Assembly: GCA_001630475.1 (NCBI GenBank)
Contig: KV419405.1
Span: forward strand, 559,841-623,840
Reading direction: 5' to 3'
From: Sistotremastrum niveocremeum HHB9708
Taxonomy: Eukaryota; Basidiomycota; Agaricomycetes; Sistotremastrales; Sistotremastraceae
Length of the DNA: 64,000 nt
A program made the position numbers and the translations under genes. How positions within the stretch are numbered: position 1 is the first letter of the stretch; each line of letters opens with the position of its first letter. The notes under the pieces were generated by a model. The model made no database searches. It was given only the letters and a program-made list of their open reading frames with translations, and was not told where the DNA came from. Shown piece by piece: positions 1-64,000 of this stretch.

Positions 1-2548
1 GATCGTATCCGGCGCAAGGAACAGGAGTTCAGGTCTGTGGTAGATCATTTGCAGTCGACTGATCCCAATGCGACTGATCTCATTGTCGTCGGTGACACCA
101 ATTTCCCAACGTCGATGGAGGTAGCTCCTACTCAGGGTAACACGATCTGGCTCGATGCTTGGAGCGAAACTCATTTGTCGGATGACTCTGATGGAGCGAC
201 TTACAACCCCCGAGCAAACCAGCTTGCATTGAAGACCTCCAAAGAGGACAAGAGTCCTCAGCGCTATGATCGACTTTACCTCAAGGCAGGAGGTCGCTTT
301 GCCGTTTCATCCGCTTCTCTTTTCGGCGTCAATGCACCTGGAAAGGGAGCAGCCAGCGACCATTATGGATTGGTCGTTACTCTCTCGTGTCACAATGAGA
401 CAACTGACGAAGTTCCTGTGCCAACAAAGGAATCCGGTTCATCGCCTATCCAGCATGCGAGGGTGGACCTGTCCGATGAGGCTCTCCAAGCGTTTCTCAC
501 CGAACACTCGCTCATCCCTTCGTCGGATGACTATATATTAAAAGAAGAAGCCGTCGCCCATCTACGGTCTATCCTGACTCAAGCTCCTTCGGTCGTACCC
601 ACGACGGAGGCTTCATCTACCGAGCCTCTTGCCGTAGCTCCCTTTGCCGTCAAACTCATCGTCCAGCCAGTTGGCAGTTTTGCGCTCGGCGTTGACTTCC
701 CCGAGAGTGACGTGGACTGCTTGGTAGTGGGAAACATCAGTCCGACGATATTCTGGGCGCTTGCCCGACAGAGGATCAAGAAAGCCCATCCGACCAGCAG
801 GATCAAGAGATTTGTTAAGGATGCGGCTGTTCAGATGTTGGAATTGGACGTACTCGGTATCAAAATTGATCTACAGTATTGTCCTGCAGCAAGGTTGAGC
901 GAGAAGTGAGTCATTTCGGAGGTCGTAGCTTTTGGCTTTTTATTGACTTCGTATCAGGTGGCAAGAAGCGTGGACCCTGGCACCAAATGATCCAATATTC
1001 TCTTTGCCAGCGTCCAGTTTGCGCACTCTGAATGCATATCGCGATATGCGTGCTCTTCAATCTGCGTTGCCTTCGTTATCTAGCTTCCAGCTCGCCCATC
1101 GCTCGATCAAGTATTTTGCACAATCTCACGGCATAATTTGCAGTCGTCTCGGGTACCTTGGTGGCATCCACATCACTATCTTGTTGGCGCGGGTTGCTTT
1201 TGAAAATTCCACATCGTCAGCCGGTCAACTCGTACAAGCATTCTTCCGTACCTACGCCGACTGGGATTGGGTGTCGTCTTCCATTACTATCCCCAGCCTC
1301 TCCCAAGGCCCATATTCACGCTCGGATAGAGAGCCTTTAGCCATTCTCTCTATTCATCGGCCAATACAGAACGTTGCCGCGCTTGCTTCTGCGGCTACTG
1401 TTCACAGTATTTCCAAGGAAATTCGACTTGGTCACGAAGGCTTGTTGTCAGGACGTTCTTGGGCTTCTATTTGTGGCTCTCGTGACGAAGAAAAGACACC
1501 CTTGGGGCGTTTCCTGGTAGAATATAAATCATATGTCAAGGTTGATATTGCATATTGGGGCCGCAACTGCACGGCAGGTCGGGCACTGGTAGGGTTCCTT
1601 GAATCCCGATTATCCAGGGTGAGTTGCTGAGTTTTCTTTGCCACATACTCTCCTAACGTGCCGCGTCCTTCAGCTCCTCATTCAACTTCGTGCTACTCTT
1701 GGTAACATCGAACTCCGACTATGGCCTGAACGACTCGTTGAGCAACGCCCGACAGTCGTTGCCACCAATGACCTGTCCGGCTTCTACCTTATCGGAATCA
1801 AAGGCTTCGACTCCCACCTTCCGTTAACCGTATTGAACACGTTCCAAGAAACTATCAGGGGCTCCGAACAATATTATGATTCCACCCAAGCTTATATCGC
1901 TGTTTATCAAGTCGCTTCCAAGAGTCTCGGAGACGTTGCACTCACTGTCCGCGATCCTTTCCAATGGGAAGACGGAGGGTTTGATTTGGAAGAAGATTCT
2001 GACGACGAGGAGATCGAACCGGACAGCGATCCTACCTGGGATCAAAACGAGTTCAGCTTCGTAAGCTCCAAGCGTCAACTCAAGAAGAAGAAAAAGAAGA
2101 GAGGAAGCGATCCCGTTAATTCGTCTTCGATAGAGGTTGGCGCAACGCCCTCAGCTTCAACTTCGAAACTACGGACCAGTGCTGATGTATACAATCGGCT
2201 AATGTGGGATCCATACTCGGGCGATAAGGGTGATTTTGTGATCGGTTACGAAGATCGATTCGAAGGTGTTATGGAGATCGGAATATTGAACTGGAAGCGG
2301 GAAGTGGAGGATGAAGCCTTCGTGAGTCCATCGACAGTCATAATCGATCACCCTAACAATGAATCAGATCCCGTTCCACCGGGTGGTATATTTCAAGAGG
2401 CGCTCCGATGGCTCCATTCTCTGGGATAAGTGAGTCTGTCATATTTGGTTCGTATCTCTGATTCTCATTCGCGGATTCTTCTTGTAGGCGAACAAGGCTG
2501 GACAAAGTTTTCGGAAGCGGGAACGGGGATGGAACCCCAGCCGCATGA
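1..2548 (+). CDS. RNA-end processing/repair fusion: EEP fold + poly(A)-polymerase-type NTase + DUF504 (5' partial)
   Basis: The reading frame is already open at base 1, so the 5' end lies outside the window. I read exons 1-905, 958-1618, 1674-2321, 2368-2429 and 2488-2548, all with GT-AG introns. The first ~125 residues are the C-terminal half of an endonuclease/exonuclease/phosphatase fold of TDP2 type: GDTN, an R-Y-D-R segment and a terminal SDHYG. Next is a nucleotidyltransferase head with VGSFALG and the metal-binding D-x-D in SDVDCL, followed by the poly(A)-polymerase central domain (FGYLGGIH-like RLGYLGGIHIT). A Lys-rich stretch (KKKKKKR) leads to a C-terminal DUF504/MJ1316 domain (YNRLMWDP, FVIGYEDR, PFHRVVYFKRR, WDKRTRLD). 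In Pfam that domain is described as recognising RNA cyclic-phosphate ends. The combination suggests an enzyme that senses damaged or processed RNA 3' ends and extends or trims them; that role is inference. A 2H phosphoesterase could lie upstream. Confidence 0.85.
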
Positions 2549-3364
2549 TGTACTATCTCACTTCTTTCTCGTTCAACGCCCGATACAACATGACTCAATT
2601 GTGCACGCAAGATGCTACACCTCTTTTGGCTGCTTGAAGCTGTTGACAATCAGGCACGGAAGGCGGTGCTGAAGAGTGGCGGCTAAATCCGCACTTCCTG
2701 TGAAAGCCAATACTACATCCGGCTGTTGATCCAGCTCAATCAAGCTTGAGCTCAGTCCACAGCCACCCGATGCGAAGCAAAGTTGTTGCATGTGCAGTCC
2801 ACGCTTCTCGTTCTCGTATCTAGAACTAGGTCTTTCCAAGACAATACGAACCTGCGGACCTTGGAGCGATCATATTTGTCAAGAAGTTGACAAGAACCCG
2901 CAACTTTCGCACTGCAATTCTTGTTTGACGGCTTGCCAAGAAACTCTAGGTATCCCAACTACGGTCAATTCACTAGCAGCCAGAGTTCCATGTTCTTACT
3001 CCTTTATTTCCTTCTCTGCTCCCCACAGTGGCATCGTACTGGCCTGCTTCACTGAGACCTGGATTTCGCGTCGGTACATTGTGTCCTCCGGTTCCTGACA
3101 GTCGACCAAGTTGAGACCGAAGGCTCCTTAAAAGGCGCATCTATTCATCCACGTTCATGAACTGGTCCAATGGTAGTCGTACCAGCAAACAAAGAATTGA
3201 AGGAACAGACTGAGGCACTGCCCGGTCGTTGCATTGAGATGTCACTTCATATTTATACGGGCAGCCTTACTTCGTCGACTTAGCTCTGAAAGCTCCATCC
3301 CTTTCTTCTCGTCGAGGCGGCCTCTCGCTGGACTGATACACGTATCATTATCTCTCCCTTGAAC
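2549..3364. other. Intergenic spacer
   Basis: About 0.8 kb between the RNA-repair fusion and the first membrane-protein gene. It should hold the 3' UTR of the former and the promoter of the latter, which run in the same direction. I see only short open frames on both strands, with no conserved protein motif, repeat or RNA gene. Confidence 0.5.
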
Positions 3365-5017
3365 ATGCACATTACTGGGATCAGGAGCTTTTTGATAACA
3401 TGCTTCACCGTTGCTATCTCATCATATGTGGCAGCCCAGACAACGCCGTCTTTCTCTTGGACCTTTTCTCCTCCAGTAAGCAACTCTGAGCCTTTGCTTG
3501 ATCCTCGATTTTGATGACGAAAATCAGTCAACTCAACTTATCGAGTGCAACAATGTGACGATAACGATAACACCATCTGCAAACAGCGTGCCAACCCCTC
3601 CGTTCTATATGGTGGCATACGAAGTGAATGGCATTGCTACAACTTCGCTTATCGGGACCGATCCCAGTGATTTGTCTTGGGAAGTAAATCACGTCAAAGG
3701 TTAGTAGACTTGCCTCTTGCTTCGAAGTCTATCGTTAACGTCGGTATAGAATCGAACGTTTTGTTGGAAGTCATCGATGCCAACGGTTCGTCAGGTGGAG
3801 TCACTTCTCTCTTTCACATAGAAAGTAAGTGTTGTCACTCAAACATATCGATGACACTAAATTCGGAATATATCGTAGAGGGACCCGTTTGCACGTGTCA
3901 AACTCCCGGGACCTGGTCTCCCGTCGAAATACACCCAAACGTGACATCATTGAACACTCGTGATGCTCTTGAGTTGGATTTCCAAGGAGGAACACCACCT
4001 TATTCGGTCACGATAACTTCGGAAGGCCTCGCTGTGGTTTCCAATCTGACTCTAGCCCCGAATGAACATGAGTTTGTCTGGACCGACCAGCTCAGTCCTG
4101 GGAGCATCGTCATAGGTATGTTTGCCGCTTTGTTTTATCGATTAAATCTGATCCTCGTTTATCAGCTACGGTCCACGATGCGTACGTGTCACTCGTTTGA
4201 GAAGCTGACCTGCTCATTTTAACTGACGATGGTATTATCTAGGAATGACCAGTACGCCGTAGGCACGTCGATCATAACCCTTGGGGGATCTCCAGGACTG
4301 AACTGTGGGAACAACACATCATCCACTACCATAACTACCACATCCACCACATCTGGGTCTTCTGGATCACAAAGCTCATCCACAACCTCATCGCCATCGT
4401 CTGGTTCTTCGGTACCGACCACATCATCATCTACAAGTACATCGTCGCCGCCTCCTGGTTCATTACCGACGAATCCCTCTTCTGGAACATCAAGTACTAC
4501 CAGCAGTTCTACCTTTCCCCCAATCAGTAATACAGTTTCTATTCCCACATCGCCAGGCGGAACGCCTTCTATTCCACCTACAACGCCTCCCAGTCAACCC
4601 TCTCAACCCCCACCTAATCATAAGCCAGTCCAGATCGGAGTAGGAACCGCCGGTGGTGTCGTCGCTGCCTGTCTCTTGCTCGGTCTTCTTTGGTTCTGCT
4701 TGAGAAGGCGAAAAAGGCTTCCAGGCACTCAACCTCTGGAGGAAGCCCCGGAAACCACGCCTATCAGTTACGGCGCTGCTCCTGTCCCAGTAACCTATGG
4801 CAAACCCGCTCCTCCAGCTCCCGCTGCGGGAGAAACGTCCGGATATGCCTCCAGCTCTACTGCGCCGCCGGCAGCGGGTGGTGCATTGAGCTCTTATAAT
4901 CGCGATGGGACAGTTAATATCGGTTCCACAACCACGCCCAGTCCTGCTCAAGCTCCTGCACGCCCTTATGGTGGACAAAGCTCTTATAATCCAGACGGTA
5001 CCGTCAATATTGTGTGA
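3365..5017 (+). CDS. Type I membrane protein, Ser/Thr-rich stalk, paralog A
   Basis: Exons are 3365-3475, 3528-3699, 3750-3824, 3879-4115, 4166-4181 (16 nt) and 4243-5017, giving 461 residues with intron phases 0,1,1,1,2. The chosen ATG begins a signal peptide ending near VAAQ. The ectodomain carries FYMVAYEVNG, a Cys pair in VCTCQTPG and a PPYSVTI strand typical of a beta-sandwich. A ~100-residue Ser/Thr/Pro stalk, probably O-mannosylated, follows. A single membrane helix (VGTAGGVVAACLLLGLLWF) is stopped by RRRKR. The cytosolic tail is Pro/Ala-rich and ends in two copies of SSYNxDGTVNI, the second forming the C-terminus. The architecture recalls Mid2/Wsc-type surface proteins, but I recognise no named family. 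Gene B downstream is a clear tandem duplicate. Confidence 0.87.
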
Positions 5018-5759
5018 AGGCTAGGTTCCAAACATTTGGACCAGTGGATTCTGCGGTGATGATGCGAGCGATGATTTTTCTCAGTATACCGGTATTGGCC
5101 AAAATATTCGTACATGTCGCTATCTGATCGTAGACTTTCAATGCCCATTCTTCTGTTGTTTTTACATGTAATATCGATCCGATGTCGAAGTCGGAGTTGT
5201 ATTAGACTGTACCTGAAGCCAGCTTGACCTCAGCATCCGATACCTGCGGGAACGACGTTTAGTCTTCCATTTTCGATGCAACCCTCTTGGCGATTAAGTC
5301 ATATTCAGCGTTTGGCGGTCTCGGCTACGCTGCTTGTATTCAAGCGGGCTATGTCCAGGTTCGAGGGGTTGGAGTTGTTCCTTGGTCAAGTTACTCCCGT
5401 GGCTTAACTCTCCCTCTATCGACTACGGATGTACAGTGTATGAAACTCTGTCCAGTCGACCGTTCGTAGTGCTCTTCGGCGATGCTCTTCGAATCCATAA
5501 ATAATGCTGGACCGAATAATCGCTTACTGTGCCTGCCACTGGCCCACTGCCCTGGGCGCAATTGAACGTCAAACGCCTCGACTCCCTATATTCTCAGGCT
5601 GAAAGTAACTTCACCAAGGGCCAGGCCCGCATTGTTTCTCCTATAACTAGTTTTTGCACTTATGAGTGCTCCGACGCCCCCATCCCCCAAGAGTCTGTCA
5701 AGCCTCCGAGTCGAAGATACATAGCGCTTCGTACTGCTGCAAAGCCTGCACAGAGATTG
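5018..5759. other. Intergenic spacer between paralogous membrane proteins
   Basis: About 0.74 kb that should contain the 3' UTR of paralog A and the promoter of paralog B. No conserved coding signal, repeat pair or RNA gene was seen. Short open frames here lack any recognisable motif. Confidence 0.5.
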
Positions 5760-7517
5760 ATGTCCCAGCTACTTGTCTTTTTTACTCGCTATCTATTCTT
5801 GGTCGTCTTTCTTCAACTTTCAAGACCATGTTCGGGCCAAAGTCCATTCCCGCAATGGACATGGGGATTCCCGCCTTCAGTACGTGAGATTGCCTGCCTT
5901 TGCGATCGATCTTGTGGCTCATACCAATCGTTGGCAGACGACTGAATTCACAGAATGCGAGTCTTTATCTGTTTTCGTTTCCCCAGGCGACAGTTATACT
6001 CCTCAACCTCCCTTTTACATGATGGCATACGAAGTCAAGGGTCCTACCACAAGCAGCTTTCTGGGTTCTGATCCAAAAAGTTTATCGTGGCAGATCAATC
6101 ACGCCGCGGGTGGGGCTTGCAATGTTTTGGGAAAAGGACGTTCTAACTAGTTGATACAGGCGCGCAACTTCTCCTTTACATTGTGGACGCAGGCGGGGTG
6201 CCGGGAGGTGTCGCCGGATCTGTATACACGATCCAAAGTGCGTGAAACCGCCAAGTCTTGCCTGTGCAACTAAGTGTACTTATGCCTTCGCCGTGTAGCT
6301 GGGTCCACCTCTTCATGCCATTCGTCTAGTTCGACTTCTCCAGTAGAGATACGCAGTGCAGCAACGACGATCACCACGTGCAATAGTCTTGAGTTCGCCT
6401 TCGGTGGAGGGACTTTGCCATATACGGTCACCATCTTGGTTACAAATTTGAGCGGACCTTCGGTGAACTTGACCCTTGGACCCGATGATAACGAATACAC
6501 GTGGATTGATACGGTCGATCCTGCCCAGGCCGGCGTATTGTTAGGTTCGTGAGCAGTTTACCAGGACATTGTCATTCTCTCAATTACGTCGCATCTTCAG
6601 CCACCGTTCATGATGCGTAAGCTTCTTTTTACCTGCAAAGAATCCTCCTCTCACTTCAGATCCAGGAATGGCCGATATGCTGCCAGCACTGGGCTCATAA
6701 GCCTCGATGGAGGTGCTGAATCAAGTTGTGGTCAAAGCTCCTCATCCGGACAACTACCGAATGTCCCACCAGGATCGCCACTTCCTGGACAGTTGAGCAT
6801 CGGCAGTGAGTCTCGTTTATTTTGTCCGCGCAACCTCCTTAACCAATCACTTCTGCAGCCACACCATCATCGGTCTCACCAGCCGCCCCGCCAGCAACTA
6901 TCACGATCACCTCAAGTGCAGGACAAGCGCCTGTACCAACGGTACCTCCGGGTGCTCCATCATCCACAGTGGTCGTCATTGTACCAGCTCAAGGAACTTC
7001 TGGTCCTTCTACATCAACAGTTATAGTTCCCGCGGGATCGCCCCACCCTTCGTCGACGACGACAGCAGGAAGCGATGCCCCATTCAACGGTGCCGTCCAA
7101 TCAAATCATCTCTCAAAGTCGAAAATCATTATAATCGCCGCCTGCGCCGCTGTGGGAGGAGTCATCGCTATTCTCCTCCTGATCCTCTTGATCATTTGGT
7201 GTATTAGAAGACAGCGCAATCAAGAGCGCGATCGACAGTCGATGATTTATATCAATAATCCGGATAACAATGGGTTCGCTCCCGCTGGTGTTCATATGGA
7301 CCGGTCAATCTCTGGAGCTTCGTCAAATCATCCTGGTTCTTGGAATCAGGGCAGCACAGTAGGGGCCCCTGATCCTGCTGCAGCTATCGGAATACCAAAG
7401 TGGGGAGCGAAATCCTCACCCCCGGCTCCTGCTGCCCCCGCGATTGCACCTCCGCCTGCCATGGAGAGGGCAGCGGCAAATACAAAGTCTTGGAAGGGAT
7501 CTCCGGGAGCTGTTTGA
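5760..7517 (+). CDS. Type I membrane protein, Ser/Thr-rich stalk, paralog B
   Basis: Exons are 5760-5879, 5938-6109, 6160-6237, 6299-6544, 6601-6616 (16 nt), 6666-6805 and 6859-7517. Exon 2 (172 nt) and exon 5 (16 nt) match paralog A exactly in length, and the first five introns share positions and phases 0,1,1,1,2, proving tandem duplication. Paralog B has one extra intron in the stalk. The signal peptide ends near PCSGQ. The ectodomain has FYMMAYEVKG, LPYTVTI and ATVHDA, all aligned with A. The membrane helix is IIIIAACAAVGGVIAILLLI and is followed by RRQR. The tail is Pro/Ala-rich and lacks the SSYNxDGTVNI repeats of A. Likely role: plasma-membrane or wall-facing sensor or adhesin (inference). 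The intron at 6110 uses the less common GTGGGG donor. Confidence 0.86.
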
Positions 7518-7741
7518 TATTTTTATTCTGAGGAGAATTCCCCGGTGGGCAATTCGCCTTTACTCTTAGCTTCGATTAAAGCAATGATGATGATATTCGA
7601 GATTGCGCTTGCTGTAACAGTCTCTCATATATACATGACGTCCAATCAAATTTGAATTGCTGCTTGTTTAAAAGCCCGGAGGAAGCATTCCGCACGACCA
7701 GTTCCTTCAGTGCCATAATTACTTCTTTCCTTGCACAAGTG

Positions 7742-9389
7742 TCATCTACGACGCGTCGCTTTCGATTCATTGAAATGTGATGAACGTTTGCGTGGGTTCC
7801 GCGTTTCACCGCCGCCAAGTGGCGAATCTGCATAAGTTGTCTCAGTATCATTTGAACGCAATTGTATGTGAGTCAAGATGAATATGAACATACTCATGCT
7901 TCCTTCGTCCGTCGGAAGTGGATTTATCTTGTTCTGTATCTGTAGCATCGCACAGAAAGCCTCCGTTTGAGAATTGGTGTACCAAAGAGCTATCAAACCA
8001 TCAATTCAAGCAGTTGCCAGATAAGAAGGGGAACAAAGACAAACGGGGTTCATTTTTTGGCAATCTTTCATGTCCTGCTCGTGGTGCGGTTCGACAAAAG
8101 ACCTGGACATCTGAGATTGGCTTATTCGTGCCAATATTTGTTTTAACCCAATCAAGCTCTCGCGCAATTTCGGAGGACATAGCTGTAAATTTTGGAAGAG
8201 GATCTTGAACACGGGTCAAGGACAGATAAGGATGGAGAGCTCGAGATATGGCAAGCCATTCTGCATCGTACGTTAGACCAACATCGTGAGGCCCGTCTGC
8301 AATGGGCTCGATAGTTAACACCTATGGAGAGGAGTTAGTTCGATCTCTATGCCGAAAGGACTATTGACACGTACCTCAACAGACGCTTGATGGTCTGTGC
8401 ATTTATTGAATGCCTGAAACCGAGTTTCTATCGAATCTGACGCATCTGAGTCGCTGGAAGTCGTAGCGGGAGGAGATGAAAGAGTGTTATGATGATGGCT
8501 GACGACGGCTGAGAAATTGACATGCATATGAGCAGCGAGCCACTGCTTGGGCTTCAATGTCGTCAACAACTGCCTTAATGGCGGCGACCCCAACTCCTCC
8601 TTTTCGCCATCTTCTCTGAATGTCGGTTTCTCCTGATACAGGCCTTCGAAATCACCAAACCGGTCAACGCCTTTCGGCCAATCGTGGGACATGAAGATGT
8701 CGATAGGCGATGAAGCGAGTAGGGACAGTTTGAGGATCTCGTATTCTCGAGTGTGATAGACTGACCTCAGAGTTGCAGGGGTGAATGGAACGCGCTCGAA
8801 ATGACCGAGGCGATAATGCGAGCGATTGTAGATGCCTGATATGCCTGCTATGCGGAGTCCATTCACACGAACACAACCCGCGAAGCCTAGATAATAGATA
8901 TTGGGTGCAAGCCACCCTCCGTGGAATCTATAGTGATGAAGCATGTTAATGAACGGTCGAGCTGCAATCAGAATGAAAGACAGACAGTTCCCAAAGGTAG
9001 TTCGACGCTTCGTGATTTCCTCCAATGACAATGGTCAGGATAGGTGCGAGCTTCTCTCCAGAATAATATCTAATGGCAATCAATGGTGCCTCAGCTCATA
9101 TGTCAACCTTGACTGCAAGAGCACGAGCTCACCTATGGAACCCTCCCAAGCTCTTAGGACCTTCCTTGATCGCCAAACAATGAAGGTCATTGTGGTTCCG
9201 CGCAGCCTGAAGGTCTCCTCCAATTAGCAGTAGATCGACCTTGTACTCGTTGTCTTTCTCCAGTGATTGGATTTGTTCGTAGATCGCATCCAATTGTCCG
9301 TGACAGCAACCTTGAACAGCAACCTATATAAATGGGTCGAGTTTGTATCAGCTGTTATTTTCCCGTTCCTCCGTTGATTTTCACCTTCA
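7742..9389 (-). CDS. dbr1: RNA lariat debranching enzyme DBR1, divergent copy
   Basis: Hydrolyses the 2',5' branch bond of excised intron lariats, mainly in the nucleus. Exons on the minus strand are 9384-9389 (ATGAAG only), 9133-9323, 8986-9069, 8375-8927, 8045-8321 and 7742-7989, giving 452 residues. Metallophosphoesterase residues are present: GCCHG, GGD in LLLIGGD, GGNHEAS, SHDWP and AHMHV. The C-terminal [13 protein letters not shown] motif is in the last exon. Two normally conserved stretches differ from the family and from the second copy: [16 protein letters not shown] (usually CMAVPxKYxxL) and WELFHGGW (usually WELYYGGW). The last exon contains a possible 66-nt in-frame intron (7828-7893, GTATGT...CAG); splicing it would give 430 residues. 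The upstream copy at 10728-12310 shares the intron positions. Confidence 0.92.
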
Positions 9390-9712
9390 TCGTGGACAGC
9401 GTTGAATCCAGGGTTTAGGGTGATTCGATAACATGCCAGGCAGAAATTACAATAACCCTGGCGGCGCCCAGAAATGGAAGTGAACGTACTGCAGAGAGAC
9501 GCTCTCTTCAGCGCTTAGAGACAAGGCCGAACTGAACGTTCGTTGTGCTTGGTTTGGTTCAGAATATTCTCCTGGCAATTCACATGCAATGAAACCGATG
9601 TATACAATGCGACGATGGGGACCTCCATGCTACAAAACTAATACAATCAACGAATGAAGAATGAAAACTTGAATTTGGACGAGCAAGCGAAGACGAGGCA
9701 GTGGTGGCATCC
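9390..9712. other. Intergenic spacer / promoter of the divergent DBR1 copy
   Basis: About 320 bases upstream of the divergent DBR1 start and downstream of the small myristoylated-protein gene, both on the minus strand. No conserved open frame or repeat was recognised. Confidence 0.45.
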
Positions 9713-10521
9713 TTACAAATATTCTTCGTAGAGACGTTTGAACCCTTTCCTGATCCTGATGAGAAGATATCTTCGCAATCTGTTCCTGGATTTCAAGCGT
9801 TTCTTCTCCTCCTTTTCCTTCTCGAGCTGTCTTTTCCTGATTTTCTCTCTTAATGCGTCGCGTTTTTGAGTCATCTCTTCCATAAATTCGATTTCTCGCC
9901 GCATTTGGGCCTCTTTCTTCTTCAATGTCCGGCGCTTGAGTTCTTCAGCTTCCGCAATCGTCTGAAGATATAGAGCATCAGAGACAGAACAAAACAGACT
10001 GAATTATCCTTTGGAGCACAATCACTCACCAGACTACCTGGACTGGGTGGGTAAAACTTCCGTTTAGGTTTGGTATAAGAACGAATCTTGGGCGGTTTTC
10101 TCGGTCGGAGTCGCATCATGGTATCAGCCGACAAGGGTTTGCCATCGTCGACGAACCAATCCTTATAATTAGAGCCCTTGCCATCATCGTCCGAAGATGA
10201 ACTCGATGAATCGGAATCCTTGCCCCGAGCCAGCGATGCTAAGAGAGCGGAGGGTACGTGGAGATCATAACGATTTGAGATATTCGGTGTGGTCGATTCA
10301 GTGTCGAGGAGATTCAAGGTATTATGGGCTGACGGGGGGCTACTTCCAGCGCCTTTGGGAGTGTGATTGGGTTCCGTAGTAGTAAAGAATGCGCCAAAGT
10401 GACCTGGAATAGCGAAGTATTTATCGAAAATTTCATTCTGCCTTTTCATTCTGGCGATATCGTGTTTCTGCGACACAGAAAGAGGGGACCCAGTCGTGGG
10501 CACAGATGGAGCGTTGCCCAT
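9713..10521 (-). CDS. Small predicted N-myristoylated, basic coiled-coil protein
   Basis: Two exons on the minus strand, 10030-10521 and 9713-9961, give 246 residues. The GTGAGT...CAG intron joins them in phase 0. The start MGNAPSVP fits an N-myristoylation signal (Gly2, small residue at position 6), which would tether the protein to membranes. The middle is low-complexity, with an acidic Ser run (DSDSSSSSSDDD) followed by SNYKDWFVDDGKPLSADTM. The last ~85 residues are a strongly charged, basic, probably helical coil ending in RKGFKRLYEEYL. I do not recognise the family. It lies between the two DBR1 genes on the same strand and may have been there before the DBR1 duplication or been inserted later. 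Confidence 0.72.
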
Positions 10522-10727
10522 GGAGAAACAGGAGATGACTCAGGCAGCAAGAAAAAGATGGGTACAAGGCAGTAGTACTGAGGGGAATGCGCTCAATGTA
10601 GTCAGGAGGGCAGACGGGAGAACGCGAACTAGTAATATATATACATCAATTCCGAATCCCGACTGGGTTCCGATAGATCGAGCAAGAATCCTTAGGCGTC
10701 TAAATTTGTTTCCGCAAAGGCTTATAA

Positions 10728-12310
10728 TTAATAATATGTGGGCGACTTGTATGCAGAAGCAACACCTACGGTGCCCAAAACAGACTCTTCAGTGGGTGGC
10801 GGGTTTACTTTATTCTCAATTTTCAGCATTTCACAGAAAGCCTCCGTTTGAGGATTTGTATACCAGAGAGCTGAGACAATGAAAATCATTGAGTCTTTGT
10901 GCTCCAGAGTTTGAAATGATATTTGAGGGACTTACGTTGTCCATTCCAAGCGGCATTTTCACTTCTCCCTTCACCGGGAGCAGTGCGACAAAATTGCTGA
11001 ACGTCGGAAATCCGTTTGTGAGTACCAATATTCTCGACCACCCATTTCATCTCTTTCTTGAGTTTGGAGGAGAGTACTGCAGGGGTAGGTAGTCGGGTGG
11101 CAGTAGAGAGTAGAGATAAGTTTGGGTGAAGCGCTCGAGAGATAGCGAGCCATTCCGTGTCGTAGCTCAAGCCGTCATGATGAGAGCTAGCGATGGCAGG
11201 TTCAATGCCCAAGATCTAGAGACGCACACGTGAGCCACTGATCAAAATCATTCAGAGAGATGTATCCTCCAAGGATAACCGATGTTCTCCACATTTATCA
11301 AGGGCGAGAAAATGAGTTTCTGAGGATTCTGATTCTTTCGTCGGCTCGCTTGAAGAACCGTTCTTCTGTTGAGTATGAGACTCCTGCTGTTGCTTGTTAT
11401 CTGTAGAATCGTGTTCATGACGAACAACAGCCCGAAACTTGACATGCATATGAGCCGAAAACCATCGTTTTGGCTTCAATGACATCAGGAGTTTCATCAA
11501 AGGCGGCGATCCTAACTCTCCCTTGTCCGGGTCTTTCTTGAACCAAGGTTTCTGTTTCAAGAGTCTCTCGATATCCCCATGCTGCTCAATCGTATTCGGC
11601 CAATCATGCGACATGAAGATATCGATAGGTAGAGACGACGTGGAGAGGAGGGAGAGCTTGAGGATGTCGTAGGCCCGTGTATGATAGATCGATCGTATGG
11701 AGGATCTGTCGTAAGGGATGCGTTCGAAGTGTCCGAGGTGATAATGAGCCTTATTGCAAATGCCCGACGATCCTGCGATTCGGAGGCCGTTGAAGCGGAC
11801 ACAGCCTGCGGCACCGAGATAATATATGTTGGGAGCCAGCCAACCTCCGTAATATCTATATTGACGATGAGAACGAAGTCGGGGAATTTTAATAATCGGC
11901 AAGCAACATACAATTCCCACATGTAGTTCGAGGCTTCGTGGTTCCCTCCGATGACAATAGTCAAGACAGGAGCAATTTTCTCTCCTTCGTAATATCTGAA
12001 GGCCAAATAGTCCGTCTCAGTACCAAATAGTTGCGTACTATATCTCAACGCACCGATGAAATCCCCCCAAAGCCTTGTATTTATCCGGTACTGCCATGCA
12101 TTGAAGGTCATGATGGTTCCGAATGGCTTGAAAGTCGCCTCCAATCAAGAGTAGATCAACCTTGATATCTTTCTTTTCCTCGAATGACTTAATCTGCTCG
12201 TATATTTCATCGAGCTTTCCATGGCAGCATCCTTGGACTGCAACCTATTTGGTGTGGGGCACGTTGAGCATAGATTTTTTTCTTTAATGATTATCTTTAC
12301 TTACTTTCAT
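10728..12310 (-). CDS. dbr1: RNA lariat debranching enzyme DBR1, conserved copy with one non-canonical splice donor
   Basis: Minus-strand exons are 12305-12310, 12054-12244, 11912-11995, 11267-11855, 10936-11215 and 10728-10870, giving 430 residues. The first three exons are 6, 191 and 84 nt, identical in length to the other copy. The sequence follows the DBR1 consensus closely: [71 protein letters not shown] and YTNPQTEAF. This is the likelier orthologue of single-copy fungal DBR1. The oddity is intron 4 (11216-11266): where the other copy has GTACGT, this one reads GATACA. Reading through gives an early stop. A canonical alternative pair (donor at 11279, acceptor at 11187) keeps frame but removes part of a conserved strand near the end of the core. 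Confidence 0.88.
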
Positions 12311-12798
12311 GGCTGAAGATGTTCAACAAGCTTAGGTGAGTATCTGGGTTGCTGCTGACTCGGTAACATTGACTCAGGCATAGACGGCAGCACAAAATGA
12401 ATGAGATCGTCCGTCCCGCTGCTTGTTAGACGCTCGTCAAAGGCGCACGGGAAATAGCCGCCCAAGCGCTGCTTCTCGACAACGACGTCTGCTATAACTC
12501 GAAGTCGATCACAAACATAGAGCACCGACTCAGGCTACTATCTGGAACCAATACGACTCACTATTGAGAGGGAAACTGACTGAATAGGAGCCAAATTAGG
12601 CTGTCGATCATTTCCTTTTTGAGCTTCCTCGCGAGCTGCAGTAGATGTCTCAAGAATATTTGCGACGAACAAACAACCTTTCGAACATATGAACCTGCCT
12701 GACCTGCTACCGCTCCTGTTCTCTACGTTCACACCCAGTGTAAACGCCGGTATCAACTACCACATTCACCACTCCACTCAATCACTCGATTTTCAACC
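12311..12798. other. Divergent promoter region between DBR1 and the RVxF protein
   Basis: About 490 bases between the minus-strand DBR1 start and the plus-strand start at 12799. Short minus-strand open frames are present but carry no recognisable motif. No repeats were seen. Confidence 0.5.
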
Positions 12799-13332
12799 AT
12801 GTTCGCACGCATCGCTGCCTCTGCATCCAACGTTACCGGACGGATAGGACTCCGAGCGATCAGGACATCCAAGGCGGCCAAGCTTGTCGCAGATGCTTCT
12901 CGCTCGTCGACTTCCTCCGCAAAGACGGCCGCGACACCCTCCCTCAACCCCAACCTCGCGCATGCTCCCAATCCGGTTTCTAGGATTCCTAGAATTCGGC
13001 TTGAGAGCAATGCGATTCTGGCTGGTGCTCAGCGTTGCCTGTCCACTGTCAATAAGTCAGACCCGCTGTGTCTCACTTCTGTCTCAGACACTTGTGAGAC
13101 ACCGGCGGCCAAGATCACGACTCCCAAGGCAAAGGTCAAGAAGACCGTTCGCTGGGCCGACGAGGTACCGGAGTCGACGACCTTGCCAGTGAGCGTCCTC
13201 GCTGAAGTCAAGAAGGTCAAGAAGTCGGTCCGTTTCGCGGAATATACCCAAGTCAAGTACGTGCCCTTTCCCACAAGGGCACGCAAGGCTATGTTGGCGG
13301 ATTACCTCGCTACAAGACGGCCCTGGCGATAA
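12799..13332 (+). CDS. Small protein with twin RVxF-like motifs and a possible mitochondrial presequence
   Basis: A single exon encodes 177 residues. The start is in a good context (CAACCATG) and the N-terminus (MFARIAASASNVTGRIGLRAIRTSK) is rich in Arg, Ser and Ala without acids, as in mitochondrial presequences. The second half contains an internal repeat, VKKTVRWADEV and VKKSVRFAEYT. Each copy holds a K-x-V-x-[FW] element, the docking consensus for protein phosphatase 1 (KTVRW, KSVRF). I do not recognise a family, and the two readings (mitochondrial import versus cytosolic PP1 binding) conflict unless targeting is dual. A GTGAGT immediately follows the stop and could start a 3' UTR intron. 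Confidence 0.6.
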   Translation: MFARIAASASNVTGRIGLRAIRTSKAAKLVADASRSSTSSAKTAATPSLNPNLAHAPNPVSRIPRIRLESNAILAGAQRCLSTVNKSDPLCLTSVSDTCETPAAKITTPKAKVKKTVRWADEVPESTTLPVSVLAEVKKVKKSVRFAEYTQVKYVPFPTRARKAMLADYLATRRPWR

Positions 13333-15026
13333 AGTGAGTCCTGTATTTCTATGAGCATTTGCCTCCTGCTTCGTTCGTCGAAGTCGGAGGGTTCGTCGGT
13401 TCAGATGAGGGGACGCCCGAGGCTGGATCGACGTCACTGATATACTATGTTTCAGATGTCTCAGGTTGGATATGGGAGGCGAGATCTACTTTTCGAGGTT
13501 GGCTACCTCGGACTATAGGTCAAGCCTGGCTCGTACCTACCCCTCTGGCGAAGGGTACCGGTATATCGCCGCCGCCGCTCTTCCTTCATACCATCGGCTC
13601 GCCAACGATGTTATGGGGGACGAGCAGCTCCAAGTGGGTGACATTTGTCATCACACTCGTCGGGCGACGAATTCGTAGTCTGCCTGGGATGTTCTCCTTG
13701 CGAGGACTGAGGCAGGCGTGAAGCGAATGAGCTTGATGATCTTTGTGATCAACGTTTGGCCACGTTGTGACAATCTTTCTCCCTCGCAGCTTCGTGCAGA
13801 CATTCATAAATTCAAAATCAACTACATGGAAAATGATGTTGATGTTGATAGCATTTATTGCAGTCGTTGGTAGTTCCTAATGCACCATCGTGTGTCTCAA
13901 CGCTGAACATAGTCGAAGGGAATAACAAGTAATATTTGGGGTAACATCCAAGTGTACATTCGGCGGCTCCGACTCTACGTGTAACTTGATTTCATTCTTC
14001 ACGACACCACTAGAGTGTGTATGTACTCAGTTCGGGCTTCAGGTACTGGGACGGGTAGCTCGTGCCCTCGGCCTCCCGACGGACTTCATAAAAAGTTATG
14101 TGAGCTGGCGAAACTGAGACAGGATCGGAGTGCGGCCATTTTCTATTCGGATTGAATGAGATACGAAATTCGTCCATGAACCCAGTTAAGGCATTCCCCA
14201 AAATGACTTTTAAACAATCAGACATCCGTAAGAGACCCTCTGAAATTTCCCTCGGAAGCAATTTATGTAGCCTGGAGAAAATTGGCAATCAGAGAACCCT
14301 GACCGATAGTGCAAGGTCGGACACTGTTATATTTTCAACGAGGCACAAATCAACAATGACATTTTCGAAAATGCAGAAATAGCGCCTATGCCACGCGGCG
14401 GCATGATCGATATAGTGATCGGCCTGCGGATCAATGATTCTCGCGGTCATTTGCTCCCGCGACGACTTGACTTGCTCGTCACCATTTCAACAAGAAAAAG
14501 ATATTCAACAACCTCGATGCAGACAGACCAACAGCTATCGACGCACACGACCAAGAGAGCCTTCTCGTGGCAATCCCGAGGCTTTGTTTCCAATCTTCCA
14601 GGGACGAACAAGAGTGCCCCTTAACTTGATCTTTACTCTCACAGTCCCTGTACTTCGCAGTGCCCGCAACTACCACATGGTATGTACAAAAATTGGAACT
14701 GGTGGGCTTCGACCTAATATGCAGATTGCTGGCCCTGTTGCAGCGTGACTACAGCGAATACATTGACGCCGAATGCAGCTCTCTTTTGGAGATTTGGGGG
14801 AATAAAGAAGCTATCATGCGAGAATGTGATTCGTTGTTCCTTAATGGCTACATCTTCGAAGAACGGTGATCCAGGTGGCTTCAAACGCCTGCAGGCTGCA
14901 GCGCGGAAAAGTCATCAAGGAACGTGCGATATACCTACCGAAACTTATATAACCTCCACACGTTCACAATGACCACACTGTCCATCCCTCAAGATCTCGC
15001 AGTTATTCCCTGTAGCCAGTGCTCAG
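13333..15026. other. Long stretch without a recognised gene, upstream of the GMC remnant
   Basis: About 1.7 kb. A plus-strand frame near 13466-13678 and another near 14660-14869 are open, but neither shows a known motif or convincing splice-supported extension. No FAD-binding N-terminal half of a GMC oxidoreductase (GxGxxG region) was found here, although it would be expected just upstream of 15027. The region may contain decayed sequence from the event that truncated that gene. Confidence 0.4.
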
Positions 15027-15972
15027 GTACTATATAATCTGACTGGCACCGGGCCTTTGGTTGATACGACTTCTCCAGCCATTGCATTCCTTCGAGTTCC
15101 TAGCAATAACAGTATATTCCAGCAATTTCCTGATACGGCAACTGGCCCTGGCGCTCCTCATTATGAATTCCTATGGAGAGTGAGTAGTCATCCCATCTCG
15201 GTGCTGACTGTAAACTAACATTGAACAGGATGCATGGGCATCAAGTTTGCCAGTGACACCCCCTGCAACCGGCTTCTTCACTTCTGTTGTCCAGGTGGTC
15301 GTGGCTCCCGCTTCCCGTAGGGCGTTCTCTTCTTTCATTGATGCCTCTTCTAAATCTTACTCAGGCGGTTCCATCACTCTTGCATCTGCCGATCCCTTTA
15401 CATTCCCCATCATCGACCCCGCATTCCTCACCTCCGAATTCGATGTTCTTGTCGCCAGATTCGCTTTCAAATCTGTCCGCCAATTCATGAATGCCACATC
15501 TTGGCAAGGCTTCAATCTCGGCCTGGCACCGGATTCTATAGCGGAGACTGATGAAGAGATCGACGCGTTCCTCAGGAATAATACTGCTCCTATTTGGCAT
15601 CCTGTTGGGACAAATAGAATCCAGAGCAAGGATGGCAAAGAGGTGGGGGTGGTCGACAGCAAGTTACTGGTCAATGGTGTGACTGGATTGAGAATTGTGG
15701 ACGCTTCCGTCTTTGTGAGTTCTGTCTTAAGGCTTTTTCGGCGTGGTTTCTGACCATTTTCTCTGGTTCAGCCGTTTATTATTGGCGGGCATCCGCAAGC
15801 AACAGTCTACGCTCTCGCTGAAAGAGCAGCCGACCTGATCAAGGAACAGTTCGCACGAGAGGTTCCTGGACAGTGCTGGACCGAAACCCCACGATATACC
15901 GGTATTTCGAGAGAGAAGTCGGACTCGGCTAGCAAGACTCGCATCCACTTGTCATATTTTGGGCAAATATAA
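15027..15972 (+). pseudogene. GMC oxidoreductase, 5'-truncated remnant (aryl-alcohol-oxidase type)
   Basis: Only the C-terminal half of a secreted flavin-dependent alcohol/sugar oxidoreductase is present. Readable exons are 15027-15179, 15229-15316, 15365-15719 and 15772-15972. Evidence: TGTGPLVD near the beginning, APASRGSITLAS after splicing a 48-nt intron, ADPFTFPIIDP, and the GMC_C signature WHPVGTNR...[33 protein letters not shown] with the catalytic-site His (HPVG). The splice sites and the remaining frame look intact, so loss of the front half seems recent or the fragment is still spliced. No start codon joins the first exon in frame, and no FAD-binding half exists upstream. An assembly gap is possible. 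Confidence 0.8.
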
Positions 15973-16563
15973 CTTCACTTTGTTTTATCAAACAAGAACG
16001 GTATGGCTTCAATACGACGATCTGAACTCTCCTGAAAAGCCGGCCGAATTTGTCCTCAGAATGAGGCTGAATGTAATGCCTGCGGTCTAGATGGGGAAGC
16101 TCACCACACAGAACACGGACCTAAGCGACTGAGACATTGCACAAGGCGATGACTATTGTATGGCCTTTGGACCTTCTTTGGCTTCTAGTTCACGAGCTTG
16201 AGAACCTCGAGGGTGTATAAGCTGCCGAAGAAGTGCTTCAATTTCGCCGTCGAGTGCAGCTGTTTTTGTCGCAAATATTTTTGTACCTGCCATCGAGACA
16301 ATGGCGCACATATGAGCGCAAAAACACGGTTCAGGTTCCATTTCATGAATTTGCCTATAATTTTGGCTCAAAAACTGAAGCCAAGCGCAACGGCGCTAAT
16401 GATCGCGAAGTACAAGTTGAAGGCGCGTTACGTCATCCGAGGTGCCGTCCGCTTGTCCGCACTCCTTCGAACGACGAAAGCTCCCATGAACTCAATGTTG
16501 GGGTCACGGGGGACAGTGGCGCCTCGAGGTACAAAACCTACAGAATGATTCAAGCATGCTGCC
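15973..16563. other. Intergenic spacer
   Basis: About 590 bases between the GMC remnant and the transporter, probably holding the transporter promoter. Open frames on both strands overlap here, but none shows a domain or motif I recognise. Confidence 0.45.
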
Positions 16564-19112
16564 ATGGCTTCCTTCTCCACTGATGCAAAGCCTGCGGAGC
16601 AGAATTCCGGATACAACCTGAAAAATGAAGGCGAAGTTCAGGAAATTGAACATAGTCGAAACAGCGACGATCGTGGTTCTGATATCGAGAAGCTACTGCT
16701 TGCCGAGGGAAGAGTCAAAGCAGAGCGACATCTTGTCAGGAAGCTGGATTGCAGGCTTTTGCCATGCATCGTCCTGATCTTCATCATGAACTATGTCAGT
16801 TTCATCTGCTCGTAGGAGTTTATGTACTCATTTATGTTCTCGTAGATCGATGTGAGCATTACTGCTTCAGAAACCTCGTCAAAATTAATGTCTTGAAGAG
16901 GACGGCCATCACGTCGGCGAGGTTGAAAGGGCTTGAACAAGACCTCCACCTTACAGGTACTTGATGCCACCCTATCCACCATCAAAAGCTAATTTATCCC
17001 TAAGATCTCCAATTCGATACCGTGATTGCGATACTCTACGCGTCCTACTGTCCTGCCCAGGTGAATCCTATTCATCTTCAGCTCCACACATGTCCTAATA
17101 CGTATCCTCGTTCAAAGATACCGTCGAATATGGTCTGTCATCCTGTCAAACTGCCTCTGGTGACTGCTCACCCTCTTAACTTTGCAGATTTTGAATAAAG
17201 TCAAACGGTAAGCCTCCAGCGGAAACCAAGCTCAGCCATTGTCTCAACTACCGTCACAGGCCTTCTTTGTACATTGGTATATGCGTAGTTTTGTGGGGAA
17301 TCACGTCAGCGTCGACTGCTGCCACGAAAAACTATGCTGGCATATTGCTCTGTCGAGTTTTCATTGGTCTACCAGAGGTATTATAAGATCCGTGTCCTGA
17401 TTTTATACTGTGACCTACATTCTGGACCAGGCTGCTTTCTATCCAGGAGCTATTTATTTATTGAGTCGATGGTATACTCGGAAGGTACGGGCTGGGCTAA
17501 CGGAATCATTGGTCGAATAGTCATATTCACATTTTCACCAGGAGCTTGCTTTTCGTTCGGCTATTCTCTACGGAGGGCTCTTGATATCGAACGCTTTCGG
17601 GAGTGTATGGTCTTTATCATGCGACACGCCTTCAACCGTTTGACTATTATGACTAGCTTATGGCCGCCGGAATTCTTTCTAACATGGAAGGAAAATTGGG
17701 GATCCGCGCATGGAGATGGTAAGGAACCCCACAACGGCTACTTCTGGGACTGACACGAGCTTGACAGGTTATTCATCATCGAGGTAATATTCCCAAGATT
17801 GCACGTATGCAAAATTCGAACTCTCTCAACAGGGCTCGATTACGTGCTTCATTGGATTCTGCTCGATGTACATTCTGCCCGATTATCCCCAAAATACCCG
17901 CTGGATGTCTCCAGAAGAAAGGCTTTTGGCTCAAGTTCGGCTCTCTGAAGATGCTGCAGAAGCCGACGAAGATTGTGCAGAGGACTCGTATGTATTCTGG
18001 TTTGCCTCGATGGCTTATCTTCACGATCCCTGTAGCGCCTGGACGGGCTTCAAGCAAGCAATCAGTGATCCGAAGGTTCCCATCTTCGCGGTTATGACGT
18101 GCTCCCAACTGCTCGGATTGAGTTTTGTTAATTTCTTCCCAACGTTGACTTCTACTTTGGGCTTCAATACCACCGTGAGCTTGCTCCTCGCCGCGTGAGT
18201 GGGTTCAGTTTCCTCCATGAAAGACATATTGACATGCTAGAAGTCCCCCTTGGATTTTTGCTACTATGGTGTGCTTGGCGAACGCCTGGCATTGCGGTAA
18301 GCTGTCCCTTCTATCGCTATAATATAGAGTGCAAGCTCACGTAGCACTGTCTCAGATCGCTCTGGGGAACGTTTCTTCCATATTGCGGGCCCATGGTGGG
18401 GTGTTATTCTTGGATTCATCATTTCTCTCGCAACGCGTGTCACGGGAGCCCGCTATGTCAGTATGTTCCTGATGGCAAGTGGCTATGCAGGTGCGTTCTC
18501 CCCACCTAATATTTTCGATTATCTGAACGATGACGTCTATAGGCTTCGCATTGACTCTCGTTTGGTACGCTTCCAACCACCTCTTCAGTATTCCGGTCTC
18601 ATCGCTTGTTTCAGGGTCTCCAATGCGATTCCTCGACCTCCTGCTAAGAGAGCTGCTGCTATAGGTATCGTCAATGGATGTGAGTCATGACATCAGAATG
18701 CCAAATTCTTGTGTCCTGATTTTGTCACTCCAGTCGGCAATATTGGTAACTTGTACGTCGTTACAATACCACTCTATAGTTCTTTCTCAACGAGGTTCAG
18801 GATTGGTTCGTACGCTTGGAAGGCCGCGTGGAGTCCCTTTTATCATCCTAGCATGTGGATTTCGCTCTCGGCGTTGCTCTTTTCATCAGCTTTAGCATTG
18901 GGTTCGTCATTATTTCTTACCCGACATATCCTTTTAACCTTGCTCTAGTTATCCGTATTCTATTGAAACGAGAAAATAAGCGTATGGACAGGGATGAAAT
19001 CGGAGATCTTAAGGGTGCAGGAAGAGAACGTATCGAAGAAGCTGCCAGACTTGAGGGGATTTCTTTCGAGCAAGCTCTGGAACGGAAGAGGGGTTTCCGG
19101 TACCTATATTAA
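16564..19112 (+). CDS. MFS permease, allantoate/anion:cation symporter (Dal5-like) family
   Basis: Plasma-membrane transporter for small organic anions or vitamins (allantoate, nicotinate and similar); the substrate cannot be told from sequence. The soluble N-terminus is followed by RKLDCRLLPCIVLIFIMNYIDRTAITSARL, the ACS-family entry into helix 1. Later motifs are YASYCPAQVPSNMIL, GITSASTAATKNYAG, CRVFIGLPEAAFYPGAIYLLSRWYTRKELAFR, WRWLFIIEGSITCFIGF, LPDYPQNTRWMSPEER, AGPWWGVILGF and YAWKAAWSPFYHPSMW. The gene has well over ten short introns and includes a 6-nt micro-exon (16846-16851, ATCGAT) encoding the Ile-Asp of MNYIDR. Skipping it removes the conserved pair without shifting frame. The last exon encodes a charged tail ending FRYLY. 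No frame damage was seen. Confidence 0.9.
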
Positions 19113-19221
19113 AGACAAGAAGAAAGGACGAAGCTTTATACGATTATTGTAACAACAGAGCCAACGAGAGATGAGAGACGCCGATAAGATCGTAAGCGCC
19201 GGCCAAAATAATTTTCGGAAG

Positions 19222-20570
19222 ATGGCACTGTCGGACATGGCAAGCTCTTCGACATCCATACCAGCAGCTGCCTCAGCTGCAGTCCTTGTACCTTCGCAGC
19301 CTATTCCTGACGATGCCGTTTCCGTGAAAGGACCCGATCTCGACCAACCCTTGAGTTTGAACGAGTTTATCGCCAGCTATGAGCGAATAGGCTTTCAAGC
19401 CAACAGTCTTGGCAAAGCTATCAAAATTGTCAATGATATGGTCAGTAAGACCGCACCGTATACTATCGGCTGAATCTTAGAGACATTGTGCAGCGAAAAT
19501 GGAGATTATCTGATGATCCAATTTCGCCAACCGAATCAGAAGATTACCTCTCCCCCGAAGTCCGAGCTTCAACACGCTGTACAATATTCCTAGGCTACAC
19601 CTCCAACTTAATCTCGTCCGGCCTTCGAGAAATAATCCTCCATCTCGTCAAACATAATCATATCTCCGCAATCGTCACCACAGCAGGTGGAATCGAAGAA
19701 GACTTTATTAAATGTCTGGGCGACACTTATCTTGCTGATTTCAACCTTGATGGAGCATCCTTAAGGAAGCAGGGGATGAACAGGATCGGCAACCTTGTGG
19801 TGCCTAATGATAATTATTGTAAGTTTGAGGATTGGGTGACGCCCATCCTTGATCAGATGTTGAGTGAGCAGAAGGAGAGTGGGGAGGTGTGGACGCCTAG
19901 CTCTGTTATTCGACGGTTAGGGAAAGAGATTAATAATGAGGAATCAGTGTACTATTGGGCATATAAGGTGAGTCGCGTCAGAGATTTGGCGACTTCAATT
20001 GACTAAAACGTTACCCCAGAATAATATTCCTGTGTTCTGTCCAGCGTTAACAGACGGTTCACTCGGAGACATGATTTACTTCCATTCGTTCCGAAATCCA
20101 GGACTCATCATCGATATTGTTCGTGATATACGACTCCTTAACGACCTTTCGTTGAAATCGAAGAAAGCTGGGATGATCGTGCTCGGTGGTGGGGTATGCA
20201 AGCATCAAATTGCGAACGCCATGTTGATTGTGAGTCAATGCCAGACGGGTATTATCTGTTGTTCACACTTTTTTGCAGAGAAACGGCGCCGATTATTCGG
20301 TGTTCATCGTATGCAATTTTATATCTCCTATGAAAGCGTGCACTCACGGGATCATAGAACACCGGACAAGAATTTGATGGATCAGATTCTGGAGCACGCC
20401 CTGACGAAGCCGTATCATGGGGAAAAATACGAGCAGGTGCTCAGTCCGTCAAGGTGCGCGTTCTTCTGTACTGGAAATATCTCTTACTAACACTCTCCAA
20501 GGTCTTCGCCGATGCAACCCTCGTATTTCCATTACTAGTTGCAGCTACATTTGCTCAAAAATCTGAGTAA
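19222..20570 (+). CDS. Deoxyhypusine synthase
   Basis: Transfers the aminobutyl group of spermidine to one Lys of eIF5A, the first step of hypusination, in the cytosol with NAD. Exons run from 19222 to 19440, then 19494-19967, 20020-20229, 20279 onward with a short intron before NTGQEFDG, and a last exon ending in AQKSE. Diagnostic stretches are [104 protein letters not shown] (containing the catalytic Lys) and [16 protein letters not shown]. An in-frame ATG exists 51 bases upstream (19171); I prefer 19222 because the intervening 17 residues do not look like family sequence. It converges on TRAPPC2L with ~200 bases between. Confidence 0.93.
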
Positions 20571-20771
20571 AACATGGTATATATGGATGTACACCCCGTA
20601 TCTGTCTCAGCAGCGGTGATCTCGAGACAGCTGAGTCAATGGGAGGGTGGCGATGATTTTGGTCTCGTGGTATGATACCAAGCACAAGGCATGGTATAGT
20701 ATTGGCACGTTGGGGGTTTTGCCGTGACAATACTGTGCGAGACCGACCTTCGTCGAAAAGCTGTAACCATT

Positions 20772-21377
20772 TCACGCTTGGCCAACTGCCTTGGCTATCC
20801 TCTCTACTCGCTTTTGTAGCCCTTTCCAACGACCGTTGTTGGATTGGAGGAGTTGTGCTGGGTCTTGGCCAGCTGCTTCAGATACGTAGAGTTTTAGGAA
20901 CGGATTTGCCAGCGACTGTTGATAGGCGACGTGGAGAGCTTTAAATATCTGGAAAAGGGAGACTCAATTGGACATATCGCAGCGCAGAGAAACGTTGCTC
21001 ACGGTAATGACCTCCGCGTCTCTGACTATCGAGTCAGACAAGACGAGTACGGCGACAATCTTGACTTTGGTCGCAGTTATGTATCCATAGACTGCGACGT
21101 CTTCCATGGCGTATAACAAACCGAGATAAGACTCGGTTGACTTGACATGAGGACCAACTGAGACGATTCATTGAACCTTGTACGAGAAAAAGCGAGTTGT
21201 GGGCCAACCTCGCTCGTCGAAGATATCTAACGAAGTGTGGGCCGTATAGTGCGCTTTCAAGAGATCATCTGGTATATTATTTCCTTGTGATGAGAATGAC
21301 TCGACGAATATAGGGTGGTTTTGAGCAGATATGAAAGCGACGGCGCTGAGTCGTAGCGGCAGGAAGAGGGGAGGCAT
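20772..21377 (-). CDS. TRAPP complex subunit TRAPPC2L/Tca17-like (sedlin fold)
   Basis: Small longin-fold subunit of the TRAPP tethering complex, a Rab exchange factor acting at the Golgi. Minus-strand exons 21209-21377, 21003-21157 and 20772-20948 give 166 residues. Recognisable family features are LSAVAFISAQNHPIFVESF, the HYTAHTSLDIFDER segment, YLGLLYAMEDVAVYGYITATKVKIVAVL and the final helix IFKALHVAYQQSLANPF. The first intron uses a GTTGGC donor. The C-terminus is ~25 residues longer than in animal TRAPPC2L. The start is the only ATG in good position. It shares a ~310-base divergent promoter with the GH95 gene. Confidence 0.88.
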
Positions 21378-21685
21378 CAAGTCGATTGAACCTCCGTCAC
21401 GGCTCCGGCGGTCCTTGGCTTGCCGAGGCTACTTTGCTGCTAAAGCGTGTTCGAGCACAATTGCTGGCAAGATGAGGCTCTTCGCAACCAAGTCCAACGT
21501 GCTAATGCTTCGAGCCAGCCAGTAACGAGGTCTAATACCACCGAAATGCTATTTGTGGTCGACCTCGAGGGCCGGTGCGCTGTCGTGCCGAACAAGGTGT
21601 TTCGAGGGTGTCCGGCCCTGACATGATCAGTACATATGCTTGCTGGCCTTGGATATGGGACGTCCGTCTCTGGGACGCCTTTTGG
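21378..21685. promoter_or_regulatory. Divergent promoter, TRAPPC2L (minus) / GH95 (plus)
   Basis: About 310 bases separate the two start codons (fewer if GH95 begins at 21623). No clear TATA box or named motif was picked out. The role is inferred from the head-to-head arrangement alone. Confidence 0.4.
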
Positions 21686-24600
21686 ATGTTTCCAGTCAGA
21701 AAGCTATACGCCCTCTTTGGCCTCCTGACGTTTTGCGTGGCATCTCCTCCAGCCTTCCCGTCGTCTGGTAATGGGCTCTGGTATGCTCATCCAGGAACAA
21801 CCGCCGATTGGATCGTCGACGGACTTGTGATCGGGAATGGCTATTTGGGTGGTATGTATTTCGAACCATTATGTCTGCGTTATGTGCTAATGGCTACACG
21901 CAGCTACTGTCATTAGCGACCCAGCGAACGATCTTATCGGTCTGAACTTGGAATCTCTCTGGACGGGCGGGCCCTTTCAAGATCCAGTACGTCTCACCTA
22001 TTCCCAACATTAATTTTTCTACATTGTCATAGACCTACAATGGAGGCAACCCCGATCCATCTCTTAAAGCATCAATTGCAACCAGCCTCACCAATTATCG
22101 TCGAGGCATCTTTGGTGCCTCGAATGGCATGATACCACAAATCGGGTCGCTAATGGCCGCCGCCGGTGCATATGGTGAGTATATGCGATATGCATCTGAA
22201 TGCCACATAATTAAATTTTTATAGGCTCTTTCACAGGTGCAGGATACCTGGGGCTTCAACGAACTGGAAACGTCGCTGCAGCCAATTATTATCGCTGGCT
22301 CGATCTCGATCAAGGCGTTCTCTTTGCAACTTGGTCTGAAGGATCATCCACTATCAACAGGTCACTATTCCGCATTGCCTGCCTTCACCACAGCTAAACG
22401 TCAGCATACAGAACTTACTTCTGTTCTAATCCCGATCAATCATGTATATTCCACACACAATCATCGACCTCTGATTATGCCGGAATAATCACTTTCAGTC
22501 CACTACAAGGCCAAACTCCGGTCCCGACTCAATCATGTCTTGATTCAGCCACCCTGCAGTGGCGCGGTACAACGGCAGTCTCACGGGGAGGTACAGGCAT
22601 GATTTACGAAGTTCTTGCACGCATACAAACTGTTCCTGCGGGTTTGACGTCTTGTTCCACGTCCGGAGGGAAGACAACGATATCATTCTCTGGAGTCTCC
22701 GAGGTCACCGTCGTTTTAGTGGGGAATACGGATTACAGCATGGACGCGGGAAATGTGGCCAACGACTTTTCATTCAAAGGCGCAGATCCTCACGACGCAC
22801 TCGTATCCATCCTACCTCCAGCCACCCAGTCCAATATTTTTGCGACACTTCTATCAAGCCACCAAGCCGACTATGCGCTCCTCAATAATTTCACATTGAA
22901 CATCGGACAAACGCCTGATTTCTCAAATCCAACCGATGTTCTTATATCAAATTACAGCGACAAAACGGGTAATCCGTACCTCGAATGGGTCCTTTTCAAT
23001 TTCGGTCGTTATCTGCTGTTTAGCAGTGCGCGCGGTACACTTCCTGCGAATTTGCAAGGAAAGTGGGGACCTACTATTACATGTCCTTGGGGTGCAGATT
23101 ATCGTATGTCCACTAATTCATCCGAGAACGCTCCTCTCACGCGAGTGATATGCCAGATGCGAATATAAACCTCCAAATGAACTATTGGGCTGCATTATCT
23201 ACGAACATGCCAGTGGACGTTACACAGTCTCTATTTAATTATATGGAACAGACATGGGCCCCGAGAGGTGCTATATCTGCGTCTACGATATATAATATTT
23301 CGCGGGGATGGGTTACTCATGATGAGATGAATGTAAGCATTCTTAACCATTATTTTGATGAATATAGAGCTGAATATCTGGTAGATTTTTGGACATACGG
23401 GTATGAAAGACGGGGCGGCCCAATGGGCGAACTATCCACGTACGTTTATCCCAGAAGTCCCACGTCTCCCGCTGATTACCTTCGTATCAGAATCTGCGGC
23501 ATGGATGATGGTCCACGTATGGGATCAATTCGACTATATGAATAATCTCACTTGGTTGAGAGCCCAAGGTTACCCGTTACTCAAGGTAGTCATTTCGTTT
23601 GCATCGCCAAATGCGGCTGATCGTGTCCCCAGGGTGTCGCACAATTTCATCTAGACCTTCTCGTCCCAGATCAGAAATTCAACGACGGGACTCTCGTTAC
23701 AGCACCCTGCAACAGCCCCGAACAAAGTCCTATAACCTTGGGCTGCTCGCACGCTCAACAGGTCTCATTCCAGCTCTTCTCAGCAACTCTCAAAGCCTAC
23801 TCTACAGCAGGCGACCACGATCCCCTCTTCCTCGCCGAGCTGACGTCAGCCTTGATGACTCTCGATCCAGGACTTCATATAGGATCATGGGGTCAACTTC
23901 AGGAGTGGAAGGTGGACATGGATAAACAAGGTGATACACATCGACATCTGAGTCATCTGTTTGGACTGTATCCTGGGTATTCGATACCGAGTTATGTGGA
24001 GGGGACTACGAAGTATACGGAGGAACAACTCCTTGGTGCTGCTACTGTCACGCTTATCAGCAGAGGCGATGGCACAGGACCAGATGGTGACGCAGGTGAG
24101 CTTCTAGTCAAATTCCGATCTCGTCAAATCGTCATTCTGATTGTATTTCCCAGGGTGGGAGAAAGTGTGGAGAGCAGCTGCATGGGCCCAACTCGGATAC
24201 GGTGACAAATTTTACAACGAATTAACCGTCAGTCCCTCCCTCATTCCACTTATTCGTCTACTCATCAACTTTCGTCTGTTCAGTACTCAATCTTTGAAAA
24301 CTTCGGTCCGAACCTCTTGAGTAACTACAACAAAGGGGCAATATTCCAAATAGACGCTAACCTCGGATATCCTGCTGCGGTCATGGTAAGCCTCACGTCC
24401 AACATTCAGTGATTGGAGAATTTCGATCTGATAAATTTTCCCGCAGAATGCACTAATTCAGGCGCCCGACGTCCCAACCTACTCACAAACACTCGTTATA
24501 ACTCTCTTGCCTGCCTTGCCTCCCGCATGGCCCACCGGCTCCATAAAAAACGCAAGAATCCGAGGTGGTATATCGGTAATGATGGAATGGACTGGTGGTG

Positions 24601-24725
24601 GTGTCACATCTGCTACATTCTCGATGGATGATAATGTCATCTCAAGACCGGTTCAGATCAAGTCTGGCGCCGCTGTCATGGATTTCACGAGCGCCAGCGG
24701 TCAGGTGGTCACCTTCCGCCCTTAA
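21686..24725 (+). CDS. Secreted glycoside hydrolase family 95 (alpha-L-fucosidase type)
   Basis: Removes terminal alpha-1,2-fucose (or related alpha-galactose) from plant or animal glycans outside the cell. I start at 21686 because [20 protein letters not shown] is a signal peptide; an upstream in-frame ATG at 21623 would bury it. Diagnostic stretches are [77 protein letters not shown] (the N-x-N of the active site), [58 protein letters not shown] and [15 protein letters not shown]. About ten introns are present. The intron starting at 22361 must end at 22411 to keep RTYFC in frame; nearer AGs give stops. The frame is otherwise whole. Confidence 0.92.
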
Positions 24726-24922
24726 TGTTTTGTGGCATGTCACAACGGATAGAGACTTTCAAAGCATGTTCATGGACTTATCGCATCATTATTTATACAG
24801 GACACTTGCATTATGTAGAGATATTATAGATGAGCCTGGTATTCTATGTGAGAGATCTTACAGCGCGAAGGGAGTAGGTAGTTCCTGGGACAGGCATCAC
24901 GCGACAATTAAACACAGAAACC

Positions 24923-26364
24923 TCAATCGAGGATCATTTGCAAAGAACGAGGGAGCGAAGACTTCGGTGAAATCTGAGGTCCTTGATCTGGTTGCGGCGG
25001 ATGCTCAGCTTCGGACTGTATCTGCACATTCTCTTCAGGGATGGACACTGAATTTTCGGCCTTCGCTGCTTCCGGATCTGCGGGTGATTGCAGAGTCAAT
25101 TTGGGAACAGGATTGGGTGGCTCATCGTGAGAGACCGGAGGTGGAGGCGACGATGGGAGGTCTGATAGGGCACTCAGAGATGACATAGATTTGTCCATTG
25201 ATATATCGGCGTCTCGTGTAACGGGGGAGGGTGGTGTCTTTGACTCAGGCGGTACCGAGGTCTGCTTTGGAGCTATAGATATAGGTTAGGAGTTGGATTC
25301 GTTCTCGTCACAAGTAAACTTACCGTCGGTGGCCTCAGACATCACAACATCCTCTTCCTTGACAACTTCTGCTTTGACAATGTGCTCAATTGCTGCTCTA
25401 GGTTGTTCTTGCTGCATAGCTTCCTCCTTGATGGTTGGCTCTTCTTGCTTTATCTGAGTGGGTTCGGTACGATTCGAAGGGACCTCCTGAGAAGTCTCCT
25501 CCATTTTCACAGGTACATCTTCGGGCTCACGCTCCTTGTGGTTGACGGGGCTCTCATCTGCTTCGTTAAGCGGCGGCGGCGGTTGCTCAATTTCTATCTC
25601 AGACGGCACATGAAGCGGTGTCTGAGCTGGAGTGAAATGTCGAGACGGTCCGTCGGGAGTTTCTGACTGATGCATAGGCGTTGACAAAGGTGTTGGCTTC
25701 ATGGGGCCTATATGACAACAATCAGTTTGAATTCAACACGAAATAGTTAGGAAGCACTTCGTGATATGGAGCGTGAAGGGCTCTCCTGACGGAAGAAACG
25801 TCGCGACTGCCCAGAACCTCCAGAGTTACATTCATAAGCATATACGATATGAAAAGGGATAAGGGTGTCGTACTTGAATACGGCACCCCATTTCTATTTG
25901 CTGTAAGGCGCTCCAGAAGCTCAGCTTCAAGCTCTGTCACCCATTGCTCCTCATTCAATTGCTCGAAGTCTTGGACCGCTCGTTCCACCATGGGAAATCT
26001 AGGAATACAGTCAGTTGGCAATAACCGTAGACGCGTAAACGAACCTATCCATCTCCTGGATAAGGGCGGCATGCTTAGCATCGCGGCTCCTGTATCTGAT
26101 ACGTTCGTCCTGCAGCTTCTCACGTCCAACTTCATCAACCCGTTTCAGGAGAGGTGGCAATGCATCCTGGGATCGGATGAGTCGGTGCTGACGAGCATAA
26201 AGCGCATATAGGCACACTATTCTGGAACGCCGCGAATATTTCTCGTCGCAGCTTGTCGAACTCGCCCGATTTTTTGAATCTATTTTCTGTCAGAGAGATG
26301 CGTAGTGTCGAGTAGAGGTGGCCGCAGACTCTTCGACCAACTGCTTGGGATTTTCGATGGGCAT
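24923..26364 (-). CDS. COMPASS subunit SHG1/BOD1-like protein
   Basis: Predicted nuclear protein of the Set1/COMPASS histone H3K4 methyltransferase group. The first exon (26330-26364) encodes MPIENPKQLVE, and splicing yields EEFKKSGEFDKLRREIFAAFQNS, the SHG1 domain hallmark. The next exons give DALPPLLKRVDEVGREKLQDERIRYRSRDAKHAALIQEMDR and FPMVERAVQDFEQLNEEQW. The remainder is a long disordered tail rich in Pro, Glu and Lys, with several V-K-E-E / I-K-Q-E type sites resembling sumoylation motifs. The tail holds SHDEPPNPVPKL and ends in RSLQMILD. Introns are short except one of about 150 bases before PMKPTP. The gene is head-to-head with UROD, only 154 bases apart, and converges on GH95. Confidence 0.82.
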
Positions 26365-26518
26365 TGTGGTGGTCGGGGACAAAGAGCGCTCGAGTGATTG
26401 GCTCACGCTTGCGGGCCACCATCGGGTACGTGTTCGTCTTGATCTCAAATGTAATCGACTCTCAGCCCCGGCTCTATTTAACCCATTCGTACTCATCAGC
26501 TTACCACAACTACATCCC
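26365..26518. promoter_or_regulatory. Compact bidirectional promoter, SHG1-like / UROD
   Basis: Only 154 bases separate the two start codons, so both transcripts must be driven from this segment or start within each other's leader. No TATA-like element was evident. The inference rests on gene positions. Confidence 0.5.
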
Positions 26519-27768
26519 ATGGCCCCTCAACACGACTTCCCACCGCTCACGAACGACCTCATTTTGCGCGCGGCTCGCGGTACGCAGTCCCTGCTACTCT
26601 GAATGACGTTGACTGAAATTTGATGCAGGCGAACAGACAGAAAGAGCTCCAGTATGGGTCATGCGACAAGCCGGACGTTATCTGCCAGGTATGGAATAGC
26701 CCAAGCCATTCGACGTGCAACACTCTAAATCCAGTCTTAGAATACCGCGAACTCCGGAAGAATCATGAATTTTTTGAAATTTGCCAGACACCTGCACTCG
26801 CCGCAGAATTCACTCTTCAGCCCATCCGAAGATACTCAGGTCTTCTCGATGCTGCCATCATCTTCTGCGATATCATGGTCGTCCCGCAAGCCATGGGTCT
26901 CGAAGTGATCATGAATCCCGGCCCCTCATTGCCTAACCCCATCAGGGAATTAGAGGACCTCAAGAGGCTCAGAGAAAAAGTCGATGTCGACAAGGAGTTG
27001 GGATACGTCTATGACGCGATCACGCTCACTCGCAAAGAACTCAAGGGCCAAGTTCCCTTGATCGGCTTCTGCGGCGCACCTTGGACGTTGATGGCATATA
27101 TGATTGAAGGAGGCGGCAGCAAGAGTTTCCAACTTGCCAAGTCCTGGCTCTTCAAATATCCCGAAGAGTCGAAAGCTCTTCTTCTGAAAATTGGCGATGT
27201 CTGTGCCGATTATCTCGTCGGCCAAATCAAGGCAGGCGCTCAGGTAAGTGCATCATGCCTTTCCCTCGAGGTCCATTAACCCATTTTCTCGCAGATGGCC
27301 CAAGTATTCGACTCATGGGCGAGCGAGCTCTCGACGTACGATTTCATGACCTTCTCCCTCCCCTCCCTCAAGCACATTGCCAATAAAGTTCGTTCCCGTC
27401 TTGGTGCCGAAGGGATCCCTCAGGTGCCTTTGACTCTCTTCGCAAAAGGCGCCAATAGCACTCTGGACATCCAGGCGAAAGAGGCAGGATACGATACGAT
27501 AGGTCTCGATTGGATTTATGACCTTGCCACAGCACGCAGTATCGTTGGCGATGGAGTTGCTCTTCAAGGCAATTTTGATCCTAATGTTCTGTATGGCGGT
27601 CGCGAGGCTATCGATAGGGAAGTCAAGCGCGTGTGCCAGTCATTTTTGGGTGGCAAAGCCCCCAAAGCCTGGATCGCGAACTTGGGACACGGTATCACGC
27701 CAGGTGTAGATCCCGACGATCTCAAATTCTTCCTTGAATGTGTGCACAAATATTCGGCGGCATCATGA
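26519..27768 (+). CDS. hem12: Uroporphyrinogen decarboxylase
   Basis: Cytosolic haem-pathway enzyme that removes four acetate carboxyls from uroporphyrinogen III. The first exon gives MAPQHDFPPLTNDLILRAARG. The second gives [25 protein letters not shown], the family signature containing the active-site Arg residues, with the acceptor chosen so that LPEY is formed. Later come FFEICQTPALAAEFTLQPIRRY, DAAIIFCDIMVVPQAMGLEV, GFCGAPWTLMAYMIEGGGSK, QVFDSWASELS, GLDWIYDLATAR, LQGNFDPNVLYG and NLGHGITPGVDP, all expected. About 366 residues, normal for the family. The start context is CCCATGG. No irregularity was seen. Confidence 0.96.
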
Positions 27769-28116
27769 TATATGTACATTCACTAGCAATGTACGGAGTA
27801 GAAAGAAGAACAGAATGTATAATAATTCTTTAGTGAGACTAGTATACATGTGGGCGAGGATATCAATGGATGAAGGTGAAAAGGAGATATGAATGAAAAT
27901 GCAATGACATAGTTCGAGACGTTCGAGGCACTAGCGAGCGTTCACGTACATAAACCAGGAAGAATAAAACAAGCATGGCAGGTTATGTGCAAAAGTCCAT
28001 GAAGTGAGACATGAAAGGGTGTAATGAAAGCCATGGAAACAGTCCTCCAGTGTAATATCACCGCGAGACTGTACCGGGTAGTCAGGTTGGGAGAAGAAAG
28101 GTACTATGCGTGGAGA
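27769..28116. other. Convergent 3' UTR spacer between hem12 and cdc14
   Basis: About 350 bases, AT-richer than the flanks, between two genes that converge. No coding signal, repeat or RNA gene was recognised. Confidence 0.5.
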
Positions 28117-30245
28117 TCAGGCGACGACATCAGCAGCACTGAAACTGCTCCGCCGTTTCTTAACATTACGGAGTAAAGGGCGTTCAGATTTCGTCCCTGG
28201 GACGACGACGGCAGATGGGTTTGCAGACATCCATGCATCTGCAGACGGAGCGCCCTTGATTTTCATACTGAGTTCTGGTAATGTCATTGTAGTCTGTAAG
28301 GGTGCGGTCCTTTTGTTGACGAGAGTAGGTAGTCGAGATTGTGGGGGTGGTGATACGGGGCGGATTCGACGAATAGGTGAAGGTGAAGGTGGTTGGGCAG
28401 GCCGACGTGCAGTAGCAAAGTCATCTGCAAGTCGGGGTATTTTATATGGAGGACCTTTGGAGGCCGTGACAGGTGGCAGGGGCTTCCGAGTAGGTGGTGG
28501 GCGGGTCCCGGCTCTCGAGGCTGCTCTTCGGGCATCACTCGTGGGTACGCGAGAGCTCGTTGTTTTGGATCTAACAACGGGTCGTTTGGGCCCAGTCATT
28601 GGCAGGCCACTAATTTCATCGTCCTCTTCATCCAAATCGCTTGCAACACGCTTTGCCGTCGGCGTCTTGCGAGGTTGAGCTGGTGGGGGGATAGCTCGAG
28701 CGGCAGCAGTAGAACTGGCCACATGCTTGGAAGGCGTAACAGGAGGTAGCAGAGGTATGCTCTCCATGGTTTCATTGTCGGTATCTTCGGCTGGTGGCGT
28801 GACGGGGGCAACGATGGCAGAAGAAGCAGCTGTGACTGCAGCTTGCAACTTCATGATCTCGTCTGCCGCTGCCCATTTACACCATTCTAGTTGCTTGAGG
28901 TACATATATTGCTGTAGATACGGTGAGATCACAGCTGATAAACCAGAATGGGATGGGGCAGCCACCTGTTGAGGACCCACAACACTGCCTGGTCGGACGA
29001 TCCGCATGAACGCGATTGCTTCGCCGGCGGTAAAGCCATACTTCCAGATAAGATATGCCCCAATTAGGGAGCCTGTGCGCCCTAACCCAGCCTTGCACTT
29101 GAGAGATGCTTAGGATATTGAAAATTCCGGGATCAAATGAAACTCACGTGAACGGCAACGACGCCTCCTTCGGTGATAGTTTTGTCTGCCATATCGATGA
29201 AAGAACGCACAATCTCGTCCGTCGGATTTGTCCCGTCTTCGAAGAACATTTCCACGTGTTCAATCCCCCTGTCGATGAAGAGTTGCCGATCGTACAACAC
29301 ATTATTGAGTCGAACGACGAGCTTCACCCCTTTCTTCTCGAAATAATCCAAGCAGTTGAGGAAAGGAGTTGGAAGTTTTCGCTGAAGTGCGGTGCTGTGA
29401 GCTCCGGGGTCCTTGTCTTTGTTCTTGAGCCATTGACTGTCCGTGGGAGATGCGAACGCGATGAAATTTGGCGTTATCCAGTTCCAATCACCATTTTCCA
29501 CCTTCTCGTAAAACTCATAATCATCCACAGAGAATTCATTCATGTCACATAAGCCATTTTGCATGGCTTTCCAGATTCCCCACAAGCAATCCTGAATGCT
29601 TAGGTTGAAATCTGATTTCCCCCGTCCAGCGTCGCGAAATGGCATGAATTCGACTTCAGCGATAGGTTGGAACGCCTCCCAAGGAGTTTGTCGTTTGACT
29701 ATCATCTAGAATCACAGATAAAAACCCAGCTTCTTCGTAGACAATGCTCATACTCACAACATAAAGAGCCATCAACAACGCTGCATTCGCTTTCCTGCGC
29801 GGATCACTACTGGCATAGAGGACCAGTCGATGAGATGCGAGTTCAGGGTCCTGTGAAAGAGTGGTCAGATGACCAAAGTAGGCAAGCGCGTATCAGTACC
29901 TCCAGTAGCTCGTGTATCAGGATGCAGGCTTTATAGACCATAGCCAAGTTGAGGGGTCCCCAGTCTTCATAAAAGGAGAGATACACCAGACTGTCGTCAA
30001 TAGTGAAGTAGTAATAGGTGGCGTCGTCGTCTGGAGTGACTGCTCCTCTGTTCCTTTCTGCACCCCGGACAGGCGGGTTTTTTCCAAGACTCGACCCCAT
30101 GTTATTCAAGACATGTTGAGATGGAACCGGACTTGGAAAAGTGGTAAAGTAAAGTCTGAGCGAAGTTGTTAGCGCGACTCTGCTACAGAGACAAGGCGGC
30201 TTGCCTGTGTCCAAAAGAGCAAAGGGGCTCGCAGGCCTTTGACAT
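28117..30245 (-). CDS. cdc14: Dual-specificity phosphatase CDC14
   Basis: Reverses Cdk phosphorylation at mitotic exit and in septation. The minus-strand start [14 protein letters not shown] is joined to LYFTTFPSP by an intron with a GC donor (30156-30204, GCAAGC...CAG); the join restores the conserved R-[LV]-Y. The A domain follows ([29 protein letters not shown]). The catalytic B domain has [49 protein letters not shown] and the signature [17 protein letters not shown], then [19 protein letters not shown]. The intron at 29098-29147 falls between the His and the catalytic Cys. The C-terminal ~230 residues are disordered, rich in SP/TP and Lys/Arg, and should hold nuclear and Cdk-regulatory sites. 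Confidence 0.94.
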
Positions 30246-30545
30246 TGCTTCGACCTGCGCCGCTTGGAGAATATAAGGTATGCGAGAAAGCGGTTATATT
30301 GGAAGAGATAGAGGAAGTGTCAAACGACACAGGTCAAGGTAAGGCGGGCGTTTGACGACAAGAACGCGGCAGGAAATCAACCACGAGTCGGAATCGGACC
30401 GCGGAAGTTCAGCGCCCTTTGCATTTCCACTTTCGGTTGGCAACTACGCGACAACAAGGCAAAATAAATGTAATGGACGTCCATCGCGTAATACAGGCTA
30501 CAATCTGAATAAAATGGAATAATGACACTTCAACACCTCTCCCTT
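30246..30545. other. Spacer/promoter between cdc14 and the MBF subunit gene
   Basis: About 300 bases: upstream of cdc14 and downstream of the MBP1-type gene, both on the minus strand. Nothing with a recognisable motif was seen. Confidence 0.45.
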
Positions 30546-32854
30546 TCAGCCTGACGCGGTGGGTGCAGGCGTAGGCCGTAACCCTGGCGTTGGCAGACCC
30601 CACGAAGACATGTCTTCGCCTTCAAGCGTCTGTAAACCCTATGTCAACAACGTCCATCGAGAAATGACATGTAAAGACAAACCTCGAGCAGCATCGGCAG
30701 CATGCCATCAATCTCCGCGAAGGGTATGTTACCACACCCCGCAGCTATCAGCTTCTTATACTCGCTCATCTTGCCACCCGTACCGGCCTCAGCTTGGAAA
30801 GTGATGAACGCCTCGAAGCCTTCTTTTCGTCGCTTTCGAAATCTGTTGATTTCGGAGCGGACAGCGTCACACGCGTTCGCCATGCCTACTGGGTCTTGGG
30901 GAATATCGGACTGGAGGGCAATAAGATCGCTGAGATCGTGTCCAGTTCTCTCGGGATTGCCGCTTCCTTCTCGCAGGGCCACTGCTTCTCGTTCTTCCTC
31001 GTCTTTACTCCACTTCTCCCAACCAAGTCGGTACCGCTTTCCCATTTTGGCCGCGAAGCTCTCCTTGAGCTTATCCAGCCGCTGTGTCGCTTCTGTTAGC
31101 TCTCCCGCCTGCGTCTGTAAGACGTGGACGGTCCGTTTGCTCTCCACAATTTCGGCCTCGATATTACTCAAAAGAGCATGGGCCTGGTTGGAATCGCGCT
31201 CCTTGTCCAAGATCTCCGCGTCGAAACTAGAGGCCAGAGTCTCCAACAGACTCGCCATGTCGCGCACCACCTTTGTGCTTGCGCGCTGGGCAATCATAGA
31301 ATGATGTAATGGGGCCTGATCAGAAAAGAGCCAAGAGGTTGACATCGACGAAGGCTGTGCGGCTTGAGCGTTCCTGTACGACATGCCAGCCGTCCGCGTC
31401 GGTAATGTCGGCGATGACCGGAAACGCTCGTCGTCGAGAATGTAATCCTCAGTGCTCTTCCCATCATTGTTGGCTATTTTTGGATCGGCGCCATGGTCAA
31501 TGAGAAGCTTGACAAGCCGTTTGCTTCTACAGCGAGCTGCGAGCGTCAAGGCGGTTTCTCCGTCTTCATCCTGAAAGTTGATGATATCGGCAAGTTCTTT
31601 AGGATAATCTGCTAGTCGGTTGAGAAGTGCCTCGAGGTAATAGCGTGCGGCGTGCGTTTTTCCTTTGGTCATGGCAAGGTCCACGGCATGATGGAATACA
31701 GTTCTGTTCATATTGTCGATGTTCAGAGTTGACCGATGTAGAATTTCGTAAAGTTCTCCAAATTTACGAATGTCGTAGTTGTTGGCGAACATCACACTCC
31801 GCATTAGTGCTGTCTGCCCAGATTTGTTGACTCTGAAGATATCAGCGCCGGCGCTTAGTAGTAGTTTCACGACCTTGACGCGCGCCATGGCGCAAGCCCA
31901 GTGAAGTGCGGTGTGTTCATCATCGTCTATGGGAATGTTGGGGTCGAAGTCGCGAGGAGGATTTAGGAGAAGCTTGGGTATCTGATCTGTTTCAGAAATG
32001 AAGTATTCCAAAATCTGATCGCTGTAGGAGCGGCTGTCGCGTGGGCTGTCTGGAGGTTCCAAAGGATCGTTTAATGGTTGTTTTCGTTTTCGCGGGATTT
32101 GCTTGCGGGCCGAGCTTTGACTGTCAACTTCCATGCCGTCGTAGTCGTAGCTTTGTGGAGCGGAATTCAAGGGGGATGGTGTTCGTGAACTCGAAGAGCC
32201 CTCGGACGGCGACGAGGTCATGGACGCATCTTCTGATCCACGGGATGGCGATTTAGACCCTTCCTTCCCGAACACGCGTCGAGCTGAGGAACGCGTCGCC
32301 ATCATAGACGTTCCTGTGGGGTCGCGTCTGGAACTCTTCCCAGGCGTGTTTGCATGCTTTGGAGCCGGCGGAGGACTTTGGTTCTCGGGAACAAAGTCAA
32401 GGATAGGCCGAATGATTGCTTCGCAATTGTACTGTTTCGCCAACCCAAGACCAATTTCAGGCGGAACCCATGTTCCTGTTTGCTAGGTGAGGGAGGTCGC
32501 CAAGGAAAATATGGCTGGTGCTGACCTTGGTATTTTCCATAACCTCCTTGAACTTTCTCGTGTTCTCCTTTCTGCACCTCACGTTCCAACACGCGAGTCC
32601 GTTGAGGCTTGTCGAATCCAGCTACTTTCAAGATTTGCGTCGCATTGAGCCACCCGTCTGACCGCCTACGCATTAGCGCAATCGACTTGACGATCCTGGC
32701 AGATTATTAAATCCAGAATTCCCAGAATATTAGACTATGCGCCTTACATCTCGTAGACGGGGACACCGCTATATGTTGCCTAGAGTCGCGTCAAACAATT
32801 CGTACAAGACTGACAGTGATCCCCACGCACTTTGAAAATTTGAGGGTCCGGCAT
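30546..32854 (-). CDS. MBF/SBF transcription factor, KilA-N + ankyrin (Mbp1/Res type)
   Basis: DNA-binding subunit of the G1/S factor MBF. The minus-strand start gives MPDPQIFK; short introns then join [40 protein letters not shown] and the KilA-N core [41 protein letters not shown]. After a disordered Ser/Pro stretch with RKRKQ (likely nuclear signal) come ankyrin repeats: [46 protein letters not shown] and [28 protein letters not shown] coiled coil follows ([17 protein letters not shown] to YRLGWEKW), which in this family pairs with Swi6/Cdc10. A last small exon encodes [17 protein letters not shown] and ends TASG at 30546. About 700 residues. Two ACGCGT sites lie just upstream. Confidence 0.93.
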
Positions 32855-33181
32855 TTCTACGCGTCAGCAACCGTTCGTTCGAAAAATGTCTGGATCACAG
32901 GTCAGGTCGAAGTGTCTTAGGATAGGTGTGCTGTGAGATGGCTCCAGACTGCAGTGGATCTGGCAAGGGCGCGTCGGATACGCGTGAATGGACAAACTGG
33001 ACTAAACATCGGAGATCGGACTTGACGGCCGAGAACTTTGCAGGGTTGACGGAGATCGTTTAGCTCGAAATCATTCCATTATCTATAGCATCATTCAAGA
33101 TCGAGATCTGAATAACATTTGTAATGAAAGACACTTTTTGCTATTTGTGCTAATTTGATAAACGTTGAAAGTCATGAAGTG
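32855..33181. promoter_or_regulatory. Promoter of the MBF subunit gene with two MCB (ACGCGT) elements
   Basis: The palindrome ACGCGT, the MluI cell-cycle box bound by MBF itself, occurs at 32859-32864 and 32980-32985, i.e. 5 and about 125 bases upstream of the start codon (the gene is on the minus strand). This suggests self-regulation at G1/S. The left part is also the 5'-distal spacer after the deacetylase stop codon at 33182. Binding is inferred from the consensus only. Confidence 0.5.
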
Positions 33182-34689
33182 TCACAATGTGAATGGTGGA
33201 CCACTTCTTTCTTCGGTTTGTTCGGTTTGTTCATCGACGGGTTCTTCCTTAAAACCTTTCGGCATCATAGCATTGGGTGCAGCTTTGTTCTTGCGCCGGA
33301 AGGTCCGACACATTTCAATCATGGGCACCCATTCAACGCCATCATGCGTGTTGACCCACTCAATGAAGCGCTCCTAATTAAAGATGAACTTAGATGTCGT
33401 CCCGTTTGACTTTCCATTGATGTCACTTACGAGCATGAGAAGGACATGTGGTCTACCGCTGACATCTGGATGAATAGTGATCGGGAAGATGAAATCTTCT
33501 TCTTCTCTATGAAAGACGTATTCAACTTCACCCCTTACAAAGCTGTGGATGATCGACAAACCTATAGCAGTATGTGAAAGTATCCTTCCACAATTGCTCA
33601 ACATCTCGTGAGTTGACCTAGGAGCATGCCGATATGAAACAGAACATCGAGACAAACGGGATGGCCACTCACCCAACCGTGCGAATTCGGCGAGCTCTTA
33701 ATGAACCTGGGGGCAAGTTAGGAGTGGACTTCCTTCAGTACGAAACTCACATCATCGGAGGCAAATCATCCAGATACCTGAGCCGCTGTGAGTTTAGATA
33801 CGGGGTTTGAAAGGAGAAATTATCCATACCAGTTCGCAGGAATCTCAACCAAACCGGTGTAGTTTCCCTTAGAGAGAGGTTTCATCCATGACGAAGCTTC
33901 TTTCTCGTACTGAATCTTATGCCAAGTATCCTGGTCCCGCAGATAATACGCTTGACAGTCGTGGGCCATATTCGAGTGATCGTATTCGATGCCTTTCGCA
34001 AGCAGCAATTCCGTCCCTTCTTTGCTAGTTTCCCACCATGGAGCAACACTTCCTTTCGGTGAAACGCCGTGGTTGAATTTCGTGAGAAGATCAAAGGTAT
34101 GGTCAAGGATATCCTTTTGCTGAGCAACGGTCATCGCTACTGGATTCTGGGAGTGCATATATGAGCATCGTACAAAATGCAGAAAGGTCATGGAGGACTT
34201 CGTGAGAATATCCATGAAGGCCACTGATAACAGCAACGTTATAATAACAGACGGCGAGGATAACGTGCAAGACTCACATCTCGTGCCCTGCGTCCCTGAC
34301 TGCTGCCATTTGCTCAGGAAATGTTTCCAAACTGTGGCCTAAGTTTCGATTAGCCGGGCTACGTCCAGTCAATCTGGGTCGTATACTAACCTGGAATGAA
34401 CCAAGTCGTGGTTATGCCATACTTCTTGAAGAGTTTCAGCAGTCGAGGGGTCCCCACCTCGCCCGCAAACATGCCCTTAGATCCAATAACATCAGATACG
34501 AAAGAAAGCTCAAGTAACAATCTTGTCTAACTCGAGAGATATCCAGAGGTGAATCTTCCCCTCCATATGACCCAAGCCTAAGCAGTCGTTATCTGAGTCG
34601 CTTCGGAGTTTCAGAGCAATCAGGGACGGCGCCTACCATCCGGCCACTGCGTCAACGTCGACACCAAAACCGACTTGGACCTTCCGCAT
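33182..34689 (-). CDS. Polysaccharide deacetylase family, PgdA (HP0310)-like
   Basis: NodB-fold, metal-dependent amidohydrolase. The minus-strand start is [24 protein letters not shown], whose Asp is a metal ligand. Then come [41 protein letters not shown] (the HxxxH metal site, with an intron after HE), [60 protein letters not shown] and [15 protein letters not shown]. The C-terminus is charged. This order follows the Helicobacter PgdA subgroup rather than classical fungal chitin deacetylases, and there is no signal peptide, so it should be cytosolic. Fungi lack peptidoglycan, so the substrate is likely a small amide or imide (inference). At least eight introns are present; no damage was seen. 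Confidence 0.85.
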
Positions 34690-34923
34690 TGTCGCTGCTG
34701 ATAAGTAGCTGAGCCGTGGGACGAGTGTAAAGGCTCATGCGGACAGACGAAATTGATAAAGATAAAGATCACGTGATACAATAAAATCTATCGTGCGAGA
34801 GAAAAAAAGCAAAAGTAGAAATACAAGTTCGCGAGCGTGAAGGCAGGGATGGAGGTAATCGTGAGAGTGGCATGAAGAGTGCCACGTCTTTTTGAATGGA
34901 TATCGTTGGCCAGAGTGAAACCA

Positions 34924-35736
34924 TCATAACAAGTCGAAGTCGTCGAGCTGTTCGGAGCGCCCGTTAGGAGGGAGATAAGAGGGGAAAAGAACGCTGTATG
35001 TACCTCGTCGTTGTATTGCATAACGGTCCGTTTCAGCTTGGACGTGTCAACCCAGGTGACAAAGTCTTCCATGTGCCTGGCGGAAATGAACATACAGCAT
35101 GGGACACGGAGGAGTAAAACAGTACCTTGTCACCAAGTATGCAGGGTCTGAGATGGTATCTGGTCCGACCCGTACATGACCTTGTTCAATGAATTTTACA
35201 GCCTGTTGGGGCGTTAGGACGACTCGAAATGTGAGATGTGACTTTTACATACCGCGCTAACTGTTTCTGTCATCTTTGACATGCACATGACTACAGCCAA
35301 TCTTCGCCGACAGAATGCAGCTACGGTTAGTTTGTTCTCCACATCACTCAGTTTTGCCGTCGAGTTTATGACGCCCATGTCAAAAAGTTTCGAGAGCATT
35401 TGCCCTTCCATTTTTGACCGAAACGGATCCTGGGCAGGCAAAAGGGATATCCTATGTGCAAAGCCCCGTAGTCCGCCGCATAGCTTGTTGTATCTGGCAG
35501 ATAGTTGAGCTCCAGACGGCGTCTAGGGATGAGGAAAAAATTACAGACTTGTGGTAGTCTTCCCGGTCTTGGATGTGGTACCGTCGCATGACCTTGATTT
35601 CTCGAAGATTCGCATCTTGTTTCCACTTGAAAAACGAGTTACGAGAGCGAACATTGGAAGGCTTTTAGAGACTCACGTTCAGGAAATCTACTTTTTTGAG
35701 GAGTTTTTTCTCGTGGTGCTTGAATTGGCGGACCAT
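34924..35736 (-). CDS. imp3: U3 snoRNP protein IMP3
   Basis: Nucleolar S4-domain protein that helps U3 snoRNA pair with pre-rRNA for 18S maturation. The minus-strand start [21 protein letters not shown] matches the family start. Further exons give [15 protein letters not shown]-type sequence, [89 protein letters not shown] and the terminal YNDELDDFDLL. About 185 residues, usual for IMP3. It is head-to-head with the Gln-rich gene, about 280 bases apart. Confidence 0.93.
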
Positions 35737-36018
35737 GGCTTGGATGAAGTCAGCGGAGTTCCGGAAGCAAAGCTCGCCTGTTCAGATCTCCGCATCGCCC
35801 ACGACAGCTCGCAGCAACACCGACCCTTGTGCATCCGCTCACATTTTGTCGTCGTCGTCGGCGACGTCGGACAAGCAGCATTGTGCATTGCATTCGTTGT
35901 CTGTTTCCAGCCGGCACTTGCTCTCTCTCTCCTCGCCACCTCAGTCACTCACCTCGTACCCCTTTAACCCCTCCTCAGGGCCTGATAGAGCACCACTCGG
36001 CTCCTGGACGCCATTGCC

Positions 36019-37545
36019 ATGTCCGCTATTCAGTCACATACTCAAATTGCGCCTACATTCGAGGCTTCACTGAATGTCGACACTCGCAACGTGCCCTTGA
36101 GCCTCCAACAACAACAACCACGGCAATTTCCTCACTCGATGGGTGGTCCCCAAACGATGATGTTTCCGAATGCCACCCAACAACAGTTCATGCAATCTCA
36201 GCATTCCATCCAATCTGTACAACAACAACAATCTGCAGCACGAGCGCAAGGCATGGGGCCGTTGGCAGGCTCTAGAGGTCCAATGGGTCCTTCTCCTGCA
36301 GGCGCCCAATCTAATCAAGCACAGAGTTTGACCAACGGGCCAGCCCAGTTCAATTCAATGGAGCCTCGAGATATGGCGAATCTTATGATGCAGAACTCAG
36401 GCGGTTCGATGACCATGCCGATGAGTGGCCTGCCTTCTCAGGCCCCTTTCCCGTCAGCATTGGTGGCACAGAGCCAGGGACCCATCCAAGGTCCGGCTAT
36501 GCAACGTCGAATGGCTGTTAATCCACAAGGCACCTCGATAGGTGTTTCTCATACTGCTTCACAACGACACACCCCGATGAACATCGCGTCCCAAGGGATG
36601 GGCATTGGGATGGGGCTCGGTCCCGCAACCTCATTGCCCATAAGAACTCAGACAGCGGCTCCCCAACAGATGGGCCAATCCATGCGAATCCCTCAGAATG
36701 TTCAGAATGTTCCGAACATGCAGAACATACAACAGGCTGATCTCCAAAGGATGTTTGCGCAACAGCAACAGCAACAGGGTTCTCCTGCTCTACGAGCCCA
36801 GCAGCGACCTGTTGGCCAAGGGCAGCAAGTGCAAGCTTTTCAGCAACACTTTGCTGCCGCTGAAATGGCGACACAGAATGGGCTTGTTCGTCCAATGTCG
36901 ACGCAGCCGACAGGGCAGCGCATGATACCGCAGGGGGGACAATCAATGCCTCACCACCCTGGCCATATGGTCAACTCACAGCAGTTTGTCAATGTATCTG
37001 TGAGTGCACGAGCACCAAATTCATCGGCGCAACATCTTGTGCCATCTCTCAACCAACCACCGGTACTCGCCCAAGCAAATCCGGCAGCATTGCAGTCGAT
37101 GCAGCAGAGAACCCGTACTCCATATCAGGCAGGCCTTTCGACGCCATCTTTAGTCCATGCCACGCACCACCCTCGACCGCAATCGTCCCATGCATCCCCG
37201 CCCAGTCGCCCTCCTTCGCATGCAGGTACGCCAGTCCTGGCGTCGGCGAGTGCGCCGAACGGGGTTCCAATGCGAGCACAACAGTCTACTCCTGAAGTTT
37301 TCCCCGGAGGCTCTAATACCATCTTCCAAAACGCTCTATCTCATAACAATGGCGCGCGTATGCCACAGAATGATCCTTCACCTACGCAATATCGCTTTGA
37401 TCGACCATCAACAACCGGTCCTTCCGGCGTTCAAACCCATCTTCAGAGTCCCTCGCAGCAGCATCAGGCCGTCGCACGGGGGCAGCAGCCGGCATTTCTT
37501 CCTAAGATAGGGGTCAAACAATTCCCGCTACATGTCGGAGTTTGA
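36019..37545 (+). CDS. Gln/Met/Pro-rich low-complexity protein, 3' end inside a transposon
   Basis: One open exon of 508 codons begins MSAIQSHTQIAPTFEASLNVDTRNVPLSLQ. Its composition is dominated by Gln, Met, Pro, Ser and Asn with short poly-Gln runs, typical of disordered regions in chromatin-remodelling or Mediator subunits; I see no folded domain. The last 14 residues (after PAFLP) and the stop codon come from the left inverted repeat of the element at 37505-38101. The natural protein was therefore probably longer and has lost its C-terminus, which may have held the defining domain. It could still be expressed as a truncated protein. Confidence 0.65.
   Translation: MSAIQSHTQIAPTFEASLNVDTRNVPLSLQQQQPRQFPHSMGGPQTMMFPNATQQQFMQSQHSIQSVQQQQSAARAQGMGPLAGSRGPMGPSPAGAQSNQAQSLTNGPAQFNSMEPRDMANLMMQNSGGSMTMPMSGLPSQAPFPSALVAQSQGPIQGPAMQRRMAVNPQGTSIGVSHTASQRHTPMNIASQGMGIGMGLGPATSLPIRTQTAAPQQMGQSMRIPQNVQNVPNMQNIQQADLQRMFAQQQQQQGSPALRAQQRPVGQGQQVQAFQQHFAAAEMATQNGLVRPMSTQPTGQRMIPQGGQSMPHHPGHMVNSQQFVNVSVSARAPNSSAQHLVPSLNQPPVLAQANPAALQSMQQRTRTPYQAGLSTPSLVHATHHPRPQSSHASPPSRPPSHAGTPVLASASAPNGVPMRAQQSTPEVFPGGSNTIFQNALSHNNGARMPQNDPSPTQYRFDRPSTTGPSGVQTHLQSPSQQHQAVARGQQPAFLPKIGVKQFPLHVGV
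37505..37531 (+). repeat. Left terminal inverted repeat of the 597-bp element
   Basis: Begins AGATAGGGGTCAAACAA and ends CCGCTAC. It pairs with the right repeat at 38075-38101, 23 of 27 positions matching. Confidence 0.87.
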
Positions 37546-38074
37546 AATTGAGATTATGTAAGCGGCCAAATTCTCGAGGAGGAAAACCTCGGTGGCTCGA
37601 AATTGTCTGAAACCATCGAAAAAAATTGTTCAAAAATTGGGTAAAATATTCAAGATCTTGTGAAAGCAAGACACATGCCTCTATGCTATCCCGACGTATC
37701 AAGTGAAGTGGCTAAAGACATACGACTGTAGCGCCAGGGCTGCACCTGGGAACCGAGAAAGTAGACGAGTTGACGTGACGGTCACATGCTTGATATGGAA
37801 AAGCGCCCGTCTAAGCGAGTCACGTGCATGATTTGTCAGCGGCCAAAATCCCCAAGAAAAATTTCCAACTTTTGGAAACTGCTCGTCCCATACTCAGTTG
37901 GGGATTTGGAGCATAATTGGAAAATCGAATATTTCTTGACCAAAAACGATTATTTTCTCGACATCATTGCATCAGTTGGAAACTCTCGACGTCCGCAATC
38001 GTTTGATGTGTTCATATTAGCGTTTGGTAACCAAAGTGTGAGTGGATACGAGTTGTCGGAATTGGTCGGCTAAA

Positions 38075-38101
38075 GTAGCGGAAGTTGTTTGTCCCCTATC
38101 T
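38075..38101 (-). repeat. Right terminal inverted repeat of the 597-bp element
   Basis: On the minus strand it begins AGATAGGGGACAAACAAC and ends CCGCTAC. It is followed on the plus strand by the TA flank. Confidence 0.87.
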
Positions 38102-38116
38102 TATGAACAAACTCAC

Positions 38117-38450
38117 TGCGTTCATTCGCAAACCACACCTTCCCCTCAACTTTGATCGGTGTTGCAATCTTCTTCGGTACTCTCAAAGTCACAGGCTGGG
38201 GCGTATTGATAGAATTATAATCTCGAATAACGTCGGGGCCTCCTTCAGGTATCGCATCCGCGCGAATTTCACGCTCTCTGCGTCCCTGAGGGTTTTTGGG
38301 AAGTGAAGCTAGAGCACCAGAACTGAATGGCGATAGAACGTCTGCCATGGCATGCCATGATCTTCGGATGAGACCATCAGAGCTTTGGGAGTTCCTGTCA
38401 CCGTTCATGGTAGCGAAGTCGCTTTGTCGAAGCCGGGGTCCATTCGACAT
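38117..38450 (-). pseudogene. VTC1/DUF202-like gene cut after its first exon
   Basis: Minus-strand exon of 334 bases starting MSNGPRLRQSDFATMNGD. It reads into LRVPKKIATPIKVEGKVWFANER and ends, in phase 1, at a good donor (GTGAGT at 38116). The KVxxKVWFANERT stretch is the entry to the three-helix DUF202/VTC1 membrane domain of the vacuolar transporter chaperone, which makes polyphosphate. The following exon with the expected W-x-x-W-L helix is absent: 13 bases into the intron lies the 597-bp element, and beyond it is the unrelated Gln-rich gene. Without splicing the frame stops in the element. The gene is thus a fragment. It shares a ~260-base divergent promoter with SIS1. Confidence 0.75.
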
Positions 38451-38708
38451 TTTCAGCTATAGCCTAGATTAGATGAAGCGCACGTGTGTGGAAGCCGGAA
38501 GGCAGCAGGGACACATAGAGCCAAATAGATGCCAGCAACCGCCAAAGAAGGCCAAACTGGGATTGATCCTTGACATCATCGGGATCATTCTATGAGATTC
38601 TAGCATGATCAGGAATGGCCTCGACTGCAGGACTTGCTTTTAAGCCGACGCTCTGCACGCCACCGCTGGCAGCTACAGCGCTTTACCTTCTCAAACACTC
38701 TTTACATT
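38451..38708. promoter_or_regulatory. Divergent promoter, VTC1-like fragment / SIS1, with possible heat-shock element
   Basis: About 260 bases. Around 38588 the segment ATTCT-ATGAG-ATTCT followed two units later by GGAAT has spaced TTC/GAA units like a gapped heat-shock element, which would suit a DnaJ gene. The match is imperfect, so this is tentative. Confidence 0.35.
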
Positions 38709-39992
38709 ATGGGCAAGGATTATTACAAGCTTCTCGGTGTCTCGAAGGATGCTAGCGACGACGAGATCAAGAAAGCCTACAAGAAGCAGGCTTTGAAATG
38801 GCATCCTGATCGAAACGCTGGAAATACTGAAGCAGCTAGCAAGAAATTCAAAGAGGTATGTATACATTGAGGTCTTCTACAACAGCTGGGCCATGGAACT
38901 GATATCTTCTTGTTTGTAGATCTCAGAAGCATACGAAGTTCTTAGTGACAAGAACAAACGTGCCGTCTTTGATCAGTTTGGAGAGGATGGTCTCAAGGCA
39001 GGTGGTGGTGGCGGTGGTCCATCACCAGGTGCCTCATCGTTCGGAGCTGGTGGCTTCCCTAGCGCAGGCTTCAGCTCGTTCCCTGGTGGAGGAGGACAGA
39101 CCTTCACATTCACGTCAAGTGGTGGTGGTCCTGGCATGTCAGGCTTCTCGGGCTTCTCACCCTCAGACCCTAATGACATCTTTGCGTAAGTTCTTATTTC
39201 GTTTCATATACTTGTCTTTTTTGCTAATGGTATTGTAGGTCGTTCATGAAGAGTATGGGGGGCATGGGGGGCATGGGAGGCAGCATGTTTGACGACGACG
39301 ATGACATGTCTGGCGGCTTCGGACGATCAGGGTTCACATCGTTCGGGGGTATGCCTGGAAGCATGCCTGGCGGAGGATCTCCCCGGACTGCAAATCGTAA
39401 ACGACCTGCCTCACCATCATCACCCGCATCCAACAATCCCTCACAACCCAGTGAAATCGTTAAGCCTCTCAATGTCTCATTAGAGGAGCTATTCGCTGGC
39501 ACGACCAAGCATTTGAAGATTGGCCGAAAGCTATACGGAGGTGGAACCGAAGACAAAGTTCTGGAGATCGTCGTTCACCCTGGCTGGAAGAGCGGAACTC
39601 GTATTAAATTCCCTCGTGCTGGTAACGAGACCGGACCAAACGGCGAGGCACAGGATCTCGTATTCGTCGTCGAAGAAAAGTCACATCCTCGATTCAAACG
39701 AGAAGGATCCGATCTCGTTGTATCAGTGCCGTTACCACTTGTGGACGCTCTCGCTGGCCCCCAGACGAGTAGGCGTACAGTGGAGGGTATCGATGGGAAG
39801 ACTTTGACGATATCGGTGCCGTCAGGTGTCGTCAAGCCAGGAGCGGAGACTCGAGTGTCAGGAGAAGGCATGCCAATTCGGAAAGAGGGGGTAGCATCGA
39901 GGCGGGGTGACCTGATAGTGAAGTGGGATATTACATTCCCAGAGAAACTAACACCCGCACAAAAGGAGGGTGTTCGAAAAGTATTAGGATAG
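38709..39992 (+). CDS. sis1: Class B J-protein, SIS1/DNAJB1 type
   Basis: Hsp70 co-chaperone of cytosol and nucleus. Exons 38709-38855, 38920-39185 and 39239-39992 give 388 residues. The J domain ([38 protein letters not shown]) includes HPD. A Gly/Phe-rich and Gly/Met-rich linker follows ([17 protein letters not shown]), with no zinc finger, which makes it class B. The C-terminal client-binding domains contain [56 protein letters not shown] and [16 protein letters not shown]. Length and order match yeast Sis1. The ATG is the first codon of the canonical J domain, so the start is secure. Confidence 0.96.
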
Positions 39993-41241
39993 AAGATCAT
40001 GCATCATGTTCCAATGTAACAATAGGTTCCTCGCAATAGTAACTTCCTGTATTTTTATTGTACTTGAAAGTCACGCCATTCTATTGGATCCGTCCAAGTT
40101 CCTGGGCCAGGGCTCAGGGGACTTAACGTCGGCGTTACTCGGCGTGCCTGATTCGACGGAAGTAAAATCAAGCGCTCTGACGTGTATACTTTGTTTAAGT
40201 CACCGGATGCTCGAACTAGCTAGTGCCCACGCTACCACATGTTGCTCGAATCCGTCCACTCTGCTCAAGACACAACCCATCTCACTGCCCCTCCAACTCG
40301 TCTTGACTAACTTACCGGTGTCGTTCGGTACTCCGCATCCCTATATCATACCTTGATCATACCGATTTGAATGGCATCTCCGTAGTACCATGGGCATATT
40401 CGCCTACCGAGCCACTTCTTGTTGACCCTGCACATTTCCCTATCAAAATCGCAGTACCGGCTCAATTTCTGATCAGGGCCGCAATCAATCTCCCTATTTC
40501 ACGAAGATAGGCCGAACACGAGTTCGGCAGAGTCTACATATCGGAATGAAGACACGATAGCCCACATCCAGGCCCTTCTTCGATTATTAATATGTTCCAA
40601 TGGCATCACACGCATTGGACCCTTCTCGTCTTCGTCCTACCTCACTTATCAAACATCATTCGGAACATCACGGGCAATCTCAATTCACTGAACTCGGGCC
40701 CATATCCGTCGGCGCCTCATTGCGAGCTCTATTCCAGGATAGTGCTGAGGCAGCAACTGGATATTCTCATCGAGGCGATGTGTTCTTGTTCGACTGGCGC
40801 CCTCGGTGATGGCACTAATCACTGTCGATCACACCGTGGAGGCAAAGGGAAGCCTCGCTTAAGCCCGGGCGCTCCCCTCGATTATGCTTGCAGATCTCTG
40901 TTTGTTTATGGAATGATAGGCCGGAATTCCCTGCTTTTGGGCGCTCCCGCACTTCCGCTGCTGACGTGTGTCATTTCACTTTGAAACTGCTTCCAGGTTC
41001 TCATAGAGATAGCTCTATCTTCGGTATAAGGATTAGTTCCGGGAAACTGTCCCGACTTCCGCAGCATTACAAGCCTTGCCAGTCTAAGGACATTGGGATT
41101 ACCTTTTGTTGGTCGAGGAACTGAAACAGGGACATGCATTCTTAATCAAAATGTGTACTGCATTCTTATTAACTCTCTTGGTAAGGGGAAGGGTGGCGAG
41201 ACTGAAGATCCGATGTGAAATAGCACAGTCACGCAATGTTC
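39993..41241. other. Long stretch without a recognised gene
   Basis: About 1.25 kb between convergent genes, much more than 3' UTRs need. Plus-strand frames near 40006-40356, continued in another frame to about 40510 and again near 40600-40809, have coding-like composition (for example PVSFGTPHPYIIP). None matches a family I know, and no splice pattern links them. It may be decayed coding sequence. Confidence 0.35.
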
Positions 41242-41872
41242 TCATGCAGATTCAATTTCCTCGACATATTTCTTGGATTCGGCACTGTCGTTGGATTTGA
41301 GGATCTGATTGACGCCACCATCCGAAATGAGCGTCTGCATTCCGGACTCGAATCGAAGCCGTTTCTCACCTCGACAAGACGATCGACGTATTTGGCAAAC
41401 GCCTCTTCCTTCGATGTGCCTTTAACCTTGTCCCAAGCGTCCCTATAGCGATTCGCAGAGGATGAAGCGAACGTTAGCAGAATGATAGCGACCTCTTCCG
41501 AATTGTTCCGAACGCACCATTTGGCTTTGCCGACGAAGTCAAGAAGACCTGGACGGGAAGTGTTTACATCGCCCACGGTTGCTGAACGAAAGATCAAATC
41601 AGGATCGAGTAAGTGTGCCATAGGAGCGCCATACCTTGCTTGTAGTAGCTATAGAACTAAGCAGACGTTTCGTTGAGCCGATCTTGGATCCGATGGGAAA
41701 AGATCACTGTCAGGAGACATACGAAGAGTTTATCGTCTTGCGAGGGCTGGACGGGTCCATCCTTGGGCAGGTTTTGGACCTATTTCAAGATTGAGACCAA
41801 CTGCGCCACGTCAGATCATGTGAATTATACGCGTACGATGCTGACGGCTTTATCAAACTTGACTTGAGACAT
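41242..41872 (-). CDS. Acyl-CoA-binding protein
   Basis: Small cytosolic carrier of long-chain acyl-CoA. Six minus-strand exons join into 104 residues: MSQVKFDKAVSI, VQNLPKDGPVQPSQDDKLF, FYSYYKQ, ATVGDVNTSRPGLLDFVGKAKW, DAWDKVKGTSKEEAFAKYVDRLVE, ILKSNDSAESKKYVEEIESA. The ACBP hallmarks FYxYYKQATxGDxNxxRPG and KxKWDAW are complete, including the Tyr and Lys residues that bind CoA. Introns are 50-75 bases, long relative to the small exons. The family length is ~87-105 residues, so the gene is whole. Confidence 0.95.
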
Positions 41873-43231
41873 GGGTATGCAAAGGATAGGGATGTGAGGC
41901 CGGACAATGCCGCACCAACGCAGATGGAGTCAGCTTCCCCAACGAAACGGACGGAGGATAATCACGTTATCGATCGTCCATGGCGATTGGAACCCCAAGA
42001 GTTAGAGTGGTCACTGTTATACGCGAGGGGCAGGACTAAAAGTTTGATTTGACGGGATTATCTTATCTTGATCAAATTTTGCCGCCCAACGTCGCGTCGA
42101 GCCCCGCGGCGCTAGAGACGATGAGCCTTCCCGAGTGACTCGAGGAATAGAATGGCCGATGTGACAACAAGTTGTTCACGGAAATGCGTGGGAGTGGGAT
42201 ATTATGGAAAGTGGTAATGTAAATGGGTATCGCAACATTCCGAAAGAGACTGAATGGGCATGATAGGGAGATGTCTTGGAAAGGTCTTGAAGCACGCATG
42301 TTTCTTGTCAGGGCCATCGTGACCGGCCTTATCGCCGCCCGCGCAGTCGGAGTCGCCTCACCGAGTTTGGTCAGCTGATGTTCGGATATTGCAGTAGTGG
42401 GACAGGGTCCTGGGTTGTGGATGTCGAGACAAGGACGCAGCTGGGGATAAGAGATACTGGTATCGTACCAAGCATGTATGCATTTAGTCGAGAGGGGTCG
42501 AAAACCGGGAGATTGCACCTCAGGATAGGAGGGAATACAGAAGGTCAGAAGGCAGAAGTGTAATGTGCTCATCGCTGAACAGATGACGGCAGGCCAGGCC
42601 ATTCTGTCAGGGCGCAAGGGCTCGGATCCGTCGCGGACACTATACGAAGCTGGCGGAAGCATTTTCTAGTGACAAGAGCGATCGCAGGGCCGTCCTGGGC
42701 TTAGCGTAGGTCATCAGGCGACCTTCTCCTGACCATCTCCACATTCTGCAAAAATAAGCTATGCGCGCAGAAGCAGTCCCAGAGCGAGACCGAGTGGTGA
42801 TAGAGAGGCCTTGTCCAACTCTTGCCACTTTTGTGTCAAAAGCTTCATTCCCTTCAGGGGCAAAAACGCCACAATGCCGAACTTGGAACATGACCATATA
42901 TAGGCATACCATTCGAGGGTGTTGGAGGCCTCCGTGATTCACCCGCTTCTCTGAAACACAGAAATACTATTGGCTTCGTTGCTATTTCTCTTCTCCTTTT
43001 TGTTCCACTGCTCTTCTCATGTCACCACTGGCAACACAAAGCATCGCAAACAATAACATCGATCATGATTACGTGAGCCATTTCATGCTCCGACACGCTC
43101 GTCCAACGACTGCACGACAACAACCTCTGTGACGCGCATTCTACAACTAAGAGGGACTGGTTGCCACTGTACATCTTCTTCCCAACCACGCTCTTTCCAT
43201 CATAGTCCAAGTCCCATCGTTCGAGGACACG
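41873..43231. other. Long stretch without a recognised gene
   Basis: About 1.36 kb between divergent genes (ACBP and the PH-domain gene). A 196-codon minus-strand frame (42072-42662) and a 100-codon one (42640-42942) are open, but their sequence has no motif, no convincing splice structure and a composition unlike the neighbouring genes. Probably upstream regulatory sequence or decayed DNA. Confidence 0.4.
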
Positions 43232-44801
43232 ATGCCCGGAAATCCATCATCTACCAAAACTGCGCCGGCGCCAACTCCTCAGGAGGTTACTAGAAAGTTA
43301 TCAATCACCCATAAGCCTCCGAAAGTAAGCCTGAACCCTTGGCAAGCTCAACTCAATTCCTGATAGTCCACTCTTGTCCATCCAAGAAACCTCAGCTCGC
43401 TCCCCAGACCTCGGGCACAGAATCTGATTCCGACTCCTACATCAGTCCCGATCACGGAATCAACACCTCCGCGTCTATACACACACCAGGACCTGCAAGT
43501 GTCCATCACGCTCCTTTATCATCCATCGCAGAGGCCCAAACACCAGACGGAGAAGAAACAGACGACGATGACGAGGAGGAACCGGATGCGTCTGAGCTTC
43601 TGAACCGCAGGACCACGGAAGAAGAACGCAAGGGAGAGGGCGTGATAAAAGCTGGATATTTGTGGAAGAAGGGCGAGAGAAGAAAGGTCCGCGGACAGCT
43701 TTTTCCTGATTCGCCCGGCGATCTTCTTTTTGCATTAACCTATGTCCTTAACAGACTTGGAAAAAGCGCTGGTTCGTCCTGCGACCGGCACATCTCGCCT
43801 ACTACAAGGATTCCGCTGAATACAAGCTTCTCCGCCTTCTCGATCTGTCCGAAGTCCACTCCGTGACGCCCTGTTCACTAAAGCGACACGACAACACGTT
43901 TGGTGTCGTTTCACCTGCCAGGACCTACTATCTCCAAGCAGAAAATCCTCGAGAGGTGCAGGAATGGGTTGCGGCGCTCAACGATGTCCGGGAGGCATTG
44001 ATGAGCAGAACGAGCCTTATACCCCGCGATACAGGCACACCACCAATCACGATACCCCATGTCAAATCGCCTGAGAATGTCCACTCAAACCTGACGGCTT
44101 CTTCGCCTACCACGAGGGGTTATGCGGTGACGTCTTCGGATGAGGATGATGTCTCCCGCAGCTACGGGTCTATGCCAACAATGCCAGGGGGATCATCGGT
44201 GACGGCCAACCTCGGCAGCTCACCAGCAAAGCTGGGCAGAGTAGTCTCCAAGGATAGAGATCCTTCGAAGGTGGTACTGAATGGCTACTTGTTAAAGTGT
44301 GGTAGTAAAAGGAAGAACTGGCGAAAGCGATGGTTCGTGTTGACCGGGGAGAAGCTATTGTACGCGGGGAGCCATATGGTAGGAAACTTGTTTCTATTTT
44401 ACGTCAAGTTGGATAGAAGATGTCTAATCGAATGGCAGGACACCAAACCACATCGAGAAATCAAGCTGTCAGACATCTTGGACGCATTCGAATACACCAT
44501 GGATCCGCGTCCCGGACACAGCTATGCTCACGGTCATGCCGGGCAGGGTGGACCGAATCCGCCATTGGGAGCCGGGAGTGGCGAAGAAGGTGGTGATGGG
44601 TTCAGTCAGCAACACACCTTCAAGATCGTGGCTACGAAACGGACATTTTTGCTGAGTGCACCGAGCGAGGAGGAGGAGATCAAGTGGCTGAGTGCAGTCC
44701 GTGCCTTGCTCGCACGAAGAACGCAAGCTGGACCCAAGAATGAACCTGGGCCAGGTCGACCTTCAGTGGGAGTGGATAGCGGGGGAAAGCGGGTGAGATA
44801 A
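43232..44801 (+). CDS. Protein with two pleckstrin-homology domains
   Basis: Predicted phosphoinositide-binding adaptor at the plasma membrane. Exon 1 starts MPGNPSSTKTAPAP. After a disordered acidic stretch (ETDDDDEEEPDASELL) the first PH domain begins VIKAGYLWKKGERRK, continues after an intron as TWKKRWFVLRPAHLAYYKD and ends YYLQAENPREVQEWVAALNDVREAL. A Ser-rich linker precedes the second PH domain (VVLNGYLLKCGSKRKNWRKRWFVLTGEKLLYAGSHM, intron, DTKPHREIKLSDILDAFEY...FLLSAPSEEEEIKWLSAVRALLAR). Both carry the K-x-W-x-x-R-[WY]-F core with basic residues for lipid head groups. A Gly/His-rich insert lies in the loop of the second domain. The layout recalls yeast Opy1; orthology is not certain. 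Confidence 0.88.
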
Positions 44802-45134
44802 TGAAACTCCGCTCATGATTACGGGGCCGGTTTTTGGGATTCTCCGTGATCAGGTTTAGATATTTGGATTATGCCATTTCGGAATTCAAATTCAGTTTTG
44901 CCCTGTCGGCAATATATGAAAAAGGCCGGAGTGCGCGGCAAATCCGATATAGCCATCTGAGTTTGAAGCGGACATATCGGGGTTGATCTCGGCTCTTAGC
45001 GCCTCGTGCACTCTCTGCCTACTCACGCGCGCTTATAAAGTCCCGCCCCCGTTCGCTTGATTCCCCTCAGAGCCTGAGTCGCCTCCTCTCACTCTTGCCC
45101 TCCCGCTTTCCCATCCGCTCCCGCAAGTCAATAA
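44802..45134 (+). promoter_or_regulatory. Promoter of the first Zn-cluster factor, with TATA box
   Basis: About 330 bases. TATAAA at 45034-45039 is followed by the GC-rich TCCCGCCCCC and lies 95 bases before the start codon, a good position for a core promoter. A CT-rich tract (45085-45130) sits just upstream of the ATG, as is common at strong fungal starts. The left part is the 3' UTR of the PH gene. Confidence 0.55.
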
Positions 45135-47988
45135 ATGGCCGACTCTATCTATCTCGACCATGCTCCTTACCCTTCGTCCTATCGCACAACCGCTGGGGGC
45201 CACTACACCCCGCTCCCTCCTCAACCGCACTCCCGTCATCACCAACATGCCCTCCAACAACATCCACCGCCGCTCCAACACCGACCACCCTCGCCCGTAA
45301 AGCAGACGCGAAAGGGTGCTGGTGTCCCCAAAGCAAAGGGTGCAGTCCGTGCAAAGTCTGGATGTTACACTTGTCGGATCCGTCGCAAGGTTCGTTTTTT
45401 TTCTCCGAGCCTAGCCATTTCCGAAAACTTATCGTCACTTTCTTGATTTTCTTTTCTTCGCTCTTGGCCTCTGCCCTTCTCTTCGACTCTCTTTAATGCA
45501 GAAATGCGACGAACAAGCTGATGGAAGTGGAAGTTGTCAGACCTGCGTTCGTCTTCGACTTGAATGCCTGGGCTTTGGCGCGAAGCGACCCGATTGGATG
45601 CGCGTAAGTTGCCTTTTCCCCATCTATCTCCCCCCCTTTCGCGTCGCTAGGCTGCTCCATCGTCATCCTACTATATGTCCTTATCTCTGACCTCGCTCTC
45701 TTTTTTTCCATCAGGAAGGTAACAGTGTGCCGGTGCTTCGTGAGAGAATCAAGCAGTTCCTCGCCTCCCAGGGAATGATCAAAGGACATTCTGGGGCTGC
45801 TCCTCGCTCGACCGATAAGGAACCTCCATTGTTGACCTTGTCTGTCGAACCGACATCGACACCGACGATGGGCACCAGGACAGTCAGCAGCCGGGATAGC
45901 ACGGCGAGCCCGCCGTCTGCCGCGTCGGCTGAACTCCACGGCGGATTCCCGCATATAGTCACCAGCGCAGTTCGCGACGCCCCGCGAACGGAAAATCTCG
46001 TTCCCTATAGTCCAATCTCTGCTGAAGACGGCTTGTACGCGTCGAATGGTCAGTCATCGAATCTCCAGTAGGGTTGGTCGCAATGTCTGAGAGCGATGCG
46101 TCGGGCAGGTCCTTATTCGCATATTCCTGCTCTTACACCTCAATCTTCGATCCACACACACGGCTTACTGCACGAAGATAATTCCGCAACTCTCCTCTCT
46201 AATTACGGCCCACCTCACGTCGATACCTCTGCCGTAGGCTCCATCCCAGCAAGTCGAATTTCGCCGACAAGTCCTTATACTCCCCTCACCGCGTCATCCT
46301 CCACGAATTCTTGTTAGTCGCCTCGCTCCTCCACTAGTTATAGCAGTAATAATCTGATGGACTTTCTTCTTTTCTATTATTCGTTCCACACACTTTCTTG
46401 TTCGGCTGCCTCCTATTTGCTTCAAAAAATGTCAATCATCAGACATCGATCCGCAGTCTGCTCTGATTCCACTCCAGACCTCCTTCTCCCCGCTGTACAA
46501 TCAGTCATTCGATGAATACGATGAAGTGGTCGATTTGCCTCTCTCTATGATCCCGCCTGGTCCTGGTGAGGCCCCGATGACAGTTTACCGATCGCCCTCT
46601 GCGTTTGACATCTTTGACGTCGCGGAAGTGAACCACGTGAGTATTGCATTATCCCCCCTTCATTGCGAACCCCTATTCCCAGTAAGGATTATTGTATGCT
46701 AAATGCGGGCATATCCGTGTAGATCGGACATTACTTGCAAGAGGTTCTCGACAGACAATATCTTCTCGCTGACCGCAGTATCGCCAACTTTATCTTCCAA
46801 TTCGCACATACTAGCCACTCGGCGAAGAGTGCGATGTGTCTTCTTTCTGCGCTGCATATGAATTGCATGAAGAAGCTCTCGCCGACGAGTGATATTCATG
46901 AGACGTCGACTGAGGATATGAATTTGTTTTATGGGAGGACGAAGAAGGCTCTTACGGAAAAGGTACAGTTTGAACAGTATGATGAGGGCGATGCTATGGC
47001 TAGCCTTCACGTTGTTTCGTCATTCTTGTTCACTGGTATGTTTGCCGTCTTTGTTACGAGCATAGGCTGAGATCGTACAGGTGGCCGAGGGCCTTGGCCG
47101 TTCTTCCTCACAATCGCGATGAACTGGGTCGAGGCGAAACTGCGCGACCCGCGATACACTCATCTCGAGGACATCCTCTATCGCGCAAGCGAATCAGAGT
47201 CATTCATCATTCGTACGACAATGTGGTTCGACGTATGGGCCTCTATCACTCAAATTCGACAACCACGCTTCCTAAACGTCTATCGCCAACTCTTCGGTAA
47301 TCCCAGATCATACGTCGTCGAAGCCGATCAGGGGATGAACTCTCCCGACATCCTCGGTGGACCTTCGTACCTGAGTATGGTCCCTATCGTCGGATGCACG
47401 AACGAGTCGTTCCGCGCCATGGCCGAGATTGCGAATCTTGCGTCGTGGAAAGAGACGGAGAACGAACAGAGTCGATTGAGCATCCCCACACTCGTCCAGC
47501 GCGGTCTGCAGATCGAGGAGATGTATCTTCCGCGATTACGACCTACCGTTCAAGAACCTACGAACGAGATGGAATTCCGCAGAAAAGTCGTTTCGGACGT
47601 CTTCCGTGCGTCAGCGCGCGTCTATCTCCATACGGTTCTTTCGAAGGGATATCCATCGTGCCCTGAGATCGAAGATGGAGTCGCTGAGACGATCGAATGT
47701 CTTAAACTTGTTCCTCCACAGGAGGGCATGACAACGCGTGCTGTGGTTCGGAGTGTGGTGTTCAGCATTTGTATTTGCGGGTGCTTGACGGATCGACCGG
47801 ACCAGCAACAGTTTTTGTTGCAGAGATTGGAGAGTCTAGGGGAGGAAGCGAATGTGTTTGGGAATTGCGCGGAGGTGAAGAAGTTGATGCAGAAGGTGTG
47901 GGCGATGAGGGAGGAGAGGAAGGGGATGGCGCTTTGTTGGAAGGAGATTATGCAGGAGGGGGGAAGCGATATTTTGTTGCTTGTTTGA
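45135..47988 (+). CDS. Zn(II)2Cys6 transcription factor with fungal TF domain, paralog 1
   Basis: Nuclear DNA-binding regulator; the target is unknown. Exon 1 (45135-45389) holds a Pro/His/Gln-rich N-terminus and the start of the zinc cluster GCYTCRIRRK. Exon 2 (45502-45603) completes it with KCDEQADGSGSCQTCVRLRLECLGF and RPDWMR. A coiled segment (VPVLRERIKQFLASQGMIKG) follows, then a Ser/Pro-rich linker. From ~46730 the Fungal_trans_2-like domain starts: IGHYLQEVLDRQYLLADRSIANFIFQFAHTS, ALHMNCMKKL, GRGPWPFFLTIAMNWVEAKL, RTTMWFDVWASITQ, AEIANLASWKE and a C-terminal WKEIMQEGGSDILLLV. Introns after RIRRK and after WMR are in the same places as in paralog 2. Confidence 0.9.
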
Positions 47989-48863
47989 GTGCGCCGCATT
48001 TTTTGTTCATTTTTTTCATCTCGGCTTTCATGACCACTACCTTGTTTTCTTGACGCGATCTCGTTTCGATGCGACTCGTTCTGACCCTGATCCTTATCCT
48101 GTTTCGTCTCCCCCCTAAAATGTGTATATGCTATGTCTGTCTGTCTTGTTTTCTTGCCGTGTCCACGTCCGTTATGTTTTCTTTTTCTTTTTCTCTTTTA
48201 TATTTGTTGCTTCTTGACATTTTGTATGTATGTTGTACGTGATATTTTCTGTTCTTCTTTCTTGACACTGTTCGGATACGAGTGTAGGAAAGGTAAATTA
48301 CAGTAAGAGTGGTATGGAGACGTAATTGGATACGAATAGAGACCGATGCGAATCCTGGGTGGACGTGGCATACATGCGTGACGGTGTGTCGGGGACGGGG
48401 TCGGGAGGGGACAGGAAGCAAGGGACGAGGAATGAGCCGAGAACCCGTGCGGCGAATGGAGGAGTGAGTCCACTGCCTCGAGGCGGGAAGGCTTAGTCAG
48501 GCGAGGAGGCGGTTTATTGCCAAGGAGACGGCGAGAAGCGATCTCGGGGATCAGATGCAGTGAAAATCAGCGATATCGAGTTGTGAAGGGGCTCCAGCTC
48601 TCCGCGATGTCGATTACGTGCGAGATCTCCCGTCGGTGCAGGACGCTTATGTAAGCATGATTACCGGGGCTTTTCTTCGATCCGCAAACTATCCAGAGTC
48701 AGCAAAGAAAGTGTACAACGAGTGTACAAGTGCGTGGACTCGATTTGAACACTTTTGCGAAAAGTAACGAGTGGATGCACCGAAAGTAAGGAGCGGCGGT
48801 ACGGAGAGTCCGAGAATTGTTACGCAGCCTGCATCCGCTATCCACGCCATCTATTCAAGACTC
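47989..48863. other. Spacer between the two Zn-cluster factors
   Basis: About 0.87 kb, with pyrimidine-rich plus-strand tracts (T/C runs around 48120-48260) then G/A-rich sequence to ~48500. No conserved coding signal, and no clear TATA box before the second factor. Confidence 0.45.
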
Positions 48864-51800
48864 ATGACGTCTCCTCACCCAACATCCATCTCCGGCTCAC
48901 AAACACATCCGTCCTTGCGTCCCGACCACTCAAAAGCCTGCCCCCGCCTCCTCTCCCCACCACCACCATCTCCCCCAACAGCTCCCCCGACCTTTGATGA
49001 GCAGCCCACGTCGTCCATTCCATCATCTGAACTACCAACACCAACGACATCCACACTATGGCTTCCACACCTAATCGTTCCAGCAGCGACCCCCACTCCC
49101 CCTCCAACGCTCGCAGTGCCCCATATCCACGACGAGCTCTCTCTGGGCCCTCGCCCCATCTCACCGTCCAGCCCAGTACGTCCCTCGCTCCTGACTGTCT
49201 CGCCTGGAGCTGACTCAACGCGTCGAACAGCCATCACCTCGCCTAGACCCCGCAGCGACTCGGAAGCAGCAGCGCTTAATGACGACTCCGAAATTAACAC
49301 AAGTATTTCGCCACATCTCTTTTTCCGCATGCATATACTCACTTTGTCCTCTCCAGATCAAAGCAGAGGAGGATGCTGGTGAGCTTTTTTTCGCGCATAT
49401 ACTCGCTTCGTGCTCATCCCGATCCATAGGACTTGTCGGATCCGCAGAAAAGTGGCGTGATTTTTCCGGGGTACTGGGCCTTTTCTGACGCGTTATCTCG
49501 ACAGAAATGCGACGAAAATGCTATCAATGGCACTTGCCAGACGTGCACGAGACTGCAGATCGAGTGTCTAGGATGGGGTCCGCGTCGACCAGAGTGGATG
49601 CGAGTGAGTGGCGCCTTTTTTTTCGTGCGAGTCAGATGCTGAATGTCTCAAAGGACAAGGACCAGGTCGACCGCTACAAAGCACAAATAAAATCCCAGCT
49701 CGCAAATCGGAATATGATCAGAGGCATTCCACGCACACGAGACCCCTCACGACTCAGCAGCACAGGCACGAGCACCAATACCCGAGTCCCACCCGTCCCT
49801 TCCCTCCAAACACCAGGCGCAGGCCCAAGCTATCCGCTTCCTGACGACCGAGTCATAGACCCATACGGAGGCGACTCGTCCAATTCATCCAGATTCTCCA
49901 ATTCCCCATTGATCCCCCCAATACAGGGTAAGCATACCACACCGCACACACTCTGATCGCGCAGTCAGCTGACTCACTGCTTTCCCTGACTCACAGTCCC
50001 GTCTTCGACCATCTCTACCCCAGATCGTGCCATCAGCTCATTGCCCGTACGGAGCTCGACAGGCACCAATTCCACTCTTGTCAATCCATCGCCTCAACCT
50101 GATCTCCTCCAACTTCCCCAAGTCCACATGTCCCCCGATTTCTGTCATTCCAATTCCGCAGGCCCAGGATCATACATTCACACCCAGCTCACCGAATCCC
50201 CCAATACATTCGAAACACTCTCCCTGACCCCGAGTCTGAACGAACAACTCGTAGTCTATTACTTCCAAAACGTCATTCAATTCCAATTCCCCTTTTCGAC
50301 GAGCGCATCAGTCTCCAATGCGATACACAACACTATTATCGAGGACCCTAGTACGTGCTTCCCTCTTTCATCCATCAATTTTCCCCTAACCGCGCCACTC
50401 CCCCTTCAACAGATGGTCCAGTGACAGGGGCTGTGTGTGCACTGGCCTGCATCCACGCGGTCGTGCATAGACGTGAATTAGGCGATCTCAATCTCGCGCG
50501 TAGTTTCTATGAAGAGACTCTATGGAAACTTCAACAATCGAAAGAAACGCGCGGACAGCATAGCGAGATCGACGTGATGGCTGCTATTCATCTTATTAGT
50601 TATTGGCTCTTTTGTGGAGGGATTGGAGAATGGCCGTTCGCGTTGGAGATTGCGAGAGAGTGGGTTGGGGGATCGCAGATTGTTAATCATCCGAATCCGA
50701 AGATGTGTTTGTTCGGATCGAGCGATGCTCAGCAGTTTATATATAAAAGTACTATGGTACGTTTTTTTTTCTTTTTCTTTTGTGAAGATGGGTTGATTGG
50801 GTTTGGTAGTGGATGGATATTTTCGCGAGTGTGTCGCTTGGGACTGCACCGCGCTTTCTGCCGCTCTATCACCGTCTTTTCAATGGAGGTTCCGGATTCT
50901 GGGCACAAGACAGTCCACATCGAGCAGCTCATCTACGTATGGACATTTTCATGGGATGTCCCGGTACGTCCCCCTTCCCTCCATTCATCCTATTGAATCA
51001 ATCTGATTGGTGCGATGGGGTGTAGACGAAGCGATACTTGCGTTTGCGGAATGCGCGGCGCTTTCGAATTGGAAAGAAGTACAGAGGAATGCGAGATGTC
51101 TTTCTGTTAGGGATCTCGTGGATCGTGCGACGGCGGTGGAGAATGAGTTGCGTCAGGCACCTTCTTTCTCTGCCTCTGTTGCCCAACAACAAGCCCAAGC
51201 GCAGGCTCAGGCGCAGGCGAGCTCGAGGAGACATTCGGGGTCGAGTGGGTATGCCACTTCGCCGCATGTGGGGTTGACGAGTTTGTCTCCTGTTATGTCT
51301 GCTGGTGCAGAAGGTATTTCGGGAGGGTATATGCAGGCTAGTCCTTCGGGAGTCGTCGTTCCTCAATCACACGTCCATCAACAAATTCCTCATCAGGTCC
51401 ACCAACACCCACAACAACAACAACAAGTTCACCACTCACATCAGCAGCAGCAACAACACTCACAACAGCTTGGCCAGCTAGGACAGGTCGAGCCGACGGA
51501 CGTACGTGGACTCGTCGGGGAGATTTTCCGCGCTGCTGCATTTCTCTATCTACACATAGTAACTAACGATCCCTGGCCCTGTAAGCCCCTCCCCCTCCTT
51601 CCCCTCCTCTATTCACTAACTCAATTTTATTACAGCCGTCCCAGAAATCCGCGACTCAGTCCAAACATTCCTGCAAGCCCTAAACGCCCTCCCACCGGCC
51701 TCATGGGACCGCTCACTCGTCCTACCGATCTGTATAGCTGCTTGTGTTGCGGATGATCCGGTTGATATGGGTGTGCTGAGGGAGAGGTTGGTGTTGCAGA

Positions 51801-51991
51801 GTGGGGTTGGGATTGGGAATGTTGGGAGGGTTTTGGAGGTTGTTGATGGGGTTTGGGAGAGAAGGAGGATTCAGGCGCAGGCGCAGGCGGGTGGAGGGAA
51901 TGGAGGGAATGGGGGCAATGGGGGAGGAGGGGAGGCGGTGGATTGGAGGACTGTGATGCAGGATAGGGGGATGAATTTGTTGCTCGTTTGA
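48864..51991 (+). CDS. Zn(II)2Cys6 transcription factor with fungal TF domain, paralog 2
   Basis: The start (MTSPHPTSISGSQ) is the least certain part; an in-frame ATG at 48771 is an alternative. A Pro/Ser/Thr-rich N-terminus leads through two short introns to the cluster GGCWTCRIRRK / KCDENAINGTCQTCTRLQIECLGW, then RPEWMR and a basic coil (DKDQVDRYKAQIKSQLANRNMIRG). The regulatory domain has LNEQLVVYYFQNVIQFQFPFST, GAVCALACIHAVVHRRELGDLNLARSFYEETLW, FALEIAREWVGG and AECAALSNWKEVQ. It is interrupted by a Gln/His-rich insert (HQHPQQQQQVHHSHQQQQQHSQQ). It ends VDWRTVMQDRGMNLLLV, the counterpart of GSDILLLV in paralog 1. The paralogs are far apart in linker sequence, so the duplication is old. 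Confidence 0.86.
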
Positions 51992-54421
51992 GCGACGCGG
52001 CGAGTATCCTGGTGAACGTCACACCTACGAGCATGGAGCATCGGGAGCTTGGAAGTCGGGAGGCTCAAACCGATACGCGAGGGAACGTGCCTTGACCCTG
52101 GATCTACAAGCAACCAGGAGCCAGTAAGCGGTATGCATACTGGTTACTGACCCTGAACAGTGGAACCGACGAACTAGGGAATGAAAAACGGACATGGTCT
52201 AGGCCCATTGACAAAACCAAACCAAACCATGAACTCTATCGAATGGTATCGGAACGCATATATTATGACATTCGCTAATCTAAGACTGGCTCTGACTCTT
52301 GTATTTTCGGGGGGCTGTCCCTGCTTTTGTTTGTTTGCTTGCGATTAAATTATTATTTTGTGTTTTTACGGTTTACAGTTTGCAGTTTACAGTAAGGGTA
52401 CTACTGGGTACGCGAGACAGATAGATGGTATGATTAATGATTATTAATTCACCGCTTTGTCGCTTCTTGTTCATCGCTTTCGCTTTGAGGTTGACATCGC
52501 CTTCGAGTATTTAGAGTTTTTGTTTGTCTTGGTTGTATTGGATTTTTTGATGGAGGTGTCGTGTGCTATGCTGTGGAATGAATGGGCCAATGAATGGGAA
52601 TAATGACACAATAGGATAGGACAGGACAGCTTTGTAATCGCTTCGCGATATTGATGCCAATGCAGTCCAGTATACAGTAGTACATGAACAAAATAAACAT
52701 TTTAGCTCCTCGCTTTCCTTTTGAGGAGAGGGTGCCTCGAGGCGAGTATCTTCGATGTCTTCGATGTCATCGGCCGGGTATGCATACCATTTCGTAAATT
52801 TGTGTCGAAGTCGGTTCTGGTATTATTCTGGTATCGTGTTAACGTTGTCTGCCTTTGGTGTCGTATTGGTCGTATTGGTAAGAGAAATGAACGGCATAAT
52901 CTACCCTTTCCCGTCTCACTACTCTCATCTAGTCCAGTCCTTCAGTTCCAAGGCCTTCCCCTGACCTTCTCACTACCAGTGAACGTGAAGCAGGACCGCA
53001 AAGAATTAGAAGCAAGCTCAAGCTCGGGAGAGCGAAGACAACGAATAGCCGCGCGCATCATGCCATCGCGGCGCTTTCTCTCTCGCGACCTTCTTCTTCT
53101 CTTTCTCCGCTTCCGCCTCCGGGAGAAATACAAGCGCCGTGTCCTCTTTCGAATCGAATCATCGAATCATCGGATCGACTCGGGCTCCTTGAGCGTCTTT
53201 TGTCTCCGATCGATCTCATCTCATCTTGTTGATCTCCTATTTCCTATTTCCTACTTTGCTTGTATCAATATTGGATCGGGAGCGGGAGTGTATTGGAGTG
53301 TATTGCTCGGGATTTCCTGATGTCCTCCAATGCGAGGACTCCATCTCAGGGCCGGACTGAGTACTGCGATCAACGATCGATTGTCGACACTGTAACACTA
53401 TCACTGACGGGGTAATCATCGTGCTATGGCATCGTGTCATTAATCACCAACAACTTGAATGTTAATCACGTCCATCTGCATCTGGATCCCGAAGCCTATC
53501 AACCTATCAACGACCAGACAATTAATCAGACCTAATCAGTAATCATTCGTCCTCACCCTCGAACAGTTCATCCATCCACTGGCACGCATGGCACTCCCTT
53601 CTCAATCTACAACTCAAACAAGGGAAAACCTTTCAAACGCAAACGCTCCACCGGCAACCCCGTCTCAGAAGCTCGACTCTCGAGCTCAAGTCAAACAACT
53701 TCCATCTACTCCTCTACTCTTCCCCACTTTGCTAGTGGCTCCCGGCCCTCGGCTCCCTCTTCTCGCCGATCACTCCCGTCCTACCCTCCAATTCAGGCCC
53801 ACCTATACCTACGCCTACACCTACTAGTCCACATGGGAATCAAACACTAGTACTGACAGGGTAGAGAAGAAGCAAATCGATCGACAGAGAATCTCATCTC
53901 TCATCCCATCAAATCACTATCACTATCAAAGGACTATCAAATCCAATCAAATGAGCCAGTTACACGCCCGCATCTCATCCCCGTCCCTAGCCACTCCCGG
54001 GCCTCTTCTCATCCTCTTCTGAATCCTGACTCAGACGAGGTAATCATATGGGAATCCGCATGGCATCACACGAGTGCGATGGGTGCGATCACTGTGATGC
54101 TTATTCATCGTCCTACGCTGCCGTTCGCCGTTCGGACGCGTCCTCTTTGATGCATGTCATTGTCATAAAAATCAACCATAAATGTAAAATGTAAATGCTC
54201 CGGAGTCCGATCGGAAGACACTAAAATGGAAATGGAAAATGGGAGCTGAATGAAACTCGGACGTGTCACGTGCGGAGGATCACGTGAGTCTTGAACATCA
54301 ACTACGCGCCCTTTGTGTTGTGTTTGGCTTCAACCATCCTCGCCGGACAGCTAATCGCGCTAGCTCCCTCCCTGTCCCTCTCTTGGATACCAAACCAAAA
54401 TAAAGGAAGAGAAGACAAGAG
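51992..54421. other. 2.4-kb stretch without a recognised gene
   Basis: The longest gene-free stretch. It is AT-richer, with simple-sequence patches (GTTTACAG/GTTTGCAG near 52370, CTATTTCCTATTTCC near 53238, AATCATCG repeats near 53150, AATGGAAATGG near 54228). A 199-codon plus-strand frame at 52721-53320 shows no motif and no codon bias like its neighbours. The right end is the promoter of the GBD/FH3 gene. Confidence 0.45.
54267..54286. promoter_or_regulatory. Two CACGTG E-boxes upstream of the GBD/FH3 gene
   Basis: CACGTG occurs at 54267-54272 and 54281-54286, starts 14 bases apart and 136-155 bases before the start codon. Such palindromes are bound by bHLH factors (Cbf1/Pho4 type). Paired spacing within the promoter makes function plausible; it is not shown. 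Confidence 0.45.
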
Positions 54422-56850
54422 ATGTTCAGGGGTATATTGACGAAACGGACGACATCTAATTCTGACTATCGAAAGTCGGAGGAGAAAGAAAACTTGGTCG
54501 TTAATTCCAACACCAACGCGAATGGGAATGGGAATGGAGGGGAGTGGTTCACTGAGAGAGGGGCGAAGTTCGTCCCTGTGCCTGTGGGTGTTGCTGTTGC
54601 GCAGTATGGACCGAATCCACCTCGTGTGCCTTCGAGGGCGAATGCGAATGAGAGGATGAACAGTGGTGTTGGTGTTGGTGAGAGAGGTATGGGGTTGGAA
54701 GATCGAGAAAGGGTATTGGAAGTTAAGACTATGGATCGGGCTTTTGATAAACTTCTCGTAAGCTCCTTGTTCCTCTCAGTGAATAAATTGACAATGATAT
54801 GTGTAGGACGATCTTCAAATTCCTCCGACGCTAAGACCCCGTCTAGCAGGTATCGATACACCGATTAAAGCAGCAATGCTCCGTTCATCTCGTCAACTCG
54901 CTTCTACATCTACACTCTCCACACTCTCTACCGCTCTCACCGCCGGAGATAGAGAAGGAGGAGGAAGAGAACCGCGAACACCGAGGACGTTAAGGAAGAC
55001 GAGGAGCAGCGAGGGCTTTGAATCGCCCAGAAACATTCCTTTGCCTTCGGATCTTAATTCGCCTTTTGGATCTGGTGGAGGGGGGACACCGAGGAAGAGA
55101 GTGATGTCACGTCCTACGCCCCCTACACCGAGTTATATACCCACTTCCGCCTCTGCATCTCCAACCGCCAGTCCTCATACTCATGCGAACCGGGCGAATA
55201 TCCCAACACACGCCCGAGGCGTCTCACTCGATTTTCCCCGGATCGATAGAGCGCAGAATATCCCTATTCCGCTAGCTCTCGAACCTACATCTACATCCAA
55301 GCCAGCGACAGCGAAGACGGCGACGACGTTTAGTAAAGCCAAGTCGATGAGGGATTGGACGCCGGAGGCTTTTTGTAGTCTTTTGAACCATACGAGTATT
55401 TTTCAGTTGGAGGTTGAGGCTGTTAAGAAGTTGAGGCTGCTTTTGAGGAATGAATCTGCTGGGTATGTTTTTTTGTATAATTGTGGGTGGGTGTTGATTT
55501 TTGTCTAGGTGGTCGGAGAAGTTTTTGAAGACGGGGGGATATGCGGCGTTGCTTACACGTCTTAATGAGATTCTAGAGGTCGAATGGCGGTCAGTTTGCT
55601 CATTTTATTCTTTGACGAGCGCTGATGAGGTTACATGTAGAGAGGAACAACACGACGATCAAATTCTCCACGAATTATTACGATGCTTTAAAGCACTATC
55701 AACTTCCTCCATTGGATGTTTCGCGTTGCGATCATCATGTCCTACACCGTTCGTGCAACTTGTGTCGTTGCTTTATAGTGATAAGAAACCGGGGGATATA
55801 TGCTCGAGACAACTTATTGTTGATCTTCTGCTCATTCTTCTCGATCTATATCCTCCTTCGTCTTACCAAAATCCCATCGCATTCCCAAGCTCCTCTTCCT
55901 CGCCTTCCCGCGCCTCTTTCAACGGGTCCTCATCTTCACCCACCACATCCAGTCTAACAATCACATCCAGCTCAACCACCATCCCACACCCCCTCCCCCT
56001 CCCACACACATCCCCCTTCTCCCTCCTCCGCGCCCTCCTCCTAACCCCCCGTCCCCTCCCCTCCGAATCACCCTCAACCCCCATCTCCCCACACGCATTC
56101 ATCGCCTCCCTCCATTCTCCTAGAATATATAAAACTTATTTGGGGGAGGTAAGTGATATTTGTAGGGATTATTTTTGGGTATTTTGTCATCCTAATAATG
56201 GGATTTGGGAGCTTGGAGGGGTGGATGAGGGGAGGGTTGAGAGGCCTAGGGCGCCGGGGGGGATGACGGGGGGTGTTGAGTGGGAGGCTATGGGGTATCT
56301 TGTGAGTCTTTTCTCGTCGTCGTCCCTCTCCTTTTTTTATTAAGTTGGGGATGGATGTAGACGACGCATTTGAAGCTCTTGAATGCGATTTGCGAGGCAG
56401 CTGCTACATTGGGTATGCCACCCGACCACGAACTCTCAGCTCTACGCCTCCACGCAGACCTATTCGCATCAGGTCTCGAGCGGATTATCCTCGTACGTCC
56501 CTTCCCTCGTCCCTTCCCTCTCCCCCTCCTCCTTGATAAAAATTTAATGGTGGGTGTAGACGACCCGCAAAGCTTCGACGGCGTATTATCCAACCCTCCA
56601 TCTCGAAGTAGCGAGGTACGTTGCGCTTGCGGGACGTGCGAGGTTTGAGATTCCGTGGGGTGTTGCGAGGCTTGTTGGGCCTCCGCCGGCGGGGGTTGCG
56701 AAGGGCCATGGACACGTCAGTGGCCATCATGCAAGTGGCCATCATGGGAATGGGAGTAGGAGTGCGCCGGGGTCGCCTTCGAGGGCTGTGAAGAGAGATG
56801 GGAGACCGATGTTGCCTTCGCCGAGGAAGTTGGAGCCTATTATTATGTGA
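54422..56850 (+). CDS. Rho-GTPase-binding/FH3 (formin-type GBD/FH3) protein lacking FH1-FH2
   Basis: Armadillo-like protein predicted to bind a Rho GTPase. A basic, disordered start (MFRGILTKRTTSNSDYRK) is followed by the diaphanous-GBD signature FDKLLDDLQIPPTLRPRLAGIDTPIKAAMLRSS, split by an intron after LL. A Ser/Pro/Thr-rich insert follows, then WTPEAFCSLLNHTSIFQLEVEAVKKLRLLLRNESAGWSEKFLKTGGYAALLTRLNEILEVEWR, the FH3-type repeats, with further helices RQLIVDLLLILLDLYPP and HLKLLNAICEAAATLGMPPDHELS. The C-terminus is basic (RAVKRDGRPMLPSPRKLEPIIM). No Pro-rich FH1 or actin-nucleating FH2 follows; the next gene is unrelated. A very C-rich exon stretch (55860-56100) encodes low-complexity Ser/Pro sequence. 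Confidence 0.82.
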
Positions 56851-57473
56851 TCTTTTCGTTCAAGCCTTTGATGGACATCGAGTCTTCGAGAATGAGGACG
56901 AGGCATTTGGATCCTTTGAGCTTCGCGGGACTCTGACGAGACGGGGAAGGGATGTAGGTTGATTTACAAGTGTTTTATGCGTGCTGGTATGATGATTTTT
57001 TGATATCCATGTTATGCTTTCTTTCATGTTACAATGTTTGTTGTTACTCATGTACAAGTTGATTTACGAGAACGATTACAAGAACAAGGACTCCATCCAA
57101 AGTGTTTCTACAAGATGAACTTGCGTATAAATTTTTAATATTCATTCCAACTACTAGTAACGATCCCGAAGCAAGTGTGAAGTACTGGAAGTACTGCAAA
57201 GTTACTCAGTTAGAGTTGAATTGAAGTGTAGACGCATGTGATAGATCTGAGATCCGGCCGTCCGAAAGAGGAAAAGAAGCGCTGGGACCTGAAACGATAA
57301 ACTCGACGTCACAGACTCAAACTCGGTCCTCGGAGGCACGGCCAAGTCGGCTTGCTACTTGTCACGCTCAGCGGCTCAGGTACTATCAACTACCAGAGTT
57401 TTTCCCTTATATCGGTCCAAGCTGAACATTATTATAGGACTGACATCTGGATTTTGCCTGTGGAAAGACAAGG
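56851..57473. other. Intergenic spacer
   Basis: About 620 bases, co-directional, holding the 3' UTR of the GBD/FH3 gene and the promoter of the paladin-like gene. No motif or repeat stood out. Confidence 0.45.
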
Positions 57474-60400
57474 ATGGCTTCTCCGTTGGGGAGACTTGCG
57501 ACGGACGATATAGCTCTGAATAGACAAGCAGCGAGCTCTGCACCTCCCTCATCTACAACCACAACCACATCATCCACATCCCCCGCTTCAACCGCAACCG
57601 CAAGTGGAATCAAGAATGCGCGAATGAGAGTCTTAGCAGAGGGAGGATTCAAGAGACCTTCGTCCTCGCTCAGTATGGATTATAGGACTCAAGCTGGATC
57701 TGGATCTGGATCTCCCTTCCTTGGAGCTTCGCAGAGTCTTTCTGGAGGTGGAACGGGTGGTTCGACGCCGACTTATGCAGCGACAGGTGGAGGAGGAGCT
57801 GGTGGTGGAGGGTTGACGAATAATATGGCACTGCTTGTTAGAGCTGCGCCGAGCGTCGTGAAGACGAGATCAGGGAGTGTACTTTCACGAGGATTCATAC
57901 TCAAAACAGATCATTATCCCTCCGGTACCCTTCCCCTTCTCCCCAATTTATTTACTAATTCATTGACGATTTTGGGCAGGCCGAGCGTTGGATTTAGAAC
58001 TGGATCTACAGAGCGCACCGAATTTTAGGATGTCCCGCGTAGATGCACTTAATGTCTTTGGAGTCGCTCAACCGCGTCTTCAAGGTCTTCAAGCGATCTT
58101 AGCAGTCTTACGATGCGATCCTGCTGGTTCACCGAACTCGCAATGTATCTGGTTTTGCACGCGTGAGGAACCTATTAGTGAGTCTTTCCCCTCGAATGTG
58201 GTGAGGAGGCTGATGAGGGGGGTGGGGGGTAGTTTATATTAGTGGAAGACCGTTTGTGTTGAGGGATTCGGCGGCGCCGAGGAGTACGTTGCATATGTCT
58301 GATAGGGTGGAGAATTTGGAGGCTATTGAGATGAGGCTCAAACTTGATATTTTGACCGAAGCTGCAAAGTTGGTCTTCCCCTCGCCCTTCCGTACACTTT
58401 TTTGACGAGTCTTTAGGTATGGAGGGTTGATTTTGACGCATAATGAACTTGGTATGTATTTTACTTGGTTGCGGAGTGAAAGAGGATGATTGATGTGGGG
58501 GTGTAGCGGATGTGGATTCGACGATTGTGCCGACTTGGACGGCTGTTAATTCGGGATTGGTGAAGACTGCACGAGAAGTTTGGGAAGACGTCGCGAAAGA
58601 AGGATGGAGAGTAGAGGTACGTCCATTCCATCCCATCAAATCCTATAATCCAACTCACACATTCCAGTATCATCGGTAAGACACACCCTCCTCCATTCCC
58701 CAACCCACCAACTCATCCTTCACTCCGCGCAGAATCCCAATATCACCCGACAGACCCATCGAAGACAACTACCTCGATGCCTACGTCCGCGTACTAAACT
58801 CCGAAAAAGCCTCAGACGTACATTCCACTTCCCTAGTATTCAACTGCGGAATGGGCGTCGTCCGGACTACATTCGCTATGGTCGCTGCGTCGCTTGTGAG
58901 GAGGAAACAGCTTCTTATTAAGGGATTGGCGGATCCTTTTGGAGGTGGGTTTGGGGGGAGTCCGAGGACTTATGATGGGACTTCTACGGTGGGTAGTTTT
59001 TATTTTGTGATGTGTGATGTGGGGTTTGATGGGGTTTGGATTTTTGGATTTTTAGCCTCCGGAAGTGAAAGTTCGTCAGAGTATGATGCAAGCTGGCGCA
59101 CAACAAGAATTTAGTCGATCACTTCTGCGTCTTACATACCTGCTTCAGAAAAGTAGGTCTTCCTCCTCAATCATCGGAGTTCATCTCACTTATCATTCGT
59201 TACTTGCTGTTCAGGTTTATCTGGAGCTGCATCCCAATCAGTCACAGAAATCCTACTCCAAAATCCCGTGCTATTAGATAACCTCCGAAAAGCGCATCAA
59301 GGGTCGTACGGTATCGTCCTAAGTCTTCTCGGATGTCTCGATAATGGATTAGCTGTGAAACAACTCGTGGATCGTGTTATTGATTCTTGTAACTCCTTTC
59401 TTCTTTCGTCCGGATGGGGTGGATGTGCTGATGGAGAATCTGGATAGGCGATCATGTGTGTAATTTGAGAGAAGAAGTACTTTCTCAGCGCGTCAAGTAT
59501 AGTTTGATGGCGATGGATGAAAGGAGGGGTCTTGAGATGCTTGATCGAGCCGTTCGGGCGTTGGAGAAATAGTGAGCGTTCATTGGTTCCTTTGGGAGAT
59601 TAAAGTTGACGAAGGGTCGGGAAGTTTCTTTTTGATTGCGTTTGCGAGTTATGTCGAAGATCAACATGATTTCGCAGAGACGTTCTCGGATTGGATGAAG
59701 GTCCGTCTCTCCTCCAATCATGTTCCTATCACCCTCGCTAATACCATCACCGCTCTTCTAGACAAGGGTAGAAATCTGGAAGTAAGATCCTTTCTCCTTT
59801 CCGCCGAAGAAAGCGGTTGCTGACGCTAGGACAGCCAAGTCATGTTCCTCCGAAAATCATCAAAGCACAACGTTCTAGCTCCTATCAATGACCTGTCCGC
59901 CCTGTCTAAATCTAGCGCTGAGAGATCTGCTTTGCAGATTGCCAAGCAAAATGATATGGCTGTTTCCGGTGGACAGATATTGGGCGATGAGTACGCTGAT
60001 CATGTTTTGAAGAATCGGAGTGGAATTATTTTACGTGCTTCGTATGTCCTTTTCTCTTTCTCCATATCCGGATATTGGAAATTGATGAATGGGGTGGTGG
60101 ATAGGACGCTTTTGAAATCGGATCTGTGGCTTCTTCAGTCGAAGGATTCGGTACATGCTATTCGCGGCGTTATGAATTTTAGGAATATAAAGGGAACGAG
60201 GATATATGCCCTTGGACAGCCTTCGACGGATGCGATTGATGAAGTCATATCGCAGATATCAAGGAATAATCCACAATCTGAGGAGATTATATGGATCACT
60301 TTGCGTGAGGAGCCGATTGTTTATATTAATGGTTCGCCGTATTGTTTGGTACGTTCCTTTACGCTTCAGTCTCTTATTCTGGTGATTTGGGCTGATGATT

Positions 60401-63400
60401 TTTTGGGGAAAGAGGAGAGATGGATTTACGTTGAGGAATATGAAAGATTATGGAGGCATATCGGCCTCTCGTATCGAGCTTCTCGAACAGAGATTAAAAG
60501 AAGACGTCATCGCCGAACTTAACTCCTTCGACGGAAAGTACGTCCCTCCACCTCTACTTTAAGCCAGTTTATAAAGCGTTTATAGGATCTTGTTACATTC
60601 GGAAGAGGCGGATGGATCTATCACGCCTACATGGGAAGATGTGGCTTCGGGAGATGTTCATGTTCTTAAGGAAATTATGGAGAAGAGACAGTTTGGAGAT
60701 GGGAGAGTGAAGCTCGTGTATCATCGAGTTCCTATCACTTCTGAACAGGTCAGCACTTTGAGTGCGGTTCGACATGATGGACTTACTGATGAGTCTTAAC
60801 TTTTCAGTCCCCTGATTTCTCGGATATTAGTCAGATATGGGATGTGATCACGAGGAGTGATCTTCAGAATAATCCTATTGTTCTGAATGATCAACTCGGC
60901 CGTGGACGAAGTACGATGGCTTCGGTGAGTCTGAAGAACTTGAGATATATCTAGAGCTTCTGCTAACTCACAATTCATAGATGATAGTGTTCCTTCTTCA
61001 GCGGTGGTTATCGCAGAAATCGCTCGCGCAGTCGATATCGATGACGCGGATGAGATCGACGAAATCACGGCGGAGGAGTTCGGCGACGCGAACGGAAGAT
61101 GAAGTTCCACGACGAACTACGCCCAAACAATCTTATCAACCTATCAACAGTACGTATATCCCTCATGATCTCAACTCATTCTAACCATCGTCCAGATTTA
61201 CTACGAGTCATTCGAAATGGGCTGGTAGTGAAAGCAATCGTTGATGAAGCCGTTGATCGATGTGGAGAGTTATCGTTCAATCTTCTAGATTCGATCGAAG
61301 ATTCTCGATTACGGGCTGAGCACGAAACCGACAAGAGTGAGAAGAAATATCAAATACATCGAGGTTCGTCCTTGGCCCTTCTCGTTTTCTGCTATATCTT
61401 GATGTCTGGTACTAGGGAGACATAATCTGTTGAGATATTTCACGTTGATCCTGTTCCAAGCTTATCTGGAGTCGGCTGCGAATGATACGCTCGATTCAAT
61501 GGGAACATTCGAGCAGTTCGTGAAGAGTCGTCCAGGTAAAACCACCCCTTTCCCGATCAACTATTCACTCAATCAGCGATATATAGAGTTCAAGACATTC
61601 GAAGACGAAATATTCGCAGAAGGAGTCGATGCATTGAAGCCTCTTTATAGGATCGATATAGCAGATGGTCTTGCGCTGCCTGATGAAGAGAAACAAGTCG
61701 TCGCTAATCGATCTGGGGCTATTCTGTCGGCGTCGACTATCTTGAAAAGCGATTATTTCTCGGGTCTTCGAAAAATGTCATTGCCCGAGTACGTCCTCTC
61801 TTGGAGTATGACTGCAGGTGAACTGAGCGTTCGCAGGCAAATTGATGGGGCTCCTAATTTCCGTGTTGTGTCGATGAATAATCATACTTTTGATGATATT
61901 GAGATACCGTCCTTGCCGGACGGCATTTCTCATAGTTTGGTGTGTGGAAGGTACGTAGATTGATCCGCTGTGGCTTGCTCGTTCACAGAACCGCTCCGTA
62001 GTGGCATGCCTACGGTTGATGGACTCCGTCGAACCCTGCAGCGATTAGGCGCTCATCAGGAAGGAGGGAAGATTATCGCGTGGACATCATTGAGAGAGGT
62101 AGGCTTGATAAAGACAAATGCCGTTTCCATCAGCAACTGACATTTCTTCGTAGGAACCCGTGTTGTATGTTGCTGGTCGACCACACGTTCTACGACTCGT
62201 CGATGAACCTCTCGAAAATGTTCGGTAAGCAAACTTTTGCTCTATCACTGGTATCCGCCCATTTATCTATTCTACTCAGGGCGACCGGTATCACGACTCA
62301 GATCGTAGAAGGCATGGAGAATAGTCTCAAAGCTGACGTCATCCGAGAAGTCCGAGCTGGTAAAGGCACATTACTGCTGCACGACGAAGAAGCAAAAGGT
62401 GGCCGGTTCACTATCACGCCACAATGGGAGACTGTCAAGGAAGAAGATATAATGACGCCTCGTGATGTTTACGAACTTATGATCAAGGAAGGCTACAAAG
62501 TTGGTCATTTCGCGGTCTTATGAGCCTTTCTAATACAATCTTTGGCTTTAGGTCGATTATATGCGTATTGCTATCGTAAGTCATGTCAGGTATTAAGAGC
62601 GTATGCTGATTATTTGTAGACCGACGAGCAGGCACCTTTGCCTGAGGCTCTTGCCCTTCTTTTAGACAGAGTGGTGGCCGGACAAGAAAAACAATGCGAC
62701 TTCGTCTTCAATTGTCAGATGGGCAGAGGTCGCGTGAGTGATGGCTTTATTCCTATATCGGGGTTGATATTGATCTCATGCAGACGACTACCGGGATGAT
62801 CGTCGCTGCTCTGATAGAGTGGACTCGCTATGGTTCTGCTCAATTATTAGAAGAACCTATTGAAGAGGATCTAAGATATGATTCTTTCGATGGTATCTCA
62901 GAGGAAGACGCGTATCTTCGCGGTACGTGTACCATCCTAGGACAGGTAATTGTAATGTCTGAACCCTCTGCAGGAGAATTCAAGGCGATCCTCAAGCTCA
63001 TTGGCGTCCTTTCGTACGGGAAACTAGCGAAGCGATTGGCAGATCATGCGATCGACTTGATGTCGGATATCCAGAACTTGCGAAAAGCTGTCTACGAGTA
63101 AGATGTCTCATTCTTGGAGATAAACACACCAGTTCATCGAGATACAGTTACAAACTCAAGCTTGACGCCGCAGATCACTCCTCGGAGAACTATGCTCGTC
63201 TTCTCTATGTCGCACAGAATTATTTGTGAGTTATTTTCTCATGTGACATAGTCTCGTCTCAAACTCTGTCTCTTCTTTCAGGTTCAGGTCTGTTTTCACG
63301 TCCCTCTCTCGCTAAAATGACACTCATTCTCTCCAGATACGCGGCCTTAATCGTTTTTGCTAATTATTTGATTGAAGCAAAAGAGAAGTCTATCGATTTC

Positions 63401-63478
63401 AAAGAACTGCCTTTCCCGATGTGGCTCAAGGAACATCGAGAAATTTCAACACTGCTGGCTAGACATTCATTAGACTAA
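57474..63478 (+). CDS. Paladin-like protein with three PTP-like phytase domains
   Basis: A large multi-exon gene; I estimate ~1,400 residues. After a low-complexity N-terminus, a block repeats three times: LxxDxWFxREEPIIYIxGxPxxLR, a YGGxxxxxHxE-type segment and a PTP loop. Domain 1 has REEPIIYISGRPFVLRD and FNCGMGVVR (Cys codon at 58845). Domain 2 has LREEPIVYINGSPYCLR and LNDQLGRGRSTMAS, where the Cys position is Asp (codon at 60889). Domain 3 has FNCQMGRGRTTTGMIVAALIEW (Cys codon at 62713), split by an intron right after the loop Arg. Each domain is followed by a helical unit with NGLxVKxxVDxxxDxC. This is the PTPlike_phytase (PF14566) arrangement of paladin-type proteins, whose substrate is not settled. 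The stop follows LARHSLD. Confidence 0.88.
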
Positions 63479-63573
63479 ATGTGCCAAATCGCTTCTTATT
63501 GCCTTTAACTGCTTTTAGAACAAACTCACCTGTACTACAACATCTTATCTGCCGCACGGCGTGTATTATCATC

Positions 63574-64000
63574 TCACGAGTCTTGTACGGCATATAGCCG
63601 ATTCTCTTGAATATACTCTTTCACTCCTTCGGGCACCATCGACGTCCAGCGCTGATCGCTCTCTCCAACCAGCCTCCGAACTTCGGTCGAACTCAAACTG
63701 CTCTCCCACTGTCCGATGTCGATCGTCAAGACGCGTTTGGTTCCAAGAAATTCCTGGATCCCTGACAGCTTTTGAAGACTGTCATTGTCTGCATTGGCGC
63801 GATGAGCAGATATAATGCGCGCGTTCTGCTCCTCTGGTGATAGGAATATTCGCAGGGTCTTCAGCATGTCATCGTACGATGCATAATAACGTTCCGCAAA
63901 TAGTCGCTCCAGAGTGTCATAGCCAACAAGGAAATCAAACTGGATGGACGGAATGGAATGCGATGAGGTGGAGATAGCGAAGGATTTCAACCGTTCACTG
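63574..64000 (-). CDS. POF1/NMNAT-like nucleotidyltransferase (3' part only)
   Basis: The minus-strand frame is open to the window edge, so the N-terminal HxGH motif and start lie outside. The visible 141 residues include IQFDFLVGYDTLERLFAERYY, FLSPEEQNARIISAHR, SLSSTEVRRLV (the ISSTxxR nucleotide-binding motif) and VPEGVKEYIQENRLYAVQDS, as in the POF1 branch of nicotinamide-mononucleotide adenylyltransferases. No intron occurs in this part. It converges on the paladin-like gene with 95 bases between the stop codons, so their 3' UTRs probably overlap. Confidence 0.8.
   Translation of the reverse strand, partial: SERLKSFAISTSSHSIPSIQFDFLVGYDTLERLFAERYYASYDDMLKTLRIFLSPEEQNARIISAHRANADNDSLQKLSGIQEFLGTKRVLTIDIGQWESSLSSTEVRRLVGESDQRWTSMVPEGVKEYIQENRLYAVQDS

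What the first reader, a model, noticed from the sequence alone, without database searches (positions are those of the whole stretch)
1..2548. Triple fusion of EEP nuclease fold, poly(A)-polymerase NTase and DUF504 RNA-end sensor
The sequence shows, in one spliced frame, a TDP2-type EEP C-terminal half, a polymerase-beta-type nucleotidyltransferase with its poly(A)-polymerase central domain, and a complete DUF504/MJ1316 domain. DUF504 is linked in the literature to recognising cyclic-phosphate RNA ends. A protein that could sense, trim and retail damaged RNA would be a self-contained RNA-repair machine. This is the strongest candidate here for an under-described system. The 5' half is unseen and may add another catalytic domain such as a 2H phosphoesterase.
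Basis: partly seen in the sequence, partly recalled or inferred. Interest (0 to 1): 0.78.

Follow-up and report, generated by a model that had tools for sequence, protein, structure and literature searches.

The report
Four-part fungal RNA-end repair enzyme
A fungal gene makes one large protein that joins four RNA-end enzymes or sensors, and bacteria carry a protein with the same four parts in another order, often beside an RNA-sealing enzyme, so it very probably mends or marks broken RNA.

Summary
Introns fall inside modules, so it is one gene.

Searching outward changed the picture. Bacteria carry single proteins with the same four modules, ordered MJ1316-EEP-2H-PAP in 80 of 80 four-module ORFs. 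An RNA ligase lies upstream in 30 of 33 actinobacterial and 7 of 19 cyanobacterial loci, but in 0 of 23 myxobacterial ones. The fungal gene is a rearranged eukaryotic relative. Catalytic residues of the three enzyme modules are kept; the bacterial EEP model is nearest to TDP2.

Best reading: a ligase-free RNA end-healing and tailing enzyme. MJ1316 fusions to RNA-repair domains in eukaryotes are in print, so this is a new variant of a known kind. No activity is shown, MJ1316's role is inferred, the origin of the PAP module is unresolved, and no eukaryotic collection could be searched.

The parts
1..2548 (+). 3' part of the gene (residues 347-1124 of 1,124); the 5' part, with ATG, the 2H domain (aa 21-170) and the start of EEP, lies at window -1086 to -1, outside the window
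   Evidence: Gene model; upstream sequence
1..405 (+). EEP domain, C-terminal part (aa 347 to about 481), with GDTN (91-102), RYDR (262-273) and SDH (355-363) motifs
   Evidence: Pfam Exo_endo_phos aa 228-467; motif places; residues invariant in 80 bacterial rows
475..905 (+). Polymerase-beta-type nucleotidyltransferase: GSFALG (673-690), DVD (709-717), third Asp in KID (862-870)
   Evidence: Pfam PAP_NTPase aa 505-643, below cut-off; solved PAPs, 3e-17
906..957 (+). intron 2 (intron 1 lies at -834..-786)
1085..1312 (+). PAP_central domain, aa 691-766
   Evidence: Pfam PF04928, E 9.8e-12
1619..1673 (+). intron 3
1674..1712 (+). End of the stretch alignable to yeast Pap1 (to aa 881), reaching into what is its RNA-binding part; Pfam PAP RNA-binding domain not detected
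   Evidence: phmmer alignment range 570-881
1989..2105 (+). Acidic stretch (aa 974-987) and polybasic KRQLKKKKKKRG (aa 1001-1012), a possible nuclear localisation signal (by eye)
2172..2490 (+). MJ1316/DUF504 domain (aa 1035-1105), split by introns 2322-2367 and 2430-2487; IPFHR at 2368-2382, WDK across intron 5
   Evidence: Pfam PF04457, E 1.8e-15

Best explanation
A single-polypeptide RNA end-healing and tailing enzyme, the fungal relative of a bacterial four-module RNA-repair protein. Proposed steps: (1) MJ1316 holds a cleaved RNA end (inferred); (2) the 2H module opens a 2',3'-cyclic phosphate (inferred from family and kept motifs); (3) the TDP2-like EEP module removes what still blocks an end, a terminal phosphate or a 5' adduct (inferred); (4) the PAP-type module adds non-templated nucleotides, probably A, to the freed 3'-OH (inferred from kept catalytic residues). 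In actinobacteria and some cyanobacteria an adjacent RNA ligase, mostly with a kinase, would then seal; in the fungus, as in myxobacteria, no ligase lies beside it, so the product is a healed and tailed end, or an end passed to Trl1. Shown: four modules in one gene model, catalytic residues, bacterial relatives with the same parts, ligase neighbours in two phyla. Not shown: expression, any activity, substrate or biological role.
For: Four Pfam domains in one protein and one open exon joining three of them. Same four modules in one polypeptide in 80 bacterial ORFs from 79 of 82 loci, each fungal module matching them: best bits 2H 65.1, EEP 86.7, PAP 75.1, MJ1316 61.8. RNA ligase upstream in 37 of 79 loci: 30 of 33 actinobacterial, 7 of 19 cyanobacterial, in the 30 actinobacterial ones within -14 to +50 bases of the match start. 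EEP residues 80 of 80, 2H histidines 80 of 80, PAP Asp triad 72 of 80, all kept in the fungus. Fungal EEP branches with the family, 97/94. ANGEL2, another EEP enzyme, hydrolyses terminal 2',3'-cyclic phosphates (PMC9525292, passages). A published survey puts 2H enzymes with RNA ligases for clearing cyclic ends (PMC7824862, passages).
Against: No experiment. MJ1316's recognition of cyclic ends is stated in PMC6514570 with two citations that, by their titles, are computational; I could not read them. No ligase gene beside 0 of 23 myxobacterial loci or the fungal gene, so sealing is not part of the core. The fungal 2H is no closer to the family than to stand-alone 2H proteins (65.2 bits). The PAP module's place is open and the data do not reject nesting it with yeast and own canonical PAP (p 0.112). 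Module order differs from all 80 bacterial ORFs. TDP2, nearest to the EEP model, acts on 5' ends, which fits 3' healing less well. Eight of 80 bacterial PAP modules lack a clean Asp triad in the alignment.
Confidence: 0.6

Rival explanations
1. RNA quality control for decay: the protein cleans broken 3' ends and adds a short tail that hands the fragment to the exosome, as TRAMP-like tailing does. It works on damaged RNA but destroys rather than restores it.
For: A PAP-type module and no ligase in the fungal protein; no ligase beside the myxobacterial genes; a possible nuclear signal (by eye).
Against: Close ligase-kinase neighbours in actinobacteria and ligases in 7 cyanobacterial loci point to restoration at least there; bacteria have no TRAMP (recalled).
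Confidence: 0.2
2. Release of proteins or peptides covalently bound to RNA or DNA 5' ends, TDP2 or VPg-unlinkase style, with the other modules finishing the 3' end.
Against: A shared fold does not show the substrate; 2H, PAP and MJ1316 all point to 3' ends.
Confidence: 0.08
3. Turnover or synthesis of 2'-5' linked or other oligonucleotide signals: 2H and EEP enzymes (AKAP7, PDE12; recalled) cut 2'-5' oligoadenylates, and the nucleotidyltransferase could make them.
For: Family-level activities (recalled); a weak PADLOC 'oligonucleotide-cyclase' match of the Calothrix PAP part, 28.7 bits.
Against: The nucleotidyltransferase is of canonical PAP type; PDE12 and CNOT6L rank below TDP2; the fungal protein has no PADLOC match at 0.01; ligase neighbours do not fit.
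Confidence: 0.05
4. A relic: the fungal gene keeps the domains but is poorly expressed or inactive.
For: Long branches of the fungal PAP (2.73) and EEP (2.68); the PAP module is less like canonical PAPs (up to 65.3 bits) than the Calothrix one is (135.8 bits).
Against: A 1,124-residue frame over six exons with regular introns and catalytic residues kept in all three enzyme modules.
Confidence: 0.05

Closest known systems
Bacterial four-module proteins MJ1316-EEP-2H-PAP, e.g. Calothrix brevissima BAY66805.1, annotated as RNA 2',3'-cyclic phosphodiesterase ThpR
   Same: All four modules in one polypeptide; conserved catalytic residues; a Trp-containing linker before EEP
   Different: Order MJ1316-EEP-2H-PAP against 2H-EEP-PAP-MJ1316 in the fungus; often beside an RNA ligase; no introns
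Eukaryotic MJ1316 fusions to RNA-repair domains (Burroughs and Aravind, as stated in PMC6514570, passages; the 2016 review itself not held)
   Same: MJ1316 joined to RNA-repair modules in a eukaryote
   Different: Cannot tell whether this architecture is among those described
Canonical nuclear poly(A) polymerase
   Same: NTase motifs, PAP_central, alignable to yeast Pap1 over aa 570-881
   Different: A separate canonical PAP gene exists on C3; three extra modules; diverged
TDP2
   Different: Far closer by sequence to bacterial four-module EEPs (86.7 against 23.2 bits)
Fungal tRNA ligase Trl1 with Tpt1
   Same: Also deals with 2',3'-cyclic phosphate ends through a 2H-type healing domain (recalled)
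   Different: Encoded elsewhere (C4 and C11); no ligase or kinase domain in this protein

Membership tests
MJ1316 domain (PF04457) | Profile match over the curated cut-off | tested here: met
   57.8 bits, cut-off 26.3, 74 of 75 positions; I1085, P1086, H1088, R1089, W1103 and D1110 match residues kept in 80 of 80 bacterial rows
MJ1316 domain (PF04457) | Binding of RNA cyclic-phosphate ends | not testable with these tools
   Stated in PMC6514570 (passage); no binding data seen; fold search of the bacterial model gave no clear match
2H phosphoesterase superfamily | Two HxT/S motifs and profile match | tested here: met
   PF13563 90.4 bits, cut-off 27; H46-x-T48 and H127-x-T129. NCBIfam RNA 2',3'-cyclic phosphodiesterase equivalog: 35.5 bits, under its cut-off 65.7
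EEP superfamily | Profile match and catalytic Asn, Glu, His, Asp, Asn, Asp, Asp-His | tested here: met
   PF03372 35.7 bits, cut-off 24.5; eight residues kept, invariant in 80 of 80 bacterial rows
TDP2 | TDP2 ranked first by fold; 5'-tyrosyl phosphodiesterase activity | tested here: inconclusive
   Fold tested on the Calothrix relative only; activity not testable; sequence kinship lies with bacterial EEPs
Canonical poly(A) polymerase | GS...DxD...D triad and PAP_central | tested here: met
   PAP_central over cut-off, PAP_NTPase below; G571, S572, D583, D585, D636
Canonical poly(A) polymerase | RNA-binding C-terminal domain | tested here: inconclusive
   No Pfam match at E 1, but the phmmer alignment to yeast Pap1 runs to its residue 400
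Bacterial four-module RNA-repair protein | All four modules in one polypeptide | tested here: met
Bacterial four-module RNA-repair protein | Order MJ1316-EEP-2H-PAP (80 of 80 bacterial ORFs) | tested here: not met
   Fungal order is 2H-EEP-PAP-MJ1316; bacterial order. Hence filed as a relative, not as a member in the strict sense
Bacterial four-module RNA-repair protein | Adjacent RNA ligase (actinobacterial and part of the cyanobacterial loci only) | tested here: not met
   No PF09414 match in the genome; also absent beside the 23 myxobacterial loci, so not defining for all

The most novel reading that the evidence does not exclude
A fungus carries a rearranged descendant of a bacterial RNA-repair protein, separated from its ligase, that heals and tails RNA ends by itself: it senses a cyclic-phosphate end, clears it and polymerises on it within one polypeptide, a third way of dealing with broken RNA beside Trl1 sealing and decay, possibly as immunity to ribotoxins.
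Probability: 0.3. Interest if true: 0.78.

Novelty: new variant of a known kind. Interest (0 to 1): 0.55.

Why it matters
Fungal RNA repair is mostly known through tRNA splicing. A protein that unites end-opening, end-cleaning and tailing makes the fate of ribonuclease-cut RNA in fungi testable with one gene. The bacterial relatives, one of them annotated as an RNA 2',3'-cyclic phosphodiesterase, tie the MJ1316 domain to RNA ligase neighbours in two phyla and offer intron-free proteins in which to test what MJ1316 binds.

Tried and rejected

Limits: no collection of eukaryotic genomes was available, so whether other fungi carry the gene, or in this order, is not known here. The bacterial scan was seeded on MJ1316 motifs, so it cannot show four-module proteins whose MJ1316 differs; 375 stretches matched, 339 were relatives, and only the best 80 were kept, as 79 loci. 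Rows dropped before counts: three of 82 loci without a single ORF bearing all four modules (L070, L073, L091); the trees used 46 of 80 ORFs after removing near-identical ones; the structure alignments used 43 and 44 rows. Scores are whole-sequence bits, those are best-domain bits.

Full report
What is there. The window is G000:C12:559841-623840 of a 34.7 Mb, 111-contig genome, fungal by intron style and gene content (inference). The gene begins 1,086 bases before the window. Upstream DNA gives an ATG at window -1086 and a six-exon model of 1,124 residues ending in TGA at 2546-2548; the five introns are 46-58 bases, GT-AG, and keep the frame. An in-frame ATG 126 bases further upstream exists, but a TATAAA lies between the two, so the downstream start is preferred (inference).

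Modules. Pfam finds 2_5_RNA_ligase2 (aa 21-170), Exo_endo_phos (228-467), PAP_central (691-766) and MJ1316 (1035-1105) over their cut-offs, and PAP_NTPase (505-643) below its own. phmmer against solved structures gives canonical poly(A) polymerases (3e-17), TDP2 for the EEP piece (4.2e-4) and nothing significant for MJ1316 (best E 0.51). Exon 2 alone joins half of 2H, EEP and the NTase motifs; exon 4 joins the end of the PAP part and most of MJ1316; introns 1, 4 and 5 split Pfam domains and introns 2 and 3 lie inside the stretch alignable to yeast Pap1. The fusion is therefore not made by joining two neighbouring genes.

The genome around it. MJ1316 occurs once. PAP_central occurs here and in one other gene on C3, whose exons carry the canonical PAP sequence. 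2_5_RNA_ligase2 occurs here and once weakly, below cut-off, on C44. A tRNA_lig_CPD domain, as in Trl1, lies on C4 and a PTS_2-RNA gene, as Tpt1, on C11. No PF09414 RNA ligase was found. The whole protein has no paralogue at E 0.01.

Bacterial relatives. tblastn of the MJ1316 piece against plasmids gave seven records. The Calothrix, the two Embleya and the Nonomuraea records encode proteins of 972-1,028 residues with all four modules, confirmed by Pfam. One Embleya gene is overlapped by a gene for RNA_ligase plus AAA_33. Two Streptomyces plasmids carry a short MJ1316-2H protein (modules by eye and by the 2H match). One genome-contig scan with the alignment of these four proteins found 375 pattern matches, of which 339 encode relatives; 79 loci were kept. 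In these plus L023, L024 and L028 there are 80 ORFs with all four modules, in 79 of 82 loci. Best hits run MJ1316-EEP-2H-PAP in 80 of 80. By phylum the 79 loci are Actinomycetota 33, Myxococcota 23, Cyanobacteriota 19, Acidobacteriota 2, Bacteroidota 1, Pseudomonadota 1. In the phylum of the genome that holds L050 (Hyalangium), 66 of 195 genomes matched at 1e-20; by my count of the rows 42 genomes hold a match over 900 or more of 971 positions.

Ligase neighbours. An RNA ligase domain lies upstream in 30 of 33 actinobacterial loci, with two more keeping only a kinase piece at a contig end, in 7 of 19 cyanobacterial loci (3 others hold under 2 kb upstream), in 0 of 23 myxobacterial loci (1 holds under 2 kb) and in 0 of the other 4. 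In the 30 actinobacterial loci the ligase stop lies within -14 to +50 bases of the match start, 18 of them with a one-base overlap; in the 7 cyanobacterial ones the ligase ends 1.2-1.6 kb upstream, with a kinase-like ORF between in 5. The actinobacterial loci are close kin, so these are not 30 independent events.

Kinship of the fungal gene. Best phmmer bits of the fungal modules against the 80 ORFs are 2H 65.1, EEP 86.7, PAP 75.1, MJ1316 61.8. Controls: stand-alone bacterial EEPs reach 40.5 and stand-alone 2H proteins 65.2, so EEP speaks for kinship and 2H does not discriminate; MJ1316 had no such control. In the EEP tree a supported branch (97/94) puts the fungal EEP with the family and away from TDP2 and two stand-alone EEPs, although two other stand-alone EEPs fall inside it, holding all five outgroup rows together is not rejected (p 0.548), and the place within the family is open. 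The Trp of the linker before EEP (W209) is kept in 97% of the bacterial rows, although in the fungus that linker follows 2H and in bacteria MJ1316. The PAP tree is not decisive: the three canonical PAPs group 100/99, the fungal module joins their side at 79/59, not significant, and nesting it with yeast and own PAP is not rejected (p 0.112). The Calothrix PAP module is far closer to yeast Pap1 (135.8 bits) than the fungal one is to any solved PAP (52.7-65.3 bits). Direction of transfer is therefore unknown; common ancestry of the multi-module protein is the simplest reading, and separate origin of the PAP part remains possible.

Catalysis. In the module alignments EEP N231, E263, H339, D378, N380, D436, D466 and H467 are invariant in 80 bacterial rows and kept in the fungus. 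H46 and H127 of 2H are 80 of 80; the first motif is HxN in 56 and HxT in 23, and the fungus has HxT. The PAP Asp triad is complete in 72 of 80; four rows have a gap in the alignment there, three have Glu at the third site and one has Asn at the second. In MJ1316, I1085, P1086, H1088, R1089, W1103 and D1110 are 80 of 80. So three active sites look usable in the fungal protein (roles of the residues are from general knowledge of the families).

Mechanism. I commit to end healing and tailing: MJ1316 docks the end, 2H opens the cyclic phosphate, EEP clears what remains, the PAP module extends the 3'-OH. [quoted passage not shown] The order of steps, the base added and the RNA are inference. Fungal Trl1 is recalled to need the 2'-phosphate that a 2H enzyme leaves, so handing on to Trl1 (C4) and Tpt1 (C11) is possible; the main rival is tailing for decay.

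What is known. [quoted passage not shown] that review could not be opened, so this very architecture may already be drawn there. The permuted order, the missing ligase and the fungal host make it a variant; the kind is known.

Noticed in passing
L064 4668-7847 and 7851-11264; G124:C333; L030 and L049: Two four-module genes in tandem in Pyxidicoccus fallax and two copies side by side in another genome of that phylum; Calothrix brevissima NIES-22 has one on a plasmid (L030) and one on the chromosome (L049).
   Followed up: no
L030 10976-11530 (minus strand): The gene next to the Calothrix four-module gene looks by eye like another 2H protein (two HxT-like motifs).
   Followed up: no
L023-L029, plasmid records: Four of seven plasmid records with this MJ1316 match carry the full four-module gene, the Calothrix one on a plasmid typed conjugative; Streptomyces plasmids carry shorter MJ1316-2H forms, and L026 looks truncated.
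   Followed up: partly
L027 5795-6970 and other cyanobacterial PAP modules: The Calothrix module is close to eukaryotic nuclear poly(A) polymerase (135.8 bits to yeast Pap1), unexpected in a bacterium; direction of transfer is open.
   Followed up: partly
window 3367-5017: The next gene downstream looks like a Ser/Thr/Pro-rich secreted or single-pass membrane protein with several introns (by eye).
   Followed up: no
L002 2483-3757 and 3911-5560: Upstream neighbours look like an SDR oxidoreductase (plus strand) and a minus-strand multi-pass transporter, perhaps of nucleosides (by eye); no ligase-like gene was noticed.
   Followed up: no
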